Source: Medakamo hakoo (taxonomy: Eukaryota; Chlorophyta; Trebouxiophyceae; Coccomyxaceae). Taken from it: DNA of 64,000 bases. A program made the translations under genes and the position numbers. The stretch lies in the NCBI GenBank assembly GCA_026636295.1, contig CP089462.1:1302001-1366000 (forward strand). The letters are read 5' to 3'. Below, piece after piece: positions 1 through 64,000 of the stretch (positions within the stretch are counted from its first letter, which is position 1; each line of letters opens with the position of its first letter). The notes below the pieces were generated by a model. The model ran no database searches. It worked only from the letters and a program-made list of their open reading frames with translations, and had not been told where the DNA came from.

Positions 1-51
1 CACGCAACACGCCCGGGCCTCACGCCCCTCCCCTTCCATCCACCAAACCAG

Positions 52-624
52 TCCCCCATCACCGGCGAGGTCTTTGCGTACGACCGCACCAGCCGCACGC
101 TCGCCCTGCGCCAGCCTGGGTCAGCGCCCTTCAACGCCCGCGTCCGCTTGCTGGCCGCGTCGGCCATTGGGCGGGTCGTGTCCGCGACGCCGCCCACGGC
201 CACGACGCCCGCCGACCTGCCGTACGTGGACCCGGCCAAGCTGGCTGAACGCGAGGAAAAAGCGGTGGCGGTGAGTGGCACGGCGGATGGGGGGTGGGGC
301 GGGTGTTTTTCCCACCCCTGTGCGCTCGCCCGCCAACCCTCTCTCTCGACCCCCCTCCCCCCTCCTCCCTCCCTCCAGTTCGCCGAGGCCGAAGCCGAGA
401 AGATCGGCATCGGCGTCACCCGCGAAGCCCAGGACGTCTTCGACGCGCTGGCCAAGACCATGCCGTGCAAGTGGCAGGGCGCCGCCATCGTCGTGCTGGA
501 CGAGGTCACCATCGTCCCGCCCTACACGCTCGACGCGACGGCCGCGACCAACCCGGCCGACACCAAGACGCTCAACAGGGTGCGGAAAGTGTTGGAGGCG
601 GAGCGGGCGCGGTTGGGAGTGTGA
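52..624 (+). CDS. LSM12: LSM12 homologue, 3' part
   Basis: This is the C-terminal part of an LSM12-family protein, an RNA-associated factor with an N-terminal Lsm fold and a C-terminal anticodon-binding-like (AD) domain. The window opens inside an intron whose acceptor AG ends at 51. Coding exons are 52-270 and 379-624 (stop TGA). The 108-bp intron 271-378 (GTGAGT...CTCCAG) happens to be in frame without a stop. The first exon reads as the end of the Lsm fold (GEVFAYDRTSRTLALRQPG). The second holds the AD signature: IGIGVTREAQDVFDALAKT, PCKWQGAAIVVLDEV and IVPPY, close to the family consensus. It ends shortly after a helix, as usual. The start and first exon(s) lie upstream of the window. Family assignment is strong; the exact role here is inferred only from the family. 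Confidence 0.85.
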   Translation, partial: SPITGEVFAYDRTSRTLALRQPGSAPFNARVRLLAASAIGRVVSATPPTATTPADLPYVDPAKLAEREEKAVAVSGTADGGWGGCFSHPCALARQPSLSTPLPPPPSLQFAEAEAEKIGIGVTREAQDVFDALAKTMPCKWQGAAIVVLDEVTIVPPYTLDATAATNPADTKTLNRVRKVLEAERARLGV

Positions 625-831
625 AAACAAAGTGCGCAATTGCCGGATCTCGCAACAGTTTTTTTTTTTTTTTTGTGTCCCGCCCAACGCCCCGGCCCCG
701 CGCGGCCTTCCCCCTCCCCCCTCCCCCCTCCTATTTTCCCTTTTCCACCCACCCGTCATACACAACCGCCAGGGCGTGTAGAAGCTCACTAATTCGCATT
801 TTTTCTTTGGGAGCGTCGTCCATGCCTCTTT

Positions 832-3495
832 TCACGCTCCATTCCGCTCCCGCATCACCGCCGCCGCCGCCTGTTCCATCATGTCTAAAAGGTTGGGCCT
901 CCGTAAGACGGGCGGCGTGTTGCGGCGGCCGGACACGACTTTGCCGGCGGACGGGCGGGCGGAGGGTGCCGCTGCGGCGGGCGCGGGCGCGGACTTGCTG
1001 CCGCCGCTCACGCTCGCCCGCCCGGCCGACGACCGGGGCAGGCCGCCGCCAGCCGAAGAGGGCGGCGGCGGCGTGGGCGTGCAGGCCACGGGGCGCAGGT
1101 ACCCACCACCGCCGCCGCCCGCCAGGCACCCGTCGGGCGGGGAGGCGGACCCGCCCAGGGCGACCTTTCCAAACGAGCGCGGGGGGGGCGCCGGGCCACC
1201 CCCGCCCCCGCTCGCGCCGCCGCCGCCGCTGAACAGGCGCGACGCCGGGCGGCCGAGGATGGGCCCGGAGGGGGACGGCCCGCCCCCAACTCCCATGCCG
1301 GCCGCCAACGGAGACGCGGCCGTGAGCGCGACGACCGTCGCCCGGGCGTCGCCGCCGCCCACGCCCGCGCCTGTCGCCCGCTCCAGCTGCGCCCGCAGGC
1401 GGGACACGGCCGCCCGCTCCTCCGCCAGCTGCGTCCGCAGCGCGTCCACGGACGCCCGCATCTCCGCGCCACGCGGGCTGGGTAGCTTAGGTTTCGGTGG
1501 CTGCTGTTGCGGGGACGAAGAAGGGGCGGGCACGGCGACCGCGGACGCTTCTTTTTTCAGCGCGGCCAGGGCGGCTTCGGCCGCGTCGGCGCGAGTGGCC
1601 GCGGCCGCGGCCGCCGCCCGCGCCTCTTCCACGGCTTTGCTCAGGTCCGCGGCTTCGGCCGCGTGGCTGGCCGCCATCTCATCGCTGGCTTCGGCCGCCG
1701 CGACCAAGCGGGCCTGCAAGTCCGCCACCGCCGCGTCGCGGTCGGCGGCCGCGGCCGCGGCGGCCGCGCGCGCGGCGTCCGCGTCCGCCCGCGCGGCCGC
1801 CGCCGCGTCCCGGGCCGCCCGCTCTCCCGCGCGCGCGGCAGCCAAAGCCGCAGCAGCCTCTTCCGCGTCGGTCTCGTCCACCGCCGCGTCCGACCGCTGG
1901 GCGGCGGTGGCGGCGGCCAGCGCGGCTTCCAGGCTCTCCCGCTCCCGCTCCGCCAGCGAGCGCGCGCGCGCCGCGTCCGACCGGGCAGCGCCCGCGGCCG
2001 CGCGGGCGGCCGCCGCCTCGGCGCGGGCGGCGTCGGCTTCCTGGCTGACCGTGGCCAGGGCGGCCGCCGCCGCCGCGCGTTCGTCCGCCACTGCAGCCCG
2101 CAACGCGGCCGCCTCAGCTTCCGCCGCGTCCGCCCGCCCCGCCGCGCCGGCCGCCCGCCCGCGCGCCCGGTCCGCGTCAGCGCACGCGGCGTCGACTTCG
2201 GCTTGCAGGGCATCGGCACGAGCGCCCGCCCGGTCTGCGCGCGCGGCCGCGTCGGCCAAGCGGCCCGCCCACTCGGCAGAGGCGGCGTGTGAGGCTTCCG
2301 CCCGCGCCGCGTCGGCGGCGCGGGCCAGGGCGGCAGCGTGTTCGGCCGCCGGCACGGCGTCCGCGGGGACGACCAGGCGCAGGACGACGGGGTCCACGTC
2401 TGACGCCGCTTGCTCTTTGTGGTAGCGGCCCCGGGCGTCCTCGCCGTCCTCCCGGCCTTGGGCGTGCGCGGCCGCGAGCGCGGCCGCCAGGCCTTTGGCC
2501 TCTAGGCGCACCGCCGCCTCCCGGGCCCGGGCGTCTTCCCGATCGCGCGCCGCCGCCGCCCGGGCGGCCGCCAGCTCGGACGCCAACCCCGCCGCGGCCG
2601 CGGCTTTGCGCTCCGACAAGGCTAAAAGATCCGCTGCCAGGCCGCGCGCGCCACGCGCGTCCGCCTCCGCTTCCGCCGCGTCGCGGACGGCGCGGGACAC
2701 GGCCCGGTCGTGGGCCCGCAGGTCGTCCAAGGTGACGGCGCGAGCAGGGCGTGGGGTCAGGGAGGTGGCCGCGGTGGTCGTTTTCGCCGGGACCAGGCGG
2801 CCAGTGTCGGGGCAGGCGGCCCAGGTGTCGGCGAGGGCAGGGCAGGGGCCGGCCAGGCGGAGGGTGGGGGAGTCAGACGAGCCGGTGGTCCCACGCAGGA
2901 CGAGGCCCGTGCTGTTTTTTGTGCGTGCGTGCGTGTGTAGTGGAGTGGTGGAGGGCGGGGTCCGTGCGTGCGTGAGGTGCAGATGGCAGGTTGAGGCGGG
3001 GGGAGCGTTTTCTTCCGTCGAATGCGCGCTGCGACAGCTGCGCTTTCCGCGCCCCAAACACCCCCTCCCCGCCCATTCCTCCCCCACCAACACGCACCCA
3101 ATGGACCGCAAGACGATCCCGGTCCCAGCCTTGGGCGGACCGGCTTCAACCATAAACAGGGCTTCCACCGGGAAGGCGGGCAGCGACAAGTCTTCGTCGC
3201 CGCCGTCGTCGACGACAGACGCAGGCTTGCTGCGCGGCGCCGGGCCGATGCGCACGTCCTTGCCCTTGCCGTTGCTCGAGATGCTGAGCATGCCGCCGCT
3301 GGACCCGTCAAACAGGGCGACGGCAGTGCCGGGCTGCAGAGCGGACAAAGATGCTGCGGGGGCGGCGCAGCTGTCGTTGCCGCCGCCGCCGCCGCCGCGA
3401 CCGCCGCCGCCGCCGTGGTGCTGGCGCAGCCAGGTCGTCGCGCCCGCTAGGGCGATGCCAGCGGCGCCGGTGGCGGCGAGCGGGAGGGTTGCCAT
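832..3495 (-). CDS. Membrane-anchored Ala-rich coiled-coil protein
   Basis: I do not recognise this protein. Exons are 3098-3495 and 832-2911; the intron 2912-3097 starts GTGCGT and ends AAACAG. The product is about 825 residues. The start is the ATG at 3495, which opens a short hydrophobic stretch (MATLPLAATGAAGIALAGAT) that could be a signal anchor. Residues about 40-170 have spaced beta-like motifs (GTAVALFDG, EALFMVEAG, GIVLRSIGTGLVLRG), suggesting a beta-trefoil-like fold. Splicing makes the last motif continuous, which supports the intron. From about 190 to 590 it is a long Ala/Arg/Glu coiled coil, followed by a Gly/Pro/Ser-rich tail ending in a short helix (NLLDMMEQAAAAVMRERNGA). It runs convergently to LSM12. 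The fold calls are weak; the coiled coil is clear. Confidence 0.7.
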   Translation of the reverse strand: MATLPLAATGAAGIALAGATTWLRQHHGGGGGRGGGGGGNDSCAAPAASLSALQPGTAVALFDGSSGGMLSISSNGKGKDVRIGPAPRSKPASVVDDGGDEDLSLPAFPVEALFMVEAGPPKAGTGIVLRSIGCVLVGEEWAGRGCLGRGKRSCRSAHSTEENAPPASTCHLHLTHARTPPSTTPLHTHARTKNSTGLVLRGTTGSSDSPTLRLAGPCPALADTWAACPDTGRLVPAKTTTAATSLTPRPARAVTLDDLRAHDRAVSRAVRDAAEAEADARGARGLAADLLALSERKAAAAAGLASELAAARAAAARDREDARAREAAVRLEAKGLAAALAAAHAQGREDGEDARGRYHKEQAASDVDPVVLRLVVPADAVPAAEHAAALARAADAARAEASHAASAEWAGRLADAAARADRAGARADALQAEVDAACADADRARGRAAGAAGRADAAEAEAAALRAAVADERAAAAAALATVSQEADAARAEAAAARAAAGAARSDAARARSLAERERESLEAALAAATAAQRSDAAVDETDAEEAAAALAAARAGERAARDAAAAARADADAARAAAAAAAADRDAAVADLQARLVAAAEASDEMAASHAAEAADLSKAVEEARAAAAAAATRADAAEAALAALKKEASAVAVPAPSSSPQQQPPKPKLPSPRGAEMRASVDALRTQLAEERAAVSRLRAQLERATGAGVGGGDARATVVALTAASPLAAGMGVGGGPSPSGPILGRPASRLFSGGGGASGGGGGPAPPPRSFGKVALGGSASPPDGCLAGGGGGGYLRPVACTPTPPPPSSAGGGLPRSSAGRASVSGGSKSAPAPAAAAPSARPSAGKVVSGRRNTPPVLRRPNLLDMMEQAAAAVMRERNGA

Positions 3496-3662
3496 CGTTG
3501 GATGGGGAGCGTTCTGCGGAGAGGAAAAAAGGAGGTGTAGAGAGCGAAGGTCGGTCGCACTGCTCCGTTCGAGACGGTCAGAAAAAAGTCGCGCCCCTCT
3601 CCGCTTGCTGCCGCGCACGTCAGCGCGCCTGCACCTCTTGCCTCTGTGTGTGCGCGCACACA

Positions 3663-5307
3663 ATGGCGAGTACGCTGAAACGCCGCACGTCCCGCGGCGG
3701 CGACGCTGGCTCGCCCTGGCCGACCGCGACCGCCGATGCGGGCGCGCCCGCGCCGCCGCGCCGCGCTCCTTCGTCGCCGCCGCGCCATGAAGAGGTCGAC
3801 GAAAACGACGGCTCCGCCTGGTCAGTGCTGACGTCCACCTGGCGCAAGCTGACCGACGACACGAGCGCTGTGGAAGCGGCGGTCGTGGACAAGGTGCGCG
3901 ATGGAAAAGAAGGCGCTCGGCTGTTTTTTTTGAAAAGAACCCCCGGCCTCCTCCCCTCATCACTCACGCGTCCGCCACGCCCTCCCACACACACAATAGG
4001 GCCTGGACGCCTTCAACGCGGTCGGCCGGGCCGTGACGGAAGTTGCCACCTCCCTGGACACGGCACTGGAAGACTTTTTCGCCGGGTGGGGCGGTGGTGG
4101 GGGTGGAGGCGGCGGCAAGGCCGCGTCGCACCAGGCGGCCCCACCACACCTTGCCCGCCCGTCCGTCGCGGCGGACACGGTCGGCCATCCGGCCGGGCCG
4201 GTCCCGCGCCCGCTATCCGTGCGGGATGGCAACAAGCAGCCGGCCGCCGCCGACGGCTGGCTGGGCCCGCCCGGTGGTGGCGCGCCCGCCCGGCCGCGGC
4301 CGGCGCTGAGCCTTTCCTCGTCCTCGGCCGCGTCTCGCAAGCCGCCCGCCAAGCCGGCGGCGGCGGCTCCCACTCAGCAGCCCGCTCCCGCCGCCTCTGT
4401 CGCATCCCTGGAAGCCCGCTTGGCCGCCCTGACCGCGGAGAACGAGCGCCTGCGCGTCGCCGTCGCCGCGGCGGAAGCTACCAGCCCCGCGCCGCCGACG
4501 CCCGCGGGCGGGCCGACGCCCGCGCCGACGCCCTGCGGCGGGACCAGCGGCGAAGCAGCGGCCGCGCCGTCCTCCTCCTCCACTGACCTGGCCACCGACC
4601 AGGTCCGCGCCCAGTTGGAAGCCTTGCTCGCCGAAAAGGCGGCGCTCGCCGCCGACAACGCCCGCCTGGCCCGCGAAAACGCGGGCCTGGCGGAGCTGCT
4701 CGCCTTTGCGGCCGACCGTTCGGGCGCGGGCGGCTCGTCCACCGCGCCCTCCAGCGTGGGCGGGGACACCCCACCCCGGTCGGCGGCCGCCTCGCCGGGA
4801 GGCGCTGGGTGGGGCACGCCCCCGCCGCCGTCGCCGCTGCTGGAGAAAATCATCGGCGGAGGGTCGGCCGGGCCGCGGCCGCCGAGCGCGCTGGGCCCCG
4901 GCGCCCGCGCCGCCGGCAGCCTGGGCACGCCGCCGCCCTACCCGCGCCGCCTGAGCGGCAGCGGTGGCGGGTCTGGGTCGGTCGCACCGTCGCCTGCTGC
5001 CGCTGCTCCCTCGCCGCTTGCCCGCCCGGCCTCGGCCCGTCCGCGCGGTCCGTTGGTGGCTGCCGCGTCGAGCCCGGCGGCGGCGCCGGCGGAGGCGGCC
5101 GCGCCTTCCGCCACGCCCGTGGTGCGGTCGCCTGCCGCGGCCCTGGAAGCGGCCGCCGCCGCTGCCGGCCTGGAGAAGAAGGTGGAAGAAGAGGCGCCGC
5201 CTGCCAAAGCCGAGGAAGGGGAAAAGGAAGAGCCTGCAGCGGCCGCCGCTCCGGCCAAAGCCGGCGGCGGTGGCAAGAAGAAGAAGAAAGGCGGTGGCAA
5301 CAAGTGA
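3663..5307 (+). CDS. Coiled-coil protein with Lys-rich tail
   Basis: Unrecognised protein of about 512 residues. Exons are 3663-3893 and 4000-5307, joined in phase 0 across an intron with GTGCGC donor and ACAATAG acceptor. The start is the ATG following a short 5' region shared with the divergent gene that starts at 3495. After splicing, the N-terminal 110 residues form a compact conserved-looking helical part (WSVLTSTWRKLTDD, then AFNAVGRAVTEVATSLDTAL). Two leucine-zipper-like heptad blocks follow (LEARLAALTAENERLRVAV and AQLEALLAEKAALAADNARL). The rest is Ser/Pro/Ala-rich, and the C-terminus is acidic then lysine-rich (KKKKKGGGNK). The layout suggests a dimeric scaffold or a vesicle or cytoskeletal adaptor, but nothing names it. 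Confidence 0.7.
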
Positions 5308-5448
5308 GGGGTACGCGCGCGTGTGTGGTGTGGGTGGTCGGACGGGGTTGGAGAGAAGAAAAAAAAGAGTCGTCGACGCTCGCTCTCCACTCCTTCTTTC
5401 CGTTCCCGAGAGGCACCGCCAAGACCCTTTCTCCCTCCCACGCGCCCA

Positions 5449-6605
5449 ATGGAGGCCGCCACCTCGCGCATCAACCTGGACGACCTGACGTCCAGCCTGG
5501 CCAACGCGGCGGCCGCCGTGGAGCGTTGGGCGGACGGCGCAGCGGCCGGCGCGGCCGACGCGCGTGCGGCGCACGTGCAGCGCATGGCCGAGCTAGAAGG
5601 TGTGTTATTTCGTTCTGCGCGTACGCAGGCGTCGTGTGAGCTGTGCTCCAGCCGCGGGCGTCCGCCGCTGGACTGGCGGAGGGGGCGGCAACGGCGACGC
5701 ATGCGTTGACTGGCCGCATTGAGCGCGCGCGCAGTTTCGTATCTCCGCAGCTCGCCGCGCCCTCACACACCCGTCCATCTCTCCACACACACACCTCCAG
5801 CCCAGCGCACGGATCTGACAGCCCGCCTGGGCGCGGCTGGTGAAGCCGTGGAAGCCCTGCAACAACGTAAGTTTTTTTTTGGGCTTCCATCTTGTCTGCC
5901 TTGCGCCCGACGACCCGACCTTCACGTCCTCCCTCAACCCCACCACAGGCCTCGCCGCGGAGGGCGCGCTGGAAGCCCGGCTGGCGGCGGAACTGGAAGC
6001 CGCGACGGCCGAGCGGGATGCGCTTCCCGCCAAGGTGGCGGAAGTCGAGGTGAGGTGGAGGGCGAGAGTTTGGACGGAAAACGGACGGGGTGGATGGAGG
6101 AAAGGCACTCACGACTCCCCCTCTCCGAAACAAACAGGCCGCCCTCGCCACGGAGTCCGCGGCCTACGCCGAGCGCGAAGCCAAGGTCTCCGCGACGTCA
6201 CGGGCGCGCGGCGCCCAGTACGCCGCCGTCCGCGTCGCGCCGTCTTTTTACAGGGCCCGGCTGGGCCTCGCCATCGAGCACGGCCCCGGGTCGCGCGCGC
6301 GCGCCGACGAGGTGCTGTACGCCTTTTCCCTCCTGGACCCGACCGACCCGTCCCGTGAAGGCTTGCTGGGCATCCGGCCCACCGGCAAGGGCAGTGGCGT
6401 GTCGACCAGCAAGGCCATTGCCGTGACGCGGTGCGAACCGCCGCTCCCCTCCGTCCTGCCCGGGCTGCTGGCCCGCCTGGCCGACCCGGCCGACGGCTTC
6501 GGCATGCGGGAGCTGGTCATGGCCGTGCGGAAAGGCTTTGTGGCGGAGTTTGCTAGCGGGGGTGGGAGGGGTGGGGGCGGGGGGCGGCGGGTCGCGGCCG
6601 TGTAA
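5449..6605 (+). CDS. SPC25: Kinetochore protein Spc25
   Basis: Spc25 pairs with Spc24 in the Ndc80 complex and links microtubule-binding Ndc80/Nuf2 to the inner kinetochore. Four exons: 5449-5599, 5801-5866, 5949-6049 and 6138-6605; all junctions keep frame. The product is about 261 residues against about 220-240 usually. The first three exons give a continuous heptad coiled coil (ERWADGAAAG..., AELEAQRTDLTARLGAAGEA, LEARLAAELEAATAERD). Exon 4 gives the globular Spc25 domain at about residues 130-250: FYRARLGLAIEHGPG, VLYAFSLLDPTDPSREG, RCEPPLPSVLPGLLARL and MRELVMAVRKGFVAEF. The Gly/Arg-rich end is an extension. The match is by consensus pattern, since Spc25 is poorly conserved; the coiled-coil plus RWD-like order supports it. 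Confidence 0.75.
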
Positions 6606-6717
6606 AAAAAGTGAGATGCGCGGGAGGCGTGGAGGTTGCATTTTGTTGTTTTGTTTTTTTCGGGGGCGCGGCGCCCTTGTTTTCCGGCCGTGTCAGGCCC
6701 CCCTTACTCACGCACCA

Positions 6718-7344
6718 ATGCCGCGCCACGCCCGATGGGCAGTAGCTGTCCTGCTGCTGTCGGCGGCCGCCATCGCGGCGGGCCAGGACGGTGCGTGAGG
6801 CGTGTCTGGTGTGCATGCGTTTTTGTTTCCGCACGTTCCCGCACCATCCTCAACCTTTCCCCTCTCTCCATCAACAGCCACGCCCGCCGCTGCAGAGCCG
6901 GCGCCCGCCGCCGCGCCCACGCCGGCCGCGCCTCCTGTGGAGACGCCGCCTCCCGCCAAGCCGACCCCCGCAGCGCCGACGCCGGCCGCGCCCACGCCCG
7001 CCGCCGCCGCCGCTCCGCCTCCTCCACCCCCAGACACGCTGCCCTCCAGCTTCAGCCCAGGCGGCGCGGCCGCGGGCGGCGGCGAGCCCGCCCCGCCGCC
7101 GCCGCCCCCCCTGTCCCCGACGCCAGACAGTCCGCCCGCACAGGAAGACAACAAGGCGCCCGCCCTGTGGCCGGAAGGCGGGAGTGGAGGGCCCGCGCCC
7201 GCGCCGGGAACGCCCACCAGCGGCGGCGACCGCACGTCGCTGTCGTCCGGCGCCATTGCCGGCATCGTCCTGGGCGCGGCAGTTGCAGCCGCCATTCTCA
7301 CGGCCGCGATTGTGTGTTGTTGTCGCCGGATGAAAGGGACGTGA
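6718..7344 (+). CDS. Secreted Ala/Pro-rich single-pass surface protein
   Basis: A 179-residue protein in two exons (6718-6790 and 6878-7344; donor GTGCGT, acceptor CAACAG). Residues 1-23 are a clean signal peptide (MPRHARWAVAVLLLSAAAIAAGQ). The mature ectodomain, about 110 residues, is nearly all Ala, Pro, Thr and Ser with repeated TPAAP and PPPP units, as in arabinogalactan or hydroxyproline-rich glycoproteins of algae. One transmembrane helix follows (AIAGIVLGAAVAAAILTAAI), then a cysteine cluster and a short basic tail (VCCCRRMKGT) that could be palmitoylated. It resembles a type I wall- or glycocalyx-associated protein. No enzymatic domain is visible. Confidence 0.75.
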
Positions 7345-7469
7345 GTGAAGTGTGTTTTGTAAGGAAGGAAGACGGCGTGTTGTTTTTTGAGGGCCCACAC
7401 ACACTTTTTTCGTTTGGGCCGGGGCGGCGCGCGACTCGGAACAAACCCCGCCCTCCTCCCCGCGCAACG

Positions 7470-9527
7470 ATGGAGGCCGCCCCGCCGGTGGGCGGCCTCC
7501 TGCGCCACTTGACGCCGGAGACCGCCGCCCTGGTGGCGGAGCTGAAGGACATTGCCGGCAGCCCAGCTGCCGGAGACGCGCCGCCGCCGCACGGCCCGTC
7601 CACCTCGCTGCGCGACATGCTGGCAAAGGTGAGGGCGGACGCGGCCTCGGCGTGGGGTGCGCGCAGGCGAGGGCTGTCGCATTCGCGCGCGCGCGCGGCT
7701 TCCCACCACCAACGAACGACCTGTCGCCGTCGGCTCGCTCTCGCCGTCGGAGGAGGGTACCGAACCTTCCTCCGCCCCCCCAAAAATGGTCGCGGAGAGG
7801 GGAGAGGGAGGTTGGGTCGTTGTCGACGCGTGCTGTCTCTCCCGTCGAGGAGAGCGGTCTTTTGCGACCGGCATCGTGGGAGTCTAGACAGGCTGCCAGC
7901 CCTCCCCTCGCCCCGCGGCGGCCGTCCCAAAAAAGCGGGCCGCCATCGGCCGACGACACCTCGCCCATCCATCCCCCTGCTGCCCTCACACCACCCTCCG
8001 TCTCTCCGTCTCTCCCTCTCTGAACAACAGATTGACGCCATCCACGCCAAGGTCCTAGGCCCGCCGTCCGCCGACGGCCCGGCCGTCCCGCCGCGCACGC
8101 CGGGCGCGTCGTCCGCAGCCCTGAAAGCGGCGGGCGGCGCGGCGCAACGCCTCGCCCCGGCACCGCCCTCCTCCCTGTCTGCTGCCTCGCTCGCGTCCGG
8201 CTCCGCCGACGGCGACGGCGAGGCGTCCCCGCGCGCCGCCCGCTTTGCCCGGGCGGGTGGGCTGGGCACCGTCCTGGCCGCCCTGCGGTCGTGCCTGGAC
8301 GCGGCGGCGCCGGGAGGCGCGTTTTCGTTCGACGGAGGCAAGGGCGCGCGCGCGCCCGCGCCGCCCGCCCCTGCCCTGGCTGGCCTGCCCTGGCGCAAGG
8401 GCGTGCGCCAGGCGGCCGCCCTCTTGGCCGCCGCCGTCTCCGCGCCGGGAGGCTGGCGTGGCGCGTCCATGGAGGAGCGGGCCGAAGCGGTGTGCGTGCC
8501 CGTCGACTTGGTCAAGGCGATGGTGACGGCCGCAGGCGTGCAGGGTGGCGGTGGTGGGCGGTGGGGGCCGCCCTCGCCCCGGGCCGCGTCGTCCGCGGCC
8601 GAGCCGCCGCCCCTCTCCTCCTCCTCGTCCGACGACGGGTGCGACGACGCCCTGGAAGGCGTGCCCGAGCTGCTGGCCCTCTTGTCCGCTCTGGCCGCCC
8701 GGGACGCGGCCGCCGCCCGGATGACGACCTCGCACGGCGGCCTGGCGGCGCTGGCGGCGGCCGCGGCCGTGACCGCGCCCCCGCCCGCGCACCGCTCGGC
8801 CGCCGCCGTCCGCTGCGGCGCCGCCCGCCTGATCGCCACCCTGCTGGCCGCCGTGCCTCCGCCGCCGGGCGCGTGGGCGCCCGTCTCTCCCCGCGGAGGC
8901 GGCGCCGCGCCCGGAGGCGACGTGTTTATGATGGACGGGGCGGCGGGCGGCAGCGGCGGCGCCGGCGGCCGCTCGTCCCCGCCCTCGCCCCCGTCGTCGG
9001 ACGACGACGAAGGCGGTGCGGCGGGCTCGCCCGCCGCCGCCGCGGCCTGGCCGCCCGCCCCAGGTGCCGGACCCTTGGCCGCGTCCCTCCTCGCCGCCCT
9101 GGCCGCCCGCGTCCTGCACGGTGAAGGCGGCGAGGGCGGGCTGCCTGAAGCCGGCGCGCGCGCGGCGCTGGGCGCGCTCTCTGCCCTCGCCCGCGGCCCG
9201 GCCCCTGCCGCCGCCGCCGCCGCGTCCGCCCTGGACGCGCCCGTGCCCGCGGCAGGTGGCGCGTCCGGCCACCGCGTCCTCGAACTCGTCTCCTCCGGCG
9301 CGCCCCCCGGCTCCGACCTGGCGGCAGAGGCGGCCGAGTGCGTGGCCGCGCTCGCGGCCGCGCGCGCCGCGCTGCTCGTCTCCTCCTCCGCCGGCCCGGC
9401 CTCGACGGCGGGCAGCTCCCAGCCGACGACGCCGCGTGCGTCGGCGGCGGCTGTGGTGGGCGGCGTCGCAGCTTTGGGCGAACAGCTGCTGGCCTCGCTG
9501 GGCGGCTGGTTCGGGTCGCCGCAGTGA
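7470..9527 (+). CDS. Helical-repeat (armadillo-like) unknown protein
   Basis: Unrecognised protein of about 551 residues. Exons are 7470-7628 and 8031-9527, phase 0; the 402-bp intron has GTGAGG donor and AACAACAG acceptor and is itself open, so read-through cannot be excluded from frame alone. The N-terminus reads LLRHLTPETAALVAELKDI. The body has repeated amphipathic helices typical of ARM/HEAT-like solenoids: LGTVLAALRSCLDAAAPG, GVRQAAALLAAAVSAPGG, GVPELLALLSALAARD, AAVRCGAARLIATLLAAVPP and AGARAALGALSALARG, separated by Gly/Pro/Ser-rich linkers. The C-terminus is a Thr/Ser-rich linker plus a final helix. The solenoid is an inference from helix spacing, not from a family match. Confidence 0.65.
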   Translation: MEAAPPVGGLLRHLTPETAALVAELKDIAGSPAAGDAPPPHGPSTSLRDMLAKVRADAASAWGARRRGLSHSRARAASHHQRTTCRRRLALAVGGGYRTFLRPPKNGRGEGRGRLGRCRRVLSLPSRRAVFCDRHRGSLDRLPALPSPRGGRPKKAGRHRPTTPRPSIPLLPSHHPPSLRLSLSEQQIDAIHAKVLGPPSADGPAVPPRTPGASSAALKAAGGAAQRLAPAPPSSLSAASLASGSADGDGEASPRAARFARAGGLGTVLAALRSCLDAAAPGGAFSFDGGKGARAPAPPAPALAGLPWRKGVRQAAALLAAAVSAPGGWRGASMEERAEAVCVPVDLVKAMVTAAGVQGGGGGRWGPPSPRAASSAAEPPPLSSSSSDDGCDDALEGVPELLALLSALAARDAAAARMTTSHGGLAALAAAAAVTAPPPAHRSAAAVRCGAARLIATLLAAVPPPPGAWAPVSPRGGGAAPGGDVFMMDGAAGGSGGAGGRSSPPSPPSSDDDEGGAAGSPAAAAAWPPAPGAGPLAASLLAALAARVLHGEGGEGGLPEAGARAALGALSALARGPAPAAAAAASALDAPVPAAGGASGHRVLELVSSGAPPGSDLAAEAAECVAALAAARAALLVSSSAGPASTAGSSQPTTPRASAAAVVGGVAALGEQLLASLGGWFGSPQ

Positions 9528-9669
9528 GTGATTTTTCCCCCCTCTTGCTTTCCATTTTTTTCCCTTGGTAGGACTTGCCCCTCCCCGTTAAAAGAAAAAC
9601 GCCACGCGCGCTGTGTAACAAACGACCGCCTCGCGCAATTGCGCTGCTTTTTAACCAAAAAAGAATTAC

Positions 9670-11994
9670 TCACAACTTTGACCGCGCCGCCCGGGCTTTG
9701 GCCCGCTCGCTCGGCGCGAGCAGCGGGCGCAGCACGCCACTCCACCCCGGCCCCTCCTCCGTCGCGTTGAAAGGCGCCCGGTCCGCGGCTTCGCGCAGGC
9801 GGCGGTACACGTCGCCGTCAGCCGCGCCAATGGCGGAGTTGAGCAAATAGTCCGGCAGGCCGAACGCGTCGACCAGGGCGACGGCGTCCGGGCGGAGGGC
9901 GGCCAGCACGGAAAACTGGGCCTCGCGCGCGGCCGCGCCCCACCCGCGGCCGACGACGCCCGCGTCCAGCAAGTCGCCCGCGCCGTCGGCGGCCAAGCGC
10001 AGGGCAAAGAGGGCGGACAGGCGGCGTAAAGCCGCCAGGGCCGGAGGCGGCAGGGCCGCGTCCGCTTCGGCCGCGTCGAGGGCCGACTCAAAGGTGGCGG
10101 CCAGGACCGCCTCGCAGTGCGCGCGCGCCGCGGCCACGAGCGACGCGGCGCGCCCCGACCAGGCGGGGCCCTCAAACGACGGCGCCGTCCCGCCGGACGC
10201 CGCCAGCAGCCCGGCGGCCGCGGCCGCGACGGCCACGCCCGCCCGGGCGCGTAGCAGAGCGACGACGCCGGACGTGGTGGGCGGCACGGCCGTCAGCGGG
10301 CCGCTGGAGGAGGAGGCGCCGGCCAGGGCCGCGCCGACGGCGGCCAGCCCGCGGCCCGCCGCGGCGGCCGCCGGCCCCAAGTACGCGACGGGCGCCGACA
10401 GCGTCCCCGCCCCCCCGCCCGCGGCGGCCCTGTAAAACGCTTTCACCAGGTACCGCGCCGTCTGCAGGCACATGACGTCGTTGTCGCCCTCCCACGTCAC
10501 GTTCTGGACGTAGTTGAGGAAAATGGCCGGCAGGCCGGACAGGGCCGAGTACCCGTGCCCGCCGCACGCCCGCCGCGCCGCCTCCGCCCCGTCGGACGCC
10601 ATCCAGGTGGACAGGGCCTTCATGCCTGCCAGCAGGCCGTGCAGGTCGGGCAGGCCGCCAAAGTCGCCCCGGTCGCGGGCGGCCTCAAAGGCGCGGTACT
10701 GGGCCATGGCCGCCTGGCCCTGGAAGATGAGCGCGTACGCGCCCGCGACGAGCGGCAGCAGCGCCCCGCCCACGTTTTGGTAGTCCAGGACCTGGGCCTC
10801 GGGAGCGCCGGGCGCCGGCGCGGTCTGGCGCCGCACGGCCGCGTACCGGACGGCAATGGTGGCGGCCCGGGCCAGCACCCAGCCGGCCTCCTCCACGATC
10901 GTCGCGCGCACAAAGACCATCGTCGCGTACGACGCCTTTTCGTTGCCGGGCGGGGGCGGGGTGTAGGACCCGTCCGGCCCCACGGCCGCGAAGCGGGACA
11001 GCATGCGGTCGGCGGGGACGGACACGTGGTCCAGCGCCAAGTACCCGTTGTCGACGGAGCCAAAGCCAAACTTGTCGCCAATGTCGCCGACCGACACGCC
11101 CGGCAGCGGGCGGTGGTTTTCCAGGTCACGCACCTGGACGATGAAGGCGTGCGGGCCGCGGTCCGTCCCGCCCGTGAACAGGCGGGCCATGACGACGGCG
11201 TGCGTGGCCGTCTTGCCCAGGCCGCCGGGCCACCACTTGGTCGCGGACAGCGTGGGCGTGTGCAGGATGAAGGCCCGCGTGGCCGGGTCGTACACCGCGA
11301 CCGTCTCCAACCCGCGCACGTACGTGCCGTGCCCCAGCTCCGTCTGGGCGTACGTCCCGACCAGTTGCAGGTTGAGGGCCCGCGGCAGCCATTCCGCCTG
11401 CTGGTCGGGCGAGCCCTGGGACAGGAGCGTGGGGATGAACATGCCCAGGTGGAGCTCGAAGCCCGACGGCAGGGCGAGCAGCTTGCGCGCGGCGAGCGCG
11501 TCGTCGTACGTCATGCCCCCGTCCCGGGCGGCCCTGTACGTCGCCAGCGCGGCTTCCAGGCCCTTGACGTACTGGGCTTCGCGGGTCAGGAAGGGGCGGT
11601 CGGCCTTGGAGCCCCAGGGCGTGGACTCGAGTTTGGAGGCGAGGGCGTGCCTGGTGGGAGAAGAGAGAGAGAGAGGGGGGTGGGCGTGGGGGTGGGGAAG
11701 GTGCGACGGCGCGGGAGTGTGTGTGCGCGGGGGGCGCGCCGCCGCCGCCGCCTCCCCTCCTGCCGCACGCACGCCCCCGCACCCCTCTCCACCATTCCTC
11801 ACGCACATGCTGGCCACCTTGTCCGCGCCCCCATGCAGAAAGGCCGCGACGCCGGCCGGGTCGAAGGACGCGCGCGCGCGTTCCGACTTCATGTCTGCCG
11901 AAGGCTCGACGTGCGTGGCCAGTACTTTCGAAGCAGCCGCCGCGACCAAGGCGCGGCCTGGCGCGGTGACGGCGAGGTGGGCCTGGTCCGCCAT
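9670..11994 (-). CDS. Peroxisomal acyl-CoA oxidase with PTS1 (-SKL)
   Basis: Flavoenzyme of the first peroxisomal beta-oxidation step: acyl-CoA + O2 gives trans-2-enoyl-CoA + H2O2. Exons are 11807-11994 and 9670-11650; intron 11651-11806 starts GTGCGT and ends CCACCAG, and splicing gives VASM-HALASKLES. The product is 722 residues. Family motifs in order: FELHLGMFIPTLLSQG, the flavin-contact block YAQTELGHGTYVRGLET, KWWPGGLGKTATHAVV, the RACGGHGYSALSGLP block and VTWEGDNDVMCLQTARYL, where the Glu at about residue 449 is the expected catalytic base. It closest resembles the ACX1 type. The last residues are RSKL followed by TGA, a canonical type 1 peroxisomal signal. It is divergent from the carrier gene at 12101 across a 106-bp spacer, so the two may be co-regulated. 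Confidence 0.95.
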   Translation of the reverse strand: MADQAHLAVTAPGRALVAAAASKVLATHVEPSADMKSERARASFDPAGVAAFLHGGADKVASMCVRNGGEGCGGVRAAGGEAAAAARPPRTHTPAPSHLPHPHAHPPLSLSSPTRHALASKLESTPWGSKADRPFLTREAQYVKGLEAALATYRAARDGGMTYDDALAARKLLALPSGFELHLGMFIPTLLSQGSPDQQAEWLPRALNLQLVGTYAQTELGHGTYVRGLETVAVYDPATRAFILHTPTLSATKWWPGGLGKTATHAVVMARLFTGGTDRGPHAFIVQVRDLENHRPLPGVSVGDIGDKFGFGSVDNGYLALDHVSVPADRMLSRFAAVGPDGSYTPPPPGNEKASYATMVFVRATIVEEAGWVLARAATIAVRYAAVRRQTAPAPGAPEAQVLDYQNVGGALLPLVAGAYALIFQGQAAMAQYRAFEAARDRGDFGGLPDLHGLLAGMKALSTWMASDGAEAARRACGGHGYSALSGLPAIFLNYVQNVTWEGDNDVMCLQTARYLVKAFYRAAAGGGAGTLSAPVAYLGPAAAAAGRGLAAVGAALAGASSSSGPLTAVPPTTSGVVALLRARAGVAVAAAAAGLLAASGGTAPSFEGPAWSGRAASLVAAARAHCEAVLAATFESALDAAEADAALPPPALAALRRLSALFALRLAADGAGDLLDAGVVGRGWGAAAREAQFSVLAALRPDAVALVDAFGLPDYLLNSAIGAADGDVYRRLREAADRAPFNATEEGPGWSGVLRPLLAPSERAKARAARSKL

Positions 11995-12100
11995 GGGTGA
12001 TGGCGCACGCGTGCAGGAGCGCCCGCACGGGCGGGCCGAACCACGAAAAGGAAAAGTGAAAGGGGGGGCGCGCCGCGGCTTCACACTCGGGCCAAAAACC
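11995..12100. promoter_or_regulatory. Bidirectional promoter, acyl-CoA oxidase / carrier
   Basis: Only 106 bp separate the start codons of two divergent genes, so both 5' leaders and core promoters must lie here or overlap the coding ends. No TATA box is visible. An A-rich block near 12045-12060 is the only break in the GC-rich sequence. Confidence 0.5.
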
Positions 12101-13260
12101 ATGAGCGCGGACGCGGCAGCGGCCGCTCCGGCGGCGGCTTTACTGCCGCCCGCGGCCGTCTACAAGCGCCGCGCCACGCCCCTCCAACACACTCTGATCG
12201 GCGGCGGAGCTGGTGTGCTCGAAGTGTGCATCATGCAACCGACCGTGTGCGTGAAGAACGCGCTGCAGGTGCGTGCGAGTGTCGGCGTCGGAGACAGACG
12301 GGCGCGAGCGTTGACCTGCCCGCGCATTTCCCTCTCACGCCACGCCTGCCCGCTTCTCCCATCTCCCCGACAGTCCGGCCGACCGGTACCCTGGACCAGC
12401 CCACGCGCCATGTACCGGGGCCTGGCGGTGAGTGGTTGTGTGCGTGCGTGTGTGTGGAGGGAGGGACGATGAAAGGAAAGAGCAGCGTGCGTGGAGGCCC
12501 GCCGACGCTGCGGCGCCCCGCCCACTCACCCTCTCCCCCCCGGCCCCGCCCCCCTCCGACACGCCAAAAGATCAACGCGACCTCCTTCGCGCCCATCACC
12601 GCCATCCAGTTTGGTGCCAACCGGGCCTACGAACAAGCGCTCTGCGGCCTGGGCGTGGCCAAACCGGGCGACTCGCCGGCCGCGACGCTGGGCGCGGCGG
12701 CGGCCGCCGGCGCGACGTCGACGCTCGTCGGCAACCCGGCCGAACTGGTCATGATCCGCCAGCAGCAGCACGGCACGTCCCTGGCGGCCGCGGCGCGGGA
12801 CGTGTGGGTCCGGTTCGGCCCGGCCGGCTTCTTCAGGGCGCAGTCCATGGCCCTGGGCCGGGAGAGCGTGTACGCCGCGTGCTACCTGGGCCTGTGCCCG
12901 CTCCTCGCCGCGCGCCTGGAGGCCGGGCGGGCCGGCGGCGGCGGCGGCGCCTCGCCCCCCGCCCCGCACGGCGCGTCCCTCGTGCTGGCGGGGACGGCCG
13001 CCGGCCTCGTCGCGGCGGTGGGGTCCCAGCCCTTTGACACGGTGAAGACGCGGATGCAGGCGTACCTGGGCGACCCGACCCGCCCCGGTTACGCGAGCAC
13101 CGCGCGCGCGGCCGCGGCCGCTGCCATCGCCGACGGCGGCGGCAAGGTCTCCGCCCTCTGGGCGGGCCTCCTGCCGCGTGGGTTCAGGATTGTGGGCGCG
13201 ACCATCATCCTGCAGGCGGTGCGGAGCGCGGCGCTGGCCCGCATCGAAGGAGGGGAGTGA
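12101..13260 (+). CDS. Mitochondrial carrier family (SLC25) transporter
   Basis: About 303 residues in three exons: 12101-12268, 12374-12427 and 12571-13260, all phase 0. The three-repeat carrier architecture is visible. The first repeat has a degenerate signature (QPTVCVKNALQ, Pro and Lys kept, acid lost). The second has GNPAELVMIRQQQ and the third the canonical QPFDTVKTRMQ near residue 227. Other carrier features are MYRGLA, GPAGFFRAQSMALGRES and the closing SALWAGLLPRGFRIVGATI. A basic Ala-rich N-terminus precedes repeat one. The substrate cannot be read from the sequence. Its head-to-head position with a peroxisomal oxidase makes a peroxisomal nucleotide, cofactor or acyl substrate possible, since some members of this family sit in peroxisomes, but that is inference. 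Confidence 0.85.
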
Positions 13261-13400
13261 GCGAGGGATGAGGAGGGTCTTGTCTCGCCTCCCAGGCGCG
13301 ACAAGACTTTTTTTTTGTGTCCCCGCCCGCCCCGCCCCGCCCACCCCGTCTGTGTGATTTTTTTTCTTTGTTGTAGAGAGAGCGAGACGGCGTCGCCATG

Positions 13401-13418
13401 TTTTTTTTTTTTTTTTTT
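13401..13418. repeat. Oligo(dT)18 tract at a stop codon
   Basis: Eighteen T in a row on the plus strand. Its last T is part of the TGA stop of the minus-strand gene at 13418, so in that gene's sense the stop is followed directly by A17. Such an abrupt A tract in a very GC-rich genome is striking. A similar T run lies at about 659-674, downstream of LSM12. Confidence 0.8.
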
Positions 13419-14493
13419 CAAGTCGCACCACCGCCTCCCTTCCCCGTCAGCAGTCCCCACCGGTACCGGGCATCGTCTGCCACCGAGACTTTGCCGTGCC
13501 ACCGCCGCAGGGCGCGGGCCAGGTCGATGGGCGGCGCACGCCCCCCACCGCCGCCGCCGCCGCGCCTGCCCACCAGCCACGCGTCCAGCCGCGCGCCCGC
13601 GGCCAGCCACGCCACCCGCAGCCCCCACACCCGGGGGCGCAGGGCCGCCCACGCCCGGACGAGGGCGTACCGCACCGGCTCGGGCGTGCCCACGTTCCAG
13701 GCCCAGGCGAGCCAGTACGCGGCCATGGCCCGCGCCGAGGGGCGGGCCGTCTTGACGGCGGACCGGGCGATGCGATAGGTGGGCCCGTCCGCCGTCACGT
13801 CGGCCAGGTCGACGCCCGCAGCGGCGGCGACGGCGGCGGCGCCGCCCTTGCCCGCCGCCGCGGCGGCGGCGACGCGCCACGCGCCCCGCACCTCCGCCGC
13901 CATCAGCCGCACCCAGGTCGCATAGTTCTCGCGTTTGATGGACGCCAGCGCCCGGTACTTGTTGTACGCGGGCACCGTGCGGACCGTGCCCTTTTGCGCC
14001 GTCAAAAAACCGGATTGTTTGGCCTCGTCGGAGCCTGGCGCGCCCGCCTCGGCGGCCCAGGCGGCCGCGGCCGCTGCTGCAGCGGGTGAAGAGAGCGGCG
14101 GCAGGCCGGGCGGGTCCGTGGGCAGGGTCAGCGGTGGGGCGTTGCCGGGCGTCGTGCCGTCGGTCGTGTCTGGTGACTGCGTCGCGGCCGTCCGGACCGG
14201 CGGGCGGCGGCGGGCGGGGCAGGGCGGCCTGGAGAGAGGGAGTGGTGGGGTTGGTTATTCGGCGGGGGGGCGGGCGGCTTTGTCGGCAGTCGAAAAGGAA
14301 AACGAGAGTGTGCGGGTGTTTCAGGCGCAGCAGCACCACTCCCCACGCATCTCCGGCGAGCTCCCTGGTCTCACCTAGCACCTGTCCAGGCGGCGCGGGC
14401 GGTGCGTGTGGGCACGAACGCGCGTGGCAGTGGCGCACTCGTGGACGCGACGGCTGCCGATGTGGTCGGCGCGCGGGCGAGGGGCGGCCGCAT
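13418..14493 (-). CDS. Unknown protein with transit-peptide-like N-terminus
   Basis: About 309 residues. Exons are 14375-14493 and 13418-14228; intron 14229-14374 has donor GTGAGA and acceptor CTCTCCAG and joins in phase 2. The ATG at 14493 gives a long basic, Ser/Thr/Ala/Pro-rich leader without acids (MRPPLARAPTTSAAVASTSA), like a plastid or mitochondrial transit peptide. The best-conserved-looking part starts near residue 115: TAQKGTVRTVPAYNKYRAL, SIKRENYATWVRLMAAEVRG. A later stretch is rich in Trp and basic amphipathic helices (AMAAYWLAWAWNVGTP, YALVRAWAALRPRVWGLRVA). I recognise no family. A membrane-associated organelle protein would fit. The last residues are GGGGAT before TGA and an A17 tract. 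Confidence 0.6.
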
Positions 14494-15079
14494 GAGTGCC
14501 TGGCCTTTTGTTCTACGCGAGCGTGTAGCGTGTGCTTAGGACGGCGGACTAGGGGTTGCGCGCAGGGCGTGGTTGTGGGCGAGCTCTTAGTGGAGAGGGC
14601 TCGCGTCGAAACGAGGGAGTGAGGCGGGCGACCGCTCGTTTTTTGCGAGCAATTCAACGCACATGTGTTTTCGCCGGCGAGTGCAGCAGCAGCGTCTCGA
14701 AACCTCCGCTGACGGTCAGTGTTTTGCTTCAGGTAGAAGGACCGCTGTTTGAGCTTTCCAGCCGTGGGTGCGCAAACGCCGTGGGGAGCGCCAGTGCGGC
14801 GCAAACACTGCCCCGACCAAACCGTGGCTGCGGCTAGTTCGCCACCCCTTCTTTCTTCCCCACCCATCCGACCATCCCCGATGAAGAGAATGTTAGTAAT
14901 CGGAAACGCGCTCCCGCGTGCAGCCCATGATGCCCCACACCCTCCCCTCGAACCTGCCTCCGCGCTGTTTTTTCAAGCGCGCCCGTGGGCTTTGTTTTGA
15001 GACAAAGGGAGCGGTGGTTTGATGGGCGGGCTGCTAGACGCGGGAGCGCACACCCAGGGCTCCTGTGCTACAGACAGGC

Positions 15080-15109
15080 GGGAAGGCTGGCACGAGTGCC
15101 AGCCTTCCC
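15080..15109. repeat. Perfect 14-bp inverted repeat, 2-nt spacer
   Basis: Left arm 15080-15093 (GGGAAGGCTGGCAC) and right arm 15096-15109 are exact reverse complements separated by GA. The tiny loop makes a cruciform or a dimeric protein site more likely than an RNA hairpin. Confidence 0.85.
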
Positions 15110-15274
15110 CCAAACAAGCCCGTGTCGATTGATAAGGCGACTCTGCGAGGGGATGCTTGTTTTCTTTCCGTCTTTCGTGCTTTCATTTTCCAGGCGGAGG
15201 CGGGTGGTGGTTGCGAGGGCAGTCTCTCTCACGCCTTCCCTCTTTCCCACCCACGACACGCACACGCCACAGGT

Positions 15275-15296
15275 CTTCACATGCTCGCATGTGAAG
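15275..15296. repeat. Perfect 10-bp inverted repeat, 2-nt spacer
   Basis: Arms CTTCACATGC (15275-15284) and its exact reverse complement (15287-15296) are separated by TC. It is the second near-perfect palindrome of the same design within 200 bp, about 210 bp upstream of the ATG at 15504. Confidence 0.8.
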
Positions 15297-15503
15297 CGCA
15301 GGGGGGCTAGAGCGAAGGGGGGCAGTGTGGCGGCGTGTGTAGGCAGGCCGTGGAGAAAGAGTGGTGGCAGCTGCGCGGAGGGAGGAGAGGTGGGAGCGGG
15401 CAGGTGGGAGCGGGCGGGCGCGCGTGCACCCCACTCACACACCGCACACACAAGCACAGGGGACAAAAAGGCCTTTCGTGCCTCCCCCATTCTGTCGGAA
15501 AGC

Positions 15504-17291
15504 ATGCGACGTCCGTCACCCTTTGCAGGTGCAGCGGCCGTCGCCGGCCCCGTGGCCCCAGCCGCGGCGGCCTACGGCGGCGGCGACGGCGGCGGCGCCT
15601 CCACCCTCTCCAGTGCTCTCTCGGGCGGCCACAACCAGCCGCGCTCCATCCTGGCGGGGCTGGACTCCGGCTTCCGCATGGCGTCCGACCCAAGCCTGCG
15701 CGGCGGTGGCTACTTTTCTAGCGCGTGGCGGGGTGCACCCGGCTCCTACGACGGCGCGGACGCGGCCGCGAGTTCGCCGCTCGCTGCGGCGCATTTCGGC
15801 GCGAGCGGCCGGTCCGTCGCACACGGTCTCGCCGGCGGCGTCACCGCCCCCTCCTTCCGCCCGCCCCCCACGCACGCCAGTCCAGCCGGCAGCGCAGAGT
15901 CGTGTGAGGCCACGGTCGCGTTGATGGACGAGCTGTGGTGAGTTTGGCGGCCGCGCACAAAAAAGGAGAGCACATTTCTCTTTGCGGCTTGGTCAGGCCG
16001 GCGCGCGCGCGCGGCCGCCCTCACACCCCCCCGCCGCCCTCACGCCCCCCCTCCCTCACACGCCTTGCCCAGGTACGGCGCCGCCCTGCCCAGCCCGGCG
16101 GAAGCTGCTGCCTTAGCTGCAGCCGCCGCCGCGGCGCGCGCCCGACGCGCCCGCGCCGCCGCCGCCATCCGGGCGGCGGCCGCGGCCGCCGCGGCTGACG
16201 CGGCGCGCGGCAGCCCGGGGGGCGTCGCGCCGCCACCAGCCCTGCCGCCCGTCGCGGCCGTCCTGCGGGCGTCCGGGCTGACGCCGCTGCCGCCTGGACC
16301 ACCGCCGCCGCCGCCGCTGCCCCGGCCGACGACGCCGCCAGCCCAGGTCGCGGCGGCGGCAGGGCCGTCCGCCGCCGCCAGCGCCGCCGCGGCGGCGGCC
16401 CGTTCCCCCCACCCACGGAAAGCCTCCCTCCCCGTCACGGCGGCGGCCGGCGGCGGGGTGGGCGGCCCGCGCGCCGCGGCCGACCCGGTCGCCGCCGCAG
16501 CCAGCCGGCGGGCCGTGCGGGAGCGGGCCAAAGGCGCGGAGAATGGAGCGGCGGCGGCGGTCACGACCACGACCACCACCTCCACCTCTGACGACGCCGT
16601 CGCGGCGGCCGCCTGGCGGTGGCGGTTCACCCGGCGGTGGCGCCTGGAGCAGGCCCGCCCCCGCACCGACGGCGGTGACGGCCACGCGCCGCCGGCCGCC
16701 CAGGCAGCCGCAGCGGCGGCCGCGGCCGCGGCGACGGCCGCCGTCGGCGGCCCCGACGACGAGGGGCGGTCGTCGTGGGACGACGCCGTCAACTACCTGG
16801 CCGCCTGCGGGCCGGCCACGGCGCTGGCCCTGGCCCGCGCCGCGTCCAACGACGGCATGGGCGGGGCCGGGTCCGGCCTGGGCAGCATTGCGGAGGGGGC
16901 CGGCGGCGGCGGGCGCGGGCACCACCACCACCGCGGGTCCAGCGGGAGTGGCGGCGGGATCGGCGCCAACGGCTCGTTGGACCCGTCCTTGCTGCTGCTG
17001 GCGTCCGCGGGGTCCACGCCCGCGGGAGGAGGGCTGTCTGCGTCAGGGTCGGCGGGCGGGTGGGGCCTGCTGTCGGGGAGCGAAGCCGGCGGCGGCCGTG
17101 GCGGTGGCGGTGGTGGTGGGTCGCACCACCACCACCACCACCGCGGTGGCGGCGCCACGGGCCAGGCGACACGGGAACTCACGCGTGTCGCCCGCCGGGC
17201 GGCTGAGGTGCTGGCTCACCAGCGCCGCATTGAAGCCGCGTTAGACAGGGGGGCGGCTGCGGGCGGCGGTGCGCCAGCGGCGCCGGGTTAG
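15504..17291 (+). CDS. Low-complexity Ala/Gly-rich unknown protein
   Basis: Unrecognised, about 550 residues, exons 15504-15937 and 16073-17291 (donor GTGAGT, acceptor TTGCCCAG; TG|G makes a Trp, giving DELWYGAALPSPAEA). The N-terminal third is Gly/Ser-rich with a small ordered-looking part (SILAGLDSGFRMASDPSLRG, GYFSSAWRGAPGSYDG). After the junction comes an Ala/Arg helix, then Ala/Pro linkers, a short WRWRFTRRWRLEQARP stretch, His runs and a final basic helix (ATRELTRVARRAAEVLAHQR). The ATG is the first in frame, but a further upstream exon is possible. No family is suggested. The continuous open frame and proper splice phase argue it is real. Confidence 0.55.
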
Positions 17292-17366
17292 AACACGCAC
17301 AAATGAAAACACGTGTGATGAGAATTTTTTCTTCTTCTGTCCTTTTCTACCCAAAAAACAAAAACT

Positions 17367-17846
17367 CTAAGCCCACTCCAGCCAGACTTCGATGGCATGC
17401 TCGCCGTGCGGGTCTTCCACCCTGTCTGGGTTCGCTCGCTGCGCGTACTCCAAGGCCGGCCTTGGCGTGAGGGCGGAGGGCGGGAGGGTCAGGGGCGCGG
17501 CGGCCTCGTCGGCTGTCCAGGCGGACGTTGCCGTCCCGTCGACGGAGGCGGGGTCGGCCAGGCGGACGAGGGGTTGAAGCGTGACGGCGCCCGTCGCACC
17601 ATCCACCGCCAGGACGCGGGCCAGGCCGGTGGCGGCGCCGTCCCGCCATTCCACCGCATCCCATGCCTGGAGGTCGAGGTCGGGCGGCGGCGGTGGTTGC
17701 GCCGGCGCCGGCGACGACGCATGCGCCGCCGCACGCCGGCCCTGCTTGAGCCGCGCCTGCCCAGCCCTGGCGCCCACGCACGCTCGCCTGCTCAGCACAG
17801 GTGCCCGCATGACGAGCCAGAACGGGCCCGCGCGGAGAGAAAACAT
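17367..17846 (-). CDS. Small protein with mitochondrial-type presequence
   Basis: A 159-residue single-exon gene 83 bp downstream of TRAPPC8 on the same strand. I take the ATG at 17846 because it adds MFSLRAGPFWLVMRAPVLSR, an acid-free amphipathic basic leader typical of mitochondrial import; the ATG at 17810 is the alternative (147 residues). After a Pro-rich linker the mature part is compact and ordered-looking: DLQAWDAVEWRDGAATGLAR, VTLQPLVRLADPASVDGT, then the tail LEYAQRANPDRVEDPHGEHA and IEVWLEWA. The charged NPD-NPH-like C-terminus looks conserved, perhaps of a small respiratory-chain or ribosomal subunit, but I cannot name it. Confidence 0.6.
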   Translation of the reverse strand: MFSLRAGPFWLVMRAPVLSRRACVGARAGQARLKQGRRAAAHASSPAPAQPPPPPDLDLQAWDAVEWRDGAATGLARVLAVDGATGAVTLQPLVRLADPASVDGTATSAWTADEAAAPLTLPPSALTPRPALEYAQRANPDRVEDPHGEHAIEVWLEWA

Positions 17847-17929
17847 CAACTGGAAAACTATTTTGCAGACTGTTTGCGTGGGCGACAAGAAACACAGGGT
17901 CACTCCCCCCCATTCTTTCCACCCCCCCC

Positions 17930-20900
17930 TCACAAGACGAGCTGCAGCCGCGGCGGCGCACACGCGACGGGCGTGCCCCCACCCACAGGCACCCACGCCA
18001 CCTCCAACTCGGACCCCAGGTCCAGCCCACCCGGCGCGGCACGCCCGTCGTCCCCGCCCAGCAGCGCGACCGCCAGCCCACGGACGACGCCTTCCCCACC
18101 CGGCGGCACGGCGTCGCGCGTCGACGCCGCCGTCGCGCCGACCCAGGCGTGGCCGGGCGCTGGAGGCGGGCCCAACGGGACAGGAGGCGGCGGCGGCGGC
18201 GCCGGCGAAGCCGTGGCGGGCGGACCGGCCGGCGTCCACTGCCAGCCACCACCGCCGCCGCCGCCGCCCCGCCTCCCAGCCCGCACGCGCAGGCGGGCCG
18301 GCCCGCCCGTCCGGTTGACGGCGACGATGGTGACGGAGGCGCGGGGCGGGGCCCCACCCGGCGGGCGCGCCTGGAAGGACGCCAGGGCCGAGCAGAGGGG
18401 GGCGGGCGCGGCAGCGCCCTCCCCGCCGCCGCCGCCGCCGCCAAAGAGGGGCGGCCCAGCCGCGAGCAGGTGGCACGCGCCGCGACGGCGGGGTGCGGCC
18501 GGTCCGGCGCCCGGGCCGGGCGGCGCCGACCATTCCAGCACGGCGGACGGCGGTGGGGGCGGCAGCGGCGGGGCGGTGCCGCGGCTTTTTTTGGTCGCGC
18601 GCGGCCCGGCCGCCGGCGCGGCCGCGGCGGCCGCGGCGGCCGCGCGCCCAGCCCGCGCCGCCGCCGCCGCCGCCCGGCGTCGGGCGTGGAAGGCCGCCAG
18701 GGCGGCGTCTCCGTCGGCTGGGGCTGCCGCGGCCGCTGCCGCCGCCGCGACGGCGGCGGTCGCCGGGTTGTCCGTGTCCGCGTCGACGGGGCGGGGGGAG
18801 GGGGCGGGCGGCGACGCGCCGGCGCGGCCGGCCGGCGGACCCCCCCCGCCCTCCTCCCCATCCAGCGACAGCGCCCGCTGCAGGGCGCCCGACAGGTCGG
18901 GCGTGGACGACGCGGCACGCAGGCCGGGCGCGCCCGCCACCAGCCCCGGCGGCGGCGGCGCGCGGGCCGACAGGAAAAGGGTGGCTGCCCCGCCGGGCGG
19001 GAGGGCCGTGCCGAGTGCGACGGCCGTGTCGCCCGGCCCGGGCGTGGCGGTCGGCCCGCCGCCGCCCCCCTCCCCCGCCGGCGCCGCCAGGCGCCAGCCC
19101 CGACCCCACACGGCCAGGCGGTCGAGGGACGCGCCGGGCGCGGGGAGCCGGGCGTCCGCCGCCGCGTCCAGGCGCACGGCCCACCGCCGGGCGGCGGCGG
19201 CGGCGGCGCCGTCGCGCCCCTCCCCCCCGCCCGGAGGGGCGAGGGCCGCGGGCGCGCCGCGCGCGCGCACGCCCGGCGCCACGTCCGCCACGGCCCGCGC
19301 CCGCAGCAGGCGCCTGGACGCGGGCCCCGTCCCGCCACTGGCGGGACCGTACGCGACGACCAGCTTGACGTCCAGGGCGCCCGGCCCGCCCCGGCCGGAC
19401 GGCGGGTGGGCCCAGACCCGCCACGCGGCGGACTGGCCGGGCGCGAGCACGCCCCCGGCCGGCGCGTCGAACGCGGCCAGGCCCGCGCAGGCCGCCGCGT
19501 CGGCCGCGGCCGCGGCGGCGGCGGCGTCGTCCGGGCCGACGCCCGGCGGGCGGGGCAGGGGCCGCGGCGTCAGGGGCAGGGGGACGGGCGGGCCGCGCGC
19601 GCCGGGCGCGGCGCCCCACGCCGCCCCGCCCGCGACCAGCGCGTCGGCCGCGCTCACGGCCAGGGAAATGCCGCCCGCCGGTGCCGGGCCCACGTTGGTC
19701 AGCACGAGCGTGGCGGGGGCCAGCTCGCCCGCCAGCAGCGCGGGCGGCAGGCCGACGACGTCGGCGGCCAGGCGCGGGAGGGGGGGGACGGCAGTGAAGG
19801 TAGCCCAGGCCGCAGACGCCTGCCCGCCGCCGCCGGCCGCCCGCTCCCTCCCCCCGCCCGGCGCCACAAAGTCCGCCCGGGCCGCCACGCCCGCCAGCCG
19901 CCACTCCACGCCCGTCAGGGCAAAGGACCCCGGCCCCGCCGGCGTCGCGGCCAGGCGCAGGACGGCGGCCTCGCCGGGCGCGAGGGTCACGTCCCGCGCG
20001 GACACGGCCACCTCGGGCGGCGGGTGGCGTCCGCCGCCGCCCCCTCTGTCACCGCCGCCGCCCTCCACAGGGCTGACGACCAGGCACAGCCCCTCCAGCG
20101 CCAGCGGCACCGCCATGGGGTTGGCCAGCGGCACGTCCGCCGTCACGGCCTCGCCCGCCACGCACAGCCGGCCGCCGACGGCCGCCGCCGGCTGGGCGGA
20201 CGCGCCGCCGCCGCCCACTCCCAGCGCCCAGTCCAGGCGCCGCCAGGCGGCGCTGGGCGCGGCGCGCGCGTCCGGGCCGCCAAACGTCTCGCCGCATTCT
20301 GCGTGCAGGACGACTCGGTCCACGGCGACGGTCGGCACGGGCGCGGGCGGCGGGCGGGGGGCGGGACGTCCGGCTGCGGCCGCCGCCTCCGACTCGGCGG
20401 CCGCGGCCGCGGCCGCGGCCTCAGCCCACTGCCGGAGGTAGTGCCCCTGCCACGCGGGCGGCGCGTGCGCCGCGGGCAGCAGCCCGCCAAAGGCGGACGC
20501 CGCGCCCGCCGCGTCTCCCGCACCGGCAGCCGCCCGGCCCAGGACGTCCCGCACGTGTTCCTCCACGTGATGCCAGCCGGTGCCGTCGTAGACGGGGAGC
20601 GCCGCGCCGTACGCGGCCGCGCCCAGCCCCGTCGCCCCGCCGGCCGCGTAGCGCAGGCCCGCCAGCACCGTGTGGAAGGCCCACTTGCGCACGGCGGGCT
20701 TGGTGGCGGGGCCGGTCCCCGGCGGCGGCGGCGGCGGCGGCCCGCCCCCCCTCGCACCACCCGTCCCAGGGCTGCCCAGGCGCAGCAGGCACAGCGCGGC
20801 CTGTTCCAGGAGCAGCGCCGCCGGCAGGGGCGCCTCACCAAAGTGTGCTTTCATCAGGCCCCAGTGCGCGTCGGACCAGCGGCCGACCGCCGCCCCCGCC

Positions 20901-22686
20901 GCGGCTAGGAGGACGGCGGCGCGGGAGGCGCCGGCCCGCGCGGCGGACGACGCGGCCGGGGTGGAGGCGCCGCCCGTCCCGTCCGGGGCGGCGCCGCCTC
21001 CTGGGCCCGCCAGCGCGGTGCGCCGGGCCACCGCGTCCCTCAGCGCGGCGATGGCCGGGTCCATGGCCGTGGCCAGCGCGGCGGGCGTGGGTGGCGGGGC
21101 TCCAGGCGGCGGGCGCGCGCCCGCGGCCGCGCCGAGGGCTAAGCCCAAAACCTCCGCCGCGTCGGCGGCGGCCGGGCCGTCGCGCGCGCTTTTGGCGTCC
21201 GCGCCCGCGGCCCGGGACGCCCAGGCCGCCGTTTCCCAGTCGCGCAAGGCCAAGGCCAGGTCGGCCAGGCGGGACAGGGCGGCCGCGTCGGCCGGGTCGG
21301 AAGTGGAAGGTTCGGCGGCGGCGGCTGGCGTTTCAGCGCCACTGCCGCCACTGCCACCGCCACCGCCGCCGCCGCCGCCGCCCGGCCCGCCGCCCGACGT
21401 TTTCCGATTGAACATGAAGGCTTTCAGCAGCTGGGACCGCAGGCCTTTCCGCCCCGCCGACGCCAGGCTGTGCAGCGCCCGGATGCGGGCTTCCAACCCC
21501 GGGACGAGCGAGCGGGCCGTCCAAGTGGCGACCCATTCCCTGACGGCGGCCGCGTCGGCGGCGCTCAGCCCGCCCCCCCGCCCGGCGGGCGGGGCGGGCG
21601 GGAGGGGTGCCGACCCTTCGCCCGCGCCACCGCTTGCCAAGCCTGGCGTGCGCGTCAGGGCTTCAGCCCAAGGGTTGGAAGGCGGCGGCGGCGTGTCCGT
21701 CGTCGTCAGCGCCGTCGCCGCCGCCGCCGCCGTCGGCGCGTGGAGGGAGAGCATCGACACGCGCCCCGCCCCGCCCAGCGCGGCGCTCGCGGCCGCGAGC
21801 GCTGCAGCCGCGGCCGCCTCGTCCCCGCCTCCCGCAGCCGCTCGATCGTCCAGCAGTAAGAAGTGCAGGACTTCGGGCGCGCCCGCAGACGCGGCGGCAC
21901 ACGCAGCGGGCCCCGGCGGGGGCGGCGCGGACGCCAGGGCCCTCAACTCCTCGACCACGGCCGGCCCGGCGCCGGTGGCTGGGGCCACGCACACCCGCGC
22001 GCACGGCACGTCGCACCCGCCGCCGAGGCCGGGCCCCGCCCAGCCTGACAGGCGCGTGATGACGTCCGCGTACGCGTCAAACCAGGGCAGCGAGTCCAGC
22101 GGGTCGCCCGAGCGCAGGGCGGCCAAAGGGTCGGGAGGCGCGGGCCCGCGGCCGCCGCGCGGCCGCCCCGCCGGACCCACGCCCGCTTTGGCCGCCGCCG
22201 CTTCGACCGCCGCCGCCGCCGCCGCATCCACTTCCTCCAGCACGGGTGGGCGTGCATCGCCCGCGTCCACGAAGCGCAGGGACAGGTCGCGCAGGCGGTA
22301 CGACTGCTCGCCGACGGTGCGGATGGGGACTGGATGGGGTGGAGAGGGGGGATGGGGATGGAGGGGAGCGCGTCGATTGGAATGCAGGACAGCAGAAAAC
22401 GAGTCGCCGCGCCCAAAGAATCCAGGCACCTCATGCCCGCAAACGGCCGGGCCTCATCTCCACACTCCGGCCGATCCGCCCGACGCGGAGGAGGGTGAAC
22501 GCAACCCGTCACCAACCCAAGGAAACTCTCACCGTTCAATGCCACGCCTTCTTCTCCGGCCGGACGAAACAGGGCTGCGGGCGTCAGGCCCTCCCGGTCT
22601 GCCAGGGCCGCCACCACGGCAGGGTGGGCAACCACCTCGACGAGCGGGGCATAGCGTGTTTGAACGTGCCGGCGGAAGTTACTCAT
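17930..22686 (-). CDS. TRAPPC8: TRAPP complex subunit 8 (Trs85)
   Basis: TRAPPC8/Trs85 is the TRAPPIII-specific subunit that targets this Rab1/Ypt1 GEF to autophagic and early secretory membranes. Exons are 22533-22686 and 17930-22329; intron 22330-22532 has donor GTGAGA and acceptor CATCCAG. The product is 1517 residues, matching the family's roughly 1400. The N-terminus (SNFRRHVQTRYAPLVEVVAH, LADREGLTPAALFRP, then YRLRDLSLRFVDAG) matches the family start. The most diagnostic block begins near residue 340: GRKGLRSQLLKAFMFNRKTS, LSRLADLALALRDWETAAWA, PAALLLEQAALCLL, WAFHTVLAGLRYAAGG and GWHHVEEHVRDVLGRA, the TPR-like core. The C-terminal half is Ig-like beta domains with Gly/Ala inserts. It lies in a head-to-tail minus array with the BSD gene upstream. 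Confidence 0.9.
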
Positions 22687-22801
22687 CGTTTTGCGTTTTT
22701 TGCGCGGCCGCGCCCGCCCCCGGCGCGGGAGTTTTTTCGGGGAGTGGGGCTCTCCACCTGCGCCGTTTCTTTCGTTTCGTTTCCGTTGATCTACAAAAGC
22801 C

Positions 22802-24144
22802 TCATGCCTCCTCACCACCCCCACCCTTGGCCGGCGTGGTCGCCGCCGCGACAGCCGCCACTGGAGTGGTGGACGCCTCTGGCCTTTTGGACGGAGACGG
22901 CTCTGGCGCGGCCTCTCGCGCGGCCTGCGGCCCCGGCGCGGGGCGCGCCACCTCAGCCGCGTCCTCCCCCCCCCCGCCGCCGCCGTCCTCCAGCTCGTCA
23001 AGGTACGCGTCCAGGTCGTCGTCGTCGTCGTCGCCGCCTCCACTGCCGCCGCCCTCGTCCTTCCCTCCCTCGTCTCCGTCGTCCAATTCCGCGAGGTAGC
23101 GGTCGAGGTCGTCGTCGTCTTCTGCGCCCGCGCCCTCTGCCCGCGCTTCGGCCGGCGTCGCGTCGGGCGCGCCCGCGGACGTGGACGGCGGCGGACCGCC
23201 GCCAGACACCGCAGCGGCGGCCCACTCGCCCAGGCGCGCGCCCAAGCCCGCCGCCGGCACGCCGCCACCGGCACCGCCTCCACCGAGCAGCGGCGGCGGC
23301 GCGGCCGGGTCGAACGCGGCCGGCGGCAGGTGCGGGCGGGCCAGCCGGAAGTAAGCCGCCCAGAACGCGCCGTCGGACAGGCGGGACGGGACGAGGACGT
23401 AGCGCACCTCGTCCAGGGCCGGGACGGCCTGGACGGCCAGCAGCGCGTGGCGGGCTTGCCAGGGGCTCAGCGGTGGGAAGGCGGTCGGCAGCTTGCCGCC
23501 GGGCGATTCCGCGGCCAGCGCGTCCGCCGCACCGCAAAACGACGCGTACGAAAAGCTGGCGATGGCGGCCCGGGTGGAGGCCGTCAGGCCGGCGGCGTCG
23601 AAGTCGGCGTCCGTGGGCGGGGCGGCGTCTGTGTTATGATGGGTGGGGGGGGAGGGGGTGGTTGGGCGCCCGTTTCGTTTTTCCATGCTCTGTCGCGCGC
23701 GCGCTCCGTCCGCCGCCCCGTCCTCAACTCACCTGGCGGCAAGGGCGCCCCCAACGCGCCGGCCAGTGCTCCAGCAGCCGCCCCTCCTACGGCCGACAAA
23801 TCTAAAGCTTTGAGTTTGGCGGCCGCATCCCGCGCCCCCGCCCGCAGCGCCGCGGCTGCGTCCGACTCGCGCACGCGCCGCGCCGCGCCCGCCACGTCGC
23901 CCGCTGCGGCTTCCGCGCCGGCCTTGGCTTTAGCCGAGAACGCGGACAAACGGTCAGCAGCCACGCCCGTGGCACGCTCGGCTTTGTCAGCCGCTTCTTT
24001 AGCCGCGGCCGCGGCTTTATCGGCCGCTTCCTTTGCGGCCGCAGCAGCTTTGTCTGCCAGCGTCCGCGACGCGGCGGCGGCCCGGGACGCGGCGGCGGAC
24101 GCTTCGGCCTGGGCAGTCTCCAGCCGGGACTTGAGCCAGTCCAT
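22802..24144 (-). CDS. BSD-domain protein with acidic repeats
   Basis: About 412 residues; exons 23733-24144 and 22802-23628, intron donor GTGAGT and acceptor TAACACAG, giving PPGD-AAPPTDADFDAAGL. The N-terminal third is an Ala/Lys amphipathic helix with 11-residue-like repeats (DKAAAAAKEAADKAAAAAKE), as in lipid-surface or LEA-like proteins. Exon 2 holds a BSD domain: spaced aromatics ending in LDEVRYVLVPSRLSD and the hallmark FWAAYF at about residues 222-227. The tail has two copies of an acidic motif (DDDDLDRYLAELDD and DDDLDAYLDELED). The arrangement resembles plant BSD-domain/SYAP1-like proteins. BSD also occurs in TFIIH p62, but the helix and acidic repeats fit SYAP1-like better. Confidence 0.75.
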
Positions 24145-24404
24145 TGGGCGTTGGTGAAGGAGCGTGGGGCACGCGGGGAGAGAAATAGATGAATGGTGTT
24201 CCGACGGGAGTGTTGCTCATAGCAAAAACGCTCTCAGGGTGCCTGCACACGCAGCACGTCCGCACGCGCACCAACACAGCACCAACACGGTCGAACGCGC
24301 AGACGCACAGAGCCTCCACCGCCACCTTCACAAGCGCCCAGATCTGTCAGCGGCCCCTCGACCGACGCGTGCAACACAGATCGGTCGTGGCCCGCAGGCG
24401 AAAT

Positions 24405-25682
24405 ATGTCTCGCCCGCCGTCTCGCACGGTGTTTGGTAGGTTTAAGAGAGCATGCAGGCGATGACGCGACAGCCTGGGCTTGGTAGCCGACTCGCGCGCG
24501 TGGCGAAAAGATGGGAGCACAGGCCCGTGCACGGCGTCGTTGTGTGCAATTCGCTCCGCCAGCAACCTGGCCCCTCCCCCCCCCTCTCCCCTCCATCTCA
24601 CACGGCGCCGGTGCGCCCCCTCCATCCCTTCCCACACACTCAAAACAGTCGGCAACCTGCCGTTTGGCATGACCGAGGAAATGCTGGCCGAGGTGTTTTC
24701 CGAAGTCGGGCCGGTGAAATCGTCGCGGTGCGTGTTTTGTTTTGCTGTGTGGTTTTCCCATCCCATCGCCATTCCCCCGCCATCCCCAGGCGCGCACACA
24801 CGGATCGCCTCACTCCCCCCCCCCCTCCAAAAACACAGCATTGCCATGGACCGTGAAACCGGCAAAATGAAGGGCTTCGGCTTCGTCCAGTTCTTCGACA
24901 TCCCCACCGCGACGGCCGCGATGCGCAACCTGAGCGGGCGCGAGGTGCTCGGCCGCCAGCTGCGTGTGAACTTTGCGGAGGAGGAGTCGGACGAGCCTGG
25001 CGCGCCGCCGCGGCGGCCGGGCGGGTCCGGACCGCCCGGACCGCCCGGACCAGGGCCCGGCGGGTGGGCGGGCGGCGGCGGCGGCGGCCCGCCGCTGGGG
25101 ATGGGCGCCGCGCGCGCGGCGGCCGCGGGCGCCGCGGCCCTCCTCGGCGCGCCCGGCCCGCCGCCGCCCGGCTCCGCCGCCGACGCCATCACGGCCGTCC
25201 TGGCCCGCAAGTCCCGGGCCGACCTGTGGGCGGTCCTGGCCCAGGTGCGCGCCCTGGCGGCGCGGGACGGGCCGGCCGCCGCGCGGCAGTTGCTGGTCAC
25301 CCACCCGCAGCTGGCCGCCGCGCTGTTCCAGGCGCAGGTCGCGGTCGGGCTGGTCGTCCCGCCGCCGCCCGTGCCGGGCGGCGGGGGGGGCGGCGGCGGG
25401 GGGCCGCCCCCGCCCCCGCCGCCCGCGCCGTACGGCAACGGGGCGGGGGGCGGGCCGCCGCCGCCGCCCCCGCCCCCGGCCCGGGCCCCCCCACCGCCGC
25501 CAGGCCCGCCGCCGCCCGCGGGCTTTGCCCTGCCGTCCGACCCGGCCGAGGCGGAGGGCCACCGCGCGATGCTGCGACAGGTCATGGCTCTCTCGCCCGA
25601 CCAGGTGGCCGCGCTGCCGCCGGACCACCGGGCCCAGGTCGTGGCGCTGCAGGCGTACGTGCGGGACCACGGCATGCCGTGA
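24405..25682 (+). CDS. CSTF2: Cleavage stimulation factor 64-kDa subunit (CstF64/Rna15)
   Basis: CstF64 binds the GU-rich downstream element during mRNA 3'-end cleavage. Three exons: 24405-24435 (31 bp), 24649-24727 and 24839-25682. The small first exon encodes MSRPPSRTVFV, and splicing restores RNP2 as VFVGNLPFGM, which fixes the start. The RRM ends with RNP1 KGFGFVQFFD and LGRQLRVNFAEEE. A hinge follows (SRADLWAVLAQVRALAARD, LLVTHPQLAAALFQAQVAVG), where the family binds CstF77 or symplekin. A Pro/Gly-rich linker leads to the C-terminal Pcf11-binding helical domain (LRQVMALSPDQVAALPPDHR, QVVALQAYVRDHG). At 317 residues it is shorter than animal CstF64 and near the size of yeast Rna15. It starts 260 bp from the divergent BSD gene. 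Confidence 0.92.
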
Positions 25683-25762
25683 GGGCGGCGCGAGGGAGGG
25701 AGGGGGAGGCGTGTTGTGTGTGTCTGTCCGGTTCACTTTTTTTTTTTGTGGCTGTGTGCCCC

Positions 25763-27907
25763 TCACAACCGCGCGCGCGCACTTGCTCCACCCCCACCAC
25801 CGCCCACGCCCGCCACGCCCGGCGGCAAAGCGTCGGCCACCTGCACCACCACCTTGCCCATTGAGCGCCCGCCCTGCAGCCGTGCGACGGCGGCGGCGAC
25901 GGACTCCAGGCCGACGAAGGGCGGGCGGCCGCCGTTGTCGTCCACGCACGCACGCAGCCGCCCGCCCGCCGTCAACCGGGCGAGCTTGGCAAAAGACGAG
26001 CTGAAGCGCTTGGCGTGGTGGAGGAGGAAAAACCCGTGGGCGGACGCGCCACGCCAGAGGAGCAGCTCTGGCAAGGCCAAGGCTGAGGCAGGCGGGGCGC
26101 CGGACCCCCAGCCGGGTTTTTTGTATTCCTCCATCATGCCTGTTTTTTGAGGGGGGGGGGGTGGAGGCGGTGAGAGAGGCAAGGATCAAAGGTGGCGGGC
26201 GTATGTAAAAAAAGGCGGACGCATGAAAAAACCCGACGCACCGATCACGATCACCCGGCCGCCCGTGCGCAGCGATTTGGCCACGGCCTCAAACGTGGCC
26301 CCACCCACGCTCTCCCACGCGACGTCGATGCCGCCCGGCGCGGCGGCTTTGATGGCGGCGGTCAGGGACTGGGCCGGGCCGAGGTTTTTGTAGTCGATGA
26401 CGGCCGCCGCGCCCAGGTCCCGCGCCCGCGCCGCTTTGTCGGGGCCGCCCACGACGACGATGACGCGCGCACCGGCGGCCGCGGCCAGCTGGACGACGAA
26501 TTGACCCGTCCCGCCGGCGGCCGCCGTGACCAAAACCGTGTCGCCCCGCTTGAGCGGGCGCCCCGCCAGGGCGACGGCCAGGCCGATGTCCGCCGTCAGG
26601 CCGGACGTCAGGAGAGCGACAGCGGCCGGCCCGGGCGGCAGCGGGCCCAGGCGCAGAGCCCTGTTGGCGGGGACTAGCCCACAGCACGCGTAGCAGCCGT
26701 ACCCAAGTTCGGCGACGCCGTCGCCCGGCGCCCAGCCGGTGACGCCCGGCCCGACGGCCGCGACGACGCCGACGCCCTCAAACCCGGCTTCGAACGGCGG
26801 CGTCGCCCCGCCGCCCGCGCGCGCGTACCGGCCCGCCGCAAAGTTGACGTCCGACGCGTTGACGCCCACAAAGGTGCGGCGGACGAGGAGGGTGCCGGGC
26901 GGCAGGCCGGTCCAGGCGCCGCCGGGTCCCCGGGCCAGCCCGGGGATGGGGGCGGGGCGGACGGCCGTCGCGGCGCCAAAGTCGGGCGACAGGCGGGTCA
27001 CGACGACGGCCCGGCGGGCGGCCGGGTCGACGGCGGATGCCCAGGCGGCCCAGGCCGACGCGTGCGGGTTGGGTGCGCGAGGCGGCCCGTCGCCTGCCCG
27101 CCCGCCCCCACCAAACCGGGCGCCCGCGTCCACCAGGTTGCCGCGCGGGTGCGTCCACTCCAGCAGCGCGCCCGTGGCGTGGACCATGAGCACGGTGCCG
27201 CCGGAGGCCGGGTCGGACGCCAGCGCCAGGGCCGCGGCCGCGACGTCGGCCGGGTCCAGGACGGGCACGCGGCCGGCCGGGCCTGCCGCCACGCGCGCGG
27301 CCGACCCGGCCGGCGCGCCCGCCGCAACCGCGCCCCGGTACAGCGCCGTCTCCACGGCTTCCGGGCACAGCGCGCTCAGGCGCACGCCCTGCCTCGCCAG
27401 CCCGGGCGCGGCCGACCGGACAAAGTGGACGAGGCCGCCTTTCGCGGCCGCGTACACGGGCGCGGCGGGCATGGGGTACAGCCCGCCGGCCGACGCGACG
27501 GCGACGACCGCGCCGCCGCCGCCGCCGCCGCGCGCCATCGCGGCCGCCGCCTCCCGCACGCCGCCGATCGCCGCCCGCAGGTCCACGTCCAGGCACTTTT
27601 GCCAGGCCTTGCCGTCAGACCCGCCAAAGACGGGCCCGGACTCGAAGATGCCGGCGTTGAGGACGGCGACGTCCAAGCGGCCGTAGGCTGTGAGGTGGCA
27701 GGCAAAGGCGGCCGCTTGGGCTGCGTCGTCAGTCACGTCGGCGGCCAGGCCTTGCGTGCGGACGCCGTGTGTTGACGCGAGGTCGTCCGCCAGACCGGTC
27801 GGTGCGGCCAGGTCGACGAGAGTGAGGTCGTAGCCTGCGCTGGCTAGAGTGCCAGCGACCGCGGCGCCGATACCGCGGCCGGCGCCCGTGACGAGGGCGG
27901 CCGGCAT
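25763..27907 (-). CDS. 15-PGDH-like SDR fused to PTGR3/ZADH2-like reductase
   Basis: A 680-residue two-domain oxidoreductase; exons 26242-27907 and 25763-26139, donor GTGCGT, acceptor AAAACAG, joined as VIVIG-MMEEYKKPGWG. Domain 1 (about 1-260) is a short-chain dehydrogenase: LVTGAGRGIGAAVAG, VLNAGI, and catalytic Tyr152/Lys156 in PVYAAAKGGLVHFVRSAA. Its flanks (GLYPMPAAPVY, GVRLSALCP, VLDPADVAAAALAL) resemble 15-hydroxyprostaglandin dehydrogenase. Domain 2 (about 330-680) is a zinc-free MDR of the ZADH2/PTGR3 type: VGVNASDVNFAAGRY, GDTVLVTAAAGGTGQFVVQL, AAVIDYKN, then GASAHGFFLLHHAKRF, PFVGLESVAAAVARL and MGKVVVQV. The end, ARL, is an accepted PTS1 variant. In animals these two activities oxidise and then reduce 15-hydroxy/15-oxo eicosanoids; the substrate here is unknown. 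It shares a promoter with an acyl-CoA oxidase. Confidence 0.88.
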
Positions 27908-28280
27908 GGCAGGGGGGAGGGGAGGGTTGGGGCGGTGGTCGGGGGTGTGGTGGGCGCGCGACTGCCGGCGAGCCACAAAAACGCGCCCGCCTCGGGCGGC
28001 GCAAACCGATTTTGGGCACCTCTTGCCCTGCCTAGAGTGTCCAAATGTACAGCGATCCGGCCTGTCCAGGCGGATGCCGCAGAGACAGGTGGATGCCCGC
28101 AGGCAGCGCGCCACAAGGCAACCCAGGCGCACACACACAGCCGAAGAAGGGGCGTGTGCGTATTTTTTTGTCTTCGTATCGCACCTCTCCTCACACCACC
28201 CATCCGCTCCCTCCCGCCTGGGGACACAGGCGGCGGCCGTTTCCACCGTCAAGGTCCCTCCCCTCTCACTCTCATCGCCA
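27908..28280. promoter_or_regulatory. Shared promoter of two peroxisomal enzymes
   Basis: A 373-bp spacer between the divergent starts of the SDR/PTGR3-like fusion (27907, minus) and the PTS2 acyl-CoA oxidase (28281, plus). A lower-GC stretch around 28000-28060 and a T run (about 28163-28170) are the only landmarks. No TATA box is obvious. The arrangement suggests joint control of the two genes. Confidence 0.5.
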
Positions 28281-30864
28281 ATGGACCGCCTCGCCGTCCT
28301 GCGCCGCCACCTGGAAGGCGGCGCCGCGCCTGGTCCATCCCTCTCGCCCAACCCGACGTCTGCCCGCGCGCTCGCGCCTGGCGGCGCGGGCGGCCGCGGC
28401 CTGCCCCCCGTCGACGCGGCCGCCGTGGAAGCCGTCCTGGACGGTCCCCGAGCCGGCATGAAGGCCGCCGTCTACGAAGTGTTCCGGGCGCACCCGGAGC
28501 TGCTGGTCCCGTGCACGGAAGACCTGACGAAAGGTAAAAAGGGAAGGCGGGGGAGGGCGCGAGCGCCTGATGAGGTGGCGGTGGAGAGAAAAAACGAATG
28601 GGGCCACCGGCACGGGTTCGGTTTCGGCCGTGTTCCTTCGCCATGCTCTACACACCTGACGTCGTCGACTCACGGCCGCGCCTGTGGCGTGGGCGCCGCG
28701 ATTCCGACGTGCGTGGGACCGTCGTCTTTCGCGGCGGCTGCTCGCCGGCCGCCGCGCCCCGTCATGCCTCGCGACGAAACCGACACCGCACGCCCCCTTC
28801 CCCGCCCGCCCCACCACCAGCCCAACACCGCGACCTGGTGCGCGCCATCCTGAAGACGGTCCTGGCACATGGGTGAGTTGATGTGGGGAGGGCGGAAGGC
28901 ATTGCGACGGCGGTCCGAAAAGCGAGGAGCATCGCGACGCGCCGCGTCTGTCGCCCTCACCCCCTCGTCCGTCCACTCCCACACCCATCCCACCTCCACC
29001 TCCCATGTCCAGCTACCACCCCCTCCGCCTCTTCGACACGGACATGCCCTCCTACTTTTTCCTGGGCGAACTCCTGGCCCTCGTCGACCTGTCCACCACC
29101 ATCAAGCTGGGCGTGCAGTACTCGCTGTGGGGCGGGTCCGTGCTGAACCTGGGCAGCGCCCGCCACCGCGCGGCGTACGCGGACAAGATCGACGACTTCC
29201 GCCTGCCGGGCTGCTTCGCCATGACGGAGCTGGGCCACGGCTCCAACGTGGCCGCCCTGAAGACGGAGGCGGTCTACGACCCGGCCACCGACGAGTGGGT
29301 CATCACCACGCCCGACGACGGCGCGCTCAAGTGGTGGATCGGTAACGCGGCTGAGGACGGGCAGGCCGCGACGGTCTTTGCCCGCCTGAAAGTCCCGCCG
29401 CCGCCGCCCGGGCCGGCGCCGTCCCGGGCCACCCCTAAGGTCGGCCCGGACGGCCTGGTCGACCACGGCGTCCACGCGTTTGTCGTGCCCATCCGGGACG
29501 GCCGCCGGTGCGAGGAGGGCCTGCTGCCGGGGGTGGAGGTGATCGACTGCGGCACGAAAGTCGGGCTGCAAGGCATCGACAACGGCGCCCTGCGCTTCAC
29601 GGGCGTCCGCATCCCGCGCGAGAACCTGCTGGACCGGTTCGCGACCGTCGGGCCTGGTGGCGTGTACGCGTCGAGTCTGTCGCCGTCCGCCCGCTTTGGC
29701 GCGACGCTGGGCGAGCTGACCGGCGGCCGGGTCGGCCTGGCGGGCGCGTCGGTCTCCGTCCTCAAGGGCGCCGTCACCATCGCCGTCCGCTACGCGGCCA
29801 CCCGCGTCCAGTTTGGGCCGCCCGGCGGCCCGGAGGTCGCCGTCCTGGACTACCCGTCCCAACAGTCCAAGCTCGTGCCGCTGCTGGCGAATGCGTACTG
29901 CCTCCACTTTGCCGTCCAGTCGCTCGTCGGCGCCTACGTGTCCGCCAAAGCCGCGGGCAAGGCGGCGAGCGCGCCCGGCGCCCCGCCCGGCGCCCGGGCC
30001 GTCGCGGACGCGGCGGCGGGCGAAGTCCACGCCCTGTCGGCCGGCCTGAAAGCGTACGCGACGTCGTACACGGCCCGCGCGCTGTCGGTCTGCCGGGAAG
30101 CGTGCGGCGGCCACGGGTACGCGGCCGCCAACCGGCTGGGCGCCTGGCGGTCGGACCAGGACATTTTCGTGTCGTTCGAGGGCGACAACACCGTGCTGCG
30201 CATGCAGGTGGCGGGCGCGCTGCTCAAGCGGTACCGCGAGCGGTTCGCCGGCCACCCGCTGGCCGCGTCGACCGCCTTCCTGCGCGCGTGGGCGGGCGGC
30301 GCGCTGCCGGCCAACCCCCTCCTCGCGCACGACACCTCGCCCCGCCACCTGCGCGACCCGGAATTCTTGAAGTCGGCGCTGCGCCACCGCACCCGGCGGC
30401 TGTTGTTCACGGCAGCCGCGCGCCTGCGCAAGCACTCGACCGGGCCCGGCGGCGCCTTCGCCGCGTGGAACAAGTGCGCGCCCCACTTGCTGGCCCTCGC
30501 CAACGCGCACGTGGAAGCCACAATCTACGAGGCCGCGTCGGCGGCGGCTGCGTCCGCCCCCGTCGCCGGCGGTGTCCGCCCGTCCCTGAAAGCCATGGCC
30601 GACATCTTCGCGCTGACGGCCATCGAGGCGGACGTGACGTACCGCAACGACGAGTCGGTCGGGGCGGACAAGGCCAAAGCGATTTCGCGGCTGCTGGAAT
30701 CCCTGCGCGCCGACGTGGCGGGCGTCGCCCTGCCCCTCGTCGCCGCGTTCGCCATCCCGGACCACATCCTGCGCGCGCCCATTGGCGTGACGGGCGTGCT
30801 GGACGCGGCCGACCCGTACGCAGCGTACCTCGCGTCGACCGGGTGGCGGGGTCGCAAAAAATGA
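28281..30864 (+). CDS. Peroxisomal acyl-CoA oxidase with PTS2
   Basis: Second acyl-CoA oxidase, 718 residues; exons 28281-28533, 28821-28872 and 29013-30864. The N-terminus MDRLAVLRRHLEGG contains R-L-x5-H-L, matching the type 2 peroxisomal signal, while the C-terminus (GWRGRKK) has no PTS1. This is the reverse of the oxidase at 9670. Family blocks: the 52-bp exon 2 (QHRDLVRAILKTVLAHG), YHPLRLFDTDMPSYFFLGEL, the flavin block MTELGHGSNVAALKTEAVYD, LKWWIGNAAEDGQ, EACGGHGYAAANRLG and IFVSFEGDNTVLRMQVAGA, with the catalytic-type Glu near residue 490. The sequence resembles plant ACX3/ACX2 more than ACX1, so the two genes are old paralogues, probably with different chain-length preference (inferred). 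Confidence 0.93.
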
Positions 30865-30889
30865 ACGAACCGGTGTGCGTGGTTTTTTA

Positions 30890-30928
<39 letters not shown>

Positions 30929-31305
30929 GTTTCGTCTGCGGTCTAGGTCCGCATTTTTTTGCGTCGCGCCCTGTCCCGTGTGTGCTAGGACTCACGGGTA
31001 GTATTGGGACGCACCATTTTTCTCTGTTTCTGCCATTAGGTGTGTGTCAACCGTGTGTTTTCTTCCCCGTTCCCTCCAGGCACTAGGTTGCCGAGGTTCG
31101 CGTGTGTAAAGAAAGTAAAGAAAGTAACGCCGCCCGCCCGTCACTCGTCCCATATTTCTCTCAGCGGAAGCGCGCGCGGGCTGGCCCAGCCCCTTTTTCT
31201 TTCCTCGTTTTCGCGCGTCACACACATCCGCGCACGCGCAAGCACCGAGGCCCGGACTCGCACAGCGCCCTTTGTGCGCGAAAAACTTGCGCCCATCTTG
31301 CGAAA
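30865..31305. other. Intergenic region with (GT)17
   Basis: Spacer between two plus-strand genes. It has a GT microsatellite at 30894-30927, a T run near 30954-30960, and then the 5' flank of POLA2 with alternating purine-pyrimidine CG tracts around 31168-31180. No coding pattern is seen. Confidence 0.6.
30894..30927. repeat. (GT)17 microsatellite
   Basis: Seventeen uninterrupted GT units 30 bp after the stop codon of the acyl-CoA oxidase, so probably in its 3' UTR. Such tracts can adopt Z-DNA. GT-rich downstream elements are also the natural target of CstF64. Confidence 0.9.
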
Positions 31306-33755
31306 ATGGCCGACGTCGCCGCCGCATTCAACCGCCGCGGCTTCGCCGTCCCCGACGACCTAGCGGCCCGCCTGGCGTCGGTGGCGGCCGCGTCTGGCGG
31401 TCCGGATGCCGCGGCCCTGGCCTTTGAAGCATACGCCATGGACAGGTGAGAGGGGCGGGATGAATTGACGGCGGTCGTCCGCGCGAAATCAAACGCGGGG
31501 GGAGCTGCGGATGATGGGCGGAGTTGAGGGCATTTGGCCACGCTCTCTCCCGCCAATTGCCTCTGGCCGAGGCCAAGGACCTCTGGTCTTGCTGTCCGCG
31601 TATTGACCCAGGCCAGGAAACTCGGTCCTCTCACTGCGCACGACGCCTTTTCTGCTCTCATGCTTCCATCGACCAAAAAACACGCTCCATCCACAGCAAC
31701 ATCCCGCGCGGCGAGCTGACCGCGGCCGCCCTATCCGGCTTCGAGTCCACGACCAAGGCCACTTCCGCGGCGGTGGCGGCCAAAAGAGCCGCGTTTGGTG
31801 GGCTGTCCTGGGACGAGTGCGTTGCTTTTGGGAGGCGGGGGCGGAGCTGCTGCAAGCGCAGCAACGACCGGCAGCGCGACCCACCCCCACCCCCTCAACA
31901 AAACACACACAACAGCGCCGCCGACGCCCTGGTGGATGGCACCAACGCCGGCCTGCGCCGGTCCTTTGCCGCCGCGCACACGCCCGCGGCTAAGAAAAGC
32001 GTGTTGGGCGGGGCTGGTGGGCGGACGCCGGCGGCGGCTGCCGCGGCGGCGACGCCCGCGCCTGCCGCGGCGGCCACTGCTGCCACGCCTGCGTCCGGCG
32101 CCGCCGCCCGCACGCCCGGCTCCGCCGCCTTTGCCCGCCGGGCCGGGTCGGGTGAAGCCGTGGCGACGCTGGCGCCCTCCAGCGGTCCCCTGGCCGACGG
32201 CCCGCTCCCCGCGCCGCGGGCGGCCGCGGCCGGTCCGCGCGTCGAGGTGGCGCTGGTGGGCGGAGGCGGAGGGGCGGCCGGCGCGAGCGCTGGGCCCGCA
32301 CGCCTACTGACCGATTCCCTGGCCGACCGGGCGGCTTTCTTGGAGGGGCGCATCGGCGGCTTTGCGGCCGCGTTCGAGGCCGCGACGGGTACCGCGCCCT
32401 CCGCGCCCGTGGGCGTGGCCCTGCAGGACGAGGGCGCCGTGTTTGCGGGGCGGGTGGTGTGCGAGGCCAGCGGCGGCGGCGCCGGCGCCACCGCCACCGC
32501 CGGCGGCGGCCGCTTGAACGCCGCGTCCATCGTGCTGGAAGGCTCCGCCGCCCTCTCCAACGGCGGACGCGCCCGCCTGGACGTCTCCAAGCTCGTCGGG
32601 CCCGGCGGGCCCGGCTTCCGCCTGTTCCCGGGCCAGGCGGTGGCCGTGACGGGCGCGTGCCCGGCCGGCCACACGCTCGTCGCGTCGGGCGTCCACGCCT
32701 CGGCCCCGCTGCCGCCGGCGGCCTCCACGCGCCACGCCCTGGCCCGTTTTTCTGCGGCCACGGGGCCGGCGGGCATGCACGTCCTGGTCGCGGCCGGGCC
32801 CTACACGCCGCCGGACGGGGACGGGCTGGACTACTCGCCCCTCGACGCGGTGCTGGCCGCCGCGGCCGGCGGCGGTGGCGGCGCGGGCGGCGCCCGCCCG
32901 GCCGACGCCCTCGTCTTGCACGGTCCCTTTGTGGACGCGGCCCACCCGGCGTGGACGTCCCCCTCCGCGCCCGACGCCAGCTTCGCCGACATCTTCGCGG
33001 GGCAGGTGCTGGGCCGCCTGGCCGCCTTTGCGGACGGCCGCGCGGCCGCGGGCGCGCCGCTCCCGCCCATCGTCCTGGTCCCCTCCGTCCGGGACGCGAC
33101 GGGCCTGCCGACGCTCCCCCAGCCGCCCCTGCCCCTGCCGGCCGGCTGCCCCGCCTGCGTCCACGCGCTGCCCAACCCGGCCACGTTCCGGCTGAACGAG
33201 GTGGTGGTGGGCGCGACGGCGTCGGACCCGCTGTTTGCCATCGCCGGCTGCGAGGCGGGCGCCGGGCCGGGCGGCGGGGCGCGGGGCGACCGCATGGCGG
33301 GCCTGGCGTCCGCCCTGCTCGAACAGCGGTGCTTCTACCCGGCCTACCCGCCCGCGCCCGGCGCGTGCCTGGATGCACGGCGGGCGGCCGGCGGCGGGCT
33401 GGAGATGGGCGGGGGGGCCGCCTCGCCCGACGTCTTGCTCCTGCCCTCCGACCTGGCGCCCTTTGCCCGGGTGGCCGCCGCGGCCGTCCCGCTGCCCGCC
33501 GCTGTGAAGGCGGAGGCCGGAACGACGGCGGCGGCGGGCGGCGCCGTGCGGTCCGTCGCAATCAACCCCGGGCGGTGCGTGCGCCCCGGCGGTGGCGGCG
33601 GCACGGTCGCTTGGCTGGACGTGGGCCCCGCCGTTGAAAACGCCGGTGGGGGAGACGACGACCTGGCCATGGACGTGGACGGCGCTGCCGCGGGTGGTGG
33701 CGTCACGCCGCATGCCGTGGACGGCCGGGCGCGCGTCGAGGTCGTCCGGCTTTGA
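31306..33755 (+). CDS. POLA2: DNA polymerase alpha subunit B
   Basis: Regulatory B subunit of DNA polymerase alpha-primase, needed for replication initiation. Exons are 31306-31445, 31697-31816 and 31916-33755; product 699 residues (about 600 in animals). The N-terminal helical domain (ADVAAAFNRRGFAVPDDLAA, IPRGELTAAALSGFE, DAADALVDGTNAGLRRSFAA) is followed by an Ala/Pro linker, an OB fold from about residue 205 (RAAFLEGRIGGFAAAFEA, RLDVSKL, FRLFPGQAVAVTGACPAG) and the inactive phosphoesterase domain from about 370 (DALVLHGPFVDAAHP, SFADIFAGQVLGRLA, IVLVPSVRDATGLPTLPQPP, ALPNPATFRLNEVVVGATAS). The last of these is highly diagnostic. A Gly-rich acidic insert near the C-terminus is extra. Splicing of intron 31817-31915 gives SWD-DAADALV, better than read-through. 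Confidence 0.92.
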
Positions 33756-33871
33756 GACTGGAAAAAATGGAAAAAAGGGGAGTGGGCGGAGAATGGAAAG
33801 GCAAAAAGTTCTGGAAATCTTGGTTTACAGGGGGGGGGGGGGGACTGAGGGGAATGCACCGCGCGGCTCTT

Positions 33872-34483
33872 TCACCGGCCGGCCTCGGCGGCGCGCTCTG
33901 TGGGTTGTGGGTGGGGTTGGTGGGACGGAGCGCGCGTGTGTGAGTGAGAAAAACGCTGAGACGGGTGTGCGGATGGGAAAAGGAACGGCCCGCCCCCGCT
34001 CACAACTCACCCAGCGTGTTGTAATTCAACAGCTTCTCGATCAGGTCGACGTGCGTCATGAGCATGCGGCGGCAGCAGTACCGGGTCAGGCCCAGGGCGT
34101 CGAGGGCGTCACTGTGGAGCGTCGGAGGGAGGAGTGGAGAGGGGGGGGGGGTGAGCGGCAGGCAGCCGCAAGAAGGGGGAGTGCAAGACCACGCCACACC
34201 AAAAAAAAACACTCACGTCTCCGAGTAGTCGGCCTGCAGCAGCTCCAGGTACGTGTCCCACTTGTTGCCGATGACCTGATGAGCGTGGGTGGTGGGAGGA
34301 GGGCGGGCGGGCGTGAGAGGGGCGGGCGCGGTGTAGCGCCGGCGAGAGCGCTGGCCGCCGCGGGGCCGATGCCAGGAGTTTTTTTCGTCGCCTGGGCGCG
34401 CGAGCGCACGCCTGGCCTTGTCTCCCTGCACACACGCGGCAACACACCTTGCCACAGGTGAAGCAGCGGACGGGGATGATCAT
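33872..34483 (-). CDS. POLR2L: RNA polymerase subunit RPB10 (RPABC5)
   Basis: Small zinc-binding subunit shared by RNA polymerases I, II and III. Exons are 34448-34483 (36 bp), 34217-34275, 34011-34111 and probably 33872-33897 (26 bp). The product is about 73 residues: [66 protein letters not shown]. The CxxC and CC zinc ligands are intact. Reading exon 3 straight through would end NTLGEL and a stop at 34000. The GGTGAGT there is a perfect donor, and the acceptor CCCACAG at 33898 restores the conserved NTLE followed by RAAEAGR, so I prefer the fourth exon. The gene is convergent with POLA2. Identity is essentially certain; only the last exon is a choice. Confidence 0.95.
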
Positions 34484-34621
34484 TTGCGAAGAGTGTTTGG
34501 GCGCGGAGCAAGGAAAAAGACACTCGCTCGCGAGCGGCGGCGAACGGGAGAGTGGGGCAGTGTCGCACTCCCAAACCCACTGTCCAGCAGCAGTGTCTCT
34601 CCCGTCTACAGGGGCCCCCTT

Positions 34622-35467
34622 CTATGCTATGCTCGCCTTCGCTTCCACCAGGCCCACCATCTCCGCCGCCGCTGCCAAGGCGCCGGCGCTGTCCGCGCCC
34701 AGCGCTTCCCACCAGGGGGGCAGGGCGGCGCCTGCCCCGTGCGGCGGCCGGAGTGCGGCGGCGCCCCCGCCCCCGCCCCCTCCCTCGTCCCCTTCCTCCT
34801 CCCCCGCTGCCAGGCTCGCCACCAGGACGGCCGCCGCAGCAATCACGGCCGGCCCGGCCGTGCGCGGCAGGGCCGTGCACGCCGCCGCGTCGCAGCACAG
34901 CGACGCCGCGCCGCGGGCGACGGCCGCCGACCGGCCCAACACCCGCACCGCGTTCAGTGCGATTTTCAGGGCGCCGTCCGCGGCGGGGGCCACGCGGAAG
35001 CGCAGCGCCCTCAGCAGGAGGGCTTCATCCGCCAGGAGCATGGCCTTGGCGGCCGCGTAGGCGGGGCCCGCGACCGCGCGGAACGGGCGGGAGGGGGGGG
35101 CGCCCCCCTGGGCGCCTCCGCCGCCCCCCTGGGACACTTCCCACCAGCAAAAGCGCACAGCGTTCACCAGGTCGTTCGTCCGCACGCCGCCGCCGGACGT
35201 GTCGGGCGAGGCTTTGGAGGCGAGGAAGAGGGCCGCGGCAGCGAGGCGGGCGGGCGGCAGGGGCGGGAGCGCGGGCGGTGTGTGGCCGCTGCTGGTAGCG
35301 GCCGCGCCGCTCGCGGCGGCGCACGCGCCCTCCCAGCCGTGGGCAAAGGCCAGAGCTGTCGCCGTCGCTGTCGGCGGCAAGAGGAGCAGGCGGGCCGCCG
35401 ACCGGATGAGGGCGCGGGGCGACTCGCCGTCCGGCTCGCCGTCCGGCTCGCCGTCCGGCCGCCCCAT
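34622..35467 (-). CDS. Cyclin-like protein (cyclin Q/L-like)
   Basis: A 281-residue single-exon protein with one cyclin box and part of a second. The first box reads IRSAARLLLLPPTATATALA, ARLAAAALFLASKASPD, RTNDLVNAVRFCWWE and ADEALLLRALRFRVAPA, spaced as in cyclins of the Q/L/T type, where the last helix carries an LLRVLRF-like motif. A second helical set follows (LKIALNAVRVLGRSAAV, GPAVIAAAAVLVASLAAGEE). The N-terminus has three tandem copies of a four-residue PDGE repeat, reflecting a 12-bp DNA repeat. Such cyclins pair with transcriptional or cell-cycle CDKs; the partner is not visible here. It is divergent from the K+ channel gene across 142 bp. The subfamily is tentative. Confidence 0.7.
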   Translation of the reverse strand: MGRPDGEPDGEPDGESPRALIRSAARLLLLPPTATATALAFAHGWEGACAAASGAAATSSGHTPPALPPLPPARLAAAALFLASKASPDTSGGGVRTNDLVNAVRFCWWEVSQGGGGGAQGGAPPSRPFRAVAGPAYAAAKAMLLADEALLLRALRFRVAPAADGALKIALNAVRVLGRSAAVARGAASLCCDAAACTALPRTAGPAVIAAAAVLVASLAAGEEEGDEGGGGGGGAAALRPPHGAGAALPPWWEALGADSAGALAAAAEMVGLVEAKASIA

Positions 35468-35609
35468 TGGAACACAGTTTGTGTGTGTGTGTGATGAGCA
35501 GGCGCGAGCGTGTTTTTGTTCTCTCCGCCTCCTCACTCCTGCGTGTTTTTTTCGCCCCCGCCCAAGGCGCCTCAGGGGACGGGGCTTCCCTCCGCGCCAC
35601 GCACTAACG

Positions 35610-38548
35610 ATGCCCCACCGAGGTGCCAAGCCGGGCGCCGCCGCGTCGGCCGTCACGACGACGGCCGCAGCGAGCGGGATGAGGGCGGTGCCGTCGCAGC
35701 GCGACCTGAGCCGCACGGACGAAGGTTTAGGGAGGACGGGCCCTGCGGCGTACGACTCCGATTCCGAAGGGTCGGCAGCTGACCTGCCGCTCAACCTGAT
35801 GTGGGCGCCGGACAAGGGGCGGGGAGGTAAGGAGGAGGGGCGCGCGGCGGGGGGTTTGTTTCCGCTCCCTTGCGGGGCAGCAGGCCATTCGTTGTGCGGC
35901 GCGCGTGAGACAGAGGACGCGCAATCCGCGGCGCTGTGCGGCCTGCGCTGCGACCGTTCGATGTGACAGAGAGGAGCATGCATATCAAAGCACCCGTTTC
36001 GGCCAAGGGCGCGGAGCGAGAAGGGTGCCATCCCTGCCCACACGGCCGGGCTTTTGTTTCACGGCAGCGAGCGCTGGCACCTCCCACCTGCCGGCCGTGG
36101 CTGGCCCCGCCCCCCTCCACTCCCCCCCTCCCCCCCTCCCTCATCACCGCCACCCTCACCCTCAACAACGCACCCAGGCTACACGCCCGGCCAGCGGGAG
36201 CGCACGATGCGGCCCACGCTCATTGAGTCGGGCGCCAAAGCGGGCCGGTCCCGGGTCCAGTACGACGACGCGTGGCGGTTGTTTTTACATTCGGTGAGGT
36301 TTTTTGTGGGTGGGTGGGTCGGTGGTTGATGGGACTGCGCGCAGTCCCCGCTCTCACTCGCCCGGCCCTCCCCCTCCCCCCCTCAAACACACACCTCCCC
36401 ACACAGTGGGTCCGCGACTTTTTCATCTCCGCCCTCAACACCTCGCTCAAGCGCCTGCTGGCGGGCGTCGTCGTCCTGTACACCATCGTCTTCTTGGTCT
36501 TCGCCGCCATTTGGTTTGCGTACTGGAGCGCGGCCCCCGACTGCCTGGCCTCCAACGACCGCCGCACCTTTGGCGCGGCGCTGATCTTTTCCATCGCGAC
36601 GTCGCAGACGATAGGGTACGGCAACACCGCGCCCCTGGGCTGCCCGGCCTCCATCGTCATCCTCACGGTCCAGACGCTCACCGCCATCGTCATGGAGGCC
36701 GTAACGCTCGGCGTCATCTTCGCCCGCATCTCCCACCCCAAGCAGCGCGCGCGGACGATCGCCATCTCCGAGCCGGCCGTCATCGCCCGGCGGGACGGCA
36801 TCCTCAAGTTCATGGTGCGCGTCGCCGACTTCCGCCCCACCCAGGTCATCAACCCCATGGTCAAGGCCTTCCTGTTCACGTGGGCGGGGCGGACGACGGC
36901 GGAGGGCGAGCACATCCCCGTACGGGTGGAGGAGCTGACCATGGGCTCGCCCGGCTCGCTGGGCGTGGACGGCATGCTGATCCTGCCGCTCATCATCGAG
37001 CACACCATCGACGAAAAGTCGCCGCTGTGCGGCCACACGCACGACACGCTGACGGAGGCGATGGCCGAGATCGTGGTCACCTTTGAGGGCACGTCGGAGA
37101 TGGGCAACCCCTTCATGGCCCGCCGCTCCTACGTGCCGGCCGACATCCGGTGGGGCCACCAGTTCCGGCGCATGATCCACGCCCCGCCGCCGGGGTCCGG
37201 CAAGACGCGCGTGGTCGTCGACCTGGACCGCCTGCACGACGTGGAGCCGCAGGACGGCCTGCGCATGCTGCCGCCGTCGGCGCTGTCGCGCGCGGTCGTG
37301 GGCCGGGCCCTGCGGTGCGTGCCGTACCCGCTGCTGGGCGAGAACACGCTCGTCCTGTCCGACTCGCTCGTCCTGGGGACCGACCGGGCGGGGCGGCCGG
37401 CCCTCCTCGTCCGGGTGGGCGACACCTACCCCAACCAGCACCTGGAGATCGTGGTCAAAGCGTACCTTTACAGGTGGCGCCACCCGCGCCTGGACGAGGG
37501 CGGCGGCAGCGCGGACGGCGGCGGCGGCGCCGGCCTGGCCGGGTCGGCGCCGCCGCAGCCGGGCACGCCGCCGCACCGCGCCGCCGCCGCACCGGCCGCA
37601 CCGGCGTCCTCCTCCTCCCTGTCGTGCTCCGAGCCGGACGATTATGAAGTCACGCCCCTGGACGTCGGGTACGGCGACGGCTCCGACCGCCTCTCCCTCT
37701 GGCTGCCCGTCGTGGCGCGCCACGTCATCGGCCCGTCCTCCCCGCTGGCGGGCTGGCTGAAGCCGGGCGGCCTGCTGGCGGACGCGGACGCGTGCGTCGC
37801 CGTCACGGTGGAGGGGTACCGGTACTCGTCGGCGGCCAATGCGATGCGGACGCGCGTGTATTCCGTCCTGCGCGACGTGCGGCCGGGCGCGGCCTTCCTG
37901 CCCATCGTCACCGCGCCGGGGGATTCGCCGGACCACAAGCCGCGCGTCAACTGGGCGCGCTTCCACGACACGGTGCCGCTGCCCGGGGGGCGGGGCGGCT
38001 GGGTCGGCGACGGCTTCCCCGGCGGCGGCGGCGGCGGCGGCGGTGGCGGCGGGCGGGCCGGGGGCGGCCTGTCCTCCGCCGCCACCGCGCCCGCCGCGCC
38101 GGGCGGGGGGGGGGCCCCGCGCTTGCGCCGGGATTCCATGAAGGCCCTGCGCGCAGACGCGGCGGTCCTGCCCTCCCGCGCGCGCGGCGTCGAGTGGGCA
38201 GATGGAGGCGGGGGCGAGGGCGGGGGCGGGCGCGAGGGCGGGGGCGGGGGCGCGGCCGGCCCGTCGCGATCTCCCCGCCCCGGCCCGCCCGCCTCCGCCT
38301 CCCCGCCCCGCCTGGAGAGCCGGCGGTCCGCCCACCACCCGGCCGCGCCCTCGGCCCCCGCCCCGGAGGCCGCGTCGTCCATGACGCTGCTGCCCGACGT
38401 GGACCCCAACCACTCCTTTCGGCTGCGGTCGGCGCACGCGCGCGCGCGCCTGGACGCCGGCTCGTTCAGGGCGGGGGCGGGCGGGGAGGCGGGCGGGAGG
38501 AGTGGGGCGGCGGCGCCGCCGGCGCCGCGGACGGATGACAATGTGTGA
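35610..38548 (+). CDS. Inward-rectifier K+ channel with two cytoplasmic domains
   Basis: About 824 residues in three exons: 35610-35826, 36178-36293 and 36407-38548. A Kir pore is complete: slide helix (WVRDFFISALNTSLKRL), TM1 (about 129-151, AGVVVLYTIVFLVFAAIWFA), pore helix plus filter SQTIGYGN (TIGYG at about 179-183), and TM2 (SIVILTVQTLTAIVMEAVTL). The Kir immunoglobulin-like cytoplasmic domain follows at about 225-391 (FMVRVADFRPTQVINPMVKA, LILPLIIEHTIDEKSPL, VVTFEGTSEMGNPFMARRSY). A second, diverged copy lies at about 430-637 (PALLVRVGDTYPNQHLEIVV, LWLPVVARHVIGPSSPL, VAVTVEGYRYSSAANAMRTR, PRVNWARFHDTVPL). Kir channels normally have one such domain per subunit. The C-terminus is Gly/Pro-rich and disordered. 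K+ selectivity is well supported; gating ligand unknown. Confidence 0.9.
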
Positions 38549-38559
38549 GGTGTGGGGCG

Positions 38560-38594
38560 GTGTGAGAGAGGGTGTGCCACACCCTCTCTCACAC
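38560..38594. repeat. Perfect 17-bp inverted repeat, 1-nt spacer
   Basis: The arm GTGTGAGAGAGGGTGTG (38560-38576), one C, then the exact reverse complement (38578-38594). It starts 12 bp after the channel stop codon, so it lies in its 3' UTR or at the transcript end. A purine GA-repeat follows at about 38608-38640. Possible roles are a cruciform, a 3'-end hairpin or a double-stranded processing signal. Confidence 0.9.
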
Positions 38595-38735
38595 GAGTGG
38601 GGTGAGAGGGGTGGGAGAGAGAGAGACGAGAGAGAGTGAGTGTGAAAGGGCTAGAGAGATGGAGGAAAGAGAGCGGCAAAGACGCATTTGTGGGAAACAA
38701 ATGCGCACGCGTCCGCGCGCCCCCCGCTCCCGGCC

Positions 38736-40513
38736 ATGCGCGGGTCCATCGATGGGCCACCCCCTCCGAAACGGAAGCGGTCCGGGTCGCGCCCCCGGTC
38801 TGCGGGCGGCGAGGGTCCGCGGCGGGACGCCCTGCCGCCGGCGGTCGTGCCGCTGCCACCTGTGACCGCGGCTGCGGGCGGCGGCGGCGCGCCCCCCCTC
38901 GCCCCGCCCCTGCCCGCGGCCGACGCCCTTCGGGAACTGTCCGCGCACCTCGCGGCCGTGTCCGCCCAGCTCCTGGCGGCCAACACCGCTGCGACGGCGG
39001 CTTTGACGGCCGCCACGACTGCCCTGCAGGGCTTCGCGGGTGGCCTGGCGGCGGTGGCGGCGGCGGTGCCGGCGCCTCCAGCCGCGCCCGCGCTCGCCCT
39101 CCCGCCAGCCGCGCCCGCGCTCGCCCTGCCTGCAGCCGCGCCCGTCCTCGCCCTCCCTGCACCACCGCCGCCGCCGGCGGCCACCGTTGCCCGTGGCGCG
39201 GGCGGCCGCCGCGGCGGCAGCGCCGCGCCCGCCGACCGCGCGCCGGCCACGCCGCCCGCGCAGCGCAGCGGGGAGGGCGACGTTTCCAGCCCTTCCCCCC
39301 CGTCCGCGGGCGCGCCAGCGCGCGCGCGCGCCGGCTCCGCGCCCGCTCCCTGGCGCGGGGTGGTGCGCAAGGGCGCCGGCTGGGTCGCGGCCGCGTCCGG
39401 CCACAGGGGCGGCACCTGGCCGACGGCCGGGCGGGCGGCCGCGGCCGCCGACCTGCTGCAGCTCGCTGCGGACGGCCGCGACACGGCGCCCGCCCACCTC
39501 AACGCCCGCCGCGCCCAGACGTTCGACGTGGCGGGCGTGCCGCCGTCCGCCCTGGCCGAGCACGGCCCCCACACCGTGGCGGCCGCCCTGCGCGTGGCCG
39601 CGGGCGAGCGGTGGGGTGGCGGCAGGCCCGCGACGCGCGGCGCGAGCAGCGGCGACACCAGCGGCCCGTCCTCGCGCACGCGCGGCCACCAAGCGCCGCC
39701 CGACGTCTCCCGCCTGGCCCGGCTATTGGCGCGTGTGGTGGCGAGTGTGGGCGCCATCCTGGACCGGCAGCAGGCGCCGGCCGGCGGCGGCGGCGGGGGT
39801 GGGAGCGCCGCTGCCGCATGCGCGGGCGGCGCGGCCGGGCGGGCCGTGCGGGTCAAGGACGAGCCGCCGCCGTCCACGGCCACCGCCTCTGCCGCCGCCG
39901 ACGCGCCGCCGCCGCCCCAGCGCGCGGAGACTGCTGACCGTCCGTCCACTGCCGACCGCCCGGCGTCAGCCGGCAGCGGTGGCGCGGGCGGCGTCGGCGG
40001 TTTTTATCTCTACACCACGCCGGCAGTCGTGGATGGACAGACGCTGTTTGCTGCCCGGCTGGGCGGCGTCGGCGGCAAGACGCTGGGCGTGTGGGCGGAC
40101 CGGGGCATGGCGGCGGCGGCGGTCGACGTCGCGTCGCACTGCGCGCAGGGCAAGCCCGCGCTCAACGCGGCCGAAGGCGTGTTGGCAGCCGCCGTCGCGG
40201 CCGCCGGCGGGCCGGTCTTTCTGTCCCGCCTGCGCGCGCTGGACGACCGGGCGCTCGCGCAGTGCCTGCGGTCCATCGCGGACGAGGACAAAGCGGCGCG
40301 CGGCATGCGCGTGGGGCGGTGGGGCCGCCCGGCGGCGCCCCCAGCCGGGGTGGGGCGGTCGTTCTTGGACGGTCTGACAGCTGTCATCGCGGCAGCGGCC
40401 CAGGACATCAACGAGCGGGCGGGGCAGGAGGGGGAGGCCCGCCCGCCACCCGCCCTCCCGGCGCCGCCGGGCGGCGCGGCCGTCCGCGACGAACGGCGTG
40501 GCGTCGGCCCGAT

Positions 40514-40547
<34 letters not shown>

Positions 40548-40643
40548 GCGACGGGGTTGGGCCCAATGCCGCCGCCGCCGCGGGCGTGGGCGGGGTTGGC
40601 CGACCCCGCTGACGGGCCTGGCGGGAGCCAGGACTACTTTTGA
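38736..40643 (+). CDS. Protein with two AP2/ERF-like DNA-binding domains
   Basis: A 635-residue single-exon protein. It opens with a nuclear-localisation-like PPPPKRKRSGSRPRS, then Ala-rich helices and three near-identical PAAPALALP repeats. Two segments fit the AP2/ERF pattern (YRGV, WxAxI, lGtF, AAxAyD, G..A.LN). Residues about 206-256 read WRGVVRKGAGWVAAASG, GGTWPTAGRAAAAADLLQLA, then PAHLN. Residues about 423-477 read QTLFAARLGGVGGKTLGVWA, DRGMAAAAVDVASHCAQG, then KPALN. Both keep the helix pattern but are divergent from plant ERF proteins. AP2 domains occur in plants, algae, stramenopiles and apicomplexans, so this could be a transcription factor. The start is the first ATG (38736). The AP2 call rests on pattern, not on a search. 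Confidence 0.6.
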
Positions 40644-40649
40644 GGCGGA

Positions 40650-40677
40650 GGGTGGGTGGGTGGGTGGGTGGGTGGGG
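40650..40677 (+). repeat. (GGGT)n G-quadruplex motif
   Basis: Seven G3-4 runs separated by single T, seven bases after the stop codon of the AP2-like gene. This pattern is among the strongest G-quadruplex formers, and would lie in the 3' UTR RNA as well. Confidence 0.85.
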
Positions 40678-40820
40678 AGACGCGGGTGGAGGGGAGGGTG
40701 CGCAGGTAGGGAATGAAAAAGCGCGTCGCGCACTTCGCGCGAGGCGGGAGATTTCCTCAGTCACACGCGCACATACCACACCCGGCGCGCCCGTGCGTGC
40801 GCCTCACCCTCACGCCCCGT

Positions 40821-41672
40821 TCACACCACCGCCCGCGCCTCCTTCACCCCGCCGCCGTCCACCGCCGCGCCGCCGCCGCCGCCGCCGTCCCCCCCGCCCA
40901 GCGACGGCAGGGGGAGGACGTCCAGCGCGTACAGCCCCGCCACCAGCAGGACGGTGGAGACGAACATGACGGTCGGACCGAAGAGCGACATGAACAGGGG
41001 CAGGAAGGCGTAGAAGAAGCGTTGGCCGGCGGTGAAGGCGCCCGCGGCGCGGTCCAGCAGGGCGAGCGCTTCGGCCGCGGCGTAGGAGGTGGGCGGGGCC
41101 CCCGGCGCGCCGGGGGGCGAGATCCCGGGACCGCCCGCCGCGACTTTGAGAGCGAAGCCGGCGTGGACGTTGAACCGGATAGACTGCATGAGGCAGACCA
41201 TGGAAGCCAGGACGGCCGCCTCCAGCAGGGCGAGCTTGACGCCCTCGGACGGCCAGCGGCCGTCAACGCCGGGCGCGATCGGGTCGTGCGCCGCGAGCTC
41301 GCGCAGCCGGCTCAGCTTGCCCGCGTCCAGCAGGGCGGGCAGCATGCCCTGGATGGCGATCAGCCCGCACGTCGTGGCCAGGAGCGTCGCGGCCATGACG
41401 TGGCTCCTAATTGTTTGAATGGAGTACGTCTGCCCGCCCGACGACGCGTCGGCCACGACCGCGCGCACCCACGCCCGCCTGTTGGCCGCCGCTTCCGCTT
41501 GCACCCGAAACCGCCCGGCGGCCGGGTTCAGCCTGCCCGCCGTCCCGCAGCACGCCCCACGCAGGCGGACGCAGATCTTGGCATCCCAGGAGAAGAGCCA
41601 GACGTGATACAGGACAAACAGGGCGATGGACGAGCAGAAGAGCGCGATGTCGACGGCCGTCGTTTTCTCCAT
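40821..41672 (-). CDS. DUF599-family membrane protein
   Basis: A 283-residue single-exon protein. The first helix is TAVDIALFCSSIALFVLYHV. A cytosolic-like loop carries the family block AWVRAVVADASSGGQTYSIQ with TIRSHVMAATLLATTCGLI directly after it, which matches DUF599 (RxxW, QTxRNxxM pattern with His for Asn). Two or three further helices are seen (KLALLEAAVLASMVCLMQSI, RFFYAFLPLFMSLFGPTVMF, STVLLVAGLYALDVLPLP). The family occurs in plants and bacteria and has no firm function. The C-terminus is Gly-rich. It is convergent with the AP2-like gene. Confidence 0.75.
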   Translation of the reverse strand: MEKTTAVDIALFCSSIALFVLYHVWLFSWDAKICVRLRGACCGTAGRLNPAAGRFRVQAEAAANRRAWVRAVVADASSGGQTYSIQTIRSHVMAATLLATTCGLIAIQGMLPALLDAGKLSRLRELAAHDPIAPGVDGRWPSEGVKLALLEAAVLASMVCLMQSIRFNVHAGFALKVAAGGPGISPPGAPGAPPTSYAAAEALALLDRAAGAFTAGQRFFYAFLPLFMSLFGPTVMFVSTVLLVAGLYALDVLPLPSLGGGDGGGGGGAAVDGGGVKEARAVV

Positions 41673-42197
41673 GGTTGGTGAGGGGTGGTTGCACGTCCGC
41701 GCGGGTAGGGGCAGCCAAATGCCTCGATCGCTGGGCGCGCGCGCAGTGTGTCACGAGAGCCGGCAGTCACGCCTGATTTGCGCGCAGTGCCAGTTCCCTA
41801 GATAGACAAGGCGCCAAGGCCGAGGCTTGAGGGCGCGGAGCGACGGAGCGGACCTGCGGTGGCGAGTGCGACGGGGCGGGGAGGCAGAGCAAACGCAGGT
41901 TTGATGGCACAAGCAAATGCCCGTCATTGTTGTTTTTTTCTTTGACTCGAAAAGCCCATTTCAACGCCGCCGCTCCCACCCAACGTGCATCCAGGTGCGT
42001 GAAGCAGAATGTTGGGTACCTAGTCCATGCAGTTGTGGCCTCTTTAAAAGCGCCCAGAGCCCGCAAACGCCGCCGCGGCTAGGTTTACGACGGGCCCGCT
42101 CATCCAGGCGCGCGCGGACCTGCGAGGCCTCCCTCCCGCCCCGCCACGCCCACTCACTCCCACACGCACACGCACGCCCCTCTTCCGCGCTCTCAGG
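41673..42197. other. Divergent promoter region, DUF599 / sulfatase
   Basis: A 525-bp spacer between divergent starts. It is less GC-rich than the genes and contains a TATA-like TCTTTAAAAG at 42041-42050, about 150 bp before the sulfatase ATG, and a T run at about 41931-41938. No tRNA or convincing ORF was found. Confidence 0.5.
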
Positions 42198-44765
42198 ATG
42201 TCCAAGGACACCAGCAAGCCCAACTTCCTGATCATCTGGGGCGATGACATCGGTGAGAAACGGAGGGAAAAAGGCAATGGGGGCCCCGCGCGCGCGCGCG
42301 CGCGCGTGCGCCCACCCGACGCCGCGAGCCCCCCTCCCGCGGCTTCCACCCCACGCCCCCCCCCCCCCCCCCCCCCCCCCCCCTCTCCCACCTACGCAGG
42401 CATCTCCAACGTGTCCGCCTACTCGGAAGGCCTGATGGGCTACCACACGCCCAACATCGACCGGGTCGCCAAAGAGGGCATCAAGGTGTGTGCGGGTCGG
42501 TCGGCGGGGGGCTGGAAGGGGGAGGGCGCGGCCCGGCCCGGGCCCGGCGGTGTGCGTGCGGGCCCCTCTCTTTCCTCATACCCGAACTGTGCGAGAGACA
42601 CACACGTCGTCCCCTCACCGCCGCCCCCCACCCCCACCCCACCCCCACCCCCACCCCACCCCACCCACGCGCAGTTCACCGACTACTACGGCGAGCAGTC
42701 CTGCACGGCCGGCCGGGCCGCCTTCATCACGGGCCAGAACCCCTACCGCACCGGCCTGACCAAGGTCGGCATGCCGGGCGCGAAGCTCGGCCTGTCGGAG
42801 GAAGACCCGACGATGGCGACGGCCATGCGGTCGCTGGGCTACGTGACCGGCCAGTTTGGCAAAAATCACCTCGGTGCGCGGGGGGCGGGGCGGGGGGAGG
42901 GGCGGGACGGCCCTCCAGGCGTGCCTGCCGCGCGTGGGGCACCCCACCACCGCAGCTGCCACCCCCATCCCCTCAACACACTCCGCCACCCACGCCCGCC
43001 CGCCCGCCACCCCCCACACCACACACACACGCCCAGGCGACCTGGACACGTACATGCCCACCAATCACGGCTTTGACGAGTTCTTCGGCAACCTGTACCA
43101 TTTGAACGCGGAGGAGGAGCCGGAGCACGAGGACTACCCGCCCGAAGCCGACTTTCCTGAGTTCAAGAAAAAGTTTGGGCCGCGCGGCGTCATCCACGCC
43201 TGGGCGGACGGCCGCATCGAGGACACGGGCCCGCTGACCAAGGACCGCATGACCCGCATCGACGGCGAGTGCGCCGAGCACGCCCTGGCCTTTATCAAGA
43301 AAGCCGTGGCGGACGGCAAGCCGTTTTACGTGTGGTTCAACTCGACGCACATGCACTTCCGCACGCACGCCGCGCCGCACGAAAAGGGCCAGTCCGGGCG
43401 GTGGATGAGCGAGGTGCGCGGTGGCGTCGGGGGGGGGGGGTTGCGTCGGCACACATGGTTTTGTTTTCCCACCCCCCGTGGGGATGGTTGGGCGGCCCCA
43501 CCACGGCGTCACCCTGTGCCTGGCGCCCGTTGCCTCACCCGCCCCCCCCCCCCCCCCCCCCCCCCCCGCCAACAAATACACAGTATTGCGACGTCATGAT
43601 CTCGCACGACAAGCTGGTCGGCACCCTGCTGGACGCGCTCGACGACCTGGGCCTGGCCGACAACACGGTCGTCATGTACTCCACGGACAATGGCCCGCAC
43701 GCCAACACGTGGCCGGACGCGGGCATCACGCCCTTCCGCGGGGAGAAGAACACGAACTGGGAGGGCGCGTACGTTTTTTTTTGTGGAGCACTCTTCTTGT
43801 TCCCCAGGGCGGGGCGAACAGCGGCGGCGCACGCTGGAGTGTGCGGTCACACCACACCACACACACCTTCACGCCACCCACACCCCACCCCCTCCCCTCG
43901 AAAAAAAAACGCAGGTACCGCGTCCCCTGCCTCATCCGCTGGCCGGGCGTCTTCCCCGCCGGCAAAGTGCTCAACGGCATCGTCTCGCACGCCGACTGGT
44001 TTGTGACGTTCGTGGGCGCGGCGGGCCGGCCGACCATTGCTGAAGAATTGTTGAAGGGCGCCGACATCGGCGGGCGCACCTACAAAGTCCACCTGGACGG
44101 CCACGACCAGCTGCCGTACTTGAAGGGCGAGGTCGAGTCGTCGCCGCGCAAGCACTTTTTCTACGTCAACGACGACGGCGACCTCACGGTGAGTGGTCGA
44201 AGGGGGTGCCCCACCCGAGTCCTTTTCTTTCCGCCCCACCCGCCGTCCGTCGTCGCGCGCCCCTTTTTCACAGACGCCCCCCCCCCTCCCCCCCGAAACC
44301 GACGACGCGCAGGCACTCCGCTTCGACAACTGGAAGATCGTGTTCCTTGAGCAGCGCTGCCCGGGCACGCTGCAGGTGTGGGCGGAGCCCTTTGTCCAGC
44401 TGCGCGTCCCCAAGGTAAGAGCTTGCGTGCGGCTGTCCCCGTTGCGGTGTGGGGGGTGGCACAGTCACACCGCCCGCCACCTGCGCCCACACCCCCCTCA
44501 CGCCCCCGACCTGCGCGCTCCCCCACCCACCCACCCACCCACCCAGATCTTCAACTTGCGCACCGACCCCTTCGAGCGCGCGGACATCACGTCCAACACG
44601 TACTACGACTGGCTCATCAGCCACGCCTTCCTCGTCATCCCGGCGCAGGCCTACGTGCAGCGTATGATTGCCTCCCTGGCCGAGTTCCCGCCGCGCCAGA
44701 AGCCGGCGTCGTTCTCCATCGACCAGGCGATGGAAAAGCTCAAGGCGGGCATGAACGTGACGTGA
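42198..44765 (+). CDS. Arylsulfatase-type sulfatase
   Basis: A type I sulfatase of 498 residues, the most intron-rich gene here. Exons: 42198-42252, 42400-42485, 42675-42873, 43037-43413, 43584-43768, 43915-44188, 44313-44414 and 44547-44765; all phases agree. Metal ligands appear at the start (NFLIIWGDDIG). The maturation motif CTAGR places the formylglycine-forming Cys at residue 57 (QSCTAGRAAFITG). Further conserved blocks: MRSLGYVTGQFGKNHLG, NHGFDEFFGNLYHLN, VWFNSTHMHF, VMYSTDNGPHANTWPDAG and RVPCLIRWPGVFPAGKVLNG. It lacks a signal peptide, so it may be cytosolic or use an unusual route. The layout resembles bacterial COG3119 arylsulfatases. Hydrolysis of sulfate esters is the family role; the substrate is unknown. 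Confidence 0.92.
42356..42383 (+). repeat. Poly(C)28 in intron 1 of the sulfatase
   Basis: Twenty-eight C in a row 16 bp before the acceptor at 42399. It stands in the place of the polypyrimidine tract. Confidence 0.9.
43542..43567 (+). repeat. Poly(C)26 in intron 4 of the sulfatase
   Basis: Twenty-six C in a row, 16 bp before the acceptor at 43583. The spacing to the AG equals that of the C28 tract in intron 1. Confidence 0.9.
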
Positions 44766-45109
44766 GGAAAGGCGCACGCGTCCTTTTGTGTGCGCACGCG
44801 CGCCGCCCGGGTAGGCGGGCCGGCTTTACAGAGCCGACCGTCCGTCAGTGTCTTTCACTCCCCCTATCCCCTCCCCTCATGCATAATGTGGCGCTGTGTC
44901 GGGCGCCCTTTTTCCCCACCCCATCCCCAATACTAACTCAGGGCTCGCATGCCTCGTTGCTTTGTACTCGAAGTTTTTGGGCGAAGGCCGTCCGGTCGGG
45001 GGCCGGAGAGAGACAGTAAAAAAGCGCGGGGAGAAGCCTTCCGTCTTTCCCCGGCCGCAACACACAAAAAAAATACAAAGCTCGCCCTGTGTCACACGCC
45101 TCTGCTGCC
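44766..45109. other. Convergent 3' spacer, nothing recognised
   Basis: A 344-bp region between the 3' ends of the sulfatase (plus) and the double SDR gene (minus). It is locally AT-richer near 44920-45010 and has an A run at 45066-45073. No ORF, repeat or RNA gene is convincing. Confidence 0.5.
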
Positions 45110-47849
45110 TCACGCCGCCTGCCCCTCCCCGCCCGCGTCCGCCTTCCTCGCCTCCCACGGAAAAGCCGACTGCCAGTCCTCCATCTGGGCGATCAGGTCC
45201 CAGATGTCTTGCTGCTCCCCCAGCCGGCCCCGCGTCGGCGGCTTCATCGCCCACGACCCCGTCACGACGTCGGGCGGCGGGGCGGCGGCGGTCATCAGCT
45301 CCACGTCCGCGGCCGCGACAAAGGCCGGGTCCAGGGCCCGCGTCAGGCCATCCCTGATCGTCCACAGCATCAGGCTGAACAGCGGGTCGCCGACCGGCCA
45401 GCCGGCGCCGTCGACGGGCGACAAAAAGGCGGGGCGGCGGCCCTCGAACAGGCGGGTGTTGACGGCCATGGGGTAGTGCGTCGCCGTCACGACAGGCGGC
45501 TCCGCCGTCCCGCCGGCCGTCAGCACCGCCCACAGCGCGTCGTAGTACGCCAGGCTCGCCCGCTTGGAGGCGGCGTAACTCCAGTAGTACGGGGTGATGG
45601 GGTCGGCCCCGCCCATCGCCCAGCTGCTGGCGGACGCGGTGAAGATGAGGCGCGGCCGCCGGGTGGGGGGCGCGGACGCGTTGCCCGCCCGCGCCGCCAG
45701 CAGCGGCCACAGGCCGTGCGTGACGCGGATGGGCCCCAAGAAATTCGTCTGCTGCGCCGCCTCGATGGCGCTGTAAAACATGGCCTCATCCTGGAGCGGA
45801 GGCGGGCCGGGCGCGCCGACGGCCATGCGGCCCGCGTTGAGCACGGCAAAGTCGAGGCCGCCGGCCCGGACGACGGCCGGGTGCGCGGCGACGGCCGCGG
45901 CAAACTCGTCCACCGACGTCTGGTTGGCCTGGTCCAGCTGGAGGACGTCGTACCCGCGTCCCGCGTCTGCGCCCGCCGGGTGGCGGGACGTGCCGATGAC
46001 GGCCGCGCCCGACGCGGCCAGAAGGTCGGCCAGCGCGCGGCCGACGCCCGTGCCGGTCGCGCCCGTCACGACGACGACCGCGCCCTTCAGGCTGGCCGCC
46101 GCGGCGTCAGCGTCGAAGCCTGGCGTGGGATAGAATTTGGGCAGGGGCGTGCACGGCACGCGGCCGGCGCCCAGCCACCGGTCCGCGTCATCCTTCAGGC
46201 TGGACGCCAGCCTCCTGCGGCGGCGGCCGTGCGCGGCGGCGGCGGCCGCCGCCGCTGCGGCCTCTTGCTGCTGCTCCGGCACGCCGGAAATGATGGCAGC
46301 CGCGGCCTTGGGCGGCACAGCCACGAAGGCGGAGCCCAGCATGTCGGCAGTCAGCACGTCAACGAAGGAGTCTTTGTCGGGTGCGACTTTGTCTGTCGTT
46401 CCCCCTGCGTCGGGCGGCGCCGTCCCAGCGGGCGCGCCCACCGCCGCGTTGGCGATGGGCTCCCCCTCCCGCAACGCCTGCACGTACGCGGCCGCCACCC
46501 AGGCCGGGTCCAGGCCGTCCGCCGTCCCAGCCCGCAGGTCGTCCACGAATGCGTCCAGCGCGCGGTCCGAGCCCGGAGGCTGGAGCCAGACCGGCCGGCG
46601 CGCGTCGGTGACCAGGCGGGTGGCCGTCGCCATGGGCGCCAGCACGGAGATTTTGACGCGCCCGCCCGCCGTCGTCGAGACGGCCGCACGCAGGTTGTTG
46701 GCGTACGCGACCAGGGCGCGCTGGGAGGCGGTGTACGCCCACAGGAAAGGCGAGGCCTTGCCGGAAGACCAGCCGAGGGGCGAGACGGTGAAGGCGACGC
46801 GCGCGTACCGCGCCTTGCCCTTCACGCCGCCGCCGCCGCCCTTGTCCGCCGCCGCCGCCCGCGCGTCCAGCAGGGGCCACAGGGCGTTGGTGACGCGGAC
46901 CGCGCCGAAATAATTGGTCTGCAAGCCCAGCCACACGCCGGCCATCCAGGCGCTGTAGTCAGGGACGGACGGCGGCGGGCCGGGCGTGCCGACCACGGTC
47001 CGCCCCGCCGCGTGGACGAGGATGTCCAGCCCGCCGCGGCCCACGACCGCCGGGTGAGCCGCCACGGCGGCCGCAAAGGCGGCCACAGAGTCCGGGTCGG
47101 CCACGTCCAGCTCCAAGAGGTCGACGCCCCGCGGCGGCGGGTGGTGGGTGGACGGCGTGCGCGACGTGCCCAGCACGGTCACGCCCTCAGCCACCAGGGC
47201 GTCCGCAACGGCGGCGCCGATGCCGCCGGGGGACGCTCCCGTCACGACGGCGACGCGCCCGCGCAGGTCGAAGGCCGGCTTGACGGACGGGTCGGGCCGC
47301 CACTTGGGCGACGCGACGCACGGGTTGGTGCGGTTGGACGTCCAGAAGTCGAGGTCGTGTTTTGGTGGCAGGAGGGCGGCCAGTGCGTCGGACGCCTCTT
47401 TGTACGCCGCATCCTTGGCGGCTTTCAACGGGGCAAGCTTGGACCGAATGTCCGCGGCCTTCAGGGAGGCGAGCGTGTCGTCCTTCCCGCTGCCGGAGGC
47501 GGCCTGTCGAGTTTTTTTTTTTGGGGGGGGGGGGAGAGGTTTGGTCGAGCCACAATGCGCCGCGCTTTTTTTTCCGGCCGCGCCCGGTGCCAACCTGGCC
47601 CGCCAGCCCACCCGCTGCACGGGTGTCCAGTGGACCGTAGCCCTTGTACTGCGTTCCTGGGCCGTAGTTATTTGTGCCGGGCGCGTCCTGCGCGCTTTTC
47701 TCGCTCCACTCCCGGCGCTGTGCGTTTTTGTTTTTGCCGCCAGACCACAAACGCACCGCGCTCCCGGCGCCCAGGGCCAATAACAGGGCAGCCGCCACCG
47801 TCAGGCGGATAGCCGCGACACGACTCCCTCGTCGTGTCGAGGCAGGCAT
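45110..47849 (-). CDS. Membrane-anchored double SDR, first domain degenerate
   Basis: About 882 residues with two tandem short-chain dehydrogenase domains. Exons are 47595-47849 and 45110-47503; the acceptor (CGACAG) is clear, the donor (CAG|GTTGGC) is chosen because it alone keeps phase 0. Exon 1 encodes a basic N-terminus and one hydrophobic helix (AAIRLTVAAALLLALGAG), a signal peptide or type II anchor. Domain 1 (from about 165) has VTGASPGGIGAAVADAL and LVHAAGR, but the active-site motif is YTASQ (Tyr342, Gln346), lacking the catalytic Lys. Domain 2 (from about 590) has VTGATGTGVGRALADLL, VLNAGR and an intact YAASK (Tyr728, Lys732). Both share LxQTNxxGxxRVTxxLWPLL, so they arose by duplication. 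Substrate unknown. Confidence 0.85.
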
Positions 47850-48075
47850 GGCGCGCGCGTGGGCAAGTTGCGCGTGCGGCGCGTGGCGTCGCCGGCTGTC
47901 CCGCGCGCGCGCGCGCGCTCGTGTTTTGGACGCTCTGCCCCCTGCTGGCATTTCACAAAAAAAGCAACAACCCGTCACGGAACCAACACGCTGCGTCCCT
48001 CTCCCTCTCCTCTCTCTCTCTCTCTCACACACGCACACACACACAGTCCCCGCTCAATAGTACAATGACACACGC

Positions 48076-48861
48076 TCAAGCCACTGTCGCGCTGCGCGGC
48101 CGGCCGGCGGCTTTGGCTGGCGTGCGCGCGGCCGCGCCCCGGACGCCCGCCGACGGCGGTCGCCGCGGGTGCGGCAGCGCACCCCGCCGCACCCCGGCTT
48201 TGGCCGACGCCGGGCGGGCCGCTCGGACAGGCTTGACCACGCCACCCACCGGGCCGCCGTTGGCGTACCACCGCGCGGCGACAGCCGACCGCAACGGGGC
48301 GGGCGCGGAGCACAGCACGCGAGCGGCCGCGGCGCGGGCCGCGAGCGGCGGCGGCGGGGCGGCGCCGTCGGCCCGGGTGCGGGACCGGTCGAGCGGGTGG
48401 GATACCGGGCGGGTGTCCCAGGGGGCGGGGGACGGGTCCGCCTGGCGGGCCGGGCGGCGGGAGGTCAGCTGTCGTGTTTTGCAGGGTGGGGGAGAGCGCG
48501 GCGGGGGAGGGTTTTACGGCGCTTGCCGCCACGTGCGCGCGCGGCGGCCCCGACAGCTGCGGCCGAACTCGGTTTCGCCGCCCCACGGAGCGCACACGCC
48601 CGGTCGCACCCATTCTCTCGCTCCCTGCAGTTGTCTTCTTCACGAGCCGTCAACGCAGGCGCACGCAAAAACACTGGCGGTGCAAGGCACGCGCGCGGCG
48701 CCGGCCACACACTCCGCGCGCGCCCGTGAATTCGCTGCCCGCACCTTCACGAGCAGGCGGTCGAGCAGGGCGCCCATGAGCGCGGCCAGGACCAGGTGCA
48801 TGTCTGCGGGCGTCGTCCGCGCCGGGGACGCGGGCGGTGGCCGGCGCTTGTGGGGCTGCAT
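48076..48861 (-). CDS. Tentative two-exon small membrane protein
   Basis: Proposed exons 48745-48861 and 48076-48468 give about 169 residues with matching phase 0. The donor is GTGCGG and the acceptor ACGACAG. Exon 1 has strongly biased codons and one hydrophobic segment (MHLVLAALMGALLDRLLVK); exon 2 is basic and Ala/Pro-rich with one motif-like piece (AARWYANGGPVGGVVKPV). I recognise no family. The plus strand is also open from the ATG at 48065, with a transit-peptide-like start, so the coding strand is uncertain. I favour minus because both neighbours (ISD11 and the double SDR) are on that strand and the exon-1 codon pattern is typical of real genes here. Confidence 0.4.
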
Positions 48862-49005
48862 GGTCGTGCGGCAACCGAAAAAAAAAAAACGGCGCGGCGC
48901 GAAGCGGTTAGTAGTCTGCCCTCTCTCAAAACCCGCCGTCTACAACACCACCCACCCCCACCCGCCCCACGCCCTCTCCCACCACCTCTGACGCCGCCCC
49001 GCCCT

Positions 49006-49427
49006 TCACTTGCGCGGCGCGCCCACCCCCTCGACCTCCATGATGGACCGCTGCGGGCGGTGGTACAGACCGTACACCGCCGCCTGGCGCCGCCACACGT
49101 CCAGCTCCTTCCCCGCCGCGTCCAGGAGCGAGGCGGCCGCCGACGGCTCGGCCGCGGCGGCCGCGGCTTTGAACTGGTCGCGGGCCCGGCGCCGGATGTA
49201 CTCGCGCACGTTGTAGTCCGGGAAGGAGGAGCCTGTGTGAATGGTCAGAGGGCGTGGATGGGAGCGGGGTTGGTGGTGGTGGGGGGCGTCACAAAACGCT
49301 GTGTTTGTCTGCCCACCATCTCCATCCCGCCGTCGCCCTTCCCCCCACAAACGCAAGCACACAACGCACCTGTCCTCAGGAACTGGCGCAGCAGCGACCG
49401 GGCGGCGGCGGGCGTGGGGGTCGTCAT
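49006..49427 (-). CDS. LYRM4: ISD11 / LYRM4 iron-sulfur assembly factor
   Basis: ISD11 stabilises the mitochondrial cysteine desulfurase NFS1, and through its LYR fold binds acyl carrier protein. Exons are 49370-49427 and 49006-49232, donor GTGCGT, acceptor TTCACACAG. The product is 94 residues, the family's usual size. Family blocks: ARSLLRQFLRTGSSFPDYNV (the LYR tripeptide is LLR here), REYIRRRARDQFKA, then LLDAAGKELDVWRRQAAVYG and LYHRPQRSIMEVEG. The FPDYNxREYxxRRxRDxF pattern is diagnostic for ISD11 among LYR proteins. The change of Tyr to Leu in the LYR motif is notable but tolerated in some homologues, as far as I recall. No separate presequence is visible, as is usual for this family. 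Confidence 0.9.
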
Positions 49428-49886
49428 GCAGGGAGCGTTTTCTGCGTGTGCGTGCGTTCGTTCGGGCGTGCGTGTTTTTTTTTGCTCGGCTCGTGTCTCA
49501 CGAAACAGACGAGGCGCGGGCGCGTCCTGAGGGGGTCTCTGAGCCGCCTGCGGCTAGGTGCCGGTGTGCACGTGCAGCTGGATGTGGGGGAGAGAGAGCC
49601 AGAAACGCGGGGTATGCCAATGCCGGCCCCCCAATCAGTGTGCGGCCAGCGAAAAGAACGAGTGCAGGCAGGGAGGAAGCCCGCCCTCACACGTGCAGAC
49701 GCGTTATTCCATGCGTCTCGCCTCCTTCGCCAGCAGCGGAGAGATCGAGCGCGTGCACCGGGCGCGTCCACACCATTTCACCCTCCCCAGCCATACTGGG
49801 ACTTTCGGCCAACACCCTGGGATCGGCAAAGCCGCTGGTCTGTGGATCAGCCGCCCGTAATTGTCCGTTTCTCGCGACGAAAAAAA
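49428..49886. other. Divergent promoter region, ISD11 / MRS2
   Basis: A 459-bp spacer between divergent start codons. It is less GC-rich than the genes, with a T run at about 49473-49481 and an A run just before the MRS2 ATG (49880-49887). No reading frame in it looks coding. Confidence 0.5.
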
Positions 49887-52064
49887 ATGACGGCTCCGCC
49901 GTCGGCCGACCCGCACTCCGCGGCTGCGTCCGCGCCCTCGTCCGCGCCCGCGTCTGAGGGCGGCGGCGGGGGTGGTGACCGTGGCGGGGACGTGCCAATC
50001 GGCCGGCGCGCCTCGTCCGGCAACGGCGGCGGCCACGCCTCGCCCGGCTTTGGCGGCGGCGGCGGTCGGTCCACCCCGCCCGCCCGCAACGGCGGCGGGC
50101 CTGCCACCGGCCCGCCCAAAGCCGTGTCCTTTGGCTCCATGGGCGCCGCCGCCGCGGCGGCGGAAGCAGCGACCATTGCTCGTGCGTCCGGCGCGGCAGG
50201 CAGCGGGGCGGCCGCGCCCGCCGCCGGCGGCGCGTCCCGCCTGATGAAGCCCGGCGCCGGGCTGACCGCTTCCACGCTCGGCCTGCGCCGCTGGGTCCGC
50301 ATCGACGACGGCGGCGCCGTCTCCTCCGTCGTCGCGGACAAGCACGCCCTGACGCAGGCCCTGGGCGTGCAGCCGCGCGACCTGCGCCTCCTCGACCCCC
50401 ACCTGGCGACGTCCTACCCGACCGCCATCCTGTGCCGGGACAAGGCGCTCGTCGTCAACCTGGAGCACATCAAGGCCGTCATCACGGCGAGCCACGTCCT
50501 CGTCCTCAACGCCGACGACGGCGCGGTGGGCGCGTTCATTGAAGAGCTGAGCCGGCGGGTGGGCGGCAGCGGCGCGGGCGGGGTCGGCAGCGCGGCGACG
50601 TCGACGTCGGGCGATGTGGGCGGCGGCGCGCACGCGACCGCGGCGGGCGCGCCCCTCCCGCGCGGCGGCCTCGCCGCCTCTCTCTCCGCGCCCGACCTGG
50701 CCGGCCGCTTGGCTGGCGGGGGTGGCACCGGCCCGCCTTCCTCCGCGTCCGGCTCAGCCGCCGCAGCGCCGCCCGGCGGGCGGCGGGCCGCCGCGTCCGA
50801 CGGCTCGCACCTCGGCCCTACGACGCCGCGCTACCCGGCAGCGCGGGGGGGCGGCGCCGCCGCCCAGCCGCCGGCCCTGGGCGCCGTCGCGCCGTTCGAA
50901 CTCCGGGCCCTGGAAGTCGCGCTGGAAGGCGTGTGCGCGCACCTGGAAGCCCTGGCCGGCGACCTGGAGGCGGCCGCCCACCCGGCGCTCGACGACTTGA
51001 CGGCCGCGGTCACGACGCCCAACCTGGAGCGCGTGCGCCGCGTCAAGTCCCGCCTGGTCCGCCTGACGACCCGGGTGGAGACGCTGCGCGAAGTGCTGGA
51101 AAAGCTGCTGGACGACGACGCGGACATGCACGACATGAACTTGACGGCCCGGGCGGCGGCGGCGGCTGACAGGGAGCGCGGGCACGCGGCGGCCGCGGCG
51201 GCCGCCGCGGCGGCGGCCGCTGCCGCTGCCGCTGCCGCTGCGGCCGCCGCGGCCGCGCAACAGCCCGGCACCTCGCCCAGCGCTGTCGCCCTGTCCGGCT
51301 CTGCCGGCTCGGCGGGCGGCGCGGGCCCCTTTGGCAGCGTCTCCGGCTCTCCGCACGCGGTCCCGCCGCTGGTGGGGAGTGCGGGCGGTGGCGGCGGCGG
51401 CGAGGTGCCCTCGGCGTCCGCCCTCGGCTCGGCCGGCGCGGCCGGCGACCTCCCCGGCCCGCCCTCCTTTGACGTTGCAGCCGTGCCGGCCGCCACCACA
51501 CCGGGAGCCGCGGCGCTGGCCGCCGCCATGCGCCACGCGGGCCTGGACCCGGCCGCGTCCGTCCCCGCCGCCCTGGAATTCCTGGAGGAGGAAAAGGAGC
51601 GGGACGAGGGCGAGATCGCGGAAGTGGAGATGGTCCTGGAAGCCTACTTCATGCAGGTGGACGCCACGTTCAACCGGCTGCAGACGCTGTGCGAGTACAT
51701 TGACGACACGGAGGTGAGGGAGTGGGGTGGGAAGCGGGTTGGCAGAGAGATTCCGTCCATCCATCCATCCATCCGTCCACCTCCATCCTGACGCGCCCTT
51801 TTTCCTCCCCCGTCTCAGGACTACATCAACATCGAGTTGGACAACCACCGCAACCAGCTGATCCGGTTGGAGCTCATGCTGACGGCCGCGACGTTCGCCG
51901 TGGCGCTGGTGGGCGCCGTGTCGGGCATTTTCGGGATGAACTTGCACAACCGGGCCGAGGACTCGTACGCCGCCTTTGTTGCGACGTCGGTCGTGTCGTC
52001 CGTGGGCGCGGTCCTGTGTTTCCTGGGCATCGTGGCGTACTGTAAGAAACGCGGCCTCTTCTGA
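49887..52064 (+). CDS. MRS2/CorA-type Mg2+ transporter (GMN intact)
   Basis: About 690 residues; exons 49887-51713 and 51819-52064 (GTGAGG...TCTCAG, phase 0). Core blocks of MRS2: LRRWVRIDDGGAVSSVVADK, LGVQPRDLRLLDPHLATSYP, TAILCRDKALVVNLEHIKAV, then PFELRALEVALEGVCAHLEA, RVRRVKSRLVRLTTRVETLR and EVLEKLLDDDADMHDMNLT. A very long poly-Ala/Gly insert lies between the coiled-coil helices. Exon 2 carries the two membrane helices with the selectivity motif GMN at about 648-650 (VSGIFGMNLHN) and ends in a short basic tail (YCKKRGLF). MRS2 proteins form pentameric Mg2+ channels in mitochondria, plastids or vacuoles. No clear transit peptide is seen, so location is open. The next gene is a tandem paralogue. 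Confidence 0.92.
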
Positions 52065-52207
52065 GGCGTGGGGGCGCGCGTGAGGGAGAGGGGGCGGACC
52101 TCTGTAGCAGGCGGCAGGGGAAGAAGAGTTGTTCCATCCATCCACACCTCCCTTCTTCTGGCGACGGCGACGCCAGCCCGGAGCGCTCGCGCGCCGCGAG
52201 CGAAAAA

Positions 52208-54790
52208 ATGTCCGACCGCCGCCAGCCGGCGCCGGCTGGGCGGGGACCCTCCCCGTCCGGGCGGCCCGGTCTGGCCGGCGCAGGCCCTGGCGGGGGCGGT
52301 GGCCAGGCGGGCGGCGGTAGTGCGCCAATTCCAGTACGCGGCGGCGGCGGCGGCATTGCTCGCCCGACTGCGGCAGGCGCTCCGTCCGCCGGCCCTCAGC
52401 CACGCCCGGCCGCAGCTGGAGCAACGTCAGCAGCAGCACCAGCTCCTCCTATTCCGGTAGGCCGCCTGGCCTCGCGCGGGTCGGCCGTGCGCCTGGCGTC
52501 GGCTGGCGCGGAGGCAACCGCGCCGCCGGGCCTGCTACCGCCCCAACCCGGCCCGTCTGGCCCACCACCCCCCGTCCTGCGTCCGTCCGGTCCCTCCCGC
52601 GGCGGCCTGGACGCGCCGGCCTTGGACGTGCGCGGCGTCCTGCGCAAAGCCGGCGCCCCCACCCGCACGCTCTCCCGCGCGGGCGCCCTGTTCCAACCCC
52701 TCCTGCCGCACGCGGAGACGCCCGGGCCGTCGGGCCGGTCGACGCCCGGCGGCGGCGGCGGCACCGCGCGCCGGGCGTGGACGTCCTCCACGGCCGGCGG
52801 CGGCGGTTCCCTGGGCACCTGGTTGAAGGTCGACCCCGACGGGCGGGCCGAGCCCGTGCTGGTGGGCCGGCGCCCGCTCATGGCCGAGCTCGGCCTCGCG
52901 CCGCGCGACCTGCGCCTGCTCGACCCCCAGCTCGCCGCCTCGTACCCGTCCGCCATCCTCGCCCGCGGGCGCGCGCTGCTGGTCCGCCTGGAGCACGTCC
53001 GCGCCATTGTGACGACGCGGTGGGCGCTGATTCAGGAGTGGGAAGCGCCCGCCGCGGCGACTTTTGTGCGCGCGCTGCGCGCCCAGCTCGGCCGCGAGGA
53101 CGGCGGCGGGGCCGGCGACGGCGGGCGCGGCGGGAAGCCGTCCAAGGGCGGCAAGGGCGGGGCGCGCGCCGGCCTGGCCCGCGCGGGACGCGGCGTCGTC
53201 CGCGCTGCCGCGGCCCTGGCACGCAAGTCGGCCAGCTCCGCCGTGGAGGTCGGGAGCGCCGCCGGCGCGGCGCCTCCGTGGCCGCTCGCGCCCAACCCGC
53301 ACGTGGGCGGGCCGGGCCCAGCCCTCGCGCCCGGCGGTGGCGCGGCGGCAGCAGCGGCGGCGACGCCCGCGGCGGGCGCAGCCAGACCAGCCCCACCGCC
53401 GCCCAAAGCCCCTGCCTCCGCCCTGACCCCGGCCCGCGGCGGCACGGCCCTGGGCGTCGCCTCCCCCGCGTCCGCCGCCGCCCTGCCGTTTGAGCTGCGC
53501 GTCGTCGAAGTCGCGCTGGACTCGGTCGCCCGCCACTTTGCCGTCGCCGCCGCAGCCGTCGAAGCGGCGGCCGGGCCGTGCCTGCGCATGCCCACCGCCA
53601 CAAAGCTGACGACGGACTTCCTGCAGCGCCTGCGGGGCGTGAAGCAGCGCGCGGCCGTGACGCGGATCAAGCTGGAAACCGTGCGCGAGGTGTTGGAGCG
53701 CCTTCTGGACGACAGGGGGGCCATGGTGGCGATGCACCTGTCCGCGACCGAAGCGGCGGAGTCGGCCCGTGAAGCCGTCGCGGCAGCTGCCGCGGGAGGC
53801 GGGGGCGGGAGCGGCGGCGGCGGGAGCGGCGGCGGGCCCGACGACGCCGCGCGCCAGTGGGCAGGCCTGTCCGCGGCGGCCGCCCGCCTCGTCCGGCGCT
53901 CAGGCGGCGGCCCGCTCTTCTCCCGCCTTGCGTCACCCGCCTTACTGGGCCGCCTCTCCTCGTCTGGCGGCCCGGGCGGCAACAGCGCCGGGTCGGCCGC
54001 CCTGGCGGCTGCCCTAGACCGCGCGTCGGCCGGCGGCGTGCCGGGCACGCCGGGCTCGGCCGGCGGCACGCCCGCCGCCGCCGCCGCGGCCGCCGCCGCC
54101 ATCTCCGCCGCGGCTACACTGGCTGCCGCGCTGGACCGACGTTCCCTGTCCGGCACCGCCCCCGCCCGTGGCTTGGCCGCGTACTTGGCCCGCCCCTCTG
54201 GCGGGTCCGACGCCGGGATGGGCGGCGGCGGTGGCGGCGGGTGCGAGGAGGGCGAGCCCGGCGACGAGGCGGACCACCCTTCCAAGAAAAAGGACGAGGC
54301 CGTCGACCCGGAGGACGCCGTGGAAATGCTGCTGGAAACGTACCTGGCCACCCTGGACGCCGCCCACGCCCGCCTGGAAGCCCTGGACGAGCACGTCGAG
54401 GGCGTCGAAGACCTGATCGACCTGGAGCTGGACGCGTTCCGCAACAACAACATGAAGCTGCGCCTGGCCGTCAACGCGGCCGGCCTGGTGGCGTTCGTGG
54501 TGTTCGCCATCTCGGGCTTCATGGCCATGAACCTGGCCCAAAAGTGGCGGGCGGCCGAGGTGGACGGCGGGCCGGGCGGCCAGGCGCGCAAAGTGTGGCC
54601 GCCCGGCAGCACGGCCGCGTTCGTCCTGGTGAGCATGGGCACGGCCGGCGGGTCGGTCCTGGCGCTGATGGGTTACCTGGTGTACCTGCACAAGCGCGGG
54701 CTGGGGCCGACGTCCATCACCACGCTCACGACGACGAGCGGGCCGGCGGCGGTCACGACGACGGCGCGCGGGCCGGAGGGGTGGAGGTGA
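52208..54790 (+). CDS. MRS2-like paralogue with AMN in place of GMN
   Basis: An 860-residue single-exon gene 143 bp downstream of the first MRS2 gene, same strand. It keeps the fold-defining blocks (LAPRDLRLLDPQLAASYPSA, RALLVRLEHVRAIVTTRW, PFELRVVEVALDSVARHFAV, VKQRAAVTRIKLETVREVLE, EMLLETYLATLDAAHARLEA, LIDLELDAFRNNNMKLRLAV), so it is a real paralogue. At the pore entrance the sequence is ISGFMAMNLAQ: the invariant Gly of GMN is Ala773. In studied CorA/MRS2 proteins GMN changes generally abolish Mg2+ transport, though a few homologues naturally differ. It also has a longer Gly/Pro-rich N-terminus and a Thr-rich tail. It may be a regulatory or differently selective subunit mixing with its neighbour. 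Absence of an intron suggests independent decay or a retro-copy origin. Confidence 0.9.
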   Translation: MSDRRQPAPAGRGPSPSGRPGLAGAGPGGGGGQAGGGSAPIPVRGGGGGIARPTAAGAPSAGPQPRPAAAGATSAAAPAPPIPVGRLASRGSAVRLASAGAEATAPPGLLPPQPGPSGPPPPVLRPSGPSRGGLDAPALDVRGVLRKAGAPTRTLSRAGALFQPLLPHAETPGPSGRSTPGGGGGTARRAWTSSTAGGGGSLGTWLKVDPDGRAEPVLVGRRPLMAELGLAPRDLRLLDPQLAASYPSAILARGRALLVRLEHVRAIVTTRWALIQEWEAPAAATFVRALRAQLGREDGGGAGDGGRGGKPSKGGKGGARAGLARAGRGVVRAAAALARKSASSAVEVGSAAGAAPPWPLAPNPHVGGPGPALAPGGGAAAAAAATPAAGAARPAPPPPKAPASALTPARGGTALGVASPASAAALPFELRVVEVALDSVARHFAVAAAAVEAAAGPCLRMPTATKLTTDFLQRLRGVKQRAAVTRIKLETVREVLERLLDDRGAMVAMHLSATEAAESAREAVAAAAAGGGGGSGGGGSGGGPDDAARQWAGLSAAAARLVRRSGGGPLFSRLASPALLGRLSSSGGPGGNSAGSAALAAALDRASAGGVPGTPGSAGGTPAAAAAAAAAISAAATLAAALDRRSLSGTAPARGLAAYLARPSGGSDAGMGGGGGGGCEEGEPGDEADHPSKKKDEAVDPEDAVEMLLETYLATLDAAHARLEALDEHVEGVEDLIDLELDAFRNNNMKLRLAVNAAGLVAFVVFAISGFMAMNLAQKWRAAEVDGGPGGQARKVWPPGSTAAFVLVSMGTAGGSVLALMGYLVYLHKRGLGPTSITTLTTTSGPAAVTTTARGPEGWR

Positions 54791-55752
54791 TGATGTGCAA
54801 GTAGTAAAACCATTGTCTGTTTTCGGCGGGGGGACAACTGCTTCTTTTACAGGCTTTTTCGTTTTTGCTGCGTCTCAGTCTCCCACTCCTCGAGCTCAGG
54901 GTCCTGAGCCCATCCGTTTTCCTCACTGTGCGGACGAGGGATAGTCGAAAAAAAAAAAATCGGTTGTTGCGTGTAGCGCCTGGGTTGGGGACAGAGAGAC
55001 AGCTGCGGCTCCTTTTCTTCGTCTTGTGACGCTCCCATCCTATTCCCTACGCATCCCTGCCTTCTCCTTGGATAACGTGCCTCAAAATCCAGGACCCCAG
55101 GCAGCCCAGGGCGTGCGGCTGGAGGCGGGCGGGCGAGGCGCGCGAACTTTTTGTCGCGGTCGCATGCGGCGACGGCACCGCTGTTTTGCGCAGCGGCGTG
55201 GGCGTCGCCGACCGCCCACCTGGGCTCGCATTCCACTCCGGGGAATATACGCCCCACGCCTGTTGGCTCGGTTGGTCGGGCGGGGCTAGGCGGGCGGGCC
55301 GGCCGCGGCGAGGGGAGGGCGACCGCGAGCGCGACGATGCGCCGCCGTCGACAGCCGAGCGCGCGCGCACGCCCGCCGCCAGCGGGGACGCGCCGGCCGC
55401 CGGCGGGCCCGCCGGCGGGGGGCTGTGGCCCCACATGTGCGCGCTGCGCGTGCCGCGTCGCGCGCGCGAGGCACACGCGCTCCCGCGTGTGGCTCGCGCT
55501 GCGGACGCGACTGTGGGCTGAAAAAGACCCCCCACAAACCGTCGTTTCAACAATGTGGAGGCGCCGCCGCGCCGCAACCAAAGCACTCTCCACTCACTTC
55601 ATCCGCTCCATCCCCCCACGTGCCGACCCCACGTGCCGCGAGTGCGAACGCGTCGTCCACCGCCCCGTCTTCAGCGTGTTTCTCTTACGTGTGAACTCTC
55701 ACATCACACCGCACGCCTCTCCCTCCTACTCTCCCCCCTCTCGCCCCCCCCC
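54791..55752. other. Unresolved 960-bp region, possible minus-strand gene
   Basis: Region between the MRS2-like gene and the 3' end of GAPDH. On the minus strand a good acceptor (CCGCACAG near 54929) precedes an exon-like end, EENGWAQDPELEEWETETQQ, then a stop at 54847. Upstream on the same strand is codon-biased sequence resembling a basic organelle presequence (RRGGASTLLKRRFVGGLFQP) and a GTGAGT donor near 55597. I could not join these with consistent phase to an ATG, so no CDS is called. A TATA-like GGAATATACG lies at about 55241. Confidence 0.35.
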
Positions 55753-57080
55753 TCACTCGGCGCCCAACGCCCGCCGCGACACCATGGACGCCGTGTCCAC
55801 CAGGCGGCACGCGTACCCCAGCTCATTCTGGTACCACATGTACACCTTGACCAGGCGGCGGTCCACCACCTGCGTGCAGGCGGCGTCCACGATGGACGAC
55901 CGCGTGTCGGACACGTAGTCGGACGAGACGAGGGGGCGGGTCTCGTAGCCGAGGATGCCGGCCAGGTCGCCCTGCGCCGCGGCGCGCAGCGCGCCGTTGA
56001 CTTCGTCGACGCTCACGTCCCGCCCCACCTCGAAGACGCCGTCCGTCAGGGAGGCGTTGAGCAGGGGCACGCGCACGGCCAGGCCGTTGAGCTTGCCCTT
56101 GAGGTCCGGGAAGATGAGGGCGATGGCGCTCGCGCTCCCCGTCGACGTCGGCGCCAGGTTGGTCATGCCCGACCGCGCCCGGCGCAGGTCGGTCTTCTTG
56201 GCGTTGGTCGCGTCCACGATCGTCTGGGTGTTGGTCACGTCGTGGATGGTGGTGATCGCGCCGCGCACGATGCCAAAGGTCTCGTGCAGCACCTTGACGA
56301 CGGGGGCCAGGCAGTTGGTGGTGCAGGACGCGGCGGTCAGCAGCGCGTCCGCGTCCGGGTCGTAGGCGTCATGGTTGACGCCGTACACGACATTGAGGAC
56401 GGGCGCGTCCGCGTCCTTGACGGGGGCGGCGACGACGACCGACCGCGCGCCGCCCGCGTCGAAAAACGGCTGCAGGGCGGCCCGCGTCAGGAACTCGCCA
56501 CTCGCTTCGATGACCAGGTCGATGCGCCCCGTCCGGTCCCAGGGGATCTGCGCGGTGTGGGTGTGGGTGTGGGGCGGGGGTGGGGGGTGGGGGGCGGGGG
56601 TGTGGGGTGTGGGGTGGCGTGTGGGGTGTCGGCGGCGTGGAGTGCTGCCTCCCCGCTCTCCTCCCCCCAGGGAGGAGGCGAGGATTTGGAGCGGGCCAGA
56701 GAGGCCGGCGCGGCGGCCGATCCCGACCTTGAAGGCCGAAAAAAAAAAAAGGTTCCCCTGCCCCCTCCCCCCTCTGTGTGAGCACGCACCTCTGCCGGGC
56801 TGGCCGCCCGGGAGTAGCCGACCTCCACCACGTCCCCACCCCCTCCCGGCAGCTTGACGGTGAATCCGGACCCATCCTCGCGCACGGCCGTCTCGCCCCA
56901 CGCCGCGTGCGTCGAGTCGAACTGGAGCAGGTAGGCCGCGCTCTCGACGGCGCCGAGTTCGTTGACCCAGACCACGTCAAAGGGCGCGCGCACGCCGTCG
57001 TTGTGCCAGCCCAGGGCACGGCGGTGGACCAGGCGGCCGATGCGGCCGTAGCCATTGATCAGGACGCGTGGGCGGGGCAT
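55753..57080 (-). CDS. GAPDH of the ArsJ-associated type
   Basis: Glyceraldehyde-3-phosphate dehydrogenase, 361 residues; exons 56790-57080 and 55753-56547 (GTGCGT...CGCGCAG, phase 0). Rossmann motif [17 protein letters not shown]; active-site [18 protein letters not shown] with catalytic Cys near residue 172. The sequence does not look like glycolytic GapC. It matches the bacterial GAPDH subtype encoded beside ars[21 protein letters not shown] (Asn-Glu in place of the usual NAD-binding Asp), [79 protein letters not shown] and [19 protein letters not shown]. In bacteria this enzyme uses arsenate to make 1-arseno-3-phosphoglycerate. It is divergent from the PGK gene and near an ArsJ gene. The intron indicates a resident eukaryotic gene, not contamination. 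Confidence 0.93.
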
Positions 57081-57398
57081 TTTGGTGGTGTGAAACCGGG
57101 GTTTACTATTTTTTTTTGTTCTTCGCATCGCGTTCACCGCTGCGGCACTCACCCGACTTTATTCTTCCCGTGGCCTTCCGTTTTTTCCACGGCGCACGCG
57201 CGCGCCCGACCCGGCCGGAGCCAGGCCCCCCCGGTGACCTGGCCGCACGCCAAAGGCCAGCGGAGGCGCGCCCATCCAAAGAAAGCGGCCGCGGTCCACG
57301 GGAAAGGAAAAAGGGAGCCCCGCTGGTGCCGCCCCGCACCCCCCTCTCCCTTCCCCAGCACCTCTCCCTTGTTTGTTCCTCCCAGCACCTCTCCCATC
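57081..57398. promoter_or_regulatory. Bidirectional promoter, GAPDH / PGK
   Basis: A 318-bp spacer between divergent ATGs. It includes a T run at about 57110-57117, an AT-richer block (57100-57190), and a pyrimidine-rich leader before the PGK ATG with a tandem CAGCACCTCTCCC (two copies between 57356 and 57396). The head-to-head layout would allow common, perhaps arsenate- or phosphate-responsive, control; no known element was recognised. Confidence 0.5.
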
Positions 57399-59000
57399 AT
57401 GTTCGTCTCCTGCCCGCTGCCGCCGGGCGCGCCCGCCCCGCCGCCGCCCGGCGCGGGGCTGACGTGCCGCTTTCCCTGCGGGGCGACCAGTCCGGGACGG
57501 TGGGAGGGCGAGCGCGTGACGTGCGCCCTGCCGCCCGGCGTGGATGCGGCGGCCGCGGCGACGGTCGAGGTCGCCACGCCCGCCACGCCGCCGCCCGGCG
57601 CCGCCCCCTCCGTCGCCTGCTGCGGCGGCCGGCCGTGCGGGCCGGGGACCGTCATCACAGCCCCGGCCGCGGCCGAGCCGCCCGCCTGGATGGCGCGGGC
57701 GTGCGTGGACGGCCTGCCGCGGGCCGCGCTCGCGGGCAAGGCCGCCTGGGTGAGGTCCGACCTCAACGCCCCGCTGACGGCGGACGGGTCCGTGGCGGAC
57801 GGCTCCCGCCTCGCGGCGGCGGTGCCGACGATTGCGTACCTCCTGCAAGCGGGCGCGCGCGTCGTGGCCGTCGCCTCGCACCTGGGCCGGCCGGCCGGGC
57901 CCGAGCCGGCCCTGTCACTGCGCGCCGTCGCGCCCGCGTTTGAGGCCGCGCTCCGCGCCGGCGGCCTGCCGGGCGCGGCCGTCACCTTTGTCCCCGCGTC
58001 CACGGGGCCGGCCGTGGCGGCCGCGGTGCGCGACGCGCCCCCCGGGGCCGTCCTCCTCCTGGAAAACGTGCGTTTCCACGGCGACGCGGAGACGGGCGCC
58101 GACCAGAGCGCCCTGGCGGCCGCGCTCGCGCCGGCGGCCCTCTTTGACGTCGTTGTCAACGACGCGTTCGGCGCCGCCCACCGGGCCCACGCGTCCACGG
58201 CCGGCGTGGCGGCGGCCGCGCGGGCGTCCGGCCGCCCAGCCGTCGCGGGCCTGCTGATGCGGGCTGAGCTGGCCGCGCTCGGCCGCACGCTCTGCTGCCC
58301 GGCCCGCCCGCTGGTCGCGGTCGTCGGCGGGGCCAAGCTGTCGACCAAGGCCCGCATCATCGCGCGCCTGGTCGGCCACGCCGACGCGGTCGTCCTGGGC
58401 GGCGCGCTGGCGACCACGTTCCTGGCGGCCCTGGCGGGCGGCGGCGACGGCGGCGCCGCGGCCGTGGGCGGCGGCGTCGAGCCGGCCGAGTTCCCGGCCG
58501 CGCGCGCGGCCGCGGCCGCGGCGGCCGCGGCCGGCACCCGCCTCATCCTCCCGGCCGACGTCGTCGCCGCGCCGCGCACGGCCGACGGCGGCGGTTGGGA
58601 CGTGGCCCGGGCACTGGTCGTGCCGGCGACGGCCGTGCCGCCCGGCTTCACCGCCCTGGACGCGGGGCCGGCCACGGTGGCGGCGCTGTCCGCGCTCGCG
58701 GCCACCGCCGGCACCGTCGTCTGGAACGGGCCGTTTGGCCTGGCCGAACACCCGGCTTTCGGCGCGGGCACGGCCGGCATCGCGGCCGCGCTCGCGCCCC
58801 TGGCGGCCGCCCGCGGGACGACCACGATCGTGGGCGGCGGCCACTCTGTCGCGGCCGTGGCTGCGGCGGGCCTGCTGCCGTCCGCCTTCTCCCACGTCTC
58901 CACGGGCGGGGGCGCGACGCTGGAGTTGTTGGAAGGCGTCGTCCTGCCGGGCGTGGCGGCGCTGGACGCGGGGCCGGGCCTGGCGGGCGTGTGTGATTGA
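57399..59000 (+). CDS. Phosphoglycerate kinase homologue with N-terminal Cys module
   Basis: PGK moves the phosphate of 1,3-bisphosphoglycerate to ADP. Single exon, 533 residues against about 400-420 usually; the extra about 110 residues are N-terminal. They contain LTCRFPCGATSPGRWEGE, VTCALPPGVDAAAAATVEV and a second Cys-rich bit (ACCGGRPCGPG). The PGK core begins near 118: WVRSDLNAPLTADGSVADGS, VASHLGRPAGP, LLLENVRFHGDAE and VNDAFGAAHRAHAS hold the 3-PG-binding Asp, Asn, Arg and His residues. The C-lobe has VVGGAKLSTKARIIARLVG, WNGPFGLAE and VSTGGGATLELLEGVVLPG. The nucleotide loop is GGGHSVAAV with His482 where most PGKs have Asp (GGGDS). It starts the plus-strand pair with ArsJ. Confidence 0.9.
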   Translation: MFVSCPLPPGAPAPPPPGAGLTCRFPCGATSPGRWEGERVTCALPPGVDAAAAATVEVATPATPPPGAAPSVACCGGRPCGPGTVITAPAAAEPPAWMARACVDGLPRAALAGKAAWVRSDLNAPLTADGSVADGSRLAAAVPTIAYLLQAGARVVAVASHLGRPAGPEPALSLRAVAPAFEAALRAGGLPGAAVTFVPASTGPAVAAAVRDAPPGAVLLLENVRFHGDAETGADQSALAAALAPAALFDVVVNDAFGAAHRAHASTAGVAAAARASGRPAVAGLLMRAELAALGRTLCCPARPLVAVVGGAKLSTKARIIARLVGHADAVVLGGALATTFLAALAGGGDGGAAAVGGGVEPAEFPAARAAAAAAAAAGTRLILPADVVAAPRTADGGGWDVARALVVPATAVPPGFTALDAGPATVAALSALAATAGTVVWNGPFGLAEHPAFGAGTAGIAAALAPLAAARGTTTIVGGGHSVAAVAAAGLLPSAFSHVSTGGGATLELLEGVVLPGVAALDAGPGLAGVCD

Positions 59001-59313
59001 GAAAACCCCCAAGAAACACAGGGGTGTGTCGTGCGTGTGTAAACAAGTGTGTGTCTCTCTCCCCCCCTCTCTCTCCCCCTCTGCAGAATCTTTTTCACCG
59101 GCGCGGAGAGCCAACACGTTCACACACGCGCGCACGCGTTTCGCCGTGCCGCCACCCCTCCCGGTCCCGCCCCTTACCTGTGGTCGACCAGCGTGTCTGG
59201 CTGACCGCCCGGATTGGCATTGGACGGAGTGCGTGGCCCGCCCGCCCGCACGCGCCGCCGTTCTTTTTTTCTCCCCCGCGCCCCCGCGCAACCTGGCCCG
59301 CGCCCCCGACCAC
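59001..59313. other. Spacer between PGK and ArsJ genes
   Basis: A 313-bp interval on the same strand. It holds a GTGCGT at about 59030 and a good pyrimidine-tract acceptor (CCCCTCTGCAG, ending at 59086), so a 5'-UTR intron of ArsJ is possible. The ArsJ frame is open backwards through the whole spacer, but lacks an ATG and looks non-coding (His/Thr/Arg-rich). Confidence 0.5.
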
Positions 59314-61023
59314 ATGCACCACGCCGCCCGCCTGGTCTGCTCCCTCTCCGACGGCGGCGGCGGCGGCGGCGCCACCGGCCCGCCGGCCTCCTCCACCGCC
59401 GCTTTACGCTGCCGCTTCCCCGACGGCCAGGTCGTGCCGGCCACGCGGGAACCGGAGCTGGGCGCGGGCGCGGTGTCGTGCCCCTGCCCGCCGGGCGTGA
59501 CGACCGCGGCCGGCGCGGTCGTCGAGGCGGGCCCGCCCCCGCCGCCGCCGCCTGGTCCCTGGCCCGCCCGCCTGCGGGCCAAGGCGTCCCGCACCTGCGG
59601 CGGCGCCCTGCTGCCCTACTCCATCATCTCCCTGTCCTACATCCTGTTCACGCTGACGGACGGCGCGCTGCGCATGGTCGTCCTCCTCCACGCGGCGGGC
59701 CTGGGCTTCTCCGCCCTGGCCCTGGCGGCCGTCTTTGCCGGCTACGAAGCCGCGGGCGTCCTGCTCAACTTTGGCGCGGGCGTCCTGGCCGCCCGGTACG
59801 GCATCAAGGCCACGCTCATGGCCGGCCTGGCCGCTCAGCTGGTCGCGCTGGCCGCGCTGTTTGGCTGGGACCGGGCCTGGGCGCCCGGGCCCGGGCCGGT
59901 CGCGTTCCTGGCCGCCGTCCAGGTCCTGTCCGGCTGCGCCAAGGACCTGGTCAAGCTGGGCGGCAAGGCCGTCACCCGCCTGGTCACGCCCGAGGAAAAG
60001 GCGGGCCGCCTCTTCCGCCTGGTGTCCTGGATCACGGGCGCCAAAAACTCGGCCAAGGGGCTGGGCTACCTGGCGGGCGCCGCGCTGCTGACCTGGTCGT
60101 ACTACGCGGCCCTGGCCTTTTGCGTGGTCTGCGTCGGCGCCGCCTTTCCCTGGGCGGCGGCCGCCCTGGACAAGGACCTGGGCCGGGCGCCGGGCAAAAA
60201 AGGCGTGACGCTGCGCCAGGTGTTCACCTCGCTCAACGCGCGCGTGGGCGCCCTGTCCGCCGCCCGCTTCTGCCTGTTTGCGTCCCGGGACCTGTGGTTT
60301 GAGGTGGCGCTCCCCTTTTTCCTGCGGGCGCCCGTCAGCGAGGGCGGCCTGGGCTGGTCCCGCCTGGCCGTCGGCGCCTTCCTGGCCGCCTGGATCGTCG
60401 CGTACGGCCAGGTCCAGGCGCACGCGCGGTCCTGGCCGCTCGCGCCGCTGGGCCAGGCCCCGCCCAACGCGGCGGCGGCCGCGCTGTGGGCGGGCGTGCT
60501 GGTGCCGCTGCCCGCCGCCGCGGCCGCGTGCCTGTACGCGGGCGGCGGCAGCGCGCTGTTCGGCCCGACCTCGCCCCGGGGCGCGGCCGTGTCGACGGTC
60601 GCAGCCCTGCTCGCCGCCTTTTGCGTCGTCTTTGCCATCAATTCCGCCATCCACTCCTTCCTCGTCGTCCGCTACGCCGACGGCGACAAGGTGGCGACGA
60701 CCGTGGGCGCGTACTACGCCTCCAACGCCGGCGGCCGCCTGGTGGGCACGCTCCTGTCGGGCGTGTTGTACACGCTCGCGCCCGGCACGCTGCCCGCGCG
60801 CTTTGGCGCGTGCCTGGCCGCGTCGGCCGCCTTTGCCGCGGCGGCGGCGGGGCTGGCGGCGGCCATCCCGGACCCTGACCGGGGGCTGCGGTGCGGTCCG
60901 TGCCTGGTGCTTGGCGGCGGAGCAGAGGGCGGAGCAGCAGAGGGCGGAGCAGCAGAGGGCGGAGCAGGGGGTGCAGCGGCGGTGGGTGGCGGCGGCGCCA
61001 CCGCCGCCCACCAAGCGACGTGA
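59314..61023 (+). CDS. arsJ: ArsJ-type organoarsenical efflux permease
   Basis: Major-facilitator permease, 569 residues, single exon. In bacteria ArsJ exports 1-arseno-3-phosphoglycerate made by its partner GAPDH, giving arsenate resistance. ArsJ-specific blocks: FTLTDGALRMVVLLHAAGLG (first helix region), FAGYEAAGVLLNFGAGVLAA, VLSGCAKDLVKLGGKAVTRL, TPEEKAGRLFRLVSWITGAK (then NSAKGLGYLAG), LSAARFCLFASRDLWFEVAL and VGAFLAAWIVAYGQVQA. These match the family consensus (LTDGALRM, SGIAKDLNKMSAKSA, GRLFRWVALLTGSKNALKG, GARDVWFVVGLP). About 12 helices are visible. The N-terminal 90 residues are extra and resemble the PGK extension: LRCRFPDGQVVPATREPELG, AVSCPCPPGVTTAAGAVVEA. The C-terminus has AEGGA tandem repeats. 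Location, plasma or vacuolar membrane, is not shown by the sequence. Confidence 0.92.
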   Translation: MHHAARLVCSLSDGGGGGGATGPPASSTAALRCRFPDGQVVPATREPELGAGAVSCPCPPGVTTAAGAVVEAGPPPPPPPGPWPARLRAKASRTCGGALLPYSIISLSYILFTLTDGALRMVVLLHAAGLGFSALALAAVFAGYEAAGVLLNFGAGVLAARYGIKATLMAGLAAQLVALAALFGWDRAWAPGPGPVAFLAAVQVLSGCAKDLVKLGGKAVTRLVTPEEKAGRLFRLVSWITGAKNSAKGLGYLAGAALLTWSYYAALAFCVVCVGAAFPWAAAALDKDLGRAPGKKGVTLRQVFTSLNARVGALSAARFCLFASRDLWFEVALPFFLRAPVSEGGLGWSRLAVGAFLAAWIVAYGQVQAHARSWPLAPLGQAPPNAAAAALWAGVLVPLPAAAAACLYAGGGSALFGPTSPRGAAVSTVAALLAAFCVVFAINSAIHSFLVVRYADGDKVATTVGAYYASNAGGRLVGTLLSGVLYTLAPGTLPARFGACLAASAAFAAAAAGLAAAIPDPDRGLRCGPCLVLGGGAEGGAAEGGAAEGGAGGAAAVGGGGATAAHQAT

Positions 61024-61042
61024 AAACGAAACAAAAGCGCGA

Positions 61043-61066
61043 CCCCCCCCCCCCCCCCCCCCCCCC
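61043..61066 (+). repeat. Poly(C)24 tract
   Basis: Twenty-four C in a row about 20 bp after the ArsJ stop codon, so probably in its 3' UTR. Confidence 0.85.
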
Positions 61067-61261
61067 TCACTCCCATTTGACTCCACTCTTCTCCAGCCGC
61101 CCCTCGGGCGCCCACCCGGCCGTCCACCCACAGCCCCGCGGCACACACGCAGCGCCCCAGGGAAGCACCCACCTGCGCGCGCATTCCGCCGCCCCACCGC
61201 CGCGGGGCTGGGGATCTCTGTCCTCTTTTCCATCCATCCCAACCCACGCCCTCCCTCCTCC

Positions 61262-62282
61262 ATGCCTCGGCCGGCCACCCGCTCGTCCAGCCGCGGCGGC
61301 GCAGCCTTGGCCTCGGCTTCTCACACGGCCAGCAGCGGGCCGTCCCCGGACGAGGCGGTGGAAGCCGAGGCGCCTGCCGCCGCCGCCGCCCCGCCGCACC
61401 GCCCTCCACCCCCGCCGTCCACCCGCGCCACCACCCGCTCCCGGACGGCGCCGCGCCGGTTCTCCGAAGCGGCCACGTCCGCCGAAGTGCTGGGCTCGTT
61501 GAGTCTGCCCGCGCGCACCCGGCCGGCCCGGCAGGCAGCCGCGGTGGAGGCGGCCGAGGCTGAGGAGGCGGGCCCGGGCGCAGGGGAGGCTGCACCGCCG
61601 CCGCCTCCGCCGCCGCCGCCCGCCTCGCCGCTCCGTCCCTCGCCCGCCGCTGCCGCCGCGGCCACCGCCGCCGTCGCGGCCGCAGCGCCGGCCGCGCTGC
61701 AGCCACAACCGGCGCCCGCGCCGGCCGAGGCGGCGCCGGCCGACCCACCACCGGCCGCCAAGCCTGCCGTCGACGGCGCGCCGCCGGCCGCCGCGTCACT
61801 ACCCATGGCCAAGCGCGCGCGCGGACGCCGCAAGCCACGCCCCTCGTCCACGTCGTCCGCACCCGGCGCGGCTGGTCCTGGTGTCAGCGGTGCGATTTTT
61901 GGGGCGTACGCGTTTCGTGGTGGCGCGCCCGGTGCCGCGCCCGGTGCGCCGCCTCCCCCGCCACCGCCGCCCGACCCGGCCACGGCTCCGGCCCTCGCCT
62001 ACGCCGCCTGGCGCGTCTTGGCTGGCGAAGAAGACGCCGCGCACGCGGATCCGCAGGTGCTGGCCATCTCGGCGACCATCCAGGCAACGGTGGCGGCCCA
62101 GCAGCAGCCCGCGCCCGCGCCGGCGGCGGCGGCGCGGCGGCTGGAGCCAGCGTGCGCGCGTGGCCGCCCCCGCGGCGGCAGCGGCGGCGGCGGCGGTTCC
62201 TCCGCGGGCGAGGGCCGCCCACGTGGCCGCCCGCGCGCGGCCACGTCCGAGGACGGTGGTGCCGGGGGGCGTGGCGGCGGAT

Positions 62283-62332
<50 letters not shown>

Positions 62333-63031
62333 CGCGCCACCACCGGCTCCTGGCCGCCGACCGTGCCGTGCCTGCCCTTCCACCCGCCGCGCCGCACGCG
62401 CACGCTGAGCGCGGCGGCCGAGGCCTTGCTGGCGGCCGCGCCGCCCCTGCCGGTCCCGGCCGTGCCGTACGTGGGGCCCGCACCCCCGCCGCCGCCGCCG
62501 CCGCCCGCCCCGCAGCCGTACGCGTCCGCGGTGGACGCCGCGGACGCGGCCGAAGCCGCAGACACGGCGCGCCTCGCCGCCGCCGCCTGGCTGACCGTGC
62601 CCGTCCCGCCCCCGTACACCGCGCCACCCGACCCGGCCCTGCTGGCCGCGGGGGAGGCGGCGTCCCTGTTCTCGTGGCGGCCGTCGCCCGCGGCGTGCGC
62701 GCCCCCGGTCCAGCCCCCACTCCTGCGCGGCGCGGCCGCGGCCGACGCGGCGGGTGGGGGCGGCCGCCTGACCGTCGAGGTCTGGCCACGCTGGCGCGGT
62801 GGGGCCGGCCCGCTCAACGGCCTCTCCGCCACGTACTGTGCGCTGTGGGTGACGAGCGGTGGGGCGGTGCCGCCCTTAGCGCCGTGGGTGACGGGCGAGG
62901 AGACGCCCGCCGCGCGGGCCGCGGCCGAAGCCGTCTACCGCGACCTGCCCCGCCCGCCGCCGCCGCCTCCGTCTTTCTACGGCGGCGGTGACGTGTGCAT
63001 GGCCGGTGCGACGTCTCCCAAAGCGGCTTGA
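61262..63031 (+). CDS. AT-hook-like, low-complexity nuclear protein
   Basis: A 589-residue single-exon protein, not recognised. The first half is Ala/Pro/Ser/Arg-rich. A nuclear-localisation-like KRARGRRKPRPSS lies near residue 182. Several AT-hook cores follow (RGRPRGG, EGRPRGRPRAA) around a 16-residue Gly run. Ordered-looking pieces include IFGAYAFRGG, ALAYAAWRVLAGEEDAAHAD and a C-terminal block, RLTVEVWPRWRGG, GLSATYCALWVTSGG and AARAAAEAVYRDLPRP, that may be a small folded domain. A DNA- or chromatin-binding role is inferred only from the AT-hooks. The start is the first ATG after the C24 tract. Confidence 0.6.
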
Positions 63032-63293
63032 ATCGTGCGGCGTGTGTGCGTGTGTGTGTGTGCGTGTTCTTTTTCCTTTTCTTTCGTGTGCTCGCTTGTC
63101 CTCGCCCCCCTTTGCCCCGAATGGTTTCGCTCCACCTGTTTTCAATAAATTTTCGTGCCCTCTTTTTTGCTTTTGCTCTCTGTTTTCTTCTCGTGTAACA
63201 CACAGCGACACACACACACGCACGCTCACACACCCTCCACACAGGCAGGCTCTTTCTCACACACTCTCCCTCTCCCTCCCTCTCTCTCTTTCC

Positions 63294-64000
63294 TCACCAG
63301 TCGGGGAAGCGCGCGACCGTCGCGGCCGCCTCCGCCAAGTCTTTCGCGACCTTCTTCCGCCGGTAGAAGATGGGGCAGTCCCGGGACGTGCACAGGACGT
63401 CCTGGTGCAGGGACCCCTGGCACCGCTGGCACTGCGTCCACAGGGCGGCGAAGGACGCCTCCAGGTCGTTGGCGGCCGCCAGGGCGCGGGAGTAGGCCTC
63501 GCCCTCCTTGTCGGCGCAGTGCGCGCACAGCGCGCCCGGCGGCGCCGACGGGTCGGCCCCCTTGGGCGGCGGCGGCAGGGCGGCCCGGCAGTGGACGCAC
63601 GTCGCCCGGACTTGGGCGAAGCGCATGATGCCGCCCGCCGCCGCGGACGGCGTCGACACCGCGATCGACCGCGTGTGCTCGCCCGCCAGCAGGTCGCGCG
63701 GGTTCTTCATGATCGGCTCGAACAGGCGCAGGACGGGCTGGGCCAGGTGGTGGTCCAGGTAGTGCTGGGCGTCGATGGGCAGGCCGTGCTCCAGGGCGTA
63801 GATCGGGTCCTCCGCCTTCTCCCAGGCTTTCGCGCCCTTGGCGGCTTTCACGATGACGTACGCGACGCGGTCGCCGACCGCGGGCGCGGTCGCCGGGTCG
63901 CGCACCCGCATCTTGGCCGCCAGCTCCACGTGCGCCTGCTTGGCGTCGTACGCGCCGCCCTCCTTGGTCAGGGCCTTGGTGATGACCAGCAGGGACAGGT
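63294..64000 (-). CDS. POLD1: DNA polymerase delta catalytic subunit, C-terminal part
   Basis: C-terminal 235 residues of POLD1; the gene continues beyond 64000. Frame enters as LSLLVITKALTKEGGAYDAK, then AHVELAAKMRVRDPATAPAV, GDRVAYVIVKAAKGAKAWEK, AEDPIYALEHGLPIDAQHYL and LAQPVLRLFEPIM, the thumb end of the family-B polymerase. The zinc-binding CysA motif follows (CVHCRAAL ... CAHC), then CysB (CQRCQGSL ... CTSRDCPIFYRRKK), which holds a 4Fe-4S cluster and binds the accessory subunits. It ends ATVARFPDW at TGA, like the human protein's terminal Trp. No intron is needed in the visible part. With POLA2 in the same window this is a second replicative polymerase gene, probably by chance. Confidence 0.97.
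   Translation of the reverse strand, partial: LSLLVITKALTKEGGAYDAKQAHVELAAKMRVRDPATAPAVGDRVAYVIVKAAKGAKAWEKAEDPIYALEHGLPIDAQHYLDHHLAQPVLRLFEPIMKNPRDLLAGEHTRSIAVSTPSAAAGGIMRFAQVRATCVHCRAALPPPPKGADPSAPPGALCAHCADKEGEAYSRALAAANDLEASFAALWTQCQRCQGSLHQDVLCTSRDCPIFYRRKKVAKDLAEAAATVARFPDW

Follow-up and report, generated by a model that had tools for sequence, protein, structure and literature searches.

What brings a glyceraldehyde-3-phosphate dehydrogenase (GAPDH), a phosphoglycerate kinase (PGK) homologue, and an ArsJ-type permease side by side in a green alga? In the window, the 64,000-nucleotide stretch of the Medakamo hakoo genome analyzed here, genes for the GAPDH (minus strand), the PGK homologue (plus strand), and the permease (plus strand) all lie inside 5.3 kb. 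The locus is very probably a green-algal ArsJ-type arsenate-detoxification neighbourhood, in which the gap-arsJ pair came from bacteria and the PGK was recruited later in algae. The GAPDH3-type (ArsJ-associated) GAPDH gene (55753..57080, minus strand, 361 aa) has two exons (57080-56790 and 56547-55753). Between them, a GT-AG spliceosomal intron of 242 bp in phase 0 (56548..56789, minus strand) is predicted from the sequence, with probable splice sites at 56789 and 56548 and a reading frame continuous across the join. The 318-bp intergenic region (57081..57398) between the divergent GAPDH and PGK genes is, by its position only, presumed to hold a shared bidirectional promoter. The divergent PGK homologue of 533 aa (57399..59000, plus strand) is followed by the ArsJ-type MFS permease of 569 aa (59314..61023, plus strand). 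These gene models match the coordinates given in the first-pass annotation.

The cluster is flanked by ordinary nuclear genes, MRS2-like and DNA polymerase delta. GC3 of the cluster genes is 0.93-0.95 and their codon use correlates at 0.94-0.96 with that of three flanking genes pooled, indicating host-like codon use. The earlier claims of host-like codon use and of domestication, the latter also based on the GAPDH intron, thus hold. Contamination as the source of the cluster was ruled out by the intron, the host codon use, and the nuclear neighbours.

The type of the GAPDH was assigned by profile, tree, and motif. Among 10 NCBIfam families, NF033735 (ArsJ-associated GAPDH) gave the top match with 439.6 bits, which is below its curated cut-off of 450, yet the protein is placed within the ArsJ-linked clade. 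It contains the ASCTTNC motif. In a 60-row tree (44 ArsJ-linked rows, the window GAPDH counted, and 16 canonical rows), it joins the 43 bacterial ArsJ-linked GAPDHs in a single split with 100/99 support, with GapA and GapC of M. hakoo on the other side. Nine further rows labelled canonical had been dropped as duplicates of ArsJ-linked rows. The ArsJ-partner identity proposed earlier is supported, and kinship with ordinary glycolytic GapC, for which a phylogeny had been suggested as the check, is not found. In the same tree, one Vibrio and two cyanobacterial rows cluster with the M. hakoo GapA, and two cyanobacterial rows with its GapC. Phage records matching the GAPDH numbered 27, every one below 60% identity.

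The permease matched NF033734 (MFS_ArsJ) with 343.1 bits (E 2.3e-102), its sole NCBIfam match at E<=0.001. Since this score is below the equivalog curated cut-off of 400, we name the protein an ArsJ-type homologue rather than a certified ArsJ. The first-pass annotation had called it a clear ArsJ-type permease and named a place outside the ArsJ clade as a refutation. The profile bears out the ArsJ type, and the clade question was checked by profile and not by tree, as the rows of the ArsJ tree were ArsJ homologues only. In that tree the permease branch is very long (4.45), and the donor lineage could not be placed. A contig scan with the window permease alone as the query gave no matches, whereas a scan with an alignment query worked. 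Three ArsJ relatives were found in the viral contigs scanned; a viral origin was rejected, and the one viral relative in the tree groups with an alphaproteobacterial plasmid row.

A bacterial gapdh-arsJ pair was reportedly described by Chen et al. in 2016 (cited in PMC7826186). The M. hakoo proteins are 51-57% (GAPDH) and 38-41% (permease, in an alignment of eight proteins) identical to seven plasmid-borne relatives. The pair is co-directional in the seven annotated plasmid loci, whereas the M. hakoo GAPDH and permease genes lie on opposite strands. We surveyed 88 bacterial arsJ loci with flanks of at most 8 kb and found GAPDH at 83 and PGK at none, which makes the later addition of PGK to a gap-arsJ pair the likelier history. 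Thus PGK is indeed outside the classical bacterial pair, as previously noted. The same order of events was proposed for green algae (Foflonker & Blaby-Haas, 2020; PMC7826186).

The GAPDH3-PGK-ArsJ clusters of green algae were described in that paper, with Chlamydomonas arsJ and PGK3 mutants reported as arsenate-sensitive. The M. hakoo locus is a neighbourhood of this known kind and is not new as a cluster; the first-pass annotation had called such clustering in a eukaryote unusual. Both have the same three gene families (GAPDH, PGK, and ArsJ; GAPDH3 and PGK3/PGK4A in the published clusters) in physical proximity, and the GAPDH is distinct from GapA and GapC in both. A PGK homologue distinct from the canonical PGK is reported in most, but not all, genomes with the neighbourhood. 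According to the text of PMC7826186, PGK clustering is tied to Chlorophyceae (PGK3) and Mamiellophyceae (PGK4A), and the trebouxiophyte PGK2 is not proximal, whereas M. hakoo is a trebouxiophyte whose PGK sits in the cluster. The published eukaryotic arsenate-resistance cluster is now extended to a compact trebouxiophyte. In Cyanidiales red algae, ArsJ is reported as monophyletic with that of Viridiplantae (PMC9812998), but it is described there alone, without the GAPDH-PGK cluster. The var operon of Vibrio cholerae (ArsR, ArsJ, VarG, and VarH; PMC9601151) resembles the M. hakoo locus in combining ArsJ, a GAPDH, and a third enzyme, although this enzyme is a phosphatase in V. cholerae and a PGK homologue in M. 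hakoo. The third enzyme of the operon is thought to act on the arseno-ester, with a dearsenylation role proposed for VarH.

By analogy with its bacterial relatives, the GAPDH would convert arsenate and glyceraldehyde-3-phosphate to unstable 1-arseno-3-phosphoglycerate. The permease may then clear cytosolic arsenate, with either this ester or arsenate released from it as the cargo; we leave the cargo at these two because free arsenate was concluded to be the main export of ArsJ in V. cholerae (PMC9601151). The PGK homologue may bind 3-phosphoglycerate or the arseno-ester and help carbon back to triose phosphate; the Chlamydomonas PGK3 mutant is arsenate-sensitive. The function first suggested for the cluster, arsenate resistance, is well supported by the GAPDH clade, the ArsJ profile, and the published algal mutants; its acquisition as an intact bacterial gene set is not.

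The PGK homologue belongs clearly to its family (PF00162, 343.6 bits against a cut-off of 27) and retains 55 of the 60 columns invariant among 36 bacterial PGKs. Its GGGD motif reads GGGH. The Asp, present in all 36 bacterial PGKs, is a ligand of the nucleotide Mg (PMC7729029) and is replaced by His482. The basic-patch residues of the 3-phosphoglycerate site, taken from PMC7729029 and matched by motif, are retained (D121, N123, H161, R164, R225, and R262). On the nucleotide side, the conserved lysines K313 and K317, Asn443, and Glu450 are also retained. Due to the loss of the Asp, the simple step in which PGK recycles 3-PGA with ATP is weakened, and we call the protein a PGK homologue with putative, unproven kinase activity. 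A single-sequence structure model was uninformative (mean pLDDT 46.8). In a free PGK tree without algal PGK rows, the protein lies outside the fully supported cyanobacterial clade. However, a clade with cyanobacteria was unrejected (p-AU 0.377), as was one with Actinomycetota (p-AU 0.425), and across these two groups, Proteobacteria, Gammaproteobacteria, Verrucomicrobiota, and Acidobacteriota, no clade was rejected (p-AU 0.13-0.43).

The cluster PGK may, as a minority possibility, be the general PGK of the Calvin cycle and glycolysis, the canonical plastid gene having been lost and the cluster location reflecting dual use or chance. It was the only PGK detected in the genome by a PF00162 search and by a search with one cyanobacterial PGK as the query (E<=10), and the coded pattern GGGD[S/T]VAAV had no match across the genome. 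Like searches recovered GapC, the intron-split GapA, and two TPI genes, and 98.6% of the RNA-seq reads are reported to align to the contigs (PMC9871001). On the other hand, a canonical PGK could have been missed, because the six-frame search takes no account of introns and BUSCO completeness of the assembly is 89.5% (PMC9871001). The cluster PGK shares 44-50% identity with five bacterial PGKs, whereas the values for the M. hakoo GapA and GapC against cyanobacterial homologues are 63-67%. Its N-terminus is, by eye, unlike an ordinary transit peptide, and its Mg-ligand Asp is His. If it did serve as the sole PGK, a core photosynthetic enzyme would have been exchanged for a detoxification paralogue.

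We consider it unlikely that the PGK homologue has ceased to make ATP as a normal kinase does and instead binds 1-arseno-3-phosphoglycerate, speeding its breakdown or handing it on, a role like the one proposed for VarH. The retained 3-phosphoglycerate site together with His482 would fit this role, and the proposed function of VarH is a precedent for dearsenylation (PMC9601151). However, the retained K313, K317, Asn443, and Glu450 argue that the nucleotide is still bound, and the protein must be an active kinase if it is the sole PGK.

The PGK homologue and the permease have in common an N-terminal extension of ~75 residues (within residues 1-100 of the PGK homologue, 57399..57698, and residues 1-95 of the permease, 59314..59598, both on the plus strand). 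Their local alignment score of 136 was reached by 0 of 500 shuffles. When the PGK extension, whose coding region has a GC3 of 0.95, was searched against the genome, the permease extension was the second-best place (E 6.7e-4); lower matches on C7 and C4 (E 0.05 and 0.57) were judged spurious by eye from their translations. The extension is not present in the seven plasmid ArsJ proteins aligned. There is a hint only that it is a TIG domain: the PGK extension matched Pfam TIG_plexin at E 0.039, under the cut-off, the permease extension had no TIG or other Pfam match, and a fold search with a structure model of mean pLDDT 56.6 placed plexins at ranks 2-5 (E 0.55-1.0), with no match at E<=0.001. 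It is conceivable, though rather doubtful, that the cluster PGK took over from the canonical plastid PGK as the sole PGK or, its metal site changed, specialised in handling the arseno-ester, and that the common beta-rich domain joins it to the permease, so that the unstable ester is passed from enzyme to exporter. The parts of the PMC7826186 text covered here do not describe the GGGH motif, sole-PGK status, or the common extension. The altered Mg site, the apparent sole PGK, and the permease-shared extension offer a handle on the role of the algal PGK, and all are testable.

A central-carbon cluster without an arsenic role, whose permease carries phosphoglycerate or another metabolite, is very improbable. 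Two homologues of glycolytic enzymes do adjoin an MFS carrier, and this explanation was raised, and argued against, in PMC7826186. The GAPDH falls in the ArsJ-linked clade and not with GapA or GapC, ArsJ is the only NCBIfam match of the permease, and the Chlamydomonas mutants are arsenate-sensitive (PMC7826186). Although the three genes are tightly clustered, the single transfer of an intact bacterial gap-pgk-arsJ set, the joint acquisition first suggested, is hardly credible with PGK at 0 of the 88 bacterial loci.

One difference from the published neighbourhood concerns other arsenic genes. A genome with the green-algal ArsJ-type neighbourhood would be expected to lack the alternative arsBHC neighbourhood. 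Neither ArsC nor ArsH was recognized by eye within 1.5 kb of an ACR3 homologue at C2:791631-792617. This homologue, with 275.6 bits against a cut-off of 282.8, is an additional gene in M. hakoo.

The window spans C1:1302001-1366000. The cluster in it consists of a two-exon GAPDH of 361 aa on the minus strand (55753-57080), followed on the plus strand by a PGK homologue of 533 aa (57399-59000) and an MFS permease of 569 aa (59314-61023). Flanking genes code for an MRS2-like transporter and DNA polymerase delta (3' end), along with one unnamed open frame. All three cluster genes resemble these neighbours in codon use (r 0.94-0.96), which marks the cluster as nuclear algal DNA. The flanking MRS2-like magnesium transporter (PF22099; 52208-54790, plus strand) carries AMN near 54524, at the position of GMN, the usual signature of these transporters.

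The first-pass annotation read these genes as a GAPDH-PGK-ArsJ cluster and a candidate arsenate-resistance system. The cluster is real and its function was correctly read, yet it is of a known kind, since a conserved GAPDH3, PGK and ArsJ neighbourhood in green algae is described in passages of PMC7826186, and the clustering is repeated in part of PMC9812998. PMC7826186 was the only paper found in our search for ArsJ in Trebouxiophyceae, or for ArsJ with phosphoglycerate kinase in Chlamydomonas. Neither 'arsen' nor 'PGK' occurs in the main text of PMC9871001, the paper describing the M. hakoo genome. The additional features described below are leads worth a short follow-up.

The GAPDH matched 10 families, of which NF033735 (ArsJ-associated GAPDH) ranked first with 439.6 bits, just short of its cut-off of 450. 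For the GAPDH tree, 81 ArsJ-linked GAPDHs were thinned to 43, nine of 23 GAPDHs from nine genomes were removed as copies of ArsJ-linked rows, and two of the alga's own enzymes were added, GapC and GapA (the latter as three exon pieces). The window GAPDH grouped with the 43 bacterial ArsJ-linked rows and apart from all 16 canonical rows (support 100/99), a split present in 100% of 200 bootstrap trees. GapA joined rows of Calothrix, Cyanobium and one Vibrio, and GapC joined Calothrix and Cyanobium rows. Inside the ArsJ-linked clade of this tree no nearest donor was resolved (end branch 1.1). In the GAPDH intron (56548-56789), 12 consecutive T lie about 40 bases past the 5' splice site, and a tract rich in GT/CA has matches to short segments of five other contigs. 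On contig C13, triosephosphate isomerase is matched at 25451-26203 and the GapC C-terminal domain is encoded some 2 kb further downstream on that strand (28317-28787), so that 25451-28787 holds a second neighbouring pair of glycolysis genes.

The sole NCBIfam match of the permease was NF033734 (ArsJ) at 343.1 bits, below the cut-off of 400, and Pfam gave only a sub-threshold MFS_1. Its identity to seven plasmid ArsJ proteins was 38-41%. In a tree of 51 rows (the permease and 50 of 89 collected sequences), built from ArsJ homologues alone without a non-ArsJ outgroup, it sat on a very long branch (4.45) closest to three Actinomycetota rows, a placement of which we are unsure. The C-terminus of the permease (60900-61023) is a low-complexity Gly/Ala/Glu repeat, missing in all seven aligned plasmid ArsJ proteins, and GC3 falls to 0.68 over the last 55 codons.

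Joint acquisition as a bacterial gap-pgk-arsJ set, which the first-pass annotation raised as a possibility, appears unlikely. We collected 88 bacterial arsJ loci with flanks of 4-8 kb, some ending early at contig ends. Eight were plasmid-borne, chosen among 66 plasmid records that matched, and the other 80 were the best of at least 579 in GTDB genomes. Of the 88 loci, 83 contained a GAPDH-coding stretch and none a PGK (tblastn, E<=1e-5, within these flanks). With the same PGK query, 13 bacterial PGK loci retrieved separately scored 191-282 bits, indicating adequate sensitivity. PGK is thus outside the bacterial gap-arsJ pair within the sampled loci, which makes an intact three-gene transfer improbable. 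PMC7826186 proposes, in the section concerned, a bacterial origin of GAPDH and ArsJ as one unit, with PGK3 recruited at a later stage.

From 43 PGK loci, seven of which were too short, 36 bacterial PGKs were aligned with the window PGK, which retains 55 of 60 invariant columns, including 3-phosphoglycerate-binding residues (named in part of PMC7729029 and matched by motif, not structure). Two lysines, Asn443 and Glu450 are also retained. Where the Asp after the Gly-Gly-Gly motif stands in 36/36 bacterial PGKs, a direct Mg ligand of the nucleotide according to the same portion of PMC7729029, the window PGK has His482. Further departures include Glu230 (Ala), Ser358 (Gly) and Phe449 (Ala).

This altered homologue may be the only PGK of M. 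hakoo, which we regard as a lead rather than a result. In the 15.64-Mb genome (16 contigs), a PF00162 profile and a cyanobacterial PGK query (E<=10) both found the window PGK as the single place, and the coded pattern GGGD[S/T]VAAV had no match. Control searches recovered GapC and the intron-split GapA down to a piece of 25 residues, and two TPIs, each a long uninterrupted stretch. The genome paper states, in its assembly passages (PMC9871001), that 98.6% of the authors' RNA-seq reads align to the contigs, which favours true absence of a second PGK; however, the assembly has 89.5% complete BUSCOs, and the PGK searches ignore introns. Also weighing against a sole PGK, a photoautotroph needs an active enzyme, which fits badly with the lost Mg ligand.

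By analogy with relatives, for which others have reported both activities, the algal GAPDH would make 1-arseno-3-phosphoglycerate and the permease would reduce arsenate in the cell. Which species is exported is a matter of dispute; PMC9601151 argues, in the portion cited, for free arsenate, with the phosphatase VarH breaking the ester. The PGK homologue may work on the 3-phosphoglycerate side, by recycling or, considered because its Mg site is altered, by handling the arseno-ester, much like the role proposed for VarH. Passages of PMC7826186 report poor growth on arsenate of Chlamydomonas insertion mutants in ArsJ and in PGK3, and suggest that PGK3 and GAPDH3 recycle 3-phosphoglycerate remaining after arseno-ester hydrolysis, the enzymatic role of PGK3 being described there as not known. 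Alongside the ArsJ route, this genome holds an ACR3-type homologue on contig C2 (791631-792617; 275.6 bits, slightly below cut-off), which suggests a capacity for arsenite efflux too. No ArsC or ArsH was recognised by eye within 1.5 kb of this homologue.

The PGK homologue and the permease have N-terminal extensions in common, likely but not certainly of shared origin. PGK residues 10-81 and permease residues 19-96 align with 34 identities over 72 aligned residues (score 136), which 0 of 500 shuffles reached. Against 575 long-open-frame segments of the window, the PGK extension scored at most 94 and the permease extension at most 85 with an unrelated one. The permease extension scored 113 against its own antisense frame, indicating strong composition bias. 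A genome search that used the PGK extension as query ranked the permease extension second (E 6.7e-4). Translation is supported by the open frames and by a GC3 of 0.95. Recent DNA duplication was rejected as the source of the extensions, since the identical residues share the third codon position in 23/34 cases against 19.4 expected. A weak match of the PGK extension to TIG_plexin (E 0.039) and a beta-rich, low-confidence predicted model hint at an Ig-like piece.
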